From a virus, in the IMG/VR virus record IMGVR_UViG_3300046171_000023, positions 1 through 51,846 of that record: a stretch of DNA of 51,846 nt, one strand, 5' to 3'. The notes below the pieces were generated by a model. That model searched no databases. It was not told where the DNA came from and saw only the letters and a list, made by a program, of their open reading frames with translations. The translations under genes and the position numbers were made by a program. Positions 1-51,846 of the stretch are shown here, in pieces. Position 1 is the first letter of the stretch; every line of letters starts with the position of its first letter.

Positions 1-2340
1 GAAGAACTTGGAAGTTCTTTATTACAACGACAATCAGATATAGCAGCACAAAGAGCTAAAGAAGCTAAAAAGAATAGAAAGTTTCAACAAGCTATAGGTT
101 TATTAACAGCAGGTCAAGCTGTTTTTAAAAATGCTGTTCAAAAAAGATTAAAAGAAGCAGACGATGAACTATCTTTTAATTTACAAGATAATGCTGAACA
201 ATCTCAACAAATAAAAACTTTAGGTAGAATAGGTGCAAACATGCCAGACAAAGCATGGTTTGCAGAAAGAAAAGATATGGATGTGAATACTCTAACTAAA
301 GAAATAATGGAAGATAATAGATATGGTAAAAATTTACAACAAAATTTAGCTCCTGTTATTGATGCAGCTATTAAACAAGGCATACCTGAAGAAGAATATC
401 CTTTGTTTAAAAAAGGCACATCTGAATATGATACAACTTTTCAACTTGGAATGCATAACTTAATTAGTAATTATGTTTCTCCTTATGTTGATTCAAAAGG
501 TAATAAAACAGGTAAACGTAATTTTGAAATGTACGAAATTGAATTAAGAAAGTTATTAAATGCAAGAGATTTAGATTCTGCAAAATTATATGAACAAGCT
601 ATAGCTATTACACCGGGTCGTTTAAATCAAGTTGAAAAAAGATATTATGCTAGATTAAAAGATGAATATGCTAATAGAGGATATATTGAAAGTTTTAAAG
701 ATATATTTAGAAAAGTAGGTAGAAGACAAGAACAACAAGGAAAATTAAATATATTTAGAGGTATAGAAAATACAGATGTTTATGGTTCTAATATAAATGA
801 TATCTTAACAACTTTAAATATTGAAGGTCCTTTAATTACTTCTATAGATAAATCATTAGCTCAATATAGAGGAAGTGCTACTCAAGCTTTAGTTAGTGCT
901 AAAGCAGACCCTGATTTAATAGCAAGAAGTTCTTTAGCTATTGATTCTTTTGGTAGAAATTTAGGTAATAAAAAATTATATAATTCTGATAATACTTTAA
1001 AAATGTCTGAACGTGGGTCTTGGTCTTGGGGAAGATTTATGACAGATATTAATAAAGATGAAGCTCAAAAACAAGCCTTTGCAAAAGACGTAGCTGGTTT
1101 AACTAACGCATTCCAAGATGATACAGACTTTGCTTTAGCTGCTTTTACTTCTTCATTAGAAGATAGAGGCGAAGAAGTAACCGATGATATGGTACAAGAA
1201 TTTTATCAAAAAATAACAAGCCCAGATAATGAAATGTATAGAATGAATATTGCAATAGCTGTAGCAGCTAATGAAGGTTTTCAAGAAGGAGGAGGGTTAC
1301 TTAAAGGTAAACCTGAATATTACAGAACTAGTTTTGATGAAGTAGTTCGAGATTATAAATACGATAGATTTAAAGGAAGCATACCTGTATTGTTAGGAGA
1401 AGGTATTGCTGTTCCGTCAGAAACTAATACAGGAAATTATCAAGAAGATGCAAGTTATAATAAAATGAGTGTTGAAGATAGAAAGATTGCATTTAATAAT
1501 CAATTAAAGTTTATTGAACAAAGTAAATTAAGTCAAACTTCAAAAATGAGATTAATTGAAAATTTATTTGATAATGTAAAACAACCAGAATTTACTACTC
1601 CTCAAGAATATTTAGAAGCTTACCCACCTGAAAGTAGAGTACAACAATCTAGACTTATATATATACCGGGACCGGGAGGAGGAAGTTTAGTTAGCGTCCC
1701 AACTAATGTAAGTCAAAAAAAAAATATAATAGTTGAAGATAAACAAGTAAGTGATTCTATTATGATTGCTCCTATAAATAATGATGTTACTGAGTTACAA
1801 AATAAACATTTAACACAAAAAAATAAAGATGGCACTCCTCGATTTACATATGATAATATTGACAATGCCCAACAAAAGTTATATGATTTAAGTTCTGTTT
1901 TATTATATATTGAAAGTGATGGTAACTTTGATGCTGCAAATCCAAATGATGCAGGTGTTGTAGATGAGCAGTCAGCAAGAGGAGGTTATCAATATAAACC
2001 ACCTTCAGTTGTACCTGCTGTAAATAGATTAGAAACAGTAATGGGTCAAATGCCTAGATTTGATGAGGTTAGAAAAACAGGTGATGTTAGAAGTTTAAGT
2101 GAAGCAGACCAAACTCTTTTAATGATGGCTGATATTTTACAAAAAACTGCTGTTGTAAAAGGTGATAAAAAACCGGGATTTGGAGATACTTTAATTCAAA
2201 ATTATTTAGATGCAGAAAGCCCAAAAGAAAAAAGAAATTCTGTATATGAAATTTATAAAATTTTACATCATGCAGGAGGTGGACTTCCACTCAAAGCTAA
2301 ATTTAATACAACCCGTAAACTAAGGAAATATTTTAACTAA
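1..2340 (+). CDS. Internal virion protein with C-terminal lysozyme-like domain (3' part; gene crosses the window ends)
   Basis: The frame is open from base 1. The last 54 bases of the window run into it in the same frame, giving 797 residues if the molecule is circular. The N-terminal ~100 residues are Lys/Glu/Gln-rich and look helical. Near the C terminus, E656 (codon at 1912) in ESDGNFDA, followed ~22 residues later by GGYQ, resembles the catalytic Glu and GxxQ region of SLT-type lytic transglycosylases, so this end may open peptidoglycan during DNA ejection. The stop shares one base with the next start. Size and position between 206- and 1311-residue proteins match T7 gp15. The role is inferred from context and motif. 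Confidence 0.7.
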   Translation, partial: EELGSSLLQRQSDIAAQRAKEAKKNRKFQQAIGLLTAGQAVFKNAVQKRLKEADDELSFNLQDNAEQSQQIKTLGRIGANMPDKAWFAERKDMDVNTLTKEIMEDNRYGKNLQQNLAPVIDAAIKQGIPEEEYPLFKKGTSEYDTTFQLGMHNLISNYVSPYVDSKGNKTGKRNFEMYEIELRKLLNARDLDSAKLYEQAIAITPGRLNQVEKRYYARLKDEYANRGYIESFKDIFRKVGRRQEQQGKLNIFRGIENTDVYGSNINDILTTLNIEGPLITSIDKSLAQYRGSATQALVSAKADPDLIARSSLAIDSFGRNLGNKKLYNSDNTLKMSERGSWSWGRFMTDINKDEAQKQAFAKDVAGLTNAFQDDTDFALAAFTSSLEDRGEEVTDDMVQEFYQKITSPDNEMYRMNIAIAVAANEGFQEGGGLLKGKPEYYRTSFDEVVRDYKYDRFKGSIPVLLGEGIAVPSETNTGNYQEDASYNKMSVEDRKIAFNNQLKFIEQSKLSQTSKMRLIENLFDNVKQPEFTTPQEYLEAYPPESRVQQSRLIYIPGPGGGSLVSVPTNVSQKKNIIVEDKQVSDSIMIAPINNDVTELQNKHLTQKNKDGTPRFTYDNIDNAQQKLYDLSSVLLYIESDGNFDAANPNDAGVVDEQSARGGYQYKPPSVVPAVNRLETVMGQMPRFDEVRKTGDVRSLSEADQTLLMMADILQKTAVVKGDKKPGFGDTLIQNYLDAESPKEKRNSVYEIYKILHHAGGGLPLKAKFNTTRKLRKYFN

Positions 2341-5300
2341 TGAGAATACCATTTGGTCAAGCTACAAGTTCAATAATAGATTTATATAATGAACTAACTC
2401 AAGACGAGACTCAAAAGCCTAAAGATATGCAAGAGGGTATCAATCCTCTTTATCAACAAATACCAGAAGTTAAAACTGATGAAATACAACAGGCTAAAGA
2501 TTCTATTGTTGGGAATATTCAAAAAGAAATTAAAGAAACTATTACACCTCCAAGTACTGTTCAAACTAAAAAAAGTTTAACACAGTTAGCTGATGATGAA
2601 GAGTTTTCTACAAGAGCTGAAAGATTTTTAGAAGGTATTGAAAGTAATGAAAACATATTTGAATATCTTAGAGATTCTGAATATAGTTTAAGTTCTGCTG
2701 CTGTTCGTTCTTTTCAAACAGGTAAGTGGACAGAAGAACAAAAAGACGATTATGTTTATTTAAGAAACGAATTTCAAAATGCAAACCTTAAAGGCTTTAG
2801 AGAACATTTTGGTTTAGTAAAAGATTTATCAGGTGATTTACTTTTAGACCCATTAAATATTTTAGCTGCTATGTTTGCAATACCAACTGCCGGTGCTAGT
2901 GTAGCTAGTCGTGCTGCTTTAGGTGCTGCAGCTCAACAAAGCATGAAAGCTTTTACTAAATCTAAATTAAAAAAAGCAATTACTAAAGAAACTACAAAAG
3001 ACTTTGCTTTATTTGGAGCTGCTGAAGGAATGGCTTGGGAAGGACTCCATAATTATTTTATGCAAGATATGAATGTAGATTTAGATTTAATTGATTCTAT
3101 AGATTTATCTGAAATAAGTGCTTCTGCATTAATTGGTGGTACAATAGGTGCAGGTATAGGTGGGGCTGTTGGTGTAGGAATGGGTAGAAGATATTCTAGA
3201 TTTGCTGAAAAAGAATTTAGATATGCTAATGAAGATGCGTTTGGATTTGTAGGACCACAACAAAGAAAAGTAGAGTTAGAGCAGTGGGAGATTGACCAAG
3301 CTTCTCAGAATCCTTTAAACTTAGACGAAGAATTTGTAGGACCTACACAAGAATTTATTGGACCTTTACCAGAAACAGATTTTTTAAATAAACAATCTTT
3401 TTCACAAAGATTTAAAGAACGATTAAAAAAGAAAATTCCTTTTGATACTGAAAAAAGAAAAAGACAACATCAATTAAATTGGATAATGGCTAGAACAACA
3501 GGTAAAGCTACTACAGAATTTTTAGAATACGCTAAAGACTCTCCAGCATTACAAAACTTTTTAAGAAAAATAAGATATGATTATGATGTTGGTCTTATTA
3601 CTGTCGGTGAGAGAAGTGTAAAAAAAGCTACATTAAAAGACGGTACTGAAAGTAAATGGTCTTTTGGTGAATTTGTTGGAAGAAAGTTTGGTCAATATCA
3701 TTATGGACTAAATAAAGCTTTAAATACTTTATATAGAACTGGATGGTTTGCTCGTATAGATAAAGAACAAAACGATACTTTATATGCTTTATTGTCTGAT
3801 AAAAATATTGGTATTAAAAAAGGTGAAGGTAAAATTACTATAGATACTCTTTTAGAAAGAGGAAAGTATAATTCAAAAATTAATGAAACACCTCAAGTTT
3901 TTAAAATTGATGCTGATGTTGCAGATGCTTATAGAGGTGTAAGAGCATTACTAGATGATTCTTTTGATGATGCACAAGAACTAGGATTATTTAAAACAGG
4001 AACTCTTAATAAAGGTGGGTTTTTTCCTAGGCTTTATAAATTTGATGTTCTTTCTAAAAAATCAGATGTTTTTGCACAAAAATTAATTAGAGCAGGACAT
4101 GCAAACCCTGATAATTCAGTAGTCGAAATAGATATAATATTATCAGATGGAACTAAAGGTACTGGTAGACCTGCTGATGCTAAAACTATGGATGATGAAA
4201 TATTTCAATTAAGTGAAAAATATCAGGTAAATAGTTTTGAAGAACTAGCTAAAAAAGAATTAGACGTAGATGTAGCTGCTGGAAGAAAAACAACTTATAC
4301 TAAAAAAGAATTAGAAAATACAGCTAAAGAATTAAAAGCTAAAGAAATTGTTGAGGGAATGATTGATGAAAGATATACTCCTTATGAATTAAGAAAAGCA
4401 GGTGCTAATAACTCTTTAGGATTTTTTCAAGCTAGAAGATTTAATAATTTAAAAGATAGTGATATTGCAGAATTTTTAGAAACAGATGTTCAACAAGTAT
4501 TAGAAAATTATTTTACTAATATGGCACAATCACAAGGACGTAAAAAATATTTTGGAAATACTCTAAGAGAATTTGAAACTGAAAGACAATTAATAATGAA
4601 TGAGTTAATGGAATCAGCTTTAAACAGAGGTTTAAATAAAACACAAGCTAGACAAGAAGCTGAAGAAATTTCAAAAGGAATAGGTGATGTATTTAAAAAA
4701 GTTACTGGCTTAGAAACTTATCAAAATAGTGTGTTTAGAAATACAAAATTTGGTAGAGCATTTAGTGATGGTACTAAATTAGTACAACAAATGGCTCATT
4801 TACCTTTTGCAACTATTTCTAGTATAACAGAACCATTAATTTTATTAAGTCGTGCAAATCCCGGAGATGTAAAAGAAACTGCAAAAAGTATAGGTACAAG
4901 TATTGTATCAGAAGGTAAAAATACTTTTAAAAGATTATTTGACAATCTTTCAAGAACTCAAATAGGTGGTAAATACGGAACTCCTATTTTTAAAACTGGT
5001 AAAAAAATAAAAGGTTTTAAAGATATTGATGATGAAACATGGTCAGAACTTTATCAAACTGGATTAGCTTTAGAACAAGCAGTAATGCAAAGAATAGAGG
5101 GATTAGCTGGAGAAGCATTAGGTAATGAAAAACTTAGAAACATTCAACAAATGTTTTTTAAAACAAACATACTTACACAATGGACAAAGGCTGTTCAACT
5201 TGCTGCATTTACTACAGGTAAAAGATTAATAAAACAAAACGCAGAACAATTATATTATGGTAAAACTTTAGTTGGTAGAAAATTAACTAAACAAAATAAA

Positions 5301-6275
5301 AAGTATTTAATAAATCAATTAAATGAATTAGGTATTGATGAAAATGAAGCTTTAAAATGGTATAAAGGTTCATTAGATAAAAATGGTAAATATGATATAA
5401 ATAAAGCTAGAGGTATAAATAATAAAGGAGAAATTATTCAAGACCGATATGGTAATGTTACTTTTAATAGTAATTTTTATAGTAAAGATTATTTAGCTGC
5501 TGCAAATAGATTTACTAAAGAAATTATTTTAAACCCAACTACTGCAGAAGCTAACAGACCTTTATGGTTTTCACATCCAGCATCTCAATTTTTAGTACAA
5601 TTTGCTGGTTATCCTACTGCTTTTAATAATACAATTTTAAAAAGATTTGTTAATGAAGGACTTAATAATCCGGGAACAGCAAGAGAAAAAACAGTAGCAA
5701 CTGCTATGTTAATGACATCAGTAGCTTATTTAGGTAATGAACTTAGAAGTAATGGAAAAGCTACTATTGATTATGAAACAGGAGAAACAAAACCTATATA
5801 TCAAATAATGGGAGATGCTGCTAGACGTACTGGATTATATGGACCTATTGATTATGCATCTAGATTTAATTCTGAATTTAGTAGAAATTCAGGGGGAATT
5901 GCAGCAATTATAAAAGCTGTTGGTGGTCCAACTGTTCAAGATGGTGTTGATGCTCTTATTTATAGAAAAAATTTAGCAGAAGTAGGTATAACTAATGTAC
6001 CTTTTTATTCTGCTTATGATTTAATATTTGGAGCTGGTACTAAAAAGAATTTAAGAAGAATTGCTGCAGGTAGACCTAAAGAAAAATTAAAAAAATTCAC
6101 ACCTATTAAATATTCTAAAGGTGGGATAGTTAAAAATGTACCTAATGTTACAGACGAACCTGATGAAATGATAAATAGAAATACAGGATTACCGTTTAAC
6201 GCAACCTCAGAAGCTGCACAAGACATTGAAGATAGAGAACTTAAATCACAAATGGAAGGACTAGGATTAAAATGA
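2340..6275 (+). CDS. Large internal virion (ejection core) protein, T7 gp16-like in size and position
   Basis: A 1311-residue protein, almost the length of T7 gp16 (1318), and last of three consecutive genes whose sizes follow T7 gp14-15-16. It has an Ala/Gly-rich apolar stretch near residues 175-200 and a glycine-zipper stretch near 260-283 (ALIGGTIGAGIGGAVGVGMG) that could insert in the host membrane. The rest is mainly charged and helical. No lytic domain is evident at its N terminus, where T7 gp16 has one; the lysozyme-like segment lies in the preceding protein. Start ATG overlaps the previous stop (TAATG) and its stop overlaps the lysozyme start (ATGA). A DNA-ejection channel role is inferred. 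Confidence 0.65.
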   Translation: MRIPFGQATSSIIDLYNELTQDETQKPKDMQEGINPLYQQIPEVKTDEIQQAKDSIVGNIQKEIKETITPPSTVQTKKSLTQLADDEEFSTRAERFLEGIESNENIFEYLRDSEYSLSSAAVRSFQTGKWTEEQKDDYVYLRNEFQNANLKGFREHFGLVKDLSGDLLLDPLNILAAMFAIPTAGASVASRAALGAAAQQSMKAFTKSKLKKAITKETTKDFALFGAAEGMAWEGLHNYFMQDMNVDLDLIDSIDLSEISASALIGGTIGAGIGGAVGVGMGRRYSRFAEKEFRYANEDAFGFVGPQQRKVELEQWEIDQASQNPLNLDEEFVGPTQEFIGPLPETDFLNKQSFSQRFKERLKKKIPFDTEKRKRQHQLNWIMARTTGKATTEFLEYAKDSPALQNFLRKIRYDYDVGLITVGERSVKKATLKDGTESKWSFGEFVGRKFGQYHYGLNKALNTLYRTGWFARIDKEQNDTLYALLSDKNIGIKKGEGKITIDTLLERGKYNSKINETPQVFKIDADVADAYRGVRALLDDSFDDAQELGLFKTGTLNKGGFFPRLYKFDVLSKKSDVFAQKLIRAGHANPDNSVVEIDIILSDGTKGTGRPADAKTMDDEIFQLSEKYQVNSFEELAKKELDVDVAAGRKTTYTKKELENTAKELKAKEIVEGMIDERYTPYELRKAGANNSLGFFQARRFNNLKDSDIAEFLETDVQQVLENYFTNMAQSQGRKKYFGNTLREFETERQLIMNELMESALNRGLNKTQARQEAEEISKGIGDVFKKVTGLETYQNSVFRNTKFGRAFSDGTKLVQQMAHLPFATISSITEPLILLSRANPGDVKETAKSIGTSIVSEGKNTFKRLFDNLSRTQIGGKYGTPIFKTGKKIKGFKDIDDETWSELYQTGLALEQAVMQRIEGLAGEALGNEKLRNIQQMFFKTNILTQWTKAVQLAAFTTGKRLIKQNAEQLYYGKTLVGRKLTKQNKKYLINQLNELGIDENEALKWYKGSLDKNGKYDINKARGINNKGEIIQDRYGNVTFNSNFYSKDYLAAANRFTKEIILNPTTAEANRPLWFSHPASQFLVQFAGYPTAFNNTILKRFVNEGLNNPGTAREKTVATAMLMTSVAYLGNELRSNGKATIDYETGETKPIYQIMGDAARRTGLYGPIDYASRFNSEFSRNSGGIAAIIKAVGGPTVQDGVDALIYRKNLAEVGITNVPFYSAYDLIFGAGTKKNLRRIAAGRPKEKLKKFTPIKYSKGGIVKNVPNVTDEPDEMINRNTGLPFNATSEAAQDIEDRELKSQMEGLGLK

Positions 6276-6721
6276 ACATAGAACTATGTAAAGAACAAAT
6301 TAAAAGACACGAAGGCGAAGTACTAAACATTTATGAAGATAGTTTAGGATATAAAACTCTAGGAGTTGGACATCTTTGCAAACCCGAAGACCCTGAATAT
6401 GGGTGGGCAGTAGGTACATCTGTATCTCAAGAAGTTGTAGACATGTATTATAAAAATGATTTTACTACACATTTAGCAGAAACTATACATATCTTTGGAA
6501 GTGACGAAGCTTTTTATAATTTACCAGAAAGAATACAACATGTATTAGTTAATATGTGTTTTAATTTAGGTGGCACAAGATTATCAAAATTTAAAAATAT
6601 GATTAAAGCTTGTAGAGAACATAACTGGAAAGAAATGGCTGTACAAATGGAAGACAGTCGTTGGTATGGTCAAGTAGGTAGAAGAAGTAAAGAATTACAA
6701 GATATAGTATTAGGAGTATGA
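6272..6721 (+). CDS. Endolysin, T4-type lysozyme (GH24 muramidase)
   Basis: A 149-residue protein with the T4 lysozyme signature: E14 in RHEG, then YEDSLGYKTLGVGH carrying D23 and T29, which match the E11/D20/T26 catalytic set of T4 lysozyme. The C terminus has the usual RW...Q..RR..EL pattern. No signal peptide or anchor is visible, so it should need the holin encoded one base downstream to reach peptidoglycan. The ATG overlaps the stop of the upstream virion gene (ATGA), so it is translationally coupled to late structural genes. Confidence 0.93.
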   Translation: MNIELCKEQIKRHEGEVLNIYEDSLGYKTLGVGHLCKPEDPEYGWAVGTSVSQEVVDMYYKNDFTTHLAETIHIFGSDEAFYNLPERIQHVLVNMCFNLGGTRLSKFKNMIKACREHNWKEMAVQMEDSRWYGQVGRRSKELQDIVLGV

Positions 6722-6722
6722 A

Positions 6723-7196
6723 ATGAAAGCATTATTAAAAAACATAGTTGGAGCTGTTGCACCTACATTAGGAACTGCATTAGGTGGACCAATGGGAGGC
6801 ATGGCAGCTAATATGATAGCTGATGTCTTAGGATGTCCTAACAATCCAAAGGCAATAGAGAAGGCTGTAGCAGAAGCTACTCCTGAACAAATGTTAGAAC
6901 TTAAAAAAGCTGAGAATGATTTTGAAATACAAATGAAAGAACTTGAAGTTGATGTATTTAAATTAGAAGTAGCTGATGGTCAAGATGCTAGGAATAAATT
7001 TAGTAAAGACTGGACAGCTCGTATAATGGGCATAGCTGTTGTTGGTGGATTTATGGGATACATATTTCTTGTTACTTTACAACCACCAGAACAAAATAGT
7101 GAAGCTTTAATAAATTTAGTATTAGGTTACCTTGGTGGTTTAGCTAGTGCTGTTATTAGTTTTTACTTTGGTGCTTCAAACACAACAGATAAATAA
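6723..7196 (+). CDS. Holin, GTA-type three-transmembrane family
   Basis: A 157-residue membrane protein. An apolar N-terminal segment (about residues 8-36) is followed by a charged helical middle and the motif ADGQDARNKFSKDWTARIMG, typical of the 3TM holin family described for gene transfer agents. Two clear transmembrane helices follow (about 101-120 and 129-150), ending in SFYFGAS. It starts one base after the lysozyme stop, forming a compact holin-endolysin pair that ends infection by permeabilising the inner membrane. No spanin pair is evident next to it. Confidence 0.85.
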   Translation: MKALLKNIVGAVAPTLGTALGGPMGGMAANMIADVLGCPNNPKAIEKAVAEATPEQMLELKKAENDFEIQMKELEVDVFKLEVADGQDARNKFSKDWTARIMGIAVVGGFMGYIFLVTLQPPEQNSEALINLVLGYLGGLASAVISFYFGASNTTDK

Positions 7197-7206
7197 AGGA
7201 GATAAA

Positions 7207-8271
7207 ATGTCAAGAGGAGATATAAATAAAAATTTTTTTGGACCATTACTTATATTAAGTTTATGGGCAATGTCGTTTACTTTAAGTGCAGATGACTGTA
7301 CTGCAGGTACACAGTATTGTGAAGACAATGAATTAACTACTACTAATACTACTACTACTACAAATACTAACACTAATAATAATACTAATAATAATACAAA
7401 TACAAACACTAATACAAACAATAATACAAATACTAATACTAATAATAATACTAATGTTAATACATCAACTAACACAAATAACAATACTAATAATTCCACG
7501 TCTACTAGTACTAATACCAATACTAACAACAATAATAACACATCTACATCTACATCTAACTCTACTGTAAACTCTACAGTAAATCAAAATGTAAACAACA
7601 ATAGTAATTCTACTAGTAATAATACAAATACTAATAATAATACTAATGTTAATCAATCTACTTCAGATTCTAATGTTACTACTGATAATACTAATACCAA
7701 TAATAACAATACAAAGTCTGATAATACTAATAGAAATATTAACGAGTCTAACTCTACACAAACAATCAACCAGAATGTAAAAAGCAAAGCACCTCCTGCT
7801 TCTGCTATAGCACCTAGTATTATGTCTTACTCCCAAGACCTTTGTACTGTGGGTCGTTCTGGTGCTTATCAAGGGCAAGTATTTGGGTTCTCTACAGGAC
7901 GTACAGTTACTGATACTAACTGTGAACGCTTAAAACTTTCCAAGTATCTCTATGATACCGGTATGAAAGTAGCTTCAGTTTCAATACTTTGTCAAGACCC
8001 GAGAGTATTTAAGGCTATGGAAATGGCTGGTACTCCTTGCCCTTACCAAGGTCAGATAGGTAAAGAAGCTACCAAAGCTTGGGCAGAAAACAAATCTAAA
8101 AGACCTGATGCTAAAGACCAAGAGAAACTTTTTATACAGCAATGCACACACGACAGAAATCCTAACAGAGACAAGATAAACAAAGATGTTGTTGGGGCAG
8201 TCAAAGTTATTTATACAACTAAAACTAAAACTAAAAGGCAATGCAGAAAAGAATTCTATGCTACGCAGTAG
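7207..8271 (+). CDS. Exported Asn/Thr-rich low-complexity protein
   Basis: Start chosen at 7207 because TAAAGGAGATAAAATG gives a strong ribosome-binding site; the open frame extends further upstream into the holin gene. The 354-residue product has a signal-peptide-like N terminus (apolar core FFGPLLILSLWAM, probable cleavage after TLSA near residue 28). Then come about 150 residues of almost pure Asn/Thr/Ser. A cysteine-containing C-terminal domain (from about residue 205) has SYSQDLCTVG and ...CQDPRVF..., which I recall as a recurrent pattern in marine phage proteins of unknown function. Location beside the lysis genes suggests a periplasmic or surface role; function unknown. Confidence 0.75.
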   Translation: MSRGDINKNFFGPLLILSLWAMSFTLSADDCTAGTQYCEDNELTTTNTTTTTNTNTNNNTNNNTNTNTNTNNNTNTNTNNNTNVNTSTNTNNNTNNSTSTSTNTNTNNNNNTSTSTSNSTVNSTVNQNVNNNSNSTSNNTNTNNNTNVNQSTSDSNVTTDNTNTNNNNTKSDNTNRNINESNSTQTINQNVKSKAPPASAIAPSIMSYSQDLCTVGRSGAYQGQVFGFSTGRTVTDTNCERLKLSKYLYDTGMKVASVSILCQDPRVFKAMEMAGTPCPYQGQIGKEATKAWAENKSKRPDAKDQEKLFIQQCTHDRNPNRDKINKDVVGAVKVIYTTKTKTKRQCRKEFYATQ

Positions 8272-10205
8272 CGTGTCTATTAAGTCTTAATGTCTTTAGT
8301 CAGTATATCTACGAAGGCAATCAGTCTTTAGTAGACCTCACAAACGAATCAAATACAACCAGTCTAAACTCAGGAGACGACCAGCTTTCGTCTGCTTTTA
8401 ATTTAGATTTTACATTTACTTTTTACGATAAACAATTTACATCTGCTCGTATGGCTACGAATGGTTGTCTTCACTTTGGGTTAGGCACAGGTAATGTAAA
8501 CTATAATAATTACTGTGGTGATTATACACCTGACCCACTACCACAATACAACTACACACTGTTTCCGTTCTGGACTGACTTGATAAGAGATAACAACTCT
8601 AAAATGTTAGCCAAAAACTTTAGTGATAAGACAGTCTTTGGTTGGTACGATATGCGTGAGTATAATCGTAGTAATACTGATAACAGTTTTGAAGTAATAC
8701 TTTGGACTAACTCTACCTTTGATTTTAGATATGGTGACTTAAATATTATACAGCATGATGTTCTTATTGGACAACAGAAAGATTCAGATACTTACTATCA
8801 ATACTTGTTTCACGATGAATGTAATACAGGCACAACCAATACTAGTTCTTGTGTAAGTAAGGACTGGAATAGCACTACATCAAATACTTTATTAGAAGCT
8901 GGTGGTTCGTTGTATGGTACAAGCGAGACTATTGACTGTAGTAATCCTTTAAATGATTTAAGCTGTGCAGGGTACTGGGAAGCCTATGATGATTTTCAAT
9001 GTGACCTAGACCCACAGTATGGACCGTTTTGTCAAGGCTATCGACAAGAAGAAGATATAGGATACTATCAAGAAGAAGAATACTTTGACTACGGATACGA
9101 AGAAGAACTGTTTGACTATGGCTACGAAGAGTATGACATGTATGACACTTTTGAAGAGCCAGAAATCTTTGAAGAGTATATCTTTGAACCTGAGTATGAC
9201 ATCTTTGAAGAGCCTGAGTTAAGTATTTGAAGAAGAAATAATCTTTGAACAGTTTCAACCACTTGAAGAATTTGTAGAACCTCTTCCGTTTATACGTGAA
9301 GAAGAAGTCTTTATACCAATTGAAGAGTTAATGATTGAGGAGTTTGTATTTCAAGAAACATTTATTGAAGAAGTGGAGGAGTGGTTTGAGGAAGAGACAA
9401 TTGTGGAAGAAGAACTTGCGTATGCAGAAGAGCCGGAAGAAGAACTTATTGAAGAACTCGTTGAAGAAGAAGAGGTTATAGAAGAAGATATAGAAGAAGA
9501 GCTAGTTGCTGAAGAAAAAAGCTCAAGTCTAACAAAAGAAAAATCGTTAGCTGTTGTTGCATCTACAATTAAAACAGCAAGAAACAGTATATACACGACA
9601 ACAAGTGGTAATACATCGACAAACTCTAGCTCAAATTTAGCTACATCTGGTTCAACATCAGCTAGTTCAACAGGAAGTCTTAGTAATTCACCAAGTATAT
9701 CTGACCAGTTTTCGTCTTCAACTGCACAAACAAACCAGTTGCTAGATATGAGTACAACAGTTACAACTACAGTAACTTCAACAAATTCAATAGATTCTAA
9801 TATGAGTTCTACCACAAGCACAACATTTAGTTCTAACACCAATACAACAATAGTATTCAAAATCAAATTGATACATCTGTTTCTAGTGGTGGAGATACAG
9901 ATGCTGAACAGTTAGTAGAAAATATTATAGCACAAAACCTACAAGCTGCACAAAATGATGTCGAAGCTAAACAAGAAGAAACAGGTGAGTATGGGTCAGA
10001 GAATACTATCATAGCTTACATGGGGTTTGTTCCTAACTTTAATAACTATAGGTTAGTAACATTACCCGAACAAGAAACATGGTACGAGTCTACAGATATA
10101 TATGCCAACAATATGTTGTCAGATAACATCGAAGGCTTTTATCAAATGGCAGGTCAGAGTTTAGAAACACTGATTGAAATGAAAGAACTACAACCAAAAT
10201 TATAG
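8241..10205 (+). pseudogene. Exported NIDO-like/acidic/Ser-Thr-rich protein, frame broken twice
   Basis: The first frame (8241-9230) has a signal peptide (MQKRILCYAVACLLSLNVFS) and a domain resembling nidogen-type (NIDO-like) beta domains: FTFTFYDKQF, ATNGCLHFG, LFPFWTDL and FEVILWTN. It then has a Glu/Tyr/Phe repeat tail. The same repeat continues from 9223 in the +1 frame (VFEEEIIFEQF...) through a Glu-rich and then Ser/Thr-rich segment. From about 9843 coding returns to the original frame and ends at 10205 (...KELQPKL). One extra base near 9221 and one missing base near 9845 explain this; repaired, the product is about 654 residues. Overlaps the upstream gene by 31 bases. Function unknown; probably a periplasmic or surface-exposed phage protein. 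Confidence 0.7.
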
Positions 10206-10214
10206 GAGAATATT

Positions 10215-10557
10215 ATGAATTGGTTTGAAAACAAAACTACACAACTTATTGCTTTGGTAGGTATAGTAGGAACACTAGCCGGATTTGGTTATCAAGGAGC
10301 AGAGTACGTTAATAGATTAGAAAATCTTGAAGCTGCTGTTGGTGGTATTGCAGATACCGAAGATGCTCAAAAGATAATTGAAGAAAGGTTTGGTAAGATA
10401 GAAACATCGGTTCAATTTCTAGAAAAAGAAATAGACAACATATCTATTCCTGATGTCACTGAAATTAAAACCGACATTGCTACCATTAAAGCAGGACATT
10501 CAAGTTTAAATATAAGAAATAGATAAACTAGAAACTGGTAATCCTTTAGCAGGTTAG
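10215..10557 (+). pseudogene. Small single-TM coiled-coil protein, 3' end frameshifted
   Basis: TAGGAGAATATT precedes ATG 10215. The product has one N-terminal transmembrane helix (about residues 9-26, with QLIALVGIVGTLAGFGYQ) followed by a heptad-like segment (NRLENLEAAVGG... to EIKTDIATIKAGHSSLN). The literal frame stops at 10526 with the odd tail IRNR. Dropping one A near 10513 continues the coiled coil as EIDKLETGNPLAG and stops at 10557 (113 residues). Last gene of the rightward late unit, ending five bases before a convergent gene. A membrane-anchored lysis accessory is possible but unproven. Confidence 0.6.
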
Positions 10558-10561
10558 TTTT

Positions 10562-10774
10562 TTAAAAATTTAAACTCTCTTTGAAAGAAGTTATGTAAAT
10601 CTCCAAGCTTATGATTACCGTGCGGAGGATTGGTTTGATTACGTCTCTCTCATCAAGAGGGAATATTTACATCAACCATATCCTCCGGTATCATACTAAA
10701 CTCTGTAACTATTCATTGTTCCGTGTAAGAAGCACTTTAAAACTTACTAAGTTCGCTTCACTTTTATTAACCAT
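10562..10774 (-). pseudogene. Short gene downstream of nrdB, frame broken twice (tentative)
   Basis: ATG 10774 overlaps the nrdB 3' end and has GGAG six bases upstream (GGAGAGTGATAATG). It encodes MVNKSEANLVSFKVLLTRNNE before a stop. Removing one C from the CCC near 10660 and adding one base near 10711 joins this to EFSMIPEDMVDVNIPLDER and then to a segment ending YITSFKESLNF at 10562. Start and end are in the same frame (71 codons), so the two breaks compensate. I do not recognise the product. Tentative, because it depends on two corrections in a region where other genes show the same damage. Confidence 0.4.
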
Positions 10775-11750
10775 TATCACTCTCCAAGTTTGCAAAGGTT
10801 ATTTTATCCTGTCTACCACGTAGTCCTGCTTTCATATAAGAAGTAGCACGACCTTCAAAGAAGTTCTGATGTTCAACACCCATCACTTCATCCAACCAAC
10901 CTAAAGGATTCTCACGTTGGTCATAGTTTGTTTTAAGACCAAGCTGTAACAATCTTCTATCGGCTATGTATCTATTGTAAGCATACATATCTTTCTTGGT
11001 AAGACCTTCAAGGTCTCCCATATCAAACACTAGGTCTAAGAATTTATCTTCTAGTGTTACCATCTGTCTACAAATCTCATAGAGTTCTGCTTTAAAATCA
11101 TCTGTCCATATCTCTATGTTCTCTTGGATAAACTCTCTAAACAACTTAGTCATAGCTTCAACGTGCATAGACTCATCACGTATAGAGTAAGTAACTATCT
11201 GTCCCATACCTTTCATCTTACCAAACCTTGGAAAGTTTAACAAGATTGCAAAGCTTGAGAACAACTGTAGTCCTTCTGTAAAAGCTGAATAGACTGCTAA
11301 AGTTTTTGCAATACTTTTCTTATCAGACTTAGTTGTTTTAATCTTGTGAACATACTCGTGTTTGTCTGCCATCTCCTCGTACTCGGCAAAAGCTTTGTAC
11401 TCTATCTCAGGCATACCAACTGTATCAAGCAGTAAGCTGTATGCATGTTGATGAATAGATTCCATGTTTGCAAACGAACCCATCATCATTCTTGCTTCTG
11501 GCTTTTTAAATATAGGCATATACTTATCTATATATCCTGAAGCTACATCTACATCTGATTGAGTAAACAATCTAAATATTTGTGTAAGTAAATGTTTTTC
11601 TTCAGGCGATACATCTTGCCAGTCTTTAACATCTGTATGCAAAGGTACAGATTCAGGCATCCAATGCATTTGATTTTGTAATTTATAATACTCATACATC
11701 CATGGGTATTCGAAAGGTTTATAATAATCTCTAGTCTTGAGTAAACTCAC
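10767..11750 (-). CDS. nrdB: Class I ribonucleotide reductase, beta subunit
   Basis: A 327-residue dimetal-carboxylate protein that makes the radical for reduction of ribonucleotides to deoxyribonucleotides. Metal ligands are visible at the expected spacing: D66, E97 and H100 (MESIH), E159 (FTEG), E193 and H196 (RDESMH). Y104 sits four residues after H100, as the radical tyrosine Y122 does in E. coli NrdB. The product is shorter than E. coli NrdB (376), as is usual for phage versions. Its start overlaps the small gene upstream by 20 bases. It belongs to the operon nrdA - 2OG oxygenase - small protein - nrdB, which supplies dNTPs for replication. Confidence 0.95.
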   Translation of the reverse strand: MSLLKTRDYYKPFEYPWMYEYYKLQNQMHWMPESVPLHTDVKDWQDVSPEEKHLLTQIFRLFTQSDVDVASGYIDKYMPIFKKPEARMMMGSFANMESIHQHAYSLLLDTVGMPEIEYKAFAEYEEMADKHEYVHKIKTTKSDKKSIAKTLAVYSAFTEGLQLFSSFAILLNFPRFGKMKGMGQIVTYSIRDESMHVEAMTKLFREFIQENIEIWTDDFKAELYEICRQMVTLEDKFLDLVFDMGDLEGLTKKDMYAYNRYIADRRLLQLGLKTNYDQRENPLGWLDEVMGVEHQNFFEGRATSYMKAGLRGRQDKITFANLESDNG

Positions 11751-11952
11751 GGAAGTTCTCCTGTAATGTTGTTAATAATTCTGATGCTTCAGCATAATCT
11801 TTTAATAAATTATCTATTGTTTCAATAAAGTTAGGATGGTCAGCCACTCCTACTTGATAATCTAATAGAACATCTAAGTTTGCTTTAGCTACTTGTTTGT
11901 CTGCTTCATATTTTAATTCCAAAGCACGGAATAAGTTTTGTCTTATATTCAT
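11731..11952 (-). CDS. Small helical protein between 2OG oxygenase and nrdB
   Basis: A 73-residue, charged, probably all-helical protein (MNIRQNLFRALELKYEADKQ...). It overlaps the oxygenase 3' end by four bases and the nrdB start by 20, so all three are translationally coupled. No catalytic motif or membrane segment is visible. Its fixed place in the nucleotide-metabolism operon suggests a role with RNR, but that is only inference from position. Confidence 0.7.
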   Translation of the reverse strand: MNIRQNLFRALELKYEADKQVAKANLDVLLDYQVGVADHPNFIETIDNLLKDYAEASELLTTLQENFREFTQD

Positions 11953-12638
11953 ATTTTATCCTTGTTAAAACAATTTAAATTAGCAGCTACAGTTCTACGT
12001 TCTCCTTTACCAAAAAAAGGATATACCATGTGCTGTAACCATGATGGAAACATAAGTTGTCGTCCTACTTTAGGTTGCATTACAACTGATTGAGAGGGTC
12101 TTAATCTTTCAGAATCCATTAAACTATTTATTCCATAATTAAATGCAATAAAACCGTCACATGCTCCTGAACTATTATATAAGTCATAGCTTTCCAAAGG
12201 ATTTTCTCCTTGCTTTCCTATTTGTTTAGGAACTTTAGTCCATGCAGTTGTACTGATACCCATAAAAGTTTTAGTTCCGTGGTCATGTATAGGATTGTAG
12301 TCTCCTTCATAACTATGAACAGACCATAACTCATCTATGTCTATCATCTTACCTGTATGTCTTGTACCTGTTACATTATTATAAACATCTAAATAATTAA
12401 CTGCCATGCTTGTAATAAATTTATAATACTCTTCTAGTAGAGGGTCTTCGTGGTCCATTAATAATTGTTGTCCTCTATGTATTTGACCAACTAAAGTACC
12501 AGCTAAAGACTTTCTTTTTTTATCTTTGTACAGTTTATCTAAATAATTATTTAAACTATCTATCATTTCTTCGGGGAGTTGTGCCTCTAGCATAATAACA
12601 GAAGGCAACGAATGAACTTGTATTTTTATATCTTCCAT
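11949..12638 (-). CDS. 2OG-Fe(II) oxygenase-like protein (double-stranded beta-helix)
   Basis: Start set at ATG 12638 (AAGGATAGT upstream) rather than a GTG four codons earlier; 229 residues. The pattern NPIHDHG (H118, H120), a distal histidine in FPSWLQHMVYPF (H203) and GERRTVAAN (R214) match the putative 2-oxoglutarate/Fe(II) oxygenase family common in marine phages. H118/H120/H203 would bind iron and R214 would bind 2-oxoglutarate. It lies between nrdA and the small gene before nrdB. The substrate is unknown: protein, nucleotide or lipid hydroxylation are all possible. Confidence 0.85.
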   Translation of the reverse strand: MEDIKIQVHSLPSVIMLEAQLPEEMIDSLNNYLDKLYKDKKRKSLAGTLVGQIHRGQQLLMDHEDPLLEEYYKFITSMAVNYLDVYNNVTGTRHTGKMIDIDELWSVHSYEGDYNPIHDHGTKTFMGISTTAWTKVPKQIGKQGENPLESYDLYNSSGACDGFIAFNYGINSLMDSERLRPSQSVVMQPKVGRQLMFPSWLQHMVYPFFGKGERRTVAANLNCFNKDKI

Positions 12639-12639
12639 A

Positions 12640-14535
12640 CTATCCTTCACATGCTATACATTCTACATCGTCTAAACGAATCCTTGGAATTTTTGTGTTT
12701 ACATTTTCTACGTTTCTAGCTGCATTAGTTCTAAAGTAATACAACGATTTTAATTTATTCATACCATACCAATGTACATCATTTACATATTGCATATATT
12801 CATCATGCACTTTTTGCGACTCTGTACTTTTAGGTAAAGTAAAAAATAAATTTACTGACTGAGCTTGACAAACAAACTCTTGTCTTTTATAAGCATGTTC
12901 TACAATCCATATCTGATTTATTTCATTAGCAGTTTTAAATATTTCTTTTTCTTTATCAGTAAGTATATCTAGGTGTTGTACTGAACCTTCATTAGCTGAT
13001 ATATCTTTCCAAACTGTATCTAATTTTTTGCCTTTAAGTCCTTTACTTTTAAAAACCTTTTCAAGGTACTTATTTTTAACTTGGTAAGAACCGGATAAGG
13101 TTTTGTGAGTATAGCAATTAGCCCTATAAGGCTCAATACTAGGGGAAGTACCACTACATATAATCCCACTACTAGCATTAGGAGCAATAGCCATAAGGTT
13201 AGCGTTACGCTTCCCCGACCCATGGATATCAGGAGCTTCCCCACGTTCAATAGCCAACTCTTTAGTCGCATCGTTAGCTTTTGATTTGATATAAAGAAAT
13301 GCTTTATAGTTAAAGCCAGTTGCATAGATACCTTCAAAAGGTATGTTCCTAGATTGGAGATATGCATGGAAGCCCATTGCACCCAACCCCAAGCTTCTCT
13401 CTCTATACGCCGAATACGCAGATTTAGTATATCCTTCTTTACCTTCTCTAACATATTTTTGGAATCTTTTAAAATTTGCACTATATTCTCCTAACTGTGT
13501 TGTGTCTATTGCGTTGTCAATATAATGTTGTAATACATTATCAAGCATGATTATTAAATCTGATATAAAGTCATCATCTTTGGACCACTTATCAAAGTGT
13601 TCTAAGTTTACAGATGATAAACAACATACTGCTGTTCGTTCTTCATCAGTTGGTAAAGTAATCTCTGAACATAAATTACTTTGTTTTATTTTAAGACCTA
13701 AATCTTTTTGTCCTTTAGGCATAGCTTCATTACATGTATCTATATTAATCATATAAGGCTCACCTGTTTCAGCTCTTGCATGAATAATCTGCCACCATAA
13801 ATCTCTAGCATTTACTATCTTAACAGCTTCATTAGTTTTAGGGTCAATCAATCTCCAATCTTCATCAAGTTCTACAGCTTTAAGAAAAGCATTAGTAATA
13901 TTAATACCATTGTGAAGATTAAGATTCTTTCTGTTTATATCTCCACCCGATTCTTTTCTCATGTTTATAAACTCTTCTATCTCTGGGTGGCTTATGTCCA
14001 TGTAAGCAGCATAGCTTCCTCTTCTTGTTGTGCCTTGATTAAAGGCTAACATCTGTGAGTCTACAACATGGATGAAAGGAATGCTTCCAGTAGAACGACT
14101 GCCATGAGCAGTTGAAATACCATTGCTCCTAATATCGCCCCAATATCCACCGATGCCTCCACCTGAACTTGCCAACCATATATTCTCGTCATAGTGAGCA
14201 GATAAACCACTCCTACTGTCAGGAACATAATTGAGGAAGCAACTGATAGGAAGCCCACGACTTGTGCCCCCGTTACTAAGTATAGGAGTGCTGAACATGA
14301 ACCAACGAGAGGAAGAGTAGTTGTAAAGTCTTTGAGCCAATTCAAAATCTGTCTCACCTTTGTATGTTGCTCCGAAGACGGAGGCTCTTGCGAATGCTTC
14401 TTGTGCATGTGTTTCGTTCTCCCAAAAATATCTATCTTTTAATGTGTCTAGACTAAACTTATCAAATGTTTTTTCTTTGTCGTAGTCTATTTCAATTCCT
14501 AAGTAAGGCTTAGTTCCTATCTTGTCTTCAATCAT
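12640..14535 (-). CDS. nrdA: Class I ribonucleotide reductase, alpha subunit
   Basis: A 631-residue catalytic subunit. Active-site residues are visible: C99 (LPISCFL), N287/C289/E291 (SNLCSEITLP), C304-C305, the radical-transfer pair Y599-Y600 (SLYYFRT), and a C-terminal CxxC (C626, C629 in ECIACEG) for re-reduction by thioredoxin or glutaredoxin. The specificity loop region includes GTTRRGSYAAYMDISHP. No N-terminal ATP-cone is present, so dATP overall-activity inhibition may be absent. First RNR gene of its operon; it overlaps the small upstream gene by eight bases. Confidence 0.96.
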   Translation of the reverse strand: MIEDKIGTKPYLGIEIDYDKEKTFDKFSLDTLKDRYFWENETHAQEAFARASVFGATYKGETDFELAQRLYNYSSSRWFMFSTPILSNGGTSRGLPISCFLNYVPDSRSGLSAHYDENIWLASSGGGIGGYWGDIRSNGISTAHGSRSTGSIPFIHVVDSQMLAFNQGTTRRGSYAAYMDISHPEIEEFINMRKESGGDINRKNLNLHNGINITNAFLKAVELDEDWRLIDPKTNEAVKIVNARDLWWQIIHARAETGEPYMINIDTCNEAMPKGQKDLGLKIKQSNLCSEITLPTDEERTAVCCLSSVNLEHFDKWSKDDDFISDLIIMLDNVLQHYIDNAIDTTQLGEYSANFKRFQKYVREGKEGYTKSAYSAYRERSLGLGAMGFHAYLQSRNIPFEGIYATGFNYKAFLYIKSKANDATKELAIERGEAPDIHGSGKRNANLMAIAPNASSGIICSGTSPSIEPYRANCYTHKTLSGSYQVKNKYLEKVFKSKGLKGKKLDTVWKDISANEGSVQHLDILTDKEKEIFKTANEINQIWIVEHAYKRQEFVCQAQSVNLFFTLPKSTESQKVHDEYMQYVNDVHWYGMNKLKSLYYFRTNAARNVENVNTKIPRIRLDDVECIACEG

Positions 14536-14794
14536 CTTGAATGTCCTGTAAATGTATAGCCATTATAGCATAATGAATTATTTTTAGCAAGTCTGCTTGA
14601 TTATATCCATTCTTTTTTCCATACCTCATAGCATACTTTATAATGTTACCAATACAAAATCCTTCTCCATGTCCGTTATCAAATATAACATCTGTTGCTT
14701 GATAATCTCCATAAGCATAATGTTTCTCATAAGTTTTATCTACATATCTTTGTATTTGTTTTATTGTTTCCCCTTCATTAAATTTATAATTCAT
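14528..14794 (-). CDS. Small DUF3310-like (SaV-type) protein
   Basis: Start set at ATG 14794 (GGAGTGGAAAAGTA upstream), 88 residues; an upstream extension would run inside the endonuclease gene. The core reads GFCIGNIIKYAMRYGKKNGYNQADLLKIIHYAI, close to the GNiiKYvxRyxxKng..DLxKaxxYi pattern of the DUF3310 family, which is widespread in phages and sometimes labelled nucleotide kinase without proof. It sits between endonuclease I and nrdA with overlaps on both sides. Confidence 0.8.
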   Translation of the reverse strand: MNYKFNEGETIKQIQRYVDKTYEKHYAYGDYQATDVIFDNGHGEGFCIGNIIKYAMRYGKKNGYNQADLLKIIHYAIMAIHLQDIQDD

Positions 14795-15221
14795 TACTTT
14801 TCCACTCCTTCGGTAAACTTTCTTCGTTATACCATGTAAAATTATTTGTCTCTGCCCATTCAGCATGAGTTCTTTTTGTTCCGTCTTTTCTTTTCTTTGC
14901 CTGTGGCATTGGGGCAAAAGGTTTCTGAAATAAAAACACTAACTCATAATCTTTTGGCAAAGCCATTCGTATATGTATATATTTACTATACTCTGCGTAA
15001 TCCCAAAACCTTCCTTTAGCTTCTATTAAAATAGTTTTATTATCTATTACTTTAACAAAGTCAGGTTCATACTTATGCTTAACAATATAATCTATATTAT
15101 CCCAATGATGTTTCCAATCTTTGAGAAGTGTTTGATGTATTTCATATTCCCAAATACTATCATACCCTTTAGGTACTCCAGTCTTTTTAGGTCTAGGTTT
15201 TCTTGGTACTCTTTTAGGCAT
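14784..15221 (-). CDS. Endonuclease I, Holliday-junction resolvase (T7 gp3-like)
   Basis: A 145-residue protein from ATG 15221 (an ATG four codons earlier is also possible). It opens with a basic patch (MPKRVPRKPRPKK) and then shows the endonuclease I active site: E25 or E27 (SIWEYEIHQ), D54 (YEPDFV) and E67-x-K69 (ILIEAKGRFW), matching T7 gp3 E20/D55/E65/K67 in spacing. It cleaves branched DNA, supporting recombination, branch trimming before packaging and host DNA breakdown. It sits in the replication block next to the exonuclease. Confidence 0.92.
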   Translation of the reverse strand: MPKRVPRKPRPKKTGVPKGYDSIWEYEIHQTLLKDWKHHWDNIDYIVKHKYEPDFVKVIDNKTILIEAKGRFWDYAEYSKYIHIRMALPKDYELVFLFQKPFAPMPQAKKRKDGTKRTHAEWAETNNFTWYNEESLPKEWKSNEL

Positions 15222-16020
15222 TATCCCACTCATAATTTTTTACAAGCTGCCAATACTTTAATATACTATTAAACATTTCTATATGTTTATTGTGTGATTC
15301 TAAATCCCAGATATGAAACAATATAATACTTGTATCTTTTCTGTCTATAAATATAGATACTCTTGTAGGATAATCTATTCCCATACCTTGACCATAAGCA
15401 GACAACTGCATACCATGTTCATCATAAACTAATTTAGCAGGGTCTTTGCCTTCAAGATTATCTTTAGTTTTAAAATCTATAAAAATATTATTAGAATATA
15501 AATCTATCTTACCACCATAGCCTTGAGGTGCACAGAAAGAATCTTCTGCTATCCATTTTTCATCAGGAAAGTTTTCATCTAACCACTTCTTAATAATTTT
15601 ATAAGGTTTGGTTTTCTTACCACCTAAAAATCCTGTTTCTATTTGACCATGGATTTTAGTTCCTTCTTTAGCTGCATTTAATCCTATGCTTTTAGCATCA
15701 GATTTACATTTATAAATAAATGATTCTAATGTTTCATCATTATAATTAGCTGCTAAATTAATAGCAGCTTTTATAGCTTGTGTAATCTTCCAATTTTCTA
15801 ATGCAGGTTTTGCAACCATGCCTAAGATAGTAGTCACAGAAGGAACAAGTCCTAAACTTTTAGCGTCTCTTAAAGTAGTATTTCTTTCTTTACCATTAGC
15901 CCCTATTAAAGTATACATTGGGTCTCCCTCTTGAGTATACCAATGTCCTGACTCGGACGTAAATTTATTATAACTATCTAATTTAGTTTTGTCAATAAGT
16001 TCTTCTTTTTTATTTGTCAT
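15214..16020 (-). CDS. PD-(D/E)XK exonuclease (RecB/Cas4-like fold)
   Basis: A 268-residue protein with the nuclease core GGKIDLYSNNIFIDFKTKDN, giving D173, D182 and K184, followed by HGMQLSAYGQG (Q205), the QxxxY element of RecB-family nucleases. Conserved marine phage features include LVPSVTTILGMVAKPAL near residues 58-73. It probably takes the place of T7 gp6 exonuclease in recombination and recycling of host nucleotides. It overlaps the small nuclease upstream by 11 bases and the endonuclease downstream by eight. Confidence 0.88.
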   Translation of the reverse strand: MTNKKEELIDKTKLDSYNKFTSESGHWYTQEGDPMYTLIGANGKERNTTLRDAKSLGLVPSVTTILGMVAKPALENWKITQAIKAAINLAANYNDETLESFIYKCKSDAKSIGLNAAKEGTKIHGQIETGFLGGKKTKPYKIIKKWLDENFPDEKWIAEDSFCAPQGYGGKIDLYSNNIFIDFKTKDNLEGKDPAKLVYDEHGMQLSAYGQGMGIDYPTRVSIFIDRKDTSIILFHIWDLESHNKHIEMFNSILKYWQLVKNYEWDNA

Positions 16021-16328
16021 TATGTTCCACCCATCTTAATTTTCTTGTATCAGGTAAGTATAATAAATACTTAACGTCTGCTTTTATTTGTTTTTTAGTT
16101 CTTGTTGTTCTTGATGTATAAGAATCTTCAGTTCTGTAATCTCTTCTAGCAGTCTTTACATCTATTAATGTTATCTTTCCTTTAGGGTCTCGAGCTACTA
16201 AGTCAATGAAACCCATCACACCCACAATTTTTAAATACTTCATAGCCATTATCCCATAACCAAGTGACTGCATAAAATTCTGCAAGGTCTCCCTTTCTAT
16301 TTGTTGAATGTTCTTTAGTGCGTTTCAT
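16010..16328 (-). pseudogene. Small PD-(D/E)XK endonuclease, one frameshift
   Basis: ATG 16328 overlaps the polymerase stop. The first frame gives MKRTKEHSTNRKGDLAEFYA... to NCGCDGFH and a stop. Removing one T from the run at 16208-16211 continues with FIDLVARDPKGKITLIDVKT and ends at 16010 as a 105-residue protein. Early Glu (KGDLAE), Asp in FIDLV and D-V-K in LIDVKT form the PD-(D/E)XK core of small resolvase-like phage endonucleases. It follows the polymerase in the replication operon. The break lies inside the catalytic core, so a literal reading would be inactive. Confidence 0.78.
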
Positions 16329-18051
16329 ACCAATTCTCTCCTATTTTGTATTCTCCTGTTAGAGGACAACGCATGTTAAAGTGTTGACTTGCTTTTCTAT
16401 AGCCTTCAACTCCTAGTTGCTCCTACAAATTCAGCTTGAGTTTCATGTACTTGCTATCTGCCATTCGTCATGAATGTTAGCTACAAACTTAGCATCAAGA
16501 GTATTTAAGTTTATTAAATCTTGTAAGATACACATAGCTTTCTTCATAGCTATTGCACCACCACCTTGTAATAAAGTATTAAGTGCAGCATGTTGACTAC
16601 GTACATATATCTTACGACCATCTAATCCTTTTAGAATCCTCGTTCAGAAGCTTTCTGTACTTTATCTTTTAAAGTTCTAAGTGAAGGTAAGTTCTTGAAA
16701 GAAAGTTTGTTTTAGTTCTTTACCTTTCTTTAATCCACCACCTGCTACACTACCTATCTTAGCATCACCTGCACCATAAACTAAAGCATATATAAATGTC
16801 TTAGCTTGGTCTCTAGTCTTTAGACCTGCAAGATTTTGATTAGTAGTATGTATGTCTCCATTAATAACTTCTTCAATATAATCAGGGTCATTCATGTAGT
16901 GTGCTAACATTCTAAGTTCTAATCCACTAGCATCTATACCTACAAGCTTTATATCCTTCAGGTACAGTCCAACATGAACGACACTCTTTACCATATGGGC
17001 TACCTGCATTAGGTACTTGTGCCATGTTAGGATTTCTATGTGTCATTCTACCTGTAATAGTACCATTAGGTATTACACTACCATGTACTCTATCTTCTTT
17101 GAGTTCATCTATCCATGATGTTACTTGAGCAATCCTCTTTTGATATAGTAAAAAGTCTGCAATTAACTTAGCTTCACGGATATGTTTAATCTTTTTCAAA
17201 GTACCTTCATCAACAATAGGCTGACCTGTAGGTGTAAATTTTACAGGCTTCCAACCAAAGTCAATAAGATATTCTCCTATTTGTTTACGACTACCAAGAT
17301 TAAAGTCTACTAGTTTTTGTCTAGTAAATGGTTTAACATTTTCTGTAGTTAAACATCTATTATATTCTTCATCAGTTAAACCACGCTTAGATAACTGTCC
17401 GTCTTTTCTAACATAAGGTGTAACTAATTTATCATCAACTAGTTTAGGTTTAAATGTATTATGAACTTCATCTTCAACAGCAAGTTGCTTTGCTTTAAGT
17501 TCAGCTAATAATTCCATAGCTTGTTTAGTATTAAAAAAGAACCCAGTCTTTTCTTGTTCTTTCATTATCTTAGCTACATCATGTTCAAGTTTAATAGATT
17601 CTTTACTAAATATATTACCTTCTTTTAATAGATAATGATATACAGATTCATTTAACTTAACATCTTGAACACAATATTCTAACATAGCAGGTGTATATTC
17701 ATCAAAGGTTTCAGGTTGTTCTTGTTTTAAAGAACCAACACGCCAACCCCAAGCTTTTAAACTATGTCCATTCTCACGAACAGGATTAAATAACCTTGAC
17801 ATTACTAGTGTGTCTTCAATACTACAATCAAACTTAGCACCATATAACTTTTCTAATACAGGAATGTCATAGCCTATAATGTTATGACCTATTAATGTAT
17901 CAGCAGTTTGTAAAAACTTAATGCCTTCTTCTATTTGAGTATTGTCAAACTTATATATATCTCCTGATACTTCTTTAGCTACAATACACCACACATTATT
18001 AGGGTCTAGTCCGTCAGCTTCTATATCAAATACTAATTTAAAATTGCTCAT
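16315..18051 (-). pseudogene. DNA polymerase, family A (T7 gp5-like), frame broken about five times in the 3' third
   Basis: Start ATG 18051 (MSNFKLVFDIEADGL), 14 bases inside the helicase 3' end. The intact part holds the 3'-5' exonuclease: D9/E11 (FDIEAD), HNIIGYDIP and the YCVQDVKL Asp. It also includes the palm entry ITGRMTHRNPNMAQVPN. After EGYK the frame shifts near 16949. Polymerase motif A (LVGIDASGLELR) and motif B (RDQAKTFIYALVYGAG) follow in the new frame. Further shifts near 16701, 16633, 16450 and 16412 are needed to read through ALNTLLQGGGAIAMKKAM, motif C (NIHDEWQ) and the end at 16315. Repaired length is about 579 residues. All catalytic motifs survive, so sequence error is more likely than decay. 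Confidence 0.88.
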
Positions 18052-19702
18052 TGTCAAATGTCTCCTCTTCTGATACTTCAAATAATCTACCAGTATCAGT
18101 ATTATATCTAAGACCACAAGCTAATCCTGTGTCTCCTGTATACCTAGATTTTAGTACACGAACCTTAGTTGTATTAGCTTCTTCAGGATTAGTTGCTTGT
18201 TGATTTCTCTCTAATGCAATTACAGAATCTGATAGTTGAGCTATACCTTGTGAGCCTTTAAGATGAGATAAAGAAACTTCTATTCCTTGTTCATGTCCTT
18301 TATCTCCTGCTGCTCTTCTAAGATGAGATACTAATATCATACCAACACCTGTCTCTTCTACAAGACTACGTAATTTATTCATAAGCATATCAATACCTCG
18401 TCTCTCGTCTCCTTCATGGAGTACATTAACAAGCATATGTAAGTGGTCAACTATAACCCATTTACATTCACAACCTACAATAATATATCTAAGCTTGGCA
18501 AAGATATCATCAATGTCAGTAGCACCTAAATGAGAATGAATGAATACTCTGCCTTTAGGTATAGCCTTATCAAACAAACCCAATAGGTCATCGTCTGTAT
18601 AATTCTTACGTTTCTCTGATAAATATATTCTATCGTTAGCTTCAATAGATAAAATACCGTCAGCAGTTCTTAACCAATTCTCTTCAAGTGCTACAATACC
18701 TACATTGTCTTTTGTATTTTTGATAAGCCAATGCTCTAGCTCTCTAGTAACACTAGACTTACCAAGACCTGTGCCACCTGTAAGGGTAACAAGTTCTCCT
18801 TTACGCATACCATATAGTTTCTTGTTCAAGCCTTCCCATGGATATGCAATACTTTCCTTCTCTTCTCTATGTAACCAATCGCCTTTTTGTGATGATAGCT
18901 CCATGATTCCTGAAGGTGTATATGTCTTAGCATTCCACCAAGCCTGAGTAAACTCTTGGAATTTCTTTTGTTTAAGCATTTCATTTGCATCTTTGAATCC
19001 ATTTGGAAATGACATGATTCTAGTTTTGTTAGGCTTTAGTATTTTAGCTACAGCTTTAGCTGCTTGTTTACCTGCCTTGTCATTATCAAAACATAGAACT
19101 ACATTGTCAAATGATTCTACAAATTCTATACTCTCTCGTATATCTTTAACAGCAGCCGAAGCTCCACGCTTTAAAGATACTACTGACCACTTACCTTGAA
19201 AGAGTTCATGTACTGCCATAGCATCACACTCTCCTTCGGTAATAGTCAAGTACTTACCACCTGTATTTCCATACAGTTGCTCTCCAAATAAACCTGTGTT
19301 TTCAAATGTACCATTACATGCAAAGTTTTTGTTAGATACAAATCTTGTTTTAGTACCAACAATCTCACTACCATTAAAGTATGGGTAGATGTGTTGAGTA
19401 ACATTATTGTTTCTATCCTTTACCATTTTAACACCGAACTTAGTTGCTGTATTTTCAGAGATACCTCTGTCAGTTAAAGCACCATAAGCACCAGTATAAG
19501 ATGTAAGGAATGTATTATCAGGTTTAGGTTTACTCGTCATCTCAACTACCTTACCAGTTGATTCATTGTCATAGTCTGTAAAGAATGTATTACAACTAAA
19601 ACATTTAGCAGAACCATTCTCATTTAGAGAAACAGCATCACTGCTACTACATTTAGGGCAAGGTAATTTGTGTTTAATAAATTGAGTTCTTTCTTGTTGC
19701 AT
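18038..19702 (-). CDS. Bifunctional primase-helicase, T7 gp4-like
   Basis: A 554-residue protein that unwinds the fork and makes primers for the family A polymerase. It has a zinc ribbon (C15/C18, C34/C37), a TOPRIM domain (E157 in ITEGECDAM; D206/D208 in CFDNDKAGK), and a DnaB/RecA-type ATPase with Walker A GGTGLGKSS (309-317) and Walker B WVIVDH (D419). SHLRRA and the KSRYTGDTG arginine region follow. The length is close to T7 gp4 (566). ATG 19702 follows AATGGAGATAGA. A perfect seven-base hairpin lies just upstream of its ribosome-binding site. Confidence 0.95.
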   Translation of the reverse strand: MQQERTQFIKHKLPCPKCSSSDAVSLNENGSAKCFSCNTFFTDYDNESTGKVVEMTSKPKPDNTFLTSYTGAYGALTDRGISENTATKFGVKMVKDRNNNVTQHIYPYFNGSEIVGTKTRFVSNKNFACNGTFENTGLFGEQLYGNTGGKYLTITEGECDAMAVHELFQGKWSVVSLKRGASAAVKDIRESIEFVESFDNVVLCFDNDKAGKQAAKAVAKILKPNKTRIMSFPNGFKDANEMLKQKKFQEFTQAWWNAKTYTPSGIMELSSQKGDWLHREEKESIAYPWEGLNKKLYGMRKGELVTLTGGTGLGKSSVTRELEHWLIKNTKDNVGIVALEENWLRTADGILSIEANDRIYLSEKRKNYTDDDLLGLFDKAIPKGRVFIHSHLGATDIDDIFAKLRYIIVGCECKWVIVDHLHMLVNVLHEGDERRGIDMLMNKLRSLVEETGVGMILVSHLRRAAGDKGHEQGIEVSLSHLKGSQGIAQLSDSVIALERNQQATNPEEANTTKVRVLKSRYTGDTGLACGLRYNTDTGRLFEVSEEETFDNEQF

Positions 19703-19722
19703 TCTATCTCCATTAGAAATGT

Positions 19723-19744
19723 GGCTAGGCTTTTACACCTAGCC
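19723..19744 (-). promoter_or_regulatory. Intergenic hairpin before the helicase gene
   Basis: GGCTAGG and CCTAGCC form a perfect seven-base stem with an eight-base loop. It lies between the small acidic gene (stop at 19754) and the helicase ribosome-binding site. There is no T-run after it on either strand, so it is a weak terminator at best; RNA processing or mRNA stabilisation is an alternative. Confidence 0.55.
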
Positions 19745-19753
19745 GATTTATAT

Positions 19754-19999
19754 TTACTCAGAGTCTTCTGATGTTTCTGATTCATCTTCTTGTTCAACTA
19801 CTGCTTCAGGAGATTCCTTTAGCAAAGCTTCAAGATTATTTTGATGACCTTGTGAAGCAAAGTTTAAAGCCTCTACTAACACATTCAATGTACCTATCTT
19901 ACTGATAGATATGTTAGCACCTGCTTTCTTTTCTTCATCCTCAATCTTTGAAACATCATAGACTGATTCACCATTATCATTTTTAATAGTAATAATCAT
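19754..19999 (-). CDS. Small acidic protein after SSB
   Basis: Start set at ATG 19999, one base after the SSB stop, with GAGGAATTTTAAT upstream inside the SSB tail. The 81-residue product begins MIITIKNDNGESVYDV and has a helical middle. It ends in a strongly acidic tail (EQEDESETSEDSE), similar in character to the acidic tails of phage SSBs. Coupling to SSB and helicase suggests a replication accessory role; I do not recognise the family. Confidence 0.75.
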   Translation of the reverse strand: MIITIKNDNGESVYDVSKIEDEEKKAGANISISKIGTLNVLVEALNFASQGHQNNLEALLKESPEAVVEQEDESETSEDSE

Positions 20000-20000
20000 A

Positions 20001-20414
20001 TTAAAATTCCTCGTCTTCGTCAAAGAATTCAGAGCCATCTTGCGATTTATACTCCACCAAGTCTACAATTTGAACAGCTTGTAAGTCAAGACCTTTTCCT
20101 GCTTTACCTTTCCATTCCCAATCGTATTCATTATATTGGACTCTAACTTTAGAGCCATTACCTACAGCAAGATGTACTTCCTGTTTGTTTTGGTCTAGTA
20201 ATCTAGGAGCAACTCTGACCATACCATTTGGTCCATTGACTTTCCTTTTAATTACTATAGCAGAACCTTCATCCATCTGCTTAATAGTATGTCCACGAGA
20301 AGCAAAGTCATTTGCTGTCTCTTCATCAACAACTAAGTTGACTGTGTACATTGGTTCATAAGTTGTATTAGGCTCTTTAATACTTGCCCAATACGCAGTT
20401 CCTTCTACTATCAT
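20001..20414 (-). CDS. Single-stranded DNA-binding protein, T7 gp2.5-like
   Basis: A 137-residue protein with GTAYWASIKEPNTTYEPMYTVNLVVDEE at the N terminus, a beta-rich core (VRVAPRLLDQNKQEVHLAVG, SKVRVQYNEYDWEWKG), and an acidic C-terminal tail ending in Phe (FFDEDEEF). That tail is the hallmark by which gp2.5-type SSBs contact the phage polymerase and helicase. ATG 20414 has a strong site (TAGGAGGTAAAT). It is first in the replication operon, behind a near-consensus promoter and a structured leader. Confidence 0.88.
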   Translation of the reverse strand: MIVEGTAYWASIKEPNTTYEPMYTVNLVVDEETANDFASRGHTIKQMDEGSAIVIKRKVNGPNGMVRVAPRLLDQNKQEVHLAVGNGSKVRVQYNEYDWEWKGKAGKGLDLQAVQIVDLVEYKSQDGSEFFDEDEEF

Positions 20415-20566
20415 ATTTACCTCCTACGGTTTAGTTATTATTAGAAGTCGTTAAAACTGGGAGAGTTTTGAGCTGACTACTCTCGGAGTCATGGACTGAA
20501 GCCAAACCAAATAGTTTTATATTTGGAGATAGAGGGCTTAAAGTTCTTTGGTTACTCGATGTCATG
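20415..20566 (-). promoter_or_regulatory. Structured 5' leader of the SSB operon
   Basis: About 150 bases separate the predicted transcription start (near 20566) from the SSB ATG, with no gene. Two good hairpins are visible: a perfect seven-base stem CCAAATA/TATTTGG (20507-20526, six-base loop) and a six-base stem GAGAGT/ACTCTC (20461-20484). Autoregulation by SSB binding to its leader is a possible use but is untested. Confidence 0.45.
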
Positions 20567-20572
20567 TTGCAC

Positions 20573-20601
20573 ATTCTACACTAATCCTTGATGAATGTCA
20601 A
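20573..20601 (-). promoter_or_regulatory. Sigma-70 promoter for the SSB/replication operon
   Basis: On the minus strand TTGACA (20601-20596) is followed after exactly 17 bases by TAGAAT (20578-20573), one mismatch from the consensus pair. The -35 is preceded by GC (GCTTGACA), as in the promoters near 27.63 and 27.23 kb. It overlaps the 3' end of the upstream small gene. Confidence 0.75.
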
Positions 20602-20782
20602 GCAAAATATCATTTAATGTATAAATGCTTTCATCATAAAGTTTAACATAATAATATTCATCCTCTTTCCAACGAACTTCATAAGCTATCTTGTTCTCAT
20701 AAAGCTCTTGATTATTATTCTGAATCCAAGATTCAAACTCTCGGTATTCATCTTTGTCTAATTTTTTATATCCTTCATACAT
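20576..20782 (-). CDS. Small hypothetical protein
   Basis: Start set at ATG 20782 (GGAGACTATAAT upstream); 68 residues beginning MYEGYKKLDKDEYREFES. Rich in Tyr, Glu and Asp, with alternating charge and no membrane segment. It starts one base after the stop of the upstream gene. Family not recognised. Confidence 0.65.
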   Translation of the reverse strand: MYEGYKKLDKDEYREFESWIQNNNQELYENKIAYEVRWKEDEYYYVKLYDESIYTLNDILLDIHQGLV

Positions 20783-20783
20783 A

Positions 20784-21272
20784 TTATAGTCTCCACCATG
20801 TTGGTTGTTCTCTGTTCTTGTTCCATTGTGCATAATGTTTTTCATGTATAACATAATTTCTGTAAGCCACAATAGGATTATCATCTTTATATTCATCAGG
20901 CATAGCCTGTGCTAGTGGTGTCAATCCTTTGTCTTCAATGTTATCAGGATGAAAAAACAAAGCATCTTTAAGTTTAGTAACACTTGCATGAGTCTTACCA
21001 TATCTATAAGTATATTCCATACCAAGTGCTAAGAAGTGTGTGTATAACCACTTGTAATTACCACTAGATTGTCTAGTCCAAACAGTACAAGGATGATTCT
21101 TGTATGCTTCTTTATATAATCCAAACTTATCTGCATACTCATCACCATCTAACACTCTATGTGCAGTACATAACATTTGTGCAGTTTCAAGTGGCATCTT
21201 CACTAACATCTTATCAGGTTGTGCTTCTGCTGATACAACTGGACACTCATCAAAATAAAATATGTTCATCAT
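20784..21272 (-). CDS. Conserved marine phage protein, sometimes labelled pyrimidine dimer DNA glycosylase
   Basis: A 162-residue protein beginning MNIFYFDECPVVSAEAQPDK after one extra Met. Recognisable conserved stretches are KMPLETAQMLCTAHRVLDG, YKNHPCTVWTRQSSGNYKWLY, EYTYRYGKTH and AQAMPDEYK...AYRNYVI. I recall this family from cyanophages and pelagiphages; some database entries call it pyrimidine dimer glycosylase, but the catalytic basis is not clear. DNA repair would fit a sunlit-water phage. ATG 21272 follows AGGAGGGAATG. Confidence 0.7.
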   Translation of the reverse strand: MMNIFYFDECPVVSAEAQPDKMLVKMPLETAQMLCTAHRVLDGDEYADKFGLYKEAYKNHPCTVWTRQSSGNYKWLYTHFLALGMEYTYRYGKTHASVTKLKDALFFHPDNIEDKGLTPLAQAMPDEYKDDNPIVAYRNYVIHEKHYAQWNKNREQPTWWRL

Positions 21273-21278
21273 TCCCTC

Positions 21279-21518
21279 CTAAATAAATAATTTAATTATA
21301 CCTGTCAGTAATACAAAAGTTGCTACTGCATTTAAAACTATCAAAGCTCTGTCGTTCCATAATAAACCTACTAAAGTCCACATAAAACATCCTATAAAAC
21401 TTAGTATTAAATCTATTTCTGGAAACTCTTGTAATGACCTGAAACAAATTGCTAGTATTATAAAGCAACTTGCAATCCATTTCAAGTACCAATCAGTCGT
21501 CTTTTCTTTTCTTGTCAT
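21279..21518 (-). CDS. Membrane protein, DUF6552-like (copy 1 of 2)
   Basis: A 79-residue protein with about three transmembrane segments (WIASCFIILAICF; LILSFIGCFMWTLVGLLW; ALIVLNAVATFVLLTGII). The NDRALIVLNAVA signature is typical of a small membrane family common in marine phages. A second gene at 22884-23129 encodes a protein nearly identical through the core, so the gene is duplicated within about 1.6 kb. Overlaps the 38-residue gene upstream. Function unknown. Confidence 0.75.
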   Translation of the reverse strand: MTRKEKTTDWYLKWIASCFIILAICFRSLQEFPEIDLILSFIGCFMWTLVGLLWNDRALIVLNAVATFVLLTGIIKLFI

Positions 21519-21609
21519 AATTACTATCTGCTAGTATTATTCCAACACCTGCTATACAGAATAACATAAAGCCTATTACAAATACAAGTCCTATTAGTTC
21601 GCCTATCAT
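21493..21609 (-). CDS. 38-residue single-TM protein
   Basis: ATG 21609 overlaps the upstream stop (ATGA) and has GGAGGAGATAA upstream, a very strong site. The product is MIGELIGLVFVIGFMLFCIA... with one transmembrane helix and a basic tail (YDKKRKDD). It overlaps the downstream DUF6552-like gene by 26 bases. Ribosome-binding site and coupling support that it is real; function unknown. Confidence 0.65.
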   Translation of the reverse strand: MIGELIGLVFVIGFMLFCIAGVGIILADSNYDKKRKDD

Positions 21610-21845
21610 TTATCTCCTCCTTGCACAACATATTTATACTTGTCACTACTCCAACCTAAGTCAAGTAAGTCTACAACTTCATATCTTAATTTCTCAAGTG
21701 TTGTAATGTCTGATAAATACATATCATTTATCTCATGTAATGTGTTAAGTATTCCATTGAGTTGATTAATTCTGTTTACTAAATCATAATAATCTTCTTT
21801 ACTTGTTTCAATTATTACTTTAGTTTTTAAATGTTTTACTTTCAT
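21606..21845 (-). CDS. Small helical hypothetical protein
   Basis: A 79-residue protein beginning MKVKHLKTKVIIETSKEDYY with a long predicted coiled helix (DLVNRINQLNGILNTLHEIN). Its start overlaps the upstream stop and its stop overlaps the downstream start, both as ATGA, so it sits inside a tightly coupled run. Family not recognised. Confidence 0.65.
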   Translation of the reverse strand: MKVKHLKTKVIIETSKEDYYDLVNRINQLNGILNTLHEINDMYLSDITTLEKLRYEVVDLLDLGWSSDKYKYVVQGGDK

Positions 21846-21997
21846 TTTCCTTGCCCTCTATATTTCTTATGGTTAGCTTTCTTATTCTTATTCATGGTAG
21901 AGTAGCCAACATTACCTCTACCTTGACTTGTTCTCTTACCTCTAACACCTGTTGCTGAAGTATGAGATTGACTAAATGCTTTTGACTTAACTGCCAT
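21842..21997 (-). CDS. 51-residue basic protein
   Basis: ATG 21997 follows AGGTAATAATT. The product begins MAVKSKAFSQSHTSATGVRG and is rich in Lys, Arg, Gly and Asn with no hydrophobic core, so it is probably disordered or nucleic-acid binding. It shares ATGA with the downstream gene and starts five bases after the upstream stop. Function unknown. Confidence 0.6.
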   Translation of the reverse strand: MAVKSKAFSQSHTSATGVRGKRTSQGRGNVGYSTMNKNKKANHKKYRGQGK

Positions 21998-22002
21998 AAT
22001 TA

Positions 22003-22179
22003 TTACCTATGTTTTTCATAAAATGATTCACAAAATTCAGGTTCTTCTACCACATCTGCAAAACATTTTGTTATTCTACTAAAAGAATCTTGTTTGTATT
22101 GAACATTCATAACAACAATAGTAATTACTAATGCTATAATAATTCCTAAATAATTAAAATCTTTTATATCAAATTTCAT
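22003..22179 (-). CDS. 58-residue single-TM protein
   Basis: ATG 22179; the product is MKFDIKDFNYLGIIIALVIT... with one N-terminal transmembrane helix (about residues 11-25) and a short soluble tail containing two cysteines (TKCF, EFCESF). GGAG lies about 14 bases upstream, a long spacing. It overlaps the 3' end of the frameshifted gene before it. Function unknown. Confidence 0.6.
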   Translation of the reverse strand: MKFDIKDFNYLGIIIALVITIVVMNVQYKQDSFSRITKCFADVVEEPEFCESFYEKHR

Positions 22180-22370
22180 TGTATTCTATTTTCTCCTTTT
22201 TTCTTTTATCGTTATATTCTGTAACTTCTTTACCATTCATATAACCTGTTTTAACTTCAGTCCATTTACCCTCATTGAATCTTACCTCAATAAATTTTAC
22301 AGTCTTGTCAATCTTTTCTTGTTCTAATTCTTGTTTTTCTTTTTTCTACTTTATCAGTGTGTTGTGTCAT
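22169..22370 (-). pseudogene. Small Lys/Glu-rich protein, frameshift in a T6 run
   Basis: ATG 22370 encodes MTQHTDKVEK and then runs into a stop. Removing one base from the T6 run at 22340-22345 (A6 on the coding strand) continues as EKQELEQEKIDKTVKFIEVRFNEGKW... to KIEYNEI, ending at 22169 (66 residues). The downstream frame has coding character and extends into the start of the next gene. Probably a read or assembly error rather than a dead gene. Confidence 0.6.
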
Positions 22371-22626
22371 GATATACTTCCTCCACAACTTTAAAAGCAT
22401 CTTGTAAGTCTGTCTCAGGTATATAACCTCGAAGCTCCCTCAATCTTATAATGTCCATATCTTTAACATCCCATATTTTACCGTCTAAACTTCTTGTTAT
22501 AGTTTTAATGTCCTCAACCATGTCTATACCTATCATGCTATCTACAGCAGAATATACAGAGCCACACCAAGTCTTAAGACTATCTGGTTTTCCATTAATT
22601 ACTACATCTATTATATACTCATCCAT
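22354..22626 (-). CDS. Small hypothetical protein
   Basis: A 90-residue protein beginning MDEYIIDVVINGKPDSLKTW, with an alternating beta/helix composition (SLDGKIWDVKDMDIIRLREL). It overlaps the preceding gene by eight bases and the following small gene by 17. Soluble, acidic, family not recognised. Confidence 0.65.
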   Translation of the reverse strand: MDEYIIDVVINGKPDSLKTWCGSVYSAVDSMIGIDMVEDIKTITRSLDGKIWDVKDMDIIRLRELRGYIPETDLQDAFKVVEEVYHDTTH

Positions 22627-22882
22627 TATTTGATATCTCCATTAGTTCTTTGTATGTTGTTATGTTTGGATATTGTTTTAAATATTTCATTATCCATTTG
22701 TCTGTCATGTATGACATATGTAATTGTCCTTGACCAAAAGCATGTGTCTGTTCAGGAAGTAGTCCCTCAACATTGCCTATATTAATATCTTTTGCTTGGT
22801 CTTCAGGCAATAGTTCCTTCAACCACTCAACCTGTATAGGTTTGACTAGCTTCCTAAGTTTTTTAATTTGTTTTGCGTTCAC
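22619..22882 (-). CDS. Conserved small marine phage protein
   Basis: An 87-residue protein: MNAKQIKKLRKLVKPIQVEW followed by LKELLPEDQAKDI and a conserved-looking His/Tyr/Trp region (HAFGQGQLHMSYMTDKWIMKYLK). I recall similar N termini in other marine phage genomes. Starts one base before the end of the DUF6552-like gene upstream (2-base gap). Function unknown. Confidence 0.65.
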   Translation of the reverse strand: MNAKQIKKLRKLVKPIQVEWLKELLPEDQAKDINIGNVEGLLPEQTHAFGQGQLHMSYMTDKWIMKYLKQYPNITTYKELMEISNNG

Positions 22883-22883
22883 A

Positions 22884-23129
22884 CTAAACTCCTATAAATA
22901 ATTTAATTAATCCTGTAAGTAATACAAAAGTTGCTACTGCATTTAATACTATCAATGCTCTATCGTTCCACATCAATCCTACTATAGTCCACATAAAACA
23001 ACCAATAAAACTTAACACTAAATCTATTTCAGGAAAGTTTTGAACAGACCTAAAACAAATTGCTAGTATTATAAAGCAACTAGCAATCCATTTTATATAC
23101 CAGTCTGCTGTTTTTTTTTCTACTTCCAT
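22884..23129 (-). CDS. Membrane protein, DUF6552-like (copy 2 of 2)
   Basis: An 81-residue homologue of the gene at 21279-21518: the segments WIASCFIILAICFRS and NDRALIVLNAVATFVLLTG are identical, with scattered conservative changes (SLQEF/SVQNF, LIL/LVL). About three transmembrane segments. The DNA differs at many third positions, so the duplication is not very recent. Overlaps the DUF3846 gene by ten bases. Confidence 0.75.
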   Translation of the reverse strand: MEVEKKTADWYIKWIASCFIILAICFRSVQNFPEIDLVLSFIGCFMWTIVGLMWNDRALIVLNAVATFVLLTGLIKLFIGV

Positions 23130-23464
23130 GCTTTAAATTCCATGTAAGGTGTTTCTCTGTGTCCTTCAGGTAACCATTCTACCACATCTTTTATCTCTTG
23201 TAAAGATAAAGTTGTAGAAACACTATTACCTTCAACATCATGACTCATTATAAGACCTCTACCTGCTATAGGTTTACCATAAATAGTAAAGTATCTATTA
23301 TCTTTTAATAGTCCTTCATCATCAACATATAAATCATCTTTATTTGAAAGTGCTACAACATCAAATGTGCTACACTCTGTTAATAAATATATGTCCTCTA
23401 TATTTCCTAGTATGTTTACCTCTTTGACTGTTTCATCAAATGGATTTATTAATATTCCTTTCAT
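23120..23464 (-). CDS. DUF3846-like protein
   Basis: A 114-residue protein matching the DUF3846 layout: MKGILINPFDETVKEV, CSTFDVVALS, DLYVDDEGLLKD, YGKPIAGRGLIMS and a closing SLQEIKDVVEWL. This family is common in phages and plasmids; its function is unknown. Start two bases after the stop of the upstream gene. Confidence 0.8.
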   Translation of the reverse strand: MKGILINPFDETVKEVNILGNIEDIYLLTECSTFDVVALSNKDDLYVDDEGLLKDNRYFTIYGKPIAGRGLIMSHDVEGNSVSTTLSLQEIKDVVEWLPEGHRETPYMEFKAWK

Positions 23465-23466
23465 TA

Positions 23467-23655
23467 TTATAACCTCTCAGTTTCAAATATATTTTCTGCA
23501 ATAAAGAATAGTATATCTTCTCTATCATCATCTTCATGTAAATTATATATCTCAGAAATAAAACTTACGTGTTCTTCTAGTTCTCCTTGTTTATCAAGTT
23601 CCTCTACCTCTTGCATTATCTTTTCAAATTCTTTTTCATTGTGTTGGTTGCTCAT
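23467..23655 (-). CDS. Small acidic hypothetical protein
   Basis: A 62-residue acidic, helical protein beginning MSNQHNEKEFEKIMQEVEEL and ending IFFIAENIFETERL-like (ILFFIAENIFETERL). Overlaps the upstream gene by 20 bases, with ribosome-binding sequence GAGGTATATAATG inside it. Family not recognised. Confidence 0.6.
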   Translation of the reverse strand: MSNQHNEKEFEKIMQEVEELDKQGELEEHVSFISEIYNLHEDDDREDILFFIAENIFETERL

Positions 23656-23869
23656 TATATACCTCCTCTAAATAATACTCAACATCTTCTTCGCTATAAC
23701 CTTTTTCATTTATAAGCCATTCGCCAAATTCTTTTTTATTATTAGGCATCTGTTTTAAATAATAATTTGATAGTACAGACACAACAAATTCTTCAGCATC
23801 ATAACTATTAACATCATCATAGGCTTCTTCTTCTGCCCATTTTCTTTTGAACTCTTTAAAAGTTTTCAT
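23636..23869 (-). CDS. Small acidic hypothetical protein
   Basis: Start set at ATG 23869, with GGAGGGATAAAGAT upstream; a start eight codons earlier would run inside the previous gene. The 77-residue product begins MKTFKEFKRKWAEEEAYDD and contains GEWLINEKGYSEEDVEYYLEE. Acidic and helical, family not recognised. Confidence 0.6.
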   Translation of the reverse strand: MKTFKEFKRKWAEEEAYDDVNSYDAEEFVVSVLSNYYLKQMPNNKKEFGEWLINEKGYSEEDVEYYLEEVYNEQPTQ

Positions 23870-23873
23870 ATCT

Positions 23874-24053
23874 TTATCCCTCCATTTCTCCATAATATTT
23901 TCTTATAATTCTAATCGCATGGATTATATCTAGTTCCATGATGTCTACCCATTCATCACGACTATCACTATGATACACCCATTTCTCTGCCATGTCAACA
24001 GGTATTTTATTACCTAATACTTCTTGTATTTTTAATGCTTGTTTAAGTTTCAT
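23874..24053 (-). CDS. 59-residue helical protein, first gene of a transcription unit
   Basis: ATG 24053 follows a near-perfect site (AAGGAGATAAC). The product is MKLKQALKIQEVLGNKIPVD... WVDIMELDIIHAIRIIRKYY..., soluble and helical. It is the first gene after a 210-base non-coding stretch with a promoter, so it heads the leftward unit running to the SSB genes. Function unknown. Confidence 0.7.
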   Translation of the reverse strand: MKLKQALKIQEVLGNKIPVDMAEKWVYHSDSRDEWVDIMELDIIHAIRIIRKYYGEMEG

Positions 24054-24264
24054 TGTTATCTCCTTATATAAAAATTAATATACTTAAAAGGACAGGTAGC
24101 CACATAGTTTGAGAGCTACTCATTGACAAAGTTTATAACCTTTGCACTAATCAGATATAAAGTTCAGGAACTTGTCATCTACTTTATATACCTTTTCAGA
24201 CTACTCACACTAGGAAACTTATTTAAAACTTGTTTCTTTGTGTATTTCTGCCCTTGTAAATACA
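24054..24264 (-). promoter_or_regulatory. Non-coding stretch with candidate promoter (24101-24129)
   Basis: No gene is visible. On the minus strand TTGTCA (24129-24124) and TATGTG (24106-24101) are 17 bases apart, a reasonable sigma-70 promoter with the start near 24094, about 40 bases before ATG 24053. The rest is AT-rich and includes weak complementarity; no terminator for the gene at 24265 is clear. Confidence 0.5.
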
Positions 24265-24972
24265 TTAAACATGTATTACAAAGCCTGACATATCATGTCT
24301 AGCTTTACCTTTTGCTTTCAGACCAACAATAACATTGTCTTTATCTAAAAATCTTAAATCTGTTTCATCTCCATCTACTACTTCCCTACCCTTGAAATAT
24401 ATAGGAAGAACACCATTGAATACTACTGCTATGTTGTATGCTATCTTATCATACCATGCTGTATACTTTGCATTGGCTTCCGAGTATGACCATGTCAAAT
24501 GATAGTTCTTGATATGAGATACTTTTCTTGTAGGTATCTTAGTATAATCATAGAACTGTATATCTGGGAAGTGTTCAAACATAGTCTTACCTTTGTATAG
24601 TTTGTGTTCCCATTGTATATCACTTGTACCATTCAATCTAAATGCTGGTGTTATATCCTTCTTGTTGCAGTAGTTTATAAACCTTGTCATTTCTGTATGT
24701 AATAATTCCATGAAGTTATCATAGTCTTCCAAATACATATCAGTTCTACGCTGTCTAGCATCTTGTATTCTATTGGTATCTTCTCCTTTCTTAAAGATAC
24801 CACCTCTTCCTGCTGTGTTAAGACACGCAGTCTTACAAGATGCTATATCCTGAAATGGACATATCTTTGTACTAACAGGTCGCAAGTGCATGATAGCTGT
24901 AAGTATATTGTTATACTTCTTGAAACCTTTTATAGTCTTTGGATTGTTTGTTGTTAATAGTTTGTATGACAT
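24265..24972 (-). CDS. Gp88-like phage protein with N-terminal cysteine cluster
   Basis: A 235-residue protein. Residues 36-55 hold three cysteines in ICPFQDIASCKTACLNTAGR, followed by RLNGTSDIQWE, FYDYTKIPTRK and YHLTWSYSEAN. These stretches resemble the phage Gene-88 (Gp88) family, whose N-terminal Cys pattern may bind metal. Function unknown. Starts just before the small gene at 24974 ends; ATG 24972 follows AGAGATATAAT. Confidence 0.75.
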   Translation of the reverse strand: MSYKLLTTNNPKTIKGFKKYNNILTAIMHLRPVSTKICPFQDIASCKTACLNTAGRGGIFKKGEDTNRIQDARQRRTDMYLEDYDNFMELLHTEMTRFINYCNKKDITPAFRLNGTSDIQWEHKLYKGKTMFEHFPDIQFYDYTKIPTRKVSHIKNYHLTWSYSEANAKYTAWYDKIAYNIAVVFNGVLPIYFKGREVVDGDETDLRFLDKDNVIVGLKAKGKARHDMSGFVIHV

Positions 24973-24973
24973 A

Positions 24974-25147
24974 TTATATCTCTTTATTTATTGCTTTAAC
25001 AAATGCAAGTATTGTATCTTCCTGCTTTTGAATCATGAAACTATCAAGTGGTTCATCATTTTCTACAGCTTGTTGAACTAATCCTGCAAGTATACTTCTA
25101 TGTTTCTTTAATTCTTTTTTCATATAAGTTTTATTATCAAATGTCAT
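24974..25147 (-). CDS. Small helical hypothetical protein
   Basis: Start set at ATG 25147 (GGGGGTAAAT upstream), 57 residues: MTFDNKTYMKKELKKHRSIL... A charged helix with LAGLVQQAVEN and AFVKAINKEI. It starts two bases before the stop-proximal end of the upstream gene and is coupled to the Gp88-like gene. Family not recognised. Confidence 0.55.
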   Translation of the reverse strand: MTFDNKTYMKKELKKHRSILAGLVQQAVENDEPLDSFMIQKQEDTILAFVKAINKEI

Positions 25148-25149
25148 AT

Positions 25150-25428
25150 TTACCCCCAATGTAATTTTGTTAATGTATCTAATTTCTTTTTATGTGCTTC
25201 CGATACTTCTACAGGTTCTGGCATATCATCTGGATATAATACATATTCTATTTCATTAACATAAACACTTCCCATGTCGGCAAAGTATCCATTCTTTTCG
25301 TCAATATGCACCATTCTAGTAATACCTTTCATGTTATCCATGATTGTAGCAGTTCTAGGTGCATTTGAAATCACAGGTATAGGTGTTAGCTGAACTCTCA
25401 TACCTTTCTTTAAATCATTATGTGTCAT
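25150..25428 (-). CDS. Small beta-rich hypothetical protein
   Basis: Start set at ATG 25428, with CAGGAGAATAAT upstream; longer forms would lie inside the previous gene. The 92-residue product has MTHNDLKKGMRVQLTPIPV and ATIMDNMKGITRMVHID, like a small barrel fold, then a proline/acid segment. Family not recognised; KGMRVQL resembles the opening of SH3-like phage proteins. Confidence 0.6.
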   Translation of the reverse strand: MTHNDLKKGMRVQLTPIPVISNAPRTATIMDNMKGITRMVHIDEKNGYFADMGSVYVNEIEYVLYPDDMPEPVEVSEAHKKKLDTLTKLHWG

Positions 25429-25429
25429 A

Positions 25430-25852
25430 TTATTCTCCTGTAAATTGACTAGCAATACTTGCAATAATTTCAGGCAATCTTTCTTGCCAATCATTTGATA
25501 GTAAAGCTATTGCAAGTTTATTTTCAATGTTCTGTTTAATCTCCCAATCATTAGTTGACCATGAAATATTATCATCATAATCTGAATGTATTTTATAATT
25601 AGTAGTAAGACTTAAAGTTCTATTAAAGTTTTTAATAGCTATATTCATTTCATCTATAAGAATTCTTCTTTGTCTATAAAGTTCTCTTTCTTGGTCTTGA
25701 ATACCCTCTGCTTTAGTATGTAGCTTACGAATATTTTTAAGTTCCTTACTACTTTTTTCCATAGCTTGTTGCTCTTTAGAATTACTAACTTTAATAGTAT
25801 CTAATATCTCTTTGGCTATTGCCTCTTGTTCAAATTTTCTCATCTGTGTCAT
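25430..25852 (-). CDS. Coiled-coil hypothetical protein
   Basis: A 140-residue charged protein with a long coiled-coil region (about residues 5-75, including KELKNIRKLHTKAEG and ERELYRQRRILIDEMNIAIK). The C-terminal part contains WSTNDWEIKQNIENKLAIA. First gene after a 274-base non-coding stretch. Function unknown. Confidence 0.65.
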   Translation of the reverse strand: MTQMRKFEQEAIAKEILDTIKVSNSKEQQAMEKSSKELKNIRKLHTKAEGIQDQERELYRQRRILIDEMNIAIKNFNRTLSLTTNYKIHSDYDDNISWSTNDWEIKQNIENKLAIALLSNDWQERLPEIIASIASQFTGE

Positions 25853-26126
25853 AATATATCTCCATATATAATTTAGTTAATAAAAATGTGATTATTGAAG
25901 TCGTTGGTGTAGTTCTCATACTTCATTTATCCTTAACCTTTTTTTCAAGGTTTTTACAAAGGCTCATCTTATAATCACAAGGCAGTTTTTGGTTAGTGAT
26001 ACCTAGCACTATAATTATAATGGGCAGTTGGATTAACTATGGATAGTTCATTAACTGCTAATTTCCCTATCAACCCTCGCATTATAATGGCAGTTTTTTC
26101 AGCAGGTCTGCCAACTTCTATATTTT
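25853..26126. promoter_or_regulatory. Non-coding stretch with a thrice-repeated TATAAT/GGCAGTT motif
   Basis: No gene is visible. TTATAATCACAAGGCAGTTTTT (25969-25990), ATTATAATGGGCAGTTGG (26014-26031) and ATTATAATGGCAGTTTTTTC (26081-26100) repeat the same pair of elements. ATTATAAT is self-complementary, so a -10-like box faces both ways. A small stem AACCTT/AAGGTT followed by T's lies at 25934-25954. Likely control region for the coiled-coil gene; no clean -35 is visible. Confidence 0.5.
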
Positions 26127-26531
26127 TTAAGCAAACAATCTGCTAAATGTTAAGCCTAATCTAGCAAAGAAACCATTGGTTGTGTAATACTCATAGTCAT
26201 TAATAATTTCTAAAGTATCTTGAACATCAATGTTCGTAGCTACTTCAAGTATCTGCATACCTTTGTTATCTTTACCAAGAGGTGTTCTTCTTACAAAATG
26301 TAAGGGCTTACTTGGATTAGATTTCTGATTATATACTGATACTCTACCAGCATGATACCCATTAAAAGTATCTCCTGTAGTAGTTTCATACCTTTCTTTG
26401 TTAGCTCTAACTCTAACAATATTTACACCTAAAAAGTTTGCTTTATTCCAAAGTGTTTGAATACTTTGTGGTGCTTTTTCTATTGATACTACAGTTGCAG
26501 TATCTCTTTTTCCATATACAATTTTACTCAT
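26127..26531 (-). CDS. Hypothetical protein
   Basis: A 134-residue soluble protein beginning MSKIVYGKRDTATVVSIEK with NIVRVRANKERYETTTGDTF and a closing FFARLGLTFSRLFA. Lys/Arg-rich, mixed alpha/beta. It starts three bases after the stop of the gene upstream. Family not recognised; the RVRANKER...GRVSVYN stretch could suit nucleic-acid contact, but this is speculative. Confidence 0.65.
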   Translation of the reverse strand: MSKIVYGKRDTATVVSIEKAPQSIQTLWNKANFLGVNIVRVRANKERYETTTGDTFNGYHAGRVSVYNQKSNPSKPLHFVRRTPLGKDNKGMQILEVATNIDVQDTLEIINDYEYYTTNGFFARLGLTFSRLFA

Positions 26532-26534
26532 ATT

Positions 26535-26744
26535 TTATCTCCATTCTTTATTATTATAAACTAATTTACCTGCTGACTTGTCATCAAGAAATAAATTAAT
26601 CGCCGTTTTGGTAGCAATTCTTCTACCTAACTCATAATTATATTCGTCATTATGAATTACTAAATCCCTAACTGAAAAACCATTATGGTCTTTTCTTTTA
26701 AGAACTTCTATTTTAGTCACATTGTGAAAACTTACATCTGCCAT
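26535..26744 (-). CDS. Small hypothetical protein
   Basis: A 69-residue protein: MADVSFHNVTKIEVLKRKDH... with strands and an Arg/Lys helix (LGRRIATKTAINLFLDDKS). It begins with Ala after Met and is coupled to the coiled-coil gene upstream (one-base gap). Family not recognised. Confidence 0.65.
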   Translation of the reverse strand: MADVSFHNVTKIEVLKRKDHNGFSVRDLVIHNDEYNYELGRRIATKTAINLFLDDKSAGKLVYNNKEWR

Positions 26745-26745
26745 T

Positions 26746-27045
26746 TTAATATACCTCTCTTGTTAATTTTACATCTAATACATAGCCTTCTTTCATTTGA
26801 TTAATTTCATCTTTTAATCCTTGAAAATCATTTTCTAAATCAGTTCTGATATTATCAGTTGCATATTCAAAATCATCTGCTTTTTCATTTAAATCAGCAA
26901 TTTGCTGTTCTAAATCTTCTGCAAGATATTTAGTATCTTCATATTGTGATGACATATCTTCTAATTCTCCTCTCAACTCTTGCATTTCAGCATATAGATT
27001 TTTTAATCCAAGTAATGCAATCAGTTTATTTTTTATAAATTCCAT
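26746..27045 (-). CDS. Acidic coiled-coil protein
   Basis: A 99-residue protein. After a short apolar start (MEFIKNKLIALLGLKNLYAE) it is a continuous coiled coil (MQELRGELEDMSSQYEDTKY..., LAEDLEQQIADLNEKADDF). It overlaps the gene before it by 20 bases. It might oligomerise or sequester a host protein; nothing specific can be recognised. Confidence 0.65.
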   Translation of the reverse strand: MEFIKNKLIALLGLKNLYAEMQELRGELEDMSSQYEDTKYLAEDLEQQIADLNEKADDFEYATDNIRTDLENDFQGLKDEINQMKEGYVLDVKLTREVY

Positions 27046-27166
27046 ATCTATCTCCTGTAGTTGGGTTAATATCTTCAGCTAATTCTTTATTAGCTTCTTC
27101 TGTTTCAGATTTTAATTCTTGTTCAGTCATAAAATCTAAAAAATCTATGTGGTCTATATCTTCCAT
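27026..27166 (-). CDS. 46-residue acidic protein behind a consensus promoter
   Basis: Start set at ATG 27166, with ATAGGAGATATT upstream. The product MEDIDHIDFLDFMTEQELKS... is very acidic with ELAEDINPTTGDRYGIYKK at the end. It is the first gene after the perfect TTGACA-N17-TATAAT promoter at 27.23 kb, which suggests strong early expression. Small acidic early proteins in phages often inhibit host enzymes, but no target can be named. Confidence 0.65.
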   Translation of the reverse strand: MEDIDHIDFLDFMTEQELKSETEEANKELAEDINPTTGDRYGIYKK

Positions 27167-27184
27167 AATATCTCCTATATTTAT

Positions 27185-27200
27185 GAGACTTTGAAGTCTC
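27185..27200 (-). promoter_or_regulatory. Leader hairpin before the 46-residue early gene
   Basis: GAGACTT and AAGTCTC form a perfect seven-base inverted repeat with a two-base centre, between the predicted transcription start (near 27214) and the ribosome-binding site. It could stabilise the 5' end of the mRNA or act as an operator. Confidence 0.5.
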
Positions 27201-27220
27201 GGTTGGTTGCTGACCGACAA

Positions 27221-27249
27221 ATTATATGTTTTTTCTCGGCAGATGTCAA
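27221..27249 (-). promoter_or_regulatory. Perfect consensus sigma-70 promoter
   Basis: On the minus strand TTGACA (27249-27244), 17 bases, TATAAT (27226-27221). Both hexamers and the spacing are exact consensus. The upstream 46 bases are repeated almost exactly above a second promoter at 27623-27650. Predicted start near 27214; drives 27166 and the genes beyond. Confidence 0.85.
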
Positions 27250-27290
27250 GCGTTTTAACAAACTTAAGATATATTTATAATCTTAAAATT
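27245..27290. repeat. Promoter-upstream direct repeat, copy 1
   Basis: 46 bases matching 27646-27691 at 42 positions, all four differences being transitions. Contains the -35 box edge, ACAAACTTAAGATATA and the dyad TTAAGAT-N9-ATCTTAA. Its far end overlaps the stop codon of the 93-residue gene. An AT-rich UP element or a regulator binding site is likely. Confidence 0.8.
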
Positions 27291-27564
27291 TAGATACAGT
27301 CCAAACTGTTCCCATTTCCATAGTCGTATCACTCAAATAATCATAGTTAGATTTTAAAAACACATGTCCCATTTTAGGAAACTTATGTCTATAAATTACT
27401 GACCTATCTTCTTTGAAAGCATTTCTGACTTTGAAAATGTAGCCTAACTCATTGATATACCGTTCAACTTTGTCAAGACTGTTAAACTTTAAAGTCTTGA
27501 GTTTTGCATCTTCAATGACTTGCATATTAGATTTACCATTTGGGTTTTTACATTTAATTTTCAT
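27283..27564 (-). CDS. Small basic hypothetical protein behind an early promoter
   Basis: Start set at ATG 27564, with ACAGGAGATATT upstream, almost the same ribosome-binding site as the gene at 27166. The 93-residue product begins MKIKCKNPNGKSNMQVIED and is basic, with YINELGYIFKVRNAFKED and HKFPKMGHVFLKSNYDYL. It ends inside repeat copy 1. Family not recognised. Confidence 0.65.
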   Translation of the reverse strand: MKIKCKNPNGKSNMQVIEDAKLKTLKFNSLDKVERYINELGYIFKVRNAFKEDRSVIYRHKFPKMGHVFLKSNYDYLSDTTMEMGTVWTVSKF

Positions 27565-27622
27565 AATATCTCCTGTTGTATTGAAAATAAAAGCAAGGAT
27601 TGTTCCCTGCCATGCCGAACCC

Positions 27623-27650
27623 ATTTTACCGACCAAGCCAAAAAAGTCAA
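27623..27650 (-). promoter_or_regulatory. Sigma-70-like promoter
   Basis: On the minus strand TTGACT (27650-27645), 16 bases, TAAAAT (27628-27623). Weaker than its twin at 27.23 kb but with the same 46-base upstream element. Predicted start near 27616, about 50 bases before ATG 27564. Confidence 0.65.
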
Positions 27651-27691
27651 GCGTCTTAACAAACTTAAGATATACTTATAATTTTAAGATT
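27646..27691. repeat. Promoter-upstream direct repeat, copy 2
   Basis: Second copy of the element at 27245-27290 (42 of 46 bases the same), at the same position relative to its promoter. It lies at the edge of the putative origin region. Confidence 0.8.
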
Positions 27692-27709
27692 GCTAGGACT
27701 TAAACACAA

Positions 27710-27995
27710 CTTTAAAATTATACTTAAATTATACTTAAATTTAAAAGTGCAAAAACTTAAAATTAAATTTAAATTCACAGGTTATCCACAGATATTTTAT
27801 ACTTATCCACAGGTAATTAACAGGATATACATAAGATATACACAGATTTGCCCTCAATTACCTGCCCAAATTTTAAAAATCCCTCAACCACCTGCAATGA
27901 ACTTAAAACTCGAGCTTAAACTTAAACTTAATTAAATTAATTATTTCTTTGGTATGGTATCCTGTCAATTATAAAAAGCAATTACGAAGTAATTT
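27710..27995. other. Candidate replication origin with DnaA boxes
   Basis: Two perfect DnaA boxes TTATCCACA (27782-27790 and 27803-27811, 21 bases apart) and a degenerate one (ATATACACA, 27836-27844) lie about every two to three helical turns. They are flanked by AT-rich direct repeats: ATTATACTTAA twice in tandem (27717-27738) and CTTAAA three times (27914-27931). A hairpin AATTAC-GAA-GTAATT follows at 27980-27994. No gene is present. This resembles a bacterial-type origin, where host DnaA would open the flanking AT-rich DNA. Position between early and late blocks fits. Functional proof is absent. Confidence 0.55.
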
Positions 27996-28040
27996 CACTA
28001 TTAAGAATCAGATTTGTTTTAAAATATAACTTATAGACAT

Positions 28041-28073
28041 AAAAAAACTCTCCCACTTGTAAGGCGAGAGAGT
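28041..28073 (-). terminator. Rho-independent terminator
   Basis: On the minus strand ACTCTCTCGC pairs with GTGGGAGAGT (ten pairs, two of them G-U) around a seven-base loop and is followed by seven T's. It lies eleven bases after the stop of the gene at 28084 and ends the short leftward unit that starts at the divergent promoter. Confidence 0.88.
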
Positions 28074-28083
28074 CTTTGAGGCT

Positions 28084-28356
28084 TTAGTTAGCCTGTTGTT
28101 TGAGATACGAAGCTATCTTGTCAAGATATACTTTTGGAAGAGATTTGCCTGTAATAAGCGAATGAGCTTTCTTGAAGGTTAGTCTTTCTTCTTTAGCAAG
28201 GCTATAAAGACAGCCTGTAATTTGCTTTTGAAGCTTCCAGTTCATCTTAGTACCATTCTTAGCGAATTTGTACCCAATGGCTTGACATTGACGGAACGAA
28301 GCTGGGCTTGAAGTTCTGTCTTTGTCGAACGTGTTTATATCAAATGTATTTTCCAT
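28084..28356 (-). CDS. Conserved marine phage protein
   Basis: A 90-residue basic protein: after MENTFDINTFDKDRTS it has SPASFRQCQAIGYKFAK..., MNWKLQKQITGCLYSLAKEE, LTFKKAHSLITGKSLPK and YLDKIASYLKQQAN. I recall this SPASFRQ/WKLQKQ/FKKAHSLI pattern as recurrent in marine phages; function unknown. Strong ribosome-binding site (AAAGGAGAAAAAT). Last gene before the terminator near 28.05 kb. Confidence 0.75.
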   Translation of the reverse strand: MENTFDINTFDKDRTSSPASFRQCQAIGYKFAKNGTKMNWKLQKQITGCLYSLAKEERLTFKKAHSLITGKSLPKVYLDKIASYLKQQAN

Positions 28357-28367
28357 ATTTTTCTCCT

Positions 28368-28550
28368 TTAAGAAATGGATTTATAAATACCTGCAATGTA
28401 GTCTTGCAAGTGGTTAGTATCAGAAGCATTAGTGCATCTGACTTTCACAGCATGAATGCCACTTATGAATAAATCCATAGTGTACATTTGTGCTGAAGAA
28501 ATTGTTGGAAACTCTAGGGTTTCGTTGTTTGAGTAGCTGACTAGTATCAT
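28368..28550 (-). CDS. Small hypothetical protein
   Basis: A 60-residue protein, MILVSYSNNETLEFPTISSA..., with a beta start and a helix (AQMYTMDLFISGI) and a single Cys. AAGGAGATACT precedes ATG 28550. First coding sequence after the structured 1-kb stretch on the leftward transcript. Family not recognised. Confidence 0.65.
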   Translation of the reverse strand: MILVSYSNNETLEFPTISSAQMYTMDLFISGIHAVKVRCTNASDTNHLQDYIAGIYKSIS

Positions 28551-28581
28551 AGTATCTCCTTATTAAATAGGTTCTTTTGCA

Positions 28582-29245
28582 CATGAAGATTTTCAAGTAC
28601 AAGTGCTTGAGTTTTGTGAGGTTTTGGGAACAAAAGTTTTATAGATTTCCGAGTCTTCGAGGAAATACTGTAAACACTTGTACTTTAAAATCTTTATGTA
28701 ATTGTAAACCTGTTTAATGGAGATGCATATGATTCTTGTTAGGTACTTAAGCGACTAAGCCCAGAGTTTCCACGATTTATTAGTGCAAGTGTGCAGTATG
28801 GTTTTAGTCGTTAGTGGGATTTATGTTGTGGAACAAAAGCATGGGCTAATGCAAGGATGCTAAACACTTGGAAGGCTTTACAATTGCAGAGTATTTATGG
28901 ATTTGTTTCTTGAAGGAAGGGAAAATGTGAGAAAATCCTTTTGATATAGATGCGTTTGAGAACGACTAGAACTTCAGTTCAGATTTGTTTTGTCGGTGTC
29001 TCGCCATTGGTTATACAAATTACGTTAAGAGTGGTGCTTTAGTTGAACTAGGAAGGTTTTAAAGTAGATTAGAGGTTGTCAATGACATAGTCTTGATAGA
29101 GAAGGAAGACTCTTAAGCACCTTCAAGAAAGATTATTTGGGCATTTAAAATTTAGGCAAATCCCAAAAGTGTATCTTAGCACGATAGATTTGTGTCCAAA
29201 GAACAGAGCTGAGTAATGCCCAAAGAATCCGAAGCCTTCCAAGTG
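28582..29245. ncRNA. Candidate large structured RNA (or structured leader)
   Basis: About 1,040 bases (28551-29591) hold no gene, but much of the stretch is mutually complementary. Pairings: 28582-28605 with 28675-28698 (24 positions, one G-U, one mismatch); 28700-28708 with 28877-28885 (perfect 9); 28750-28758 with 28804-28812 (9, one G-U); 28865-28878 with 29232-29245 (perfect 14); 29131-29145 with 29215-29229 (14 of 15). Inside the first stem ATTTCC/GGAAAT and TTTTGT/ACAAAA make a three-way junction. The promoter at 29529-29557 would transcribe it leftward, while G-U pairs slightly favour the plus strand, so strand is left open. Size is in the class of giant phage RNAs such as GOLLD, but identity is not established. 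Confidence 0.5.
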
Positions 29246-29528
29246 GGAGAGAAACCACAAAGGTCTAAAGTTATACTCCACTCAAATATGATTTATAAGG
29301 TGGGCAGGAGACCATACCCTCTACCCTATATATCTATAGCATGATTATACATTTTCTAGGATAATGGTCATTAACCAGAACTAGTTAACGCCCCGACATT
29401 AAAACTCTAAAGTCTTTGTAGTATTTAAAGGTATTTATTACACCCACAATATAGTCTCTCTACTAGGGAGCCAATAGTTTTGGAGGGGGTGTGTTTTGGT
29501 TATATTGAACCCGGGAGGGCACAATGTT
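29246..29528. other. Non-coding stretch between structured block and divergent promoter
   Basis: No gene is visible. If transcribed from the leftward promoter it is the 5' 270 bases of the leader. Weak local pairings are present, for example GGTGT/ATACC near 29430-29444 on the minus strand and GGTT/AACC near 29500-29512. No tRNA cloverleaf can be drawn. Confidence 0.5.
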
Positions 29529-29557
29529 AGTATAGCATCTAAATCACGATTTGTCAA
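29529..29557 (-). promoter_or_regulatory. Leftward sigma-70 promoter (divergent pair)
   Basis: On the minus strand TTGACA (29557-29552), 17 bases, TATACT (29534-29529). Predicted start near 29522. It would read the structured stretch, then the genes at 28368-28550 and 28084-28356, to the terminator near 28.05 kb. Its -35 box faces the -35 of the rightward promoter 14 bases away. Confidence 0.82.
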
Positions 29558-29571
29558 TACCTAATTTAAAC

Positions 29572-29600
29572 TTGACAACTTTAAAATTAGAGTGTATACT
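29572..29600 (+). promoter_or_regulatory. Rightward sigma-70 promoter (divergent pair), late genes
   Basis: TTGACA (29572-29577), 17 bases, TATACT (29595-29600). The expected start, seven bases after the -10 box, is 29607, the A of the small-terminase ATG. TTGTCAA (29551-29557) and TTGACAA (29572-29578) form a seven-base inverted repeat joining both -35 boxes, where one bound protein could control both directions. Confidence 0.82.
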
Positions 29601-29606
29601 AGATTC

Positions 29607-30035
29607 ATGGCTATATTACCAAGTGTTGATACTACAACAACAAAAAGAGAACTAACAGATAAACAGAAGTCTTTCCTAGAGCACCTAGTTAATACTAGTG
29701 GTGATGCTAAGAAAGCTGCTGAACTTGCTGGTTATTCTTCACATTATCATCATGTTGTAAAGACTTTAAAGTCTGAGATACTAGAACTCACTCAAGAGAT
29801 ACTAGCAAACTCTGCACCTAAAGCAGCTTTTAAACTTGTAGAGATAATGGAATCTAAAAAACCTATAGTACAAGCAGCAAATAAACTTACTGCTGCACAG
29901 ACTTTATTAGATAGAGTTGGTGTTAGTAGAGTAGATAAAGTAGATGTAAATCATAACATGGCTAGTGGTGGTATCTTTTTGATGCCTGATAAAGCTCCTG
30001 TAGTTATAGATGCAGAGGATGCAGAGTATGACTAA
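29607..30035 (+). CDS. Terminase small subunit (probable), leaderless start
   Basis: Start set at ATG 29607; a GTG in frame at 29592 lies within the promoter. The 142-residue product has KRELTDKQKSFLEHL, the helix-turn-helix-like DAKKAAELAGYSS, a helical middle (APKAAFKLVEIM, AAQTLLDRVGVSR) and a C-terminal LMPDKAPVVID. This matches the small-terminase layout in marine podoviruses: DNA recognition at the N terminus, oligomerisation in the middle. No Shine-Dalgarno sequence precedes it. First gene of the rightward late unit, 2 kb before the large terminase. Confidence 0.78.
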   Translation: MAILPSVDTTTTKRELTDKQKSFLEHLVNTSGDAKKAAELAGYSSHYHHVVKTLKSEILELTQEILANSAPKAAFKLVEIMESKKPIVQAANKLTAAQTLLDRVGVSRVDKVDVNHNMASGGIFLMPDKAPVVIDAEDAEYD

Positions 30036-30204
30036 ACTTTGGATAACTGAACATGTTAATGAAGATGGAGCTGCAATAGGTCCATACATTAAAGCTGATA
30101 CAGTTGCTGAAGCAAATAGAATAGCTATACAATATGGGTTGTTAGTTTTAGGAGAGATTCAAGAACTACAACACGATAACTTTAAAGAAGAGGTAATACA
30201 CTAA
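30028..30204 (+). CDS. Small hypothetical protein
   Basis: Start set at ATG 30028, overlapping the terminase stop by eight bases; 58 residues beginning MTKLWITEHVNEDGAAIGPY with ADTVAEANRIAIQYGLLVLG. The AEANRIA..YGL pattern suggests a small alpha/beta fold. Its stop shares one base with the next ATG. Function unknown. Confidence 0.65.
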   Translation: MTKLWITEHVNEDGAAIGPYIKADTVAEANRIAIQYGLLVLGEIQELQHDNFKEEVIH

Positions 30205-30491
30205 TGGCTAAAAAGAAAGATTCAAGATTAGCAAAAGCAGGAGTAAGTGGTTATAACAAACCTAAAAGAACTCCAAGTCACAAAACTAAATCACATGTAG
30301 TTGTTGCTAAAGTTGGCGATAAAATTAAAACTATTAGATTTGGACAACAAGGTGTGCGTGGTGCTGGTAAGAATCCAACAACTGCAAAAGACAAAGCTAG
30401 AAAAAAATCTTATTATGCAAGACATAATGCACAAGATTCTAAACCTAGTAAGTTAAGTGCAAGGTATTGGTCACATAAAGTTAAATGGTAA
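30204..30491 (+). CDS. Small basic phage protein, DUF6321-like
   Basis: A 95-residue, strongly basic protein: MAKKKDSRLAKAGVSGYNKP..., TKSHVVVAKVGDKIKTIRFG, QQGVRGAGKNPTTAKDKARK and a closing SARYWSHKVKW. I recall this sequence type as very common in phages and assign it to DUF6321 from memory. It may bind nucleic acid or be a minor head protein; no function is known. Confidence 0.7.
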   Translation: MAKKKDSRLAKAGVSGYNKPKRTPSHKTKSHVVVAKVGDKIKTIRFGQQGVRGAGKNPTTAKDKARKKSYYARHNAQDSKPSKLSARYWSHKVKW

Positions 30492-30493
30492 AA

Positions 30494-30562
30494 ATGTTTA
30501 ATAAGTTACACAAGTTTATGAAGTGTGGTAGAATAAATAAAGTTTGGAAACTATTTGGCTAA
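30494..30562 (+). CDS. 22-codon upstream ORF coupled to iscU (tentative)
   Basis: ATG 30494 gives MFNKLHKFMKCGRINKVWKL plus FG and a TAA that overlaps the iscU start (TAATG). iscU has no good Shine-Dalgarno sequence of its own, so translational coupling through this short basic peptide is plausible. Ribosome-binding sequence is only GGTAAAA. Low confidence. Confidence 0.35.
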   Translation: MFNKLHKFMKCGRINKVWKLFG

Positions 30563-30981
30563 TGGCATATTCACAAAAAGTAGTTGATAGGTTTGAAAGT
30601 GTTTTAAACAATCCACAGAAACATTCTGTTGGAAGGTTTGACCCCAAAGACCCTAATGTTGCTACAGGAATAACAGGTGCTCCTGCATGTGGTGATGTTA
30701 TGAAACTACAAATTAAATTAAACAATGATGTTATAGAAGATGTCAAGTTTAAAACATATGGATGTGGAAGTGCTATTGCATCTTCTACTATGTTTGTAGA
30801 AATGTTAAAAGGTAAAACTATAGCAGAAGCTAAACTTATTAAAGATAAAGATATAGCAGAAGCTTTAGAACTACCACCAATCAAACTACATTGTAGTGTA
30901 TTAGCTGAAGATAGTATTAAAGAAGCTATAAAGAATTGGGAAGAAAAAATAGCACACAGGAAACATAATCATTATGGGTAA
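30562..30981 (+). CDS. iscU: Fe-S cluster assembly scaffold protein IscU
   Basis: A 139-residue IscU. Start set at ATG 30562 because MAYSQKVVDRFE matches bacterial IscU N termini; a TTG six codons upstream is unlikely. All cluster ligands are present: C43 and D45 (GAPACGD), C68 (TYGCGS), H110-C111 (KLHCSV), together with the HscA-recognition motif LPPIK (104-108) and LAEDSI. About eight extra residues lie near positions 15-25 compared with E. coli IscU (128). It sits in the late operon between small basic genes, with no iscS, hscA or fdx nearby, so it would use host partners. An auxiliary metabolic gene; benefit to the phage is unknown. Confidence 0.93.
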   Translation: MAYSQKVVDRFESVLNNPQKHSVGRFDPKDPNVATGITGAPACGDVMKLQIKLNNDVIEDVKFKTYGCGSAIASSTMFVEMLKGKTIAEAKLIKDKDIAEALELPPIKLHCSVLAEDSIKEAIKNWEEKIAHRKHNHYG

Positions 30982-31156
30982 ACAAATAGGAAGTGATGAA
31001 AAACCCATGGTGTTTAGAAAAAGTATTTATGGTAAAAGCGATGGTGGTAAAGGAGCTAGACCTAGAATAAATATTTTTTCAAAACAATATCAAGATAACT
31101 GGGATAAGATTTTTAATAAAGGAGAAAATAATGCCAAGAAAAAAAACAACGACTAA
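30974..31156 (+). CDS. Small basic hypothetical protein
   Basis: A 60-residue protein, MGKQIGSDEKPMVFRKSIYG..., rich in Lys, Gly and Asn, overlapping the iscU 3' end by eight bases and the next gene by 26. RPRINIFSKQYQDNWDKIF is its only structured-looking part. Function unknown; among four other small basic late proteins. Confidence 0.6.
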   Translation: MGKQIGSDEKPMVFRKSIYGKSDGGKGARPRINIFSKQYQDNWDKIFNKGENNAKKKNND

Positions 31157-31331
31157 AAAGAAAAAGTCAACCGTTAATAAAGCTGGTAATTATACTAAGC
31201 CTACAATGCGTAAGAGGCTTTTCGAGAAAATCAAAGCCGGTTCTAAAGGTGGTAATTCCGGACAATGGTCGGCTCGGAAAGCCCAGATGTTAGCTAAACA
31301 ATATAAAGCTGCAGGTGGTGGCTATAAATAA
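31131..31331 (+). CDS. Small basic phage protein, DUF5872-like
   Basis: A 66-residue basic protein starting with a Lys-rich tail (MPRKKTTTKKKKST) followed by NYTKPTMRKRLFEKIKAGSK and GQWSARKAQMLAKQYKAAGGGYK. The GQWSARKAQ...YK..GGGY pattern is one I associate with DUF5872, also found in bacterial and phage genomes. RBS AAAGGAGAAAATA. Function unknown; DNA binding possible. Confidence 0.7.
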   Translation: MPRKKTTTKKKKSTVNKAGNYTKPTMRKRLFEKIKAGSKGGNSGQWSARKAQMLAKQYKAAGGGYK

Positions 31332-31642
31332 TGCCAACAAAAAAGAAAGACCCTAAAACAGGAACAGGAAAAAAACCCAAAGGAAGTGGGAGGAGATTAT
31401 ATACAGATGAAAATCCAAAAGATACTATCAGCATTAAATTTAAAACTGCAGCAGATGCTAGAGCAACTGTGGCAAAAGTTAAAAGGATTAAAAAACCTTT
31501 TGCTAGAAAAATTCAAATACTTACAGTTTTGGAACAAAGAGCAAAAGTTGCCGGTAAAACGCAACAAGCGAAAATCGCCAAGCAAGGCAAAGAAGCAATA
31601 AGGAAAAAACATGGCACTAAAAAAGTCTCAAAAAAGTCTTAA
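31331..31642 (+). CDS. Small basic phage protein
   Basis: A 103-residue basic protein: MPTKKKDPKTGTGKKPKGSG..., RLYTDENPKDTISIKFKTAA and a helical Lys/Arg/Gln region (KKPFARKIQILTVLEQRAKV). The KKPKGSGRRLYTDENPKDT stretch recurs in marine phages in my recollection. Shares a base with the preceding stop (TAATG). Function unknown. Confidence 0.7.
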   Translation: MPTKKKDPKTGTGKKPKGSGRRLYTDENPKDTISIKFKTAADARATVAKVKRIKKPFARKIQILTVLEQRAKVAGKTQQAKIAKQGKEAIRKKHGTKKVSKKS

Positions 31643-31853
31643 GACTTGGACTAAACAAAAGTGGAGAACTGCTAGTGGAAAAAAATCTTCTAAGACTGGT
31701 GAGGTTTATGCTCCTGCTCAAACAATAGCAAAGCTTAAATCCACTGCAGCAGGTCGTAAGAAACTTGCAGCAGCTAATAAAAAGAAAAGAGCAGCTACTA
31801 AAAAAGGTAAGCAACATGCTAAACATGGTTTACATAAAGGTAAAAAAAGATAA
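31611..31853 (+). CDS. Small highly basic protein
   Basis: An 80-residue, very Lys-rich, Ala-rich protein, MALKKSQKSLKTWTKQKWRT, then SSKTGEVYAPAQTIAKLKST and a C-terminal Lys/His run. WTKQ.W.T.SGK is a recurrent phage pattern. Composition resembles histone-like or DNA-condensing proteins. It overlaps the previous gene by 32 bases and the next by one. Confidence 0.68.
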   Translation: MALKKSQKSLKTWTKQKWRTASGKKSSKTGEVYAPAQTIAKLKSTAAGRKKLAAANKKKRAATKKGKQHAKHGLHKGKKR

Positions 31854-32098
31854 TGAAAGAAGGTTATATAACTAGAGCTTCTTCAACTATACCATTTGGA
31901 TATGAAATAGATGAAGAGTCTAGTTCTTTTTTAAAACCTATAGAGGATGAGTTAAAAATATTAAAAGAAGTATCTGAGGCTGTGTTTCATAATGAAATTA
32001 GTTTGGGTGTAGGAGTAGACTGGTTAGAAGCAGAGACAGGTAAAAGAATGTCTAGACCGGGATTAAAGAAACACGTAGATAAAGTATATGGAAGATAA
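31853..32098 (+). CDS. Small helix-turn-helix-like protein before large terminase
   Basis: An 81-residue protein with SSFLKPIEDELKILKEVSEA and a C-terminal SLGVGVDWLEAETGKRMSRPGLKKHVDK that reads as a helix-turn-helix (WL...TGR.LSR.GL.KR). It overlaps the terminase start by 11 bases. It may recognise DNA in packaging, alongside or instead of the small terminase at 29607. Role inferred. Confidence 0.6.
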   Translation: MKEGYITRASSTIPFGYEIDEESSSFLKPIEDELKILKEVSEAVFHNEISLGVGVDWLEAETGKRMSRPGLKKHVDKVYGR

Positions 32099-33725
32099 TT
32101 CTAAAAAGTACTTGACAAACCCAGATGGAAGTTATATACTAAAGAAAGACGGTACACCAAGGCTTAAACCGGGTAGACCAAAGAATTCAGAACTTTCTGA
32201 TATTAAGTTAGCTTTACAAGCAAAGAATAAACTTAATAAAAAAAATAAGAAAGTTAAAAAGCTAACAAGAAATTTAGCTAGAGTCAAGAAAGAACTTGAC
32301 AAAGAAGAGAAAGTTTTAACATCTAATGTTATAACAGAATCAGAAGCAAAAGAGCTTCCTGATGCTATACAACAACATTTAGATACTACTGGTTCTCATG
32401 TGGCTTTTATGCCAAACGAAGGACCACAAACAGACTTTCTAGCTGCAGGTGAGAAAGATGTTCTTTACGGTGGTGCAGCAGGTGGTGGTAAAAGTTTTGC
32501 AATGTTAATAGACCCATTGCGTTACTGTCACATAACAGAGCACAGAGCTTTGATACTTAGAAGGTCTATGCCAGAACTAAGAGAACTTATAGATAAGTCT
32601 CGAGAGCTTTATCCGATAGCTTTTAAAGGTGCTAAGTTTAAAGAAGTAGAAAAGTTATGGCAGTTCCCAAGTGGAGCAAAGATTGAATTTGGGTTCTTGG
32701 AACGAGATGCAGATGTTTATCGTTACCAAGGACAAGCGTACAGTTGGATAGGTTTTGATGAGATAACTCATTTACCTACAGAGTTTGGTTGGAATTATTT
32801 AGCATCAAGACTAAGAACTACTAACCCAGCTATAAAAACTTATTTAAGATGTACAGCTAACCCGGGTGGTGTAGGTGCACATTGGGTTAAAAAGAGATAT
32901 GTAGAACCTTCAGAGTTTAATAAAACTTTTGAAGGTAAAGACGGTCTCTCTAGAAAGTTTATACCAGCATTGTTACAGGATAATCCTCACCTTGCTGAAG
33001 ACGGTGAATACGAAAGGATGCTACAATCCTTACCAGCCATACAACGTAAACAGTTGTTGGAAGGTAACTGGGATATCTCAGAAGGTGCAGCATTTGCAGA
33101 ATTTGAAAAAGACGTACACGTTATTCCACCTTTTGAATTACCGAGTTGGTGGGAAAGAGTTAAAGCAGTAGACTACGGTTATGCTGCAGAAAGTTGCTGT
33201 CTTTGGGCTGCTATCGACCCTGAAGATAAGACCATTATTATATATAGAGAATTATACAAAAAAGGTCTAACAGGAGAAGCACTCGGGGACACCATTACAG
33301 AAATGGAAATGGACGAGATAAAATCCATAGCTGGAGTACTTGATACAGCAGCATGGTCTAGGACAGGCTATACAGGTCCTACGATTGGTGAAATCTTAGT
33401 GAATAAAGGACATAGATTAAGAAGAGCTGATAAAAATAGATTAGCAGGTAAAACTCAAGTACATGAGTACTTAAGAAAGAATAATAATACAGGAAGACCT
33501 AAGTTACAAATATTTAATACATGTGTAAACTTAATAAAAGAAATACAGGCTTTGCCTCTTTCTAAAACAAATCCTGAAGATGTGGATACTCATGCAGCAG
33601 ACCACGCTTATGATGCTTTAAGATATATGTTAATGAGTAGACCTAGAATGGACCATCCTCATGAAAGGATGTTAAGAATAAAAAACGATTTATATAGACC
33701 TGCTGATACAGGCTTTGGATATTAA
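32088..33725 (+). CDS. Terminase large subunit (packaging ATPase-nuclease)
   Basis: A 545-residue protein. The N-terminal basic segment includes an AT-hook-like KPGRPK (about residue 27). Next is the ATPase: Walker A VLYGGAAGGGKSFAML (about 125-140) and Walker B WIGFDEITH (about 220-228), with the coupling motif TYLRCTANPGG. The C-terminal RNase H-like nuclease has VKAVDYGY, VLDTAAWS and DTHAADHAYDALRYM acidic residues. It cuts and pumps concatemeric DNA into the prohead through the portal encoded next. The family type suggests terminase_6-like packaging of circularly permuted or terminally repeated DNA. Confidence 0.95.
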   Translation: MEDNSKKYLTNPDGSYILKKDGTPRLKPGRPKNSELSDIKLALQAKNKLNKKNKKVKKLTRNLARVKKELDKEEKVLTSNVITESEAKELPDAIQQHLDTTGSHVAFMPNEGPQTDFLAAGEKDVLYGGAAGGGKSFAMLIDPLRYCHITEHRALILRRSMPELRELIDKSRELYPIAFKGAKFKEVEKLWQFPSGAKIEFGFLERDADVYRYQGQAYSWIGFDEITHLPTEFGWNYLASRLRTTNPAIKTYLRCTANPGGVGAHWVKKRYVEPSEFNKTFEGKDGLSRKFIPALLQDNPHLAEDGEYERMLQSLPAIQRKQLLEGNWDISEGAAFAEFEKDVHVIPPFELPSWWERVKAVDYGYAAESCCLWAAIDPEDKTIIIYRELYKKGLTGEALGDTITEMEMDEIKSIAGVLDTAAWSRTGYTGPTIGEILVNKGHRLRRADKNRLAGKTQVHEYLRKNNNTGRPKLQIFNTCVNLIKEIQALPLSKTNPEDVDTHAADHAYDALRYMLMSRPRMDHPHERMLRIKNDLYRPADTGFGY

Positions 33726-33727
33726 AA

Positions 33728-35932
33728 ATGGAAGAAACAAATACTTTTTTAAATGCTGATTCTATTTATGAAGAAGTAGACGGAGAAGTTGGAAAAACAT
33801 TAACTCTTCCAGAAGACCAACAAAGAAATCTTATTGGTATTATTAATGATAGATTTGCTGTAGCTGAAGATGCTAGACAAACTGATGAAACTCGTTGGTT
33901 AAAAGCATATGAAAACTATAGAGGTTTATATTCTAAAAATATTAAGTTTAGAGAGTCTGAAAAGTCTAGAGTATTTGTAAAAGTTACTAAAACTAAAGTA
34001 CTAGCAGCTTTTGGACAGCTAGTTGATGTTATCTTTGGTACAGGGAAATTTCCGATAGGAATTTCGGAAACTAAAATACCTGAAGGCGAAACAGACTATG
34101 CATACTTAGACACTTCTAATCCTATACCCGGAATAGAAACATCAGAAGAAATGCCTGATGATATAGGTAATAGAGAAGGCACTAATGTAAATCCATATGA
34201 TGTTGGTTATGAAGGTGATGGTAAAACTTTAAAACCCGGAGCTACATATTATAATGGTATCTTTGAAGATAGTTTAGAAGATAAAGCTGAAAAACTAGGT
34301 ATATTAAAAGACGGAGCTAACCCAGACCCACAAGTTTTAGAAATATCTCCTGCACAAAAAGCTGCAAGAAGAATGGAAAAACTTATCCATGACCAGATTG
34401 AAGAATCTAATGGTAATTCAGAATTAAGAAATGCTTTACTAGAATCAGCTTTATTAGGTACAGGAATTGTTAAAGGACCATTTAATGTAAATAAAAAAGT
34501 ACATAAATGGGATACAGACGAAGAAGGAAATAGAAATTATAATCCACTAGAAGTTAGAGTTCCACGTATTGAGTTTGTTAGTTGCTGGGATTTTTATCCA
34601 GACCCTAATGCTACTACTATGGAAGAATGTGAATATGTAATACATAGACACAAAATGAATCGTAGTCAACTTAGACAACTTCGAAACATGCCATACTTTG
34701 ATGAAGATGCAATACGTAATGCAATTCAAATGGGTGCTAACTATCAAGAAAAAGATTTTGAAAGTCAATTAAAAGATGATTCAAGATATGATGAAGAAGT
34801 AGGTACTAACTTTGAAATCTTAGAGTACTGGGGTATCATGGATGCAGAGTATGCAAGAGAAGTAGGTATTGATTTACCTAAATCTATAGATGACTTAGAT
34901 GAAGTACAAGTAAATGTATGGACATGTGGACATTATATTTTAAGAGCTGTTATTAATCCATTTACTCCTTATAGAATACCGTATCATTCTTTCCCATACG
35001 AAAGAAACCCTTATAACTTTTTTGGTATTGGTGTAGCTGAGAATATGGATGATAGCCAACAGATTATGAATGGTCATGCTAGAATGGCAATAGACAATTT
35101 AGCAATGGCTGGGTCATTAGTATTTGATGTAGATGAATCTGCTTTAGTTGGTGGACAATCAATGGAAATATATCCCGGAAAGATATTCCGTAGACAAGCA
35201 GGAATGCCCGGACAAGCTATACATGGTTTAAAGTTTCCTAATACATCACAAGAAAATCTAATGATGTTTGATAAGTTTAGACAACTTGCAGATGAACAAA
35301 CAGGAATACCTAGTTACTCACACGGACAAACAGGTGTTCAAAGTATGACAAGAACTGCTTCTGGTATGTCAATGTTACTTGGAGCATCAAGTTTAAATAT
35401 TAAAACAGTTATCAAAAATCTTGATGACTTTTTATTAAGACCACTTGGAGAAGCTTATTTCCAATGGAACATGCAATTTCTAGAGGACGAGTTGGATGTT
35501 AAAGGTGATTTAGAAGTTAAAGCTACAGGTACTAATAGCTTGATGCAAAAAGAAGTTAGAAGTCAAAGACTTACTATGTTCTTACAAACTGCTCAGAATC
35601 CTGCTGTTGCTCCTTTTGTTAAGATTTCTAAACTCGTTAGTGAACTTGCTTATAGCTTAGACTTAGACCCTGATGAAATACTCAATGACCCTGAAGAAGC
35701 AGCTATGATGGCACAAATAATAGGAATGCAAAATGCTGGACAAACAAATAGCGAAGAAACTCAACCCACTAGTCAACAGTCCCCAATGGGAGGCGTTCAA
35801 GGAACACCTGAACAACCTCAAGAACTTGGAGTTACAGGCACTGGTGGTGGCAACATCGGAATCGGAAATGTTCCGGTTGCAGGGGAAAGTGAATTCTCTG
35901 GTACGCCTAGAGCAGTTGGACCTACAGGTTAA
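33728..35932 (+). CDS. Portal (head-tail connector) protein
   Basis: A 734-residue protein directly after the large terminase, the usual position. Podoviral portal features include RVFVKVTKTKVLAAFGQLVD near residue 80, EFVSCWDFYPDP, ENMDDSQQIMNGHARMAIDN and a long stem/wing helix region (LADEQTGIPSYSHGQTGVQS). The last ~65 residues are Gln/Gly/Pro-rich (ELGVTGTGGGNIGIGNVPVA) and are overlapped by another gene in a second frame. Longer than T7 gp8 (536), as in many marine podoviruses. Confidence 0.88.
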   Translation: MEETNTFLNADSIYEEVDGEVGKTLTLPEDQQRNLIGIINDRFAVAEDARQTDETRWLKAYENYRGLYSKNIKFRESEKSRVFVKVTKTKVLAAFGQLVDVIFGTGKFPIGISETKIPEGETDYAYLDTSNPIPGIETSEEMPDDIGNREGTNVNPYDVGYEGDGKTLKPGATYYNGIFEDSLEDKAEKLGILKDGANPDPQVLEISPAQKAARRMEKLIHDQIEESNGNSELRNALLESALLGTGIVKGPFNVNKKVHKWDTDEEGNRNYNPLEVRVPRIEFVSCWDFYPDPNATTMEECEYVIHRHKMNRSQLRQLRNMPYFDEDAIRNAIQMGANYQEKDFESQLKDDSRYDEEVGTNFEILEYWGIMDAEYAREVGIDLPKSIDDLDEVQVNVWTCGHYILRAVINPFTPYRIPYHSFPYERNPYNFFGIGVAENMDDSQQIMNGHARMAIDNLAMAGSLVFDVDESALVGGQSMEIYPGKIFRRQAGMPGQAIHGLKFPNTSQENLMMFDKFRQLADEQTGIPSYSHGQTGVQSMTRTASGMSMLLGASSLNIKTVIKNLDDFLLRPLGEAYFQWNMQFLEDELDVKGDLEVKATGTNSLMQKEVRSQRLTMFLQTAQNPAVAPFVKISKLVSELAYSLDLDPDEILNDPEEAAMMAQIIGMQNAGQTNSEETQPTSQQSPMGGVQGTPEQPQELGVTGTGGGNIGIGNVPVAGESEFSGTPRAVGPTG

Positions 35933-35963
35933 AGAAGCAATTAATAGAAAAGAAGAGGGATAA
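35733..35963 (+). CDS. Small helical protein encoded in a second frame over the portal 3' end
   Basis: ATG 35733 opens a 76-residue frame that shares 200 bases with the portal gene. Product: MLDKQIAKKLNPLVNSPQWE..., LNNLKNLELQALVVATSESE, MFRLQGKVNSLVRLEQLDLQ and a closing KEAINRKEEG. The SPQWEAF...ATSESEM.RLQGKVNSL pattern reads like a known small phage protein family, not like a chance frame. The stop at 35963 directly precedes the next ATG. The portal frame also looks genuine here, so the stretch is dual-coding. Function unknown. Confidence 0.7.
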   Translation: MLDKQIAKKLNPLVNSPQWEAFKEHLNNLKNLELQALVVATSESEMFRLQGKVNSLVRLEQLDLQVKEAINRKEEG

Positions 35964-36830
35964 ATGGATTATTTAGAAGCATTAAGTAAATTAAATAAGA
36001 AACAAAAAAAAGATATTTTAAATATTATAGCTCAAGACCGTATTGATGAATATGGTGCTGCAGGTAAAGCAGCTAATTTAGGTGATAGAGCTTTTAGTAT
36101 TTTAGGTGGAAGTGGTAATAATATAAGATTAAATCCTACAGAAGAAGAAAAATTTATTAGTTTAACTATGGAAGCATTAAAACCTAAAAGAAAAGGAAGA
36201 GCTAATGGAGGTAATATACTTGAAGATGATAATTCTAGATATGGTATGTTATTAGGTGGTCAATCTAAACTTGACATGAATAATAGTGGTGATTTAGATG
36301 CTGAAGATTTTGAAATGTTAAGAGACCAAAATGCAGAAGGTGGTCCTATGAATATGGATGACCAAATGGTAATGGTAATGACACCTCCAATGAAATCTGA
36401 CGATGACATGGAAAAAGATTATACAAGATTTATAATGGATGAAGCATTAAGTGAAGAAGAAGAAGATATGCTTGTATCCAAACTAGAACAAGATAAAGAA
36501 CTACAAATGTTATTTGATAAAGTAATAGATGTAGCACAAGAATTTGCTGGTTCTGGTCCTGTTGATGGACCGGGAACAGGAGTCTCTGATGATATACCTG
36601 CAAGGTTATCGGATGGAGAATTTGTCTTTACTGCAAAAGCTGTAGAAGAAATCGGAGAAGACGCTTTAATGTCTATGATGAAAGAAGCTGAAGCTGCTGC
36701 AGATGAAAGACAAGGATTTGCTATAGGAGGAATGAATAGGCTAGAAGATGAAATATCAGATGAGGAATCTGATGATGTTTCTGACGATATGCGTAAAGTT
36801 AATCCTAGATTAAATCCAAATGTAAGATAA
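35964..36830 (+). CDS. Acidic virion-assembly protein with EF-hand-like loop
   Basis: A 288-residue acidic protein between portal and scaffold. It has a helical start (MDYLEALSKLNKKQKKDILN), then DMNNSGDLDAEDFEML near residues 105-120, which fits the DxNxSGxxDxxDF pattern of EF-hand or dockerin-type calcium loops. The conserved-looking DDIPARLSDGEFVFTAKAVEEIG sits near 210-235 and is common in marine phage head genes. AAGAAGAGGGATAA precedes the ATG. Probably a head assembly factor; calcium binding is only suggested. Confidence 0.65.
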   Translation: MDYLEALSKLNKKQKKDILNIIAQDRIDEYGAAGKAANLGDRAFSILGGSGNNIRLNPTEEEKFISLTMEALKPKRKGRANGGNILEDDNSRYGMLLGGQSKLDMNNSGDLDAEDFEMLRDQNAEGGPMNMDDQMVMVMTPPMKSDDDMEKDYTRFIMDEALSEEEEDMLVSKLEQDKELQMLFDKVIDVAQEFAGSGPVDGPGTGVSDDIPARLSDGEFVFTAKAVEEIGEDALMSMMKEAEAAADERQGFAIGGMNRLEDEISDEESDDVSDDMRKVNPRLNPNVR

Positions 36831-36951
36831 AGCTACCCTGAAATATCAGGCACTTTATCAAAATAATAACCGAAAGGCTACCTTTACAATACAAGCCCTC
36901 TAGTCGACATAGAGCTACCTTGTAAACAAAGCCCCAATTAGGAGAAAGAAT
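36831..36951 (+). promoter_or_regulatory. Structured spacer before scaffold and capsid genes
   Basis: 121 bases with no gene. GCTACC occurs three times (36833, 36889, 36915 region). CCTGA-AATA-TCAGG forms a hairpin near 36838-36851, extended by AAAG/CTTT. TTTACAA near 36892 can pair with TTGTAAA near 36920. No T-run follows, so it is not a simple terminator. It may set the expression ratio of the scaffold and major capsid genes. Confidence 0.45.
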
Positions 36952-37839
36952 ATGACTAATAAAGTCAAAAGAGAAGAAGTACCAAACCCTTATAATCAAA
37001 AAAAGGATTGGCACACAGAAGATGTACCTTTTACATCATCTAATAACTTATACTTTGAAGAGCCTTCTGAAAAGAATAAACTTTTTAAAAGTAATGACAT
37101 AACTGAAGTTGAAGCTGAAGGAAGTGTTAATGTTGAAGAACTGGAAACTACTAAGGATGCTCCTTATAAAAGACCAGACTACAAAAAAAGATATGATGAT
37201 TTAAAAAAACATTATGATAATAAACTTAACGAGTTTAAATCTAGAGAACAAGAGTTAATAGAAGAAGCTGCAAATAGTAGACCAACCTATAAAGCTCCTA
37301 AATCTCCAGAAGACTTAGAACAATTTAAGAATGAATATCCTGATGTTTACGATGTCGTAGAAACTGTTGCTCATATGCAATCGGAGTCTAAAGCAAAAGT
37401 TCTAGAAGAACGCCTTAGTAAACTCCAAGAACGTGAGAATCAATTAATACGAGATAATGCAGAAAAAAGGTTAATAGAAAGACATCCTGATTTTGAAGAT
37501 ATCAGAAACAGTGACGACTTTCATGAATGGGCAAAAGAACAACATGCATCTATCCAAGCTTGGGTATATGACAATAATGACGATGCCGATTTAGCTTCAC
37601 GTGCTCTTGATTTGTTTAAAAAAGATATTGGTATGGACATTCCTAAAACTAAGTCATCTTCTAAAAAACCGACAAGACAATCTGCTGCAGATATGGTCTC
37701 TACTAAAACACAAAGTATAGAACCAAAGCAACAGAAAATCTGGTCTTTAAAGGAGATAGAAGCTATGTCTGTACAAGAATTTGATAAACACGAAAGTGAA
37801 ATATCAGATGCTATGCAGAACGGGCTTATATCAGATTAA
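36952..37839 (+). CDS. Capsid scaffolding protein (probable)
   Basis: A 295-residue charged protein immediately before the major capsid gene. Low-complexity acidic N terminus, then a long coiled coil (about residues 75-165, including KRYDDLKKHYDNKLNEFKSR and LEERLSKLQERENQLI), then RHPDFEDIRNSDDFHEWAK and a C-terminal helix (LKEIEAMSVQEFDKHESEI) suited to binding the coat protein. Composition, length and position match T7 gp9-type scaffolds. AGGAGAAAGAAT precedes the ATG. Confidence 0.82.
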   Translation: MTNKVKREEVPNPYNQKKDWHTEDVPFTSSNNLYFEEPSEKNKLFKSNDITEVEAEGSVNVEELETTKDAPYKRPDYKKRYDDLKKHYDNKLNEFKSREQELIEEAANSRPTYKAPKSPEDLEQFKNEYPDVYDVVETVAHMQSESKAKVLEERLSKLQERENQLIRDNAEKRLIERHPDFEDIRNSDDFHEWAKEQHASIQAWVYDNNDDADLASRALDLFKKDIGMDIPKTKSSSKKPTRQSAADMVSTKTQSIEPKQQKIWSLKEIEAMSVQEFDKHESEISDAMQNGLISD

Positions 37840-37867
37840 ACTATATTAACTTAAAGGAGAAAGTATC

Positions 37868-38842
37868 ATGGCTCAATTTTTTGAACCCTCAACGGATACA
37901 AATGCTAACTTTGCAAACTCTGTAAGTGGACAAACAAATAGTTTCTTCCTACCTTCGGTTTACTCTAAAAAGGTTTTAAACTTCTTTAGAAAAGCCTCAG
38001 TAGTAGAAGCTATCACAAACACCGACTATGCCGGTGAGATATCCTCTTTCGGAGACTCAGTAAAGATTATCAAAGAACCAGTTATTTCAGTGTCAGATTA
38101 CACAAGAAATAGCGACACAACTGAAACTAGACTAACAGACCAAGAAATTACTTTGGTTGTTGATAGTGCTAAAGCTTTCAAATTCATCGTAGATGATATT
38201 GAAACTAATATGTCACATGTCAACTTTAAAGAAGTTGCTTCCAGCTCTGCTGCATATGCATTGAAAGATTCATATGATGCTGCTGTATTAGCAACTATGT
38301 TTTCTGGTTGTTCAGCTTCATCACCTAATCACATTTTAGGTTCTGACAATGCTACTGATTTAGCAGCAGGAACTTTTGATGGAACAGGTAACTTAGATAT
38401 TGGTTTTGATTCTAACGAACATGACCCAATAGATATCATGGGTAGAATGGCAAGACTATTAGACGAACAAAATGTACCTGAAGAAGGTAGATGGTTTGTT
38501 GCAGGTCCTGATTTCTATGAAGTTCTAGGACAATCTAGTTCTAAATTACTATCTGTCGACTATAATGGTGGACAAGGTTCTATTAGAAATGGATTAGTAT
38601 CAAGTGGAAAATTACGTGGATTTAACATGTATAAGTCAAATAACATTGCTGCACCATCTAATGCTGCTGGTAAAGTTTTGGCTGGTCACATGTCTTCAAC
38701 TGCAACTGCTAACACTATTCTTTCAACAGAAGTATTGAGAGACCCAACATCGTTTGGTGACATAGTTAGAGGCTTACATGTCTATGGTGCGAAAGTACTT
38801 AGAGATGAAGCTTTAGTAAGTGCATTCTACGGTATTGACTAA
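37868..38842 (+). CDS. Major capsid protein
   Basis: A 324-residue protein with a strong ribosome-binding site (AAAGGAGAAAGTATC), flanked by scaffold and a hairpin terminator. The order of segments fits an HK97-fold coat: N-arm, then RKASVVEAITNTDYAGEISS, VKIIKEPVISVSDYTR, AFKFIVDDIETNMSH, the spine and A-domain, and LRGFNMYKSNNIAAP with VRGLHVYGAKVLRDEALVSA at the end. The GLHVYG.KV....AL pattern recurs in podoviral coat proteins. Confidence 0.88.
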   Translation: MAQFFEPSTDTNANFANSVSGQTNSFFLPSVYSKKVLNFFRKASVVEAITNTDYAGEISSFGDSVKIIKEPVISVSDYTRNSDTTETRLTDQEITLVVDSAKAFKFIVDDIETNMSHVNFKEVASSSAAYALKDSYDAAVLATMFSGCSASSPNHILGSDNATDLAAGTFDGTGNLDIGFDSNEHDPIDIMGRMARLLDEQNVPEEGRWFVAGPDFYEVLGQSSSKLLSVDYNGGQGSIRNGLVSSGKLRGFNMYKSNNIAAPSNAAGKVLAGHMSSTATANTILSTEVLRDPTSFGDIVRGLHVYGAKVLRDEALVSAFYGID

Positions 38843-38847
38843 ATAGT

Positions 38848-38882
38848 AAGTGCGAGGGAGTCTTCGGACTCCTTCACTTTTT
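38848..38882 (+). terminator. Rho-independent terminator after the major capsid gene
   Basis: GGAGTC-TTCG-GACTCC (38857-38872) is a perfect six-base stem with a UUCG tetraloop. AAGTG and CACTT extend it below an internal loop, and T's follow. This is the T7 arrangement in which capsid transcripts are partly terminated after the coat gene. Confidence 0.9.
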
Positions 38883-38911
38883 AAACATAAATTTTACGAG
38901 AGGTAAATAAA

Positions 38912-39388
38912 ATGGCAATTGTAAATATAAGAGATACTGGACGTAACTCAGCAAGAACAAATGATGTTCGTGAGTTAGCTACTAAAGTCCAGAAACCTTC
39001 AGATACAGAAGCAATAACTGCAGCTAATACAATTACAGCAGCAGAATCAGGCACTCGTTATGTTTTAAACGTAGCAGCAGCTAAAATACAAACTCTTCCT
39101 ACTCCAGCAGCAGGATTAGAGTATTGGTTTTATGTTGGAGCAACAGAACCTACAGGAACACATACAGTAGTAACAGCATCTAGTGCTAATATTATTGTAG
39201 GTAACGTATCTTCTCCGGAAGATGCAGCAGGTTCAGTAGCTACGGTTACAGACGCAGATACTATTTCATTTGTTGCTAACAAAGCTGTTCATGGAGATTT
39301 TGTCCATGTATGGTCTGATGGCACTAACTGGTATCTTAACGGACAGTGTAAAGTTCAAGACGGAATTACAACCACACAAGCTGGTTAA
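38912..39388 (+). CDS. Ala/Thr-rich virion protein (possible decoration protein)
   Basis: A 158-residue protein right after the capsid terminator. Composition (Ala, Thr, Val, Ser) and segments such as ESGTRYVLNVAAAKIQTLPT, GTHTVVTASSANIIVGNVSS and VHGDFVHVWSDGTNWYLNGQ suggest a beta-sandwich structural protein. Position suits a head decoration protein. RBS ACGAGAGGTAAATAA. No family identified with certainty. Confidence 0.6.
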   Translation: MAIVNIRDTGRNSARTNDVRELATKVQKPSDTEAITAANTITAAESGTRYVLNVAAAKIQTLPTPAAGLEYWFYVGATEPTGTHTVVTASSANIIVGNVSSPEDAAGSVATVTDADTISFVANKAVHGDFVHVWSDGTNWYLNGQCKVQDGITTTQAG

Positions 39389-39401
39389 TAATTAAGTCTA
39401 C

Positions 39402-39444
39402 GGTATTAACTGATACCAACACGGAGGAGTTTAATTATTCCTCC
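39402..39444 (+). promoter_or_regulatory. Two adjacent hairpins between virion genes
   Basis: GGTAT-TAACTG-ATACC (39402-39417) and GGAGGA-N10-TCCTCC (39423-39444) are perfect stems of five and six bases. Neither is followed by a T-run. GGAGGA resembles a Shine-Dalgarno sequence locked in a stem. Confidence 0.5.
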
Positions 39445-39477
39445 ACCTAATTTAAAAATATTTTACAGGAGAAAAAT

Positions 39478-39636
39478 ATGATGTACGGTAATATGAAAAG
39501 ACAAAAGAAAATGAAAGGTGAAATGGTTGAAAAACCAAGAAAAAAAGCTAACATGGGTAGAATGATGTACAACAAAGGTGGTCCAACTCAACCTGAATAT
39601 AAGTCTGGTGACATGCCTAAAGCTATGCCTAACTAA
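39478..39636 (+). CDS. 52-residue Met/Lys-rich protein
   Basis: ATG 39478 (a second ATG follows directly) with ACAGGAGAAAAAT upstream. Product MMYGNMKRQKKMKGEMVEKP... has ten or so methionines, is basic, and contains MMYNKGGPTQPEYKSGDMP. No hydrophobic core. The strong ribosome-binding site supports it; function unknown. Confidence 0.65.
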   Translation: MMYGNMKRQKKMKGEMVEKPRKKANMGRMMYNKGGPTQPEYKSGDMPKAMPN

Positions 39637-39638
39637 GA

Positions 39639-39812
39639 ATGAAAGGCGTACCACATTATAAAAAAGATGGAACTGAATGGAAAGGCAATACTCATAAAAT
39701 GCCTAACGGTAGTTTACATACAAATAAATCTCATACTAAAACAAGTGTTAAACTTGTTCATTTTAAAGAGTTAAGTAAAAAAGCAAAATTAAAAGCTAAA
39801 GGTAAAAAGTAA
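39639..39812 (+). CDS. 57-residue basic protein
   Basis: ATG 39639, two bases after the previous stop. Product MKGVPHYKKDGTEWKGNTHK, then MPNGSLHTNKSHTKTSVKLV and a Lys-rich C terminus. His- and Lys-rich, probably DNA- or virion-associated. Stop overlaps the next ATG (TAATG), so it is coupled to the adaptor gene. Confidence 0.65.
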   Translation: MKGVPHYKKDGTEWKGNTHKMPNGSLHTNKSHTKTSVKLVHFKELSKKAKLKAKGKK

Positions 39813-40585
39813 TGGCTACAACATATTTAGGTTTAACAAATGAAGTGTTAAGAGAACTCAATGAAGTTGTCTTAACTTCTGTAAATTTTGGTAGTGCTAC
39901 AGGCATACAAGCATTTATAAAAGATGCAATTAATAAATCTATATTTGACATAGCTAATGAAGAACCACAACTACCTTTTTTCTCAGCAGGAGTTAGTGGA
40001 GGAACAGACCCTTTTTATGGTAATGTAACTGTTGCTTCAGTAGCAGGAACTAGATGGTATACTCTTAAATCAGATAGTTCTAGTATAACAACTGATTATT
40101 CTTCAGTAGACTGGGATGATTTTTATTTAACAACAATAAATGTAAGTGGAGAAACTACTCCTTATGTTTCTAAAGGTTTAAAATTTTTAACACTAGCAGA
40201 TTGGAAAAGATATTATAGAGATAGTGAAAACTCAGATGACGCAGAAGGTTCAGATGCTTCACATGGAGAACCTGTGTATGTTATTAAAAGTCCAGACCAC
40301 AGAAAATTTGGATTAAGTCCAATACCAGATAAAGTGTATAACGTACATTTTTATGCTTTTACAAAACCTACATCTTTATCAGCACATGGAGATACTATTG
40401 TTTTACCAGAACAGTATAGCAATGTTATAACAGCACGGACAAGATATTATGTGCATCAGTTTAAAGAAAATATTCAACAAGCAGCTTTTGCTCTTGACGA
40501 ATACAAAAAAAATATGAGGACTATGAAATCTAATTTAATTAATCCTACTCCTAAATATATGACAGACGACAGGACTTATTTCTAA
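39812..40585 (+). CDS. Head-tail adaptor / tail tube-like protein (T7 gp11 position)
   Basis: A 257-residue protein beginning MATTYLGLTNEVLRELNEV with FIKDAINKSIFDIANEEPQL, followed by a beta region and VYVIKSPDHRKFGLSPIPD. The helix-then-beta layout and position after the coat gene and before a nozzle-like gene correspond to the T7 gp11 adaptor ring. It would close the portal and start the tail. Assignment is from order and overall pattern. Confidence 0.72.
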   Translation: MATTYLGLTNEVLRELNEVVLTSVNFGSATGIQAFIKDAINKSIFDIANEEPQLPFFSAGVSGGTDPFYGNVTVASVAGTRWYTLKSDSSSITTDYSSVDWDDFYLTTINVSGETTPYVSKGLKFLTLADWKRYYRDSENSDDAEGSDASHGEPVYVIKSPDHRKFGLSPIPDKVYNVHFYAFTKPTSLSAHGDTIVLPEQYSNVITARTRYYVHQFKENIQQAAFALDEYKKNMRTMKSNLINPTPKYMTDDRTYF

Positions 40586-42187
40586 ATGGCATCAGGACAA
40601 CCTTTTTCAGTAGCTTTAGTTGGTGGATTAAATAAATCTACTAACTCTTCAGCCTTGTTAAAGACACCGGGAGTTGCTACTAAACTAAGAAACTTTGAAG
40701 TATCTGATGAAGGTACTTATAGAAGAATAAATGGTTTTACTTTGTTTGGAGATACATTACCTAATTCTACAGAAGATATAGAAGGTTTATTAGTTTATGC
40801 AGATGGTGTAATAGCTGTAGCAGGTAACGATATATTTTTTAGTCAAGACGGAGAAAGTGCTTGGTTACAATTAAACAAAGATAGTGTTTCAGGTAGTGGA
40901 GATAATTATTCTACATTTACAGGCAGAAGTGAACTATCTTTAACAAGCGTAGACCAGTGTGAGTTTGCTATCTTTGAAGGTGCTTCTGATTTTGGTGAAG
41001 TAATTATAACAGATAATAGTGGTAACAATAAACCATTTTTATTTAAAATGACTGGAACAGACACAGATGTTACTAATAGAACTTTTTTTGCAAGTCAAAT
41101 AACTATTAGTGGTTCTACCAAAGCTAAGTTTTGTACAATACATGACCAGCATTTAGTAGTAGCTGGAGACCCTACTACACCTAATACAATTTATTATAGT
41201 GGTACTAATGATATAGATAGTTTTAGTAGTACAGGTTCAGGTAGTATTACTTTAGAAGATAAAGTAGTAGGATTAAAAAGTTTCCGTAATGAACTATTTA
41301 TATTTTGTCAAAACTCAATATTTAAGTTGCAAAATATAAATGATTCTAATTCTGTAGCAGTTGTACCTGTTACTAAAAACGTAGGTTGTTTAGATGGTAA
41401 AACAATTCAAGAGATTGCTGGTGACTTAATATTTTTAGCACCTGATGGATTTAGAACAGTTGCTGGTACATCAAGAATTGGTGACGTTGAGTTAGGAACT
41501 ATTAGTCAAGCTATACAACCAATAATAAATGATATTGCTAATAACGCTGATAGTTTACAATTTAGCAGTGTTGTATTAAGAAATAAATCACAATACAGAA
41601 TGTTTTATAGTAGAGTAACAGATAGTCAGTTTGTTGCAAAAGGTGTTATAGGGACACTAAGAAGTAATGGATTTGAATGGTCAGAAACATTAGGAATATT
41701 AGCACCTGCTATTACATCAGGATTTACTAGTTCAGGAGTAGAAAAAGTATATCACGGTGATAGAGACGGTAAAATATATAATCATAACACAGGTAATAGT
41801 TTTAATGGTACAAGTGTTGAAGCAGAATATCAATCACCTGATTATGATTACGGTGATTTAGGAACTCTAAAAACTTTAGATTACGTTAAAATTGCTTTTA
41901 CTCCAGAAGGAGAATGTCAACCTTCACTTAGAGTTAGATTTGATTATGACAGTTTAACTAGTGCACAACCTGCTGACATAGTTTTAGATGCAATACCAGA
42001 ACCTGCTATTTTTGGAACAGCAGTATTCGGAACTCAAAAACTTGGAGCAACTGAACAACCTTTAGTAAGACAAGTTTTAACAGGTAGTGGACACAGTAAT
42101 TTTTTTAAAGTATTTAGTAATGATACTAATGCACCATATTCAATTAACGGACTATATGTAAATTATAGACCATCAGGAAGACAATAG
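40586..42187 (+). CDS. Tail nozzle-like protein (T7 gp12 position)
   Basis: A 533-residue beta-rich protein starting MASGQPFSVALVGGLNKSTN with YRRINGFTLFGDTL and repeated beta strands resembling a propeller (VYADGVIAVAGNDIFFSQDG, LKSFRNELFIFCQNSIFKLQ, DLIFLAPDGFRTVAGTSR). T7 gp12 has a similar propeller-type fold and position. Starts immediately after the adaptor stop. Confidence 0.72.
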   Translation: MASGQPFSVALVGGLNKSTNSSALLKTPGVATKLRNFEVSDEGTYRRINGFTLFGDTLPNSTEDIEGLLVYADGVIAVAGNDIFFSQDGESAWLQLNKDSVSGSGDNYSTFTGRSELSLTSVDQCEFAIFEGASDFGEVIITDNSGNNKPFLFKMTGTDTDVTNRTFFASQITISGSTKAKFCTIHDQHLVVAGDPTTPNTIYYSGTNDIDSFSSTGSGSITLEDKVVGLKSFRNELFIFCQNSIFKLQNINDSNSVAVVPVTKNVGCLDGKTIQEIAGDLIFLAPDGFRTVAGTSRIGDVELGTISQAIQPIINDIANNADSLQFSSVVLRNKSQYRMFYSRVTDSQFVAKGVIGTLRSNGFEWSETLGILAPAITSGFTSSGVEKVYHGDRDGKIYNHNTGNSFNGTSVEAEYQSPDYDYGDLGTLKTLDYVKIAFTPEGECQPSLRVRFDYDSLTSAQPADIVLDAIPEPAIFGTAVFGTQKLGATEQPLVRQVLTGSGHSNFFKVFSNDTNAPYSINGLYVNYRPSGRQ

Positions 42188-42200
42188 GAGATATATATAA

Positions 42201-45200
42201 ATGGCTACTTATGTAAGACAAAGTTCATTCAGTGATGGAGATACAATCACTGCTGCACTATTTAATAATGAATTTAACCAATTAGTAAACGCATTTAATG
42301 TAAGCACAGGACATACCCATGATGGTTCTACAACTGGTGATGGTGGTCCAATTTCTAATTTATTTAGTAATGCTTTAGTATTTGGTACAAATGCCAACAC
42401 AGATATTGCTATAACATTTAACGCCACAACAAACGATGGTGTTTTAACTTGGAAAGAAGATGAAGATTATTTTGAATTTTCAGATGACTTATTAATTGCT
42501 ACAACAGAAAAAATACAGTTTAGAGATACAGCTATATATATTAATTCTAGTGCTGATGGACAATTAGATTTAGTAGCTGATACAGAAATACAAATAGCAG
42601 CAACTACAATAGACATGAATGGTAACGCTGATATATCTGGTAACTTAGGTATAGGTGGTAATCTAACAGTAACAGGTACTACAACTTTTAATGGTGGTAC
42701 AATTACTATGGGAGATGCAGCTACTGACAATGTTGTATTCGGTGCTGACGTAGACTCTAACATTATTCCAGATGATGATAATACTTATGACTTAGGTAGT
42801 TCTTCACAACAATGGAAAGATATTTATATTGATGGTGTAGCTTATTTAGATGCAATAGACTTTAACGGAACAACAATTACATCTACTGCTGCCGAGCTAA
42901 ATATATTAGACGGAGTAACATCCACAGCAGCCGAGCTCAATATTCTTGATGGAGTTACCTCAACTGCTGCTGAACTAAATATATTAGACGGAGTTACAGC
43001 AAGTGCTACAGATATTAATCTTATTGATGGTATAACTAACGGTACGGTAATCGCAAGTAAAGCAATTATTACTGACTCTAATAAAGATATTACAGGTGGT
43101 AGAAATATTACTATTACTGGTGAACTTGATGCAGCTACATTAGATATATCAGGCAACGCAGATATTGACGGTACACTTGAAACAGATGCACTATCTATAA
43201 ACGGTACAACAATTACAAGCACCGCAGCTGAGTTAAATATATTAGACGGTGTAACTTCAACTGCAGCTGAACTTAATATCCTTGACGGTGTTACAAGCAC
43301 TGCAGCAGAGTTAAACATTTTAGATGGTGTTACAGCTAGTGCAACAGACATTAATCTTATTGATGGCATAACTAATGGAACTGTCATAGCTAGTAAAGCT
43401 ATTATAACAGATGCTAATAAAGATATTACTGGTGGACGAAACATTACAATTTCTGGAGAACTTGATGCAGCTACACTAGACATTTCAGGTGATGTAGATA
43501 TTGATGGTACTTTAGAAGCTGATGCTATTACAGTAAATGGTACAACATTAGCAGAAACAATTAGTGATACTGTAGGTGCTATGGTAACAAGTAATACTGA
43601 AAGTGGTATTACAGTAACATATGATGATTCAGATAATACATTAGACTTTACAGTAGGAACACTTAACCAAGATACAACAGGTACAGCAGCAGTAGCTACA
43701 ACAGTTACTATTACAGATAACGAAAACACAAACGAAAATAACGCACTTATCTTTACAGCCGGTGGAGATTTAGATGGTGGTAATTTAGGTTTAGAATCAG
43801 ACGGTGATTTAAAATACAATCCAAGTACAGGAACATTAAGCGTACCTAACGTATCAGTAAGTGGCACATTTAGTACAGTCAATAGTGTTACTATGGATGC
43901 TAATAATGCTGTAATCTTTGAAGGTGCTACAGCTGATGCACACGAAACAACTTTAACATCTATTGATGCTACTGGTGACAGAACAATTAGTTTACCTAAT
44001 GTATCTGGAACACTACCAGTTTTAGCAGCAGCTTCAGCTACAGCAATTACTTCTACACCTGAAGAGTTAAATATTCTTGATGGAGTTACATCAACTGCAG
44101 CAGAACTAAACATACTTGATGGAGTTACTAGTACTACTGCCGAACTTAATATACTTGATGGTGTAACAGCTACTGCAACAGAAATAAATCTTATAGATGG
44201 CGTAACTGCAACAACTGCAGAGTTAAATATTCTTGATGGTGTGACAGCTACAGCAGCAGAAATAAATGCTCTTGATGGCATTACTTCAACGGTTGCAGAA
44301 CTTAATATCCTTGATGGTGTTACAGCTAGTGCAGCAGATATAAATCTTATAGATGGTATAACAAATGGAACAGTAATAGCAAGTAAAGCTATTATAACAG
44401 ATTCAAACAAAGACATTACTGGTGGTAGAAATATTACTATTAGTGGTGAATTAGACGCTGCTACTTTAGACATCTCAGGCGATATAGACGTAGACGGAAC
44501 TACTAACCTAGATGTAGTAGATATAGACGGAGCTGTAGATATGGCTTCTACACTTACTATTGCAGGTGCCATTAATGGTGCAACTATAAAAGCTGATACT
44601 ACCAACTTTGTAAATAGTTATTTAATTAGCCAAGATGCAAGTACAGGAACTTTATCAAGTGCATCAAACAATACAGGGTTAGGCGATAGTGTTTTTGCTG
44701 CATTAACCTCAGGCACACATAATACTGGTATAGGTAATGTCGCTTTAAATGCAAATACCACAGGTGGCGGAAATACAGCTATTGGTAGTTTTTCATTAAA
44801 TGATGCAACTACTGGCGATAATAATACTGCCGTTGGTTTTCAAGCATCAAGATACCTTACTACAGCTTCATCTACAACTGCTATAGGATATAGAGCAGGA
44901 GCAGGTGCGGGTGGTTCTAGTGTAATGACTGGTGATAACAATACATTAGTTGGACTTGATGCAGGTAGGTTAATAACTTCAGGTCATAGTAATACAGCAA
45001 TAGGTGCAGAAGCCCTAGATGCTAATACTGATGGTGTATCAAATACAGCAATAGGTATGCAATCTTTAACTTCAAATACCTCAGGTATAAATAACGCAGC
45101 AGTTGGTAGATATGCTTTATATAATAATACAACTGGTGGTTCTAATACTGCTATGGGTTTACAAGCACTCTTTACAGCAACTACTGCAAGTGAAAATACA

Positions 45201-46709
45201 GCTTTTGGTTTTCACGCCTTATTAGCAAATACTTCGGGTGCAAACAACGTGGCAGCTGGTTATCAAGCCATGGACGCAAATACAACTGGTGGTTCAAACA
45301 CAGCAGTCGGTTCAGCAGCTCTTGGTGCTAATACCACCGCATCAAATAATGTAGCGGTTGGTAATGGTGCTATGGCAGCTAATACGACAGGCGACCAAAA
45401 TGTAGCAGTAGGTGCTATATCACTAGATGCGAATACGACAGGAATAAGAAACACAGCAGTTGGTTATGAAGCATTGACCGACAGCAATGGAACAAATAAT
45501 ACTGCTTTAGGTCATACAGCCTTAGCAAATCTCACCACAGGAAATTCAAATACCGCAGTTGGCTATAACACCTTAACAGCTCTTACTACAGGCGGGTCTA
45601 TGGTTGCTGTAGGAACAGATGCTTTTGCCGCAAATACAAGCGGAGATAAAGGTACAGCTATTGGTTTTGCAGCTTTAGCAGCAAATACTACTGCCGTTCA
45701 CAATACAGCATTGGGTTATCAAGCTCTCACAGCAAACACAACTGGCGGAAACAACACCGCAGTTGGTAAAGGTGCATTAGATGCGAATACTACAGCTACG
45801 AACAATACAGCTATGGGTGTAGATGCTCTAGGAGCAAACACTACAGGTGAATATAATACCGCAATTGGTCGTGAAGCACTTAAAGTAAACACTACTGCTG
45901 CTGCAAACACAGCTATAGGTAATCAGGCATTAGTTGCAAACACAACAGGTCAATATAATACTGCTCTTGGTTCAGGTGCTTTGCTTTCTAATACTACAGG
46001 AGACCTTAGTGTAGCGGTTGGTCTGAACGCTTTGGTATTAAGCACCACAGGTTATCAAAATACTGCTGTTGGTTATAACGCACTTGATGCTACAACGACA
46101 GGATTTCAAAACACAGCTATAGGTTTAAATGCTGGTACTTCACACACTACAGGAGATGGTAATATTTTTGTAGGATTTGAATCAGGTGAAGATATGACCA
46201 CAGGTTCAAACAATACTATTATTGGAAAACAGGCTGCAAAAAACGGTACTACTGGTTCAAATAATACTTGTTTAGGTTATTTAGCAGGTCATTCTAATTC
46301 ACCTTTTACACTTACTTCACAGAGTAATAAAGTTGTTATAGGTGATGAAAATGTAGATGCAGCTTATATACAAGTTGACTGGACTATAGCCTCAGATGCA
46401 AGAGATAAAACTGAAGTAGAAAACATATTAGTAGGCTTAGATTTAGTTAATGATTTAAGACCAGTATCTTTTAAATATACAGACAATAGAGAAAATAATA
46501 ATCCTGTAGGAAAAACTAAATACGGATTTTTAGCACAAGAAATTTTAGCACTTGAAGGTGATAAACCAGTTATAGCTGATAATGAACAAGAAGATAAATT
46601 AAAAATTACCAATAGTAATTTAACAGCAGTATTGGTAAAAGCAGTTCAAGAACTATCTAGTCAAGTAGATGAATTAAAAGCTGAAATAATAACTTTAAAA
46701 GGAGAATAA
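42201..46709 (+). CDS. Long tail fibre with YadA-like repeats and S74 autoprocessing chaperone
   Basis: A 1502-residue adhesin. The N-terminal ~220 residues probably attach to the tail. Residues ~225-800 hold many copies of TSTAAELNILDGV and three copies of a ~60-residue unit (DINLIDGITNGTVIASKAII...). Residues ~830-1360 are about 22 repeats of ~23 residues (NTAVGxxALxxNTTGxxN), as in YadA-type trimeric adhesin heads. From ~1393 is a Peptidase_S74 intramolecular chaperone (TIASDARDKTEVENI... KYGFLAQEI), with the self-cleavage Ser in SDARDK, and a terminal coiled coil (VQELSSQVDELKAEI). The chaperone should trimerise the fibre and be released. This is the likely host-receptor protein. Confidence 0.93.
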   Translation: MATYVRQSSFSDGDTITAALFNNEFNQLVNAFNVSTGHTHDGSTTGDGGPISNLFSNALVFGTNANTDIAITFNATTNDGVLTWKEDEDYFEFSDDLLIATTEKIQFRDTAIYINSSADGQLDLVADTEIQIAATTIDMNGNADISGNLGIGGNLTVTGTTTFNGGTITMGDAATDNVVFGADVDSNIIPDDDNTYDLGSSSQQWKDIYIDGVAYLDAIDFNGTTITSTAAELNILDGVTSTAAELNILDGVTSTAAELNILDGVTASATDINLIDGITNGTVIASKAIITDSNKDITGGRNITITGELDAATLDISGNADIDGTLETDALSINGTTITSTAAELNILDGVTSTAAELNILDGVTSTAAELNILDGVTASATDINLIDGITNGTVIASKAIITDANKDITGGRNITISGELDAATLDISGDVDIDGTLEADAITVNGTTLAETISDTVGAMVTSNTESGITVTYDDSDNTLDFTVGTLNQDTTGTAAVATTVTITDNENTNENNALIFTAGGDLDGGNLGLESDGDLKYNPSTGTLSVPNVSVSGTFSTVNSVTMDANNAVIFEGATADAHETTLTSIDATGDRTISLPNVSGTLPVLAAASATAITSTPEELNILDGVTSTAAELNILDGVTSTTAELNILDGVTATATEINLIDGVTATTAELNILDGVTATAAEINALDGITSTVAELNILDGVTASAADINLIDGITNGTVIASKAIITDSNKDITGGRNITISGELDAATLDISGDIDVDGTTNLDVVDIDGAVDMASTLTIAGAINGATIKADTTNFVNSYLISQDASTGTLSSASNNTGLGDSVFAALTSGTHNTGIGNVALNANTTGGGNTAIGSFSLNDATTGDNNTAVGFQASRYLTTASSTTAIGYRAGAGAGGSSVMTGDNNTLVGLDAGRLITSGHSNTAIGAEALDANTDGVSNTAIGMQSLTSNTSGINNAAVGRYALYNNTTGGSNTAMGLQALFTATTASENTAFGFHALLANTSGANNVAAGYQAMDANTTGGSNTAVGSAALGANTTASNNVAVGNGAMAANTTGDQNVAVGAISLDANTTGIRNTAVGYEALTDSNGTNNTALGHTALANLTTGNSNTAVGYNTLTALTTGGSMVAVGTDAFAANTSGDKGTAIGFAALAANTTAVHNTALGYQALTANTTGGNNTAVGKGALDANTTATNNTAMGVDALGANTTGEYNTAIGREALKVNTTAAANTAIGNQALVANTTGQYNTALGSGALLSNTTGDLSVAVGLNALVLSTTGYQNTAVGYNALDATTTGFQNTAIGLNAGTSHTTGDGNIFVGFESGEDMTTGSNNTIIGKQAAKNGTTGSNNTCLGYLAGHSNSPFTLTSQSNKVVIGDENVDAAYIQVDWTIASDARDKTEVENILVGLDLVNDLRPVSFKYTDNRENNNPVGKTKYGFLAQEILALEGDKPVIADNEQEDKLKITNSNLTAVLVKAVQELSSQVDELKAEIITLKGE

Positions 46710-46710
46710 T

Positions 46711-47055
46711 ATGGCAGTAACAAAAACAATAACTAAATGCACACCTTATGAAAATGCATCTAGTAAAGTAGATAAGTGGGAAATAGAAATGACGTATAAA
46801 AATGATAGCGAGGGCGATAGCACTTACTATACTAATACTTTTAGCACTACAGTTAATCAAACAGATACTAATGCAGATGGTAGTACAACCACTAACTTTA
46901 CACTAAAAGCTAAAGGCAGTTGGACTAACGCTAACTTAGTAGCAATATGTCCTGTATCACATTGGGACACAGTATTTGCTAGTCAAGTAGATAGCGTTAT
47001 TACTAATCCAGTAGTGCAAAGCTCACCAGACCAAGCATTTAGCGTACCTAGCTAA
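46711..47055 (+). CDS. Small beta-rich protein after the tail fibre
   Basis: A 114-residue protein beginning MAVTKTITKCTPYENASSKV, rich in Thr, Asn and Ser with alternating strands (DKWEIEMTYKNDSEGDSTYY) and a TTNFTLKAKGSWTNANLVAI core. Starts one base after the fibre stop. It may be an accessory fibre or capping protein; family not identified. Confidence 0.65.
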   Translation: MAVTKTITKCTPYENASSKVDKWEIEMTYKNDSEGDSTYYTNTFSTTVNQTDTNADGSTTTNFTLKAKGSWTNANLVAICPVSHWDTVFASQVDSVITNPVVQSSPDQAFSVPS

Positions 47056-47060
47056 GTACA

Positions 47061-47303
47061 ATGGAACTAACACCTTACTTATTTTGGAACATCTTTATAA
47101 CTTTGGTACTTGCACCAGTCTTATTTAGTATTAGACAAAATGCTTCAGAGTCTAAAAGAATCGACATACTCTTAAACAAAACTCGTGAAGAGATGGCAAA
47201 AGATTATGTTACCAAATCAGAACTTAAAGATGACATGGGAATCCTCATGGATAGAATAGATAAAATTGGTGAAAAACTTGACAAACTCTTTGAAGTCAAG
47301 TAA
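47061..47303 (+). CDS. Small membrane-anchored coiled-coil protein
   Basis: An 80-residue protein with one N-terminal transmembrane helix (MELTPYLFWNIFITLVLAPVLF) and a coiled coil (NASESKRIDILLNKTREEMA, MDRIDKIGEKLDKL). This layout resembles small marine phage membrane proteins of the holin/anti-holin or tail-associated kind. It lies among virion genes far from the lysis pair, so its role is open. Confidence 0.65.
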   Translation: MELTPYLFWNIFITLVLAPVLFSIRQNASESKRIDILLNKTREEMAKDYVTKSELKDDMGILMDRIDKIGEKLDKLFEVK

Positions 47304-47324
47304 AATATATTTATAGGTATTTAA

Positions 47325-50222
47325 ATGAAAAAGAAACAACAAAAGAAAAGAAATAAAAAATATCAACCATTAAAAAAATATAATGCCGGTGGTAGAATTT
47401 CTTATGCTAAAGGTGATAGAGTTCGGAATTTAAATTCATCAGAACCAAAAGCACCCGATGAAAATAATAAAGGAAAAGCAGTTAAACCACCATTAATAGG
47501 TGGTATCGGTGGTGGTCAAGATAATGTAGTAAATGAAGAACCTATAGCACCTCCTCCATCTTCTCCAACAATGCCTCCACGTGACGATATAGACCCAATA
47601 CTTCCTTCAAAAGAAGGACCAGTAGGAGACCCAGTAGACCAACCCGGATTTACCCCAAACGTTCAAGACCCAGTAGACCAAACAAGTACTACAACTCAAA
47701 CTGCAACAGATACAGCTAGAGAAGAAAGAGTTGCTAGAACTGGAACATCTGCAGAGTTAACAGCACAAGGAATACTTCCTGCTGATACTCCACAAATTCC
47801 AACACCTGCTACAATAGGTAGAGAAGACACAGAAATCGCAAAAGAAGATGTACCTCAAATGGGAGATACTGAAAGAGGCGTAGCTGTAGATGTAGATGAA
47901 GTAAGCAAAGAACAAGTAAAAAAAGGAGTAGCAGATACTACTGATGATACTGAAGTTGCAGGAGTTGTAAAAGCTCCTACTACAACTGTATCAGGAACTA
48001 AAGTAGCTGTAAATGCTGCAACAGGAACATTATCACCAGAAGCACAAGCTTCAGTAGAAGAAATAAGACAATTATCTGGAAACGCAGTAGCTGCTCAAGT
48101 TGAAAATAATGTAAGAGACGCAGCAATGGCTACAGATGTTAATGGAGTTTTATCTGCAGGTGCATTTGCTCCAGAAGTAACAGGAGCTAAAGTACAAATA
48201 TCTGAAACTCCAAATGCAGAAGCACAATCACGTGAAGCTATAACAGGTCAACCAGCTAATGCTGGACAAGCTGTGCAAATTATAGGAACAGTTGGTTATG
48301 AAGCTGCACAACAAAGAGCAGTAAAAGGTATTGAAGCTAAAGGTGCTGCTGCTACTATGATAGCTGAAGTTGGTAATATACCACAAGATATAGCTGCTGC
48401 TATTGTAGAAGACCCTGCAACTTTAGAAGCTCAAGTAGATAATAATCCTGTAGAAGTTAATGCTGCTATTGCTGCATTACCTACAGAAGCTTTAGTATCT
48501 TCACAAATGGAAAGTTTATTAGGTGGTATGGAAGATGGAACAATACCTTCATGGGCTAAACCTGCAGTAGACGCTGTTAATCAAAGAATGTCTGCTAGAG
48601 GAATAAGTGTTTCTAGTGTTGGTAGAGATGCTTTGTTTAATTCTATTATACAATCAGCTATGCCAATGGCTCAAAGTAATGCACAAGCTTTACAACAAAG
48701 AGCAGCTCAAAATTTAAGTAATGAACAACAAGCAAACTTGCAACAAGCTAATCAAGAACAACAGTTAAGAATGCAAAACTTAGCAAATCGTCAAGATGCT
48801 GCAAGTCAAACTGCACAAATGTCTCAGCAAATGAGAACAATGCAAAGTCAATTTACACAACAATCTATACTTACTACTGCTCAACAACAGCAACAAACAA
48901 GAATAGCTAACTTGCAAAATCAACAACAAGCTGCTTTAATAACTTCTCAAAATCAACAACAAGCTAATATGGCTAATCTTGGTAATGAGCAACAAATTAA
49001 TATGGCAGAGCTTCAAATAGAAGCACAAGTTCAAGGAGCTAATCAAACTGCAACTAATCAACAACGTATTTTAGAAATGCAAAGTGCTGCAGATTTCTTA
49101 TCTAAAAATGCTGGATTTAAACAGCAAATGGATTTAGCTAATTTAAATACTGACCAACAAATGAGACTTGCAAACTTGTCAGCTATAAATCAAGCTGGTT
49201 CACAAAATCTTAGTGCTGCTCAACAAACAGAACTTGCAAATCTTAACAAACAAATGCAGGTTAATATTAAAAATGGTGAATTAGCTCAATCAATGGGATT
49301 AGCTCAACTTAATGTTGACCAACAAAGAGCTATGCAAAATGCTAATATTACTGCTAATATGGATATGGCAAACTTTAGTGCTGACCAACAAAGAGTATTA
49401 GCAAATAGTAAGTTTATGCAGACAGTAGCTATTACTAATATGAATGCTGAACAACAATTAATTATGCAACAAGCTACAGCATTAGCTTCACTTGATATGG
49501 CTGCTGTAGACCAAAGAACAAAGTTATCAATTAGTAATGCTCAAAACTTTTTACAAATGGATATGACAAACTTATCAAATGAGCAACAAGCAAGTATGAT
49601 GCGAAGTCAACAAGAACAACAAAGATTATTATCAGACCAGTCTGCTATGAATGCTCAAGCACAGTTTAATGCTACAAGTGAAAATCAAGTTAATCAATTT
49701 ATAGCTAACTTAGAACAACAAAACAAACAATTTAATAGTAGTCAATTAAATGCTATGGAACAATTTAATGTAGCTAATACAAATGCTGCTGAAGCAAGAA
49801 GAGTTGGTAATGAATTTGAAGTTGAAAAATTAGAAGCACAATTACAAACAGATATGTCTAAATTTAATTCACAGCAAGATTTTGCAAAAGAACAATTTAA
49901 TACACAAAACGAAACAGTAATTGCACAGTCAAATGTAGAATGGAGACGTAAAGCTAATACTGCAGATACTGCTGCTTTTAATGCAGTTAATCAACAAAAT
50001 GCACAAAATGCTTTTGGTCTTACTGCTTCTGCTAATAATTTTTTATGGCAAGAACTTAGAGATGAAGCAGATTTTGATTTTAAAAGATGGGATAACGAAC
50101 AACAACGTAAAGCTTCTTTACTTATAGCTGCTTTAGGAAATACTGAAGCTGTAAATAAAAAAGATTATTGGGATAACAATGTATCTAGTATTGCTAGATT
50201 ATTAGATGGATGGTTAACATAG
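47325..50222 (+). CDS. Large Gln/Asn-rich virion protein with heptad-like repeats
   Basis: A 965-residue protein. Basic start (MKKKQQKKRNKKYQPLKKYN), a Pro/Asp-rich disordered stretch to ~residue 200, an Ala-rich helical region to ~430, then ~400 residues of irregular repeats with NLxNxQQ and NxxQQQxxA patterns (LSNEQQANLQQANQEQQLRM and many relatives). The C-terminal ~110 residues are non-repetitive (FLWQELRDEADFDFKRWDNE). It precedes the gp14/15/16-like genes and is probably an internal virion or tail-associated fibrous protein. Gln-rich length is unusual for T7-type phages. Confidence 0.6.
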   Translation: MKKKQQKKRNKKYQPLKKYNAGGRISYAKGDRVRNLNSSEPKAPDENNKGKAVKPPLIGGIGGGQDNVVNEEPIAPPPSSPTMPPRDDIDPILPSKEGPVGDPVDQPGFTPNVQDPVDQTSTTTQTATDTAREERVARTGTSAELTAQGILPADTPQIPTPATIGREDTEIAKEDVPQMGDTERGVAVDVDEVSKEQVKKGVADTTDDTEVAGVVKAPTTTVSGTKVAVNAATGTLSPEAQASVEEIRQLSGNAVAAQVENNVRDAAMATDVNGVLSAGAFAPEVTGAKVQISETPNAEAQSREAITGQPANAGQAVQIIGTVGYEAAQQRAVKGIEAKGAAATMIAEVGNIPQDIAAAIVEDPATLEAQVDNNPVEVNAAIAALPTEALVSSQMESLLGGMEDGTIPSWAKPAVDAVNQRMSARGISVSSVGRDALFNSIIQSAMPMAQSNAQALQQRAAQNLSNEQQANLQQANQEQQLRMQNLANRQDAASQTAQMSQQMRTMQSQFTQQSILTTAQQQQQTRIANLQNQQQAALITSQNQQQANMANLGNEQQINMAELQIEAQVQGANQTATNQQRILEMQSAADFLSKNAGFKQQMDLANLNTDQQMRLANLSAINQAGSQNLSAAQQTELANLNKQMQVNIKNGELAQSMGLAQLNVDQQRAMQNANITANMDMANFSADQQRVLANSKFMQTVAITNMNAEQQLIMQQATALASLDMAAVDQRTKLSISNAQNFLQMDMTNLSNEQQASMMRSQQEQQRLLSDQSAMNAQAQFNATSENQVNQFIANLEQQNKQFNSSQLNAMEQFNVANTNAAEARRVGNEFEVEKLEAQLQTDMSKFNSQQDFAKEQFNTQNETVIAQSNVEWRRKANTADTAAFNAVNQQNAQNAFGLTASANNFLWQELRDEADFDFKRWDNEQQRKASLLIAALGNTEAVNKKDYWDNNVSSIARLLDGWLT

Positions 50223-50231
50223 GAATATATT

Positions 50232-51155
50232 ATGGGTAAATTAAGAAAAATAGGTAAAAAAATAAAAAAAGGATTTAAAAAGATAGGTAAAAAACTTAAG
50301 AAAGGTTTTGGTAAATTTGCTAGAGCTTTTGGTAAATTAGGTCCTTTAGGTTCTATTGCACTTTCTTTTTTACTTCCGGGTATAGGTAGTGTGTTATCGG
50401 GATGGTTAGGTCAAATGGGACCTGTCGGTGAATTTATTTTAAATATTGGTGCTAAAATTCAAAAAGGTGCAAACTGGGTTAAAGATGGAGTTGGTAGAGT
50501 TTTTAACAGAGTTACAGATGCTATTGAATATGGAATGAATTCTGTAAGTAAAACTGGTACAGCAGGTAGTAGTTTTAGAAACTGGGTAAGTGAACAAACT
50601 AAAGGATTTATTGACCCGTCTAAACAAGGCGTTGAAGATATTAAAGTTCCGGGACAAGATAAAATAATTAAAGCTTCGGATGATTTTACATCAGGAGAAA
50701 TTAAAGTTACTGATACTTCAAGTTCTAATGAAATAACTCAAGGAGCTAAAGACAGTGTTGCAACAATGGACAAACGAATAGAAGAAATTAATGCAGAAAA
50801 AACAACTATCGGAGCAGATACAAATATAAAAACAACAAAAGCTGAAACAAAAGGATATTTTGATTTTGATAAAGGAAAAGAAAATTATGCATATATAAAA
50901 CCTATTACAAAAGCAGGTGGTAAAATTCTTGAAGATGAAAGTGATGCAGCTTATGCTGATTATTTAATGAAAAGTAATAATGCAGCTAGAGCTGGAGCAA
51001 TAGCAGAAGAAACTTTATCTATGGTTCCTACTAATACATATACTTATGCACCACAAAATTTTATTGATATGAATAGTTTAGATAATAATCCAAATTCAAT
51101 GGTACAAATGACTTCAGGTTATGGTCTTATCTTAGAAGATTTTTACGCAACATAA
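50232..51155 (+). CDS. Virion protein with basic amphipathic N terminus
   Basis: A 307-residue protein. The first ~35 residues are a Lys/Gly/Phe repeat (KKIKKGFKKIGKKLKKGFGK) that resembles a membrane-active helix. An apolar Gly/Leu/Pro stretch (LGPLGSIALSFLLPGIGSVL) follows, then a hydrophilic helical remainder. Membrane insertion during ejection would suit this. Position is first in the set of internal virion genes. Family not identified. Confidence 0.6.
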   Translation: MGKLRKIGKKIKKGFKKIGKKLKKGFGKFARAFGKLGPLGSIALSFLLPGIGSVLSGWLGQMGPVGEFILNIGAKIQKGANWVKDGVGRVFNRVTDAIEYGMNSVSKTGTAGSSFRNWVSEQTKGFIDPSKQGVEDIKVPGQDKIIKASDDFTSGEIKVTDTSSSNEITQGAKDSVATMDKRIEEINAEKTTIGADTNIKTTKAETKGYFDFDKGKENYAYIKPITKAGGKILEDESDAAYADYLMKSNNAARAGAIAEETLSMVPTNTYTYAPQNFIDMNSLDNNPNSMVQMTSGYGLILEDFYAT

Positions 51156-51169
51156 TAAAAGGATAACAC

Positions 51170-51790
51170 ATGGAAAGTAAACCAATATCACCATTAATAG
51201 AACAAACAGCTTTTGAAGCTCCAATACCGGGACAGTCTTTAACTAATAGTCCTGAAAATAATTATGCTTGGGAAAAACCACCTGAGATGGTAGATTTAAA
51301 TACAGCTAGACAAAAAATATTTTTAAATTTATTAGAACCTAAAAATCTAGAAGAAGTTCAAAAACTTATGATTAATGAAGTTCCAGTAGATGCTATAGCT
51401 CAAACAGTATTGGTAGAAGGATTTAGGCAAGGTAAGTTTAATCCTGATTTAGCTTTACAATTATTAGAGCCTACTATGTATATGTTATTAGCTATTGCTG
51501 AAAAATCTGGAATAGAACCTACATTAGATGCAGAAGGTGATGAAGATGATGAAGACCTTGATGCAGAAGAAGCTGCACAAGTAAAAGCAGATAGTAAAAC
51601 ATTTATGAAAGAAAGGGGTCGAAGATTTCAAGATGCTAGAGTTTTTAAACCTCAATCTGCTTCAGTTGGTGTAGATATAAAAGAACAATTAGATAAATTA
51701 GATGTAGAAAAAATGCAACAAAGTATTTTACAAAAACCTAAACCAGAACTACAATCACAAGAAAGTTTGTTAGGTAAAACAGGAGTTTAA
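51170..51790 (+). CDS. Internal virion protein, T7 gp14-like in size and position
   Basis: A 206-residue protein: PIPGQSLTNSPENNYAWEKP near residues 20-40, helical segments (RQKIFLNLLEPKNLEEVQKL, DLALQLLEPTMYMLLAIAEK), an acidic stretch (EGDEDDEDLDAEEA) and a Gln-rich C terminus. The next two genes have 797 and 1311 residues, paralleling T7 gp15 (747) and gp16 (1318), while T7 gp14 has 196. AAAAGGATAACAC precedes ATG 51170. Role inferred from that order. Confidence 0.65.
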   Translation: MESKPISPLIEQTAFEAPIPGQSLTNSPENNYAWEKPPEMVDLNTARQKIFLNLLEPKNLEEVQKLMINEVPVDAIAQTVLVEGFRQGKFNPDLALQLLEPTMYMLLAIAEKSGIEPTLDAEGDEDDEDLDAEEAAQVKADSKTFMKERGRRFQDARVFKPQSASVGVDIKEQLDKLDVEKMQQSILQKPKPELQSQESLLGKTGV

Positions 51791-51792
51791 AG

Positions 51793-51846
51793 ATGGCTGA
51801 TGATACTATGGAAAATTTAATCAGTAACTATGGAGATATGAGTATT
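51793..51846 (+). CDS. 5' end of the internal virion protein that continues at base 1
   Basis: ATG at 51793 opens 18 codons (begins MADDTMENLISNYG) up to the last base, ending on a codon boundary. Base 1 continues in the same frame without a stop for 780 codons. It starts two bases after the stop of the 206-residue gene upstream, with AGGAGTTTAAAG as ribosome-binding sequence. The join reads as one plausible helical N terminus, which is the main evidence that the window is a closed genome. Confidence 0.75.
   Translation, partial: MADDTMENLISNYGDMSI

Follow-up and report, generated by a model that had tools for sequence, protein, structure and literature searches.

An early phage operon and its non-coding mirror copy: a conserved 1.37-kb hairpin and candidate rod-shaped RNA in marine phages

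The window analysed here is the IMG/VR record IMGVR_UViG_3300046171_000023, a phage sequence of 51,846 nt, and all coordinates refer to this whole stretch. It contains an early operon of two small genes on the minus strand, both preceded by ribosome-binding sites. The first, g60 (28368-28550), is a family-conserved ORF of 60 aa, and the second, g90 (28084-28356), encodes an all-helical protein of 90 aa with the invariant start MENTFDIN. Among relatives, both diverge to about 45-50% identity. An intrinsic terminator, conserved across loci, closes the operon (28043-28077, minus strand). Neither protein has a known homologue: g60 matched no PHROG, Pfam or PDB fold, g90 gave no family match, and a Foldseek search of both against the PDB found nothing significant. 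To the right of the operon lies a region without any ORF of at least 60 aa (28551-29591), i.e. the gene-free gap of about 1 kb named in the original prediction, and then by the terminase small subunit gene, terS (29592-30035, plus strand, with the ATG at 29608 as the likelier start).

The gap mirrors the adjoining operon imperfectly, both ORFs and the terminator included. Positions 28655-29298 (arm B, non-coding) are an inverted copy of 28001-28618 (arm A, which holds the operon and its terminator), with 467 of 654 aligned columns identical and a local E-value of 7e-73. The palindrome has an E-value of 1e-131 and is the sole long inverted repeat in the 51.8-kb record. The hairpin extends from 27951 to 29318, about 1.37 kb. 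At its tip (28576-28706, plus strand; helices 27-28, 94-95% paired) a conserved stem closes a branched domain with two small hairpins. Its base is formed by a helix beyond the operon terminator, where 27951-27966 pairs with 29303-29318 (GGCAGGAGACCATACC, plus strand). Within arm B, the inverted copy of the terminator (29221-29251, plus strand) has lost both its stem (CCGAAGCC) and its U-tract, and the same nearly invariant sequence is found in 13 out of 13 aligned loci; this conserved loss is relevant only if plus-strand transcripts must read through. Of the lost g60 copy, a ribosome-binding site and a start codon are still recognisable at 28715-28760 (plus strand), with a stop after nine codons.

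When the plus-strand RNA of 27931-29345 is folded, a minimum free energy of -677 kcal/mol and 529 arm-arm pairs are obtained, and the predicted structure is a rod, a series of helices interrupted by small bulges and internal loops. The gap folded alone also beats 20 out of 20 dinucleotide shuffles on both strands (z -4.85 minus, -3.80 plus). The original prediction placed a giant structured RNA inside the gap. What stands is a very large, conserved and covarying structure; a self-contained multi-domain RNA within the gap does not, because half of the structure is the g60-g90 operon and the feature runs from 27951 to 29318. That reading had thus caught half of the feature and missed the inverted copy. 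The long stem it described, with 24 positions, is present as a stem of 24-28 positions (28581-28608/28672-28699) and is the tip of the larger hairpin. The perfect 14-base match is also real (28865-28878/29232-29245); as a main helix it was rejected, as it lies inside arm B and competes with the rod.

To the left of the hairpin, in AT-rich DNA, there are two exact DnaA boxes (TTATCCACA) 21 nt apart on the plus strand, at 27782-27790 and 27803-27811, and up to four are seen in relatives. According to these matches, the region directly left of the hairpin is a probable replication origin in the window's group. A CCCTCAA(C/T).. motif, spotted by eye in the loci printed, is repeated twice, at 27851 and 27881. 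To the right, a near-invariant single-copy motif, CCCTATATATCTATAGCATG (29319-29341, plus strand), adjoins the base; it is almost invariant in the family and a candidate packaging site (cos/pac, terminase-binding) or regulatory site. It is followed by a second conserved block and by divergent promoters, one for terS and one for a leftward transcript. The latter is the leftward promoter foreseen originally, TTGACA-17-TATACT with TG at 29557-29529 (minus strand), a sigma-70 promoter conserved in all loci and directed into arm B. A phage single-subunit promoter at a TATAGGG-like motif was considered and rejected, the motif being effectively single-copy (the next site in the window has at least three mismatches); a non-exhaustive scan of the large ORFs found no RNA polymerase.

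Elsewhere in the window, a 46-bp element occurs at 27245-27290 and 27646-27691 as a 91% identical repeat next to the -35 box of two leftward promoters, possibly a shared early-promoter control box. A direct duplication (21276-21508 and 22889-23119, 85% identical) covers two small early ORFs of 79 and 81 aa. A tail protein of 1502 aa (42848-46125) has tandem internal repeats and a C-terminal Peptidase_S74 domain, and a reverse-strand open frame of 587 aa opposite to it is probably spurious.

Judged by TerL, the nearest named relatives are the pelagiphages HTVC115P, HTVC103P and HTVC104P (65% identity), and the HMO-2011 group shows 47%; the phages belong to a widespread and abundant marine group. 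Homologues were found neither in named phages nor in GTDB genomes, and the palindrome is absent from HTVC115P and HTVC103P, the two that were checked. A stretch similar to the motif beside the base, GGGTAG.GGGTATGG, is seen upstream of terS in HTVC115P.

In IMG/VR, g90 has 60 relatives on dsDNA phage contigs of 4-55 kb, nearly all with the same order of terS, a gap of 860-1118 nt, g60 and g90. The test set consisted of the 58 loci that were complete enough, plus the window. The pairing expected in homologous gaps was found throughout, as a mirror copy is present in 58 out of 58 complete relatives, with arm alignment scores of 264-683 compared with at most 66 after shuffling. Within a locus, the two arms are 76-88% identical. 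Between loci, arm A is 58-91% identical to arm A of the window, and arm B is 42-60% identical to the window's arm B in most loci. Arm B follows arm A in each phage: the mean arm score is 434 for a locus's own arms and 154 across loci. The portions conserved in sequence are the tip, the base and 290 nt beside terS. One locus, L014, has a mosaic hairpin. Its inner half, on the g60 side, is similar to L007 and its outer half, on the g90 side, to L012; this holds for both arms, as if the inner section had been swapped as one piece.

The CCCTATATATCTATAGCATG motif is found exactly in 45 IMG/VR contigs. In three of these (L121, L125 and L138) terS is present with a different pair of small genes, of 58-63 and 114-121 aa, for which no relatedness to g60/g90 was detectable; homology of the L138 pair in particular was considered and dropped for this reason. 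These loci keep a reduced layout: base helix and tip are both there, together with complementary segments of 9-15 bp in colinear order, in total 66-106 nt compared with at most 36 in shuffles. Among the segments are some that coincide with or adjoin the first gene's ribosome-binding site and some that lie close to where the second gene starts. The frame thus outlives the genes within it.

Covariation, which the original prediction proposed to check, was tested on 13 loci aligned with MAFFT; the alignment is not fitted to the structure, which was taken from one of these sequences. Standard pairs make up 81.9% of the pair cells, and 38-46% when the partners are displaced by 1-3 columns. Both sides have changed in 348 cells, compared with a shuffled mean of 134, and pairs with double-sided changes number 139, compared with 84; in neither case did any of 500 shuffles reach the observed value. 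Compensatory base changes, as expected for a structured RNA, thus exceed both the shuffled and the slid controls, although the counts may be inflated by the relatedness of the loci. Covariation by itself cannot separate selection for pairing from repeated gene conversion. Because of the relatedness and the single-sequence structure, we rely on covariation taken together with the strand pattern and the base helix. This helix is found in 31 out of 32 loci, lies outside the operon's transcript, and covaries, taking the forms GGTATGG/CCATACC, GGTGTGG/CCACACC, GGAGTGG/CCACTCC, GGCATGG/CCATGCC and GCTATGGTC/GACCATAGC in different lineages.

The differences between the arms show a strand preference. 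Of the 67 transitions that separate the two arms in the window, 56 leave a G.U pair on the plus strand, compared with 11 that leave one on the minus strand (p 2e-8). Plus to minus counts of 61:7, 59:5, 48:6 and 47:9 are found in other loci of this wobble type. At least two lineages, including that of the window, show the wobble state; on a tree of g60 and g90 it requires four parsimony changes, at least two of them forced by well-supported branches, and the strand is always the same. The differences in these loci are spread evenly across codon positions, so the changes arose mostly in the non-coding arm B. Folding energies in the wobble lineages favour the plus strand over the minus strand by about 65-230 kcal/mol. 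The preference is limited to these lineages, and elsewhere both strands fold equally well; the other lineages interrupt the duplex by bulges or internal loops. The energy of the tip was rejected as evidence for the strand: it is lower on the plus strand in nearly all loci, but the z-scores are equal on both strands, so composition explains the difference.

The arms might also be an inverted duplicate without function, kept alike by gene conversion or template switching and otherwise decaying in the ordinary way. Conversion would likewise make arm B follow arm A, and the distances between the copies agree with a copy that is refreshed and has decayed by about 20%. The differences do not follow the mutation pattern of the genome, however. 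Neutral (fourfold) sites are 7-10% GC, and G and C are about equally frequent there on either strand. Mutation bias therefore fails to account for A-to-G and C-to-T changes confined to one strand, and decay would not yield such one-sided transitions against an AT-rich neutral composition. Some lineages are almost without transitions (in L007 there are 11, compared with 59 transversions between the arms), and roughly half of the loci tested have a helix spacing more even than chance (p<0.01). That the copy has persisted in every one of the 58 complete loci of a compact phage genome is also hard to reconcile with a lack of function, and we regard this explanation as highly improbable.

A second explanation starts from the promoter at 29529. 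A minus-strand transcript from it would carry arm B as a cis-antisense leader that folds onto g60-g90 and blocks the ribosome-binding sites, so that translation is delayed or silenced, and other transcripts would express the two genes. This agrees with the conservation of the sigma-70 promoter in all loci, with arms that span the whole operon, with a minus-strand fold that is still huge (-449 kcal/mol, 444 arm pairs), and with the complementarity retained in the distant clade, which covers the g60 ribosome-binding site as well as the opening codons of the second gene. However, the changes in the wobble lineages are A.C mismatches on the minus strand, where they cost about 65-230 kcal/mol relative to the plus strand, and the base helix covaries though it lies beyond the minus-strand terminator. 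The very long leader of the original prediction is therefore possible on the minus strand. The plus strand is favoured, however, by the position of the base helix and by the wobble pattern seen in the clade of the window, and we consider the leader rather unlikely.

A further explanation is that the palindrome acts at the DNA level, as a cruciform or a hairpin of the single plus strand used in replication or packaging, near the DnaA-box origin and the terminase genes. The position between the probable origin and the near-invariant motif beside terS fits this, as does a base helix outside the operon transcript. In single-stranded DNA, G.T is also the milder mismatch, which fits the wobble pattern too. 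In a cruciform the two strands take part equally, and the one-strand bias would therefore require single-stranded plus-strand DNA. The conserved destruction of the terminator copy is left unexplained, and DnaA boxes are absent in several groups that retain the hairpin. We therefore see the DNA explanation as distinctly unlikely.

The architecture of the element, its conservation and the coevolution of its arms are established at the level of sequence. From the strand pattern we infer that the selected molecule is the plus-strand RNA, antisense to g60-g90, at least in the wobble lineages. To the reading of the whole element as a selected giant self-complementary RNA, made from the plus strand of an operon and its own mirror copy and shaped as a rod of about 1.37 kb, we give an even chance. 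Transcription would proceed rightward from the origin side through arm A, the tip and arm B to the base helix. In this RNA, arm A would correspond to the g60-g90 operon in reverse and the tip to a conserved branched domain. Arm B would derive from an inverted duplicate that has lost its coding but retained the ability to pair with arm A, so that the RNA would fold into the rod. The conserved promoter at 29529-29557 points opposite to this proposed transcript, and to the left of the base no convincing candidate for a conserved plus-strand promoter was seen. A long perfect palindrome is unstable in DNA, which is probably why G.U pairs, bulges or internal loops interrupt the duplex. As to its role, we tentatively take as most likely an antisense-type RNA that would repress or time g60-g90 at the junction of origin and late/packaging genes. 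Arm A would bind the operon's mRNA perfectly and be masked by arm B imperfectly, which would allow the mRNA to displace arm B.

A rod RNA of this kind, if it exists, would rank among the largest structured phage RNAs, with half of it doubling as coding sequence. It would open to testing how phages tolerate giant palindromes, how a long self-paired RNA escapes RNase III, and how one sequence is shared by coding and structure. We tentatively suggest, at slightly under even chances, a new class of phage RNA, in which the non-coding mirror of an operon is kept and the region is expressed as a rod RNA of more than 1.3 kb, with a conserved tip and base, arms that change together and an exchangeable gene pair.

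We know of no other DNA virus in which an operon and its decayed inverted copy are kept complementary over 0.6 kb by selection, and no description of such an element was found in the open-access literature searched. A survey of HMO-2011-type phages makes no mention of such a feature (PMC9038755). Among the Rfam covariance models, none matched the window at gathering level, including GOLLD and the other large RNA families to be scanned according to the original prediction; at E<=1 only mir-5014 and MIR6217 appeared, far below their cut-offs, as chance matches. The proposed assignment to GOLLD-type RNAs, and likewise to ROOL or another Rfam family, was therefore dropped. GOLLD and ROOL are giant ornate RNAs of phages and prophages (PMC12286853). 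They share with the element a very large structure in a phage, found by covariation, but they are multi-domain, whereas the hairpin here is one continuous rod with a branched tip, half of which overlaps protein-coding genes. GOLLD is also often near tRNA genes, and the window is without any tRNA gene.

Obelisks are viroid-like rods that encode Oblin-1, a protein of about 200 aa (PMC11922315). Here too the fold is rod-like over the whole element, with its 529 arm-arm pairs over 1.37 kb, and as in viroid-like rods of about 1 kb or more the ORFs lie on one side. Unlike Obelisks and viroid-like RNAs, which are covalently closed circles of RNA and have no DNA stage, the element is encoded in dsDNA phage contigs; its ORFs of 60 and 90 aa are set apart from Oblin-1 by length, the strand favoured in the wobble lineages is the non-coding one, and no ribozyme family matched at the element. 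Cis-encoded antisense RNAs of phages and plasmids are a known class, and the RNA proposed here would likewise be antisense to a small early operon. It differs in that the antisense region has its own mirror partner, with which selection has apparently kept it complementary over 0.6 kb. Imperfect DNA palindromes at origins are also a known type and share the inverted repeat near a likely origin, but the present one has arms of about 0.6 kb, one of them coding, and a wobble bias towards one strand.
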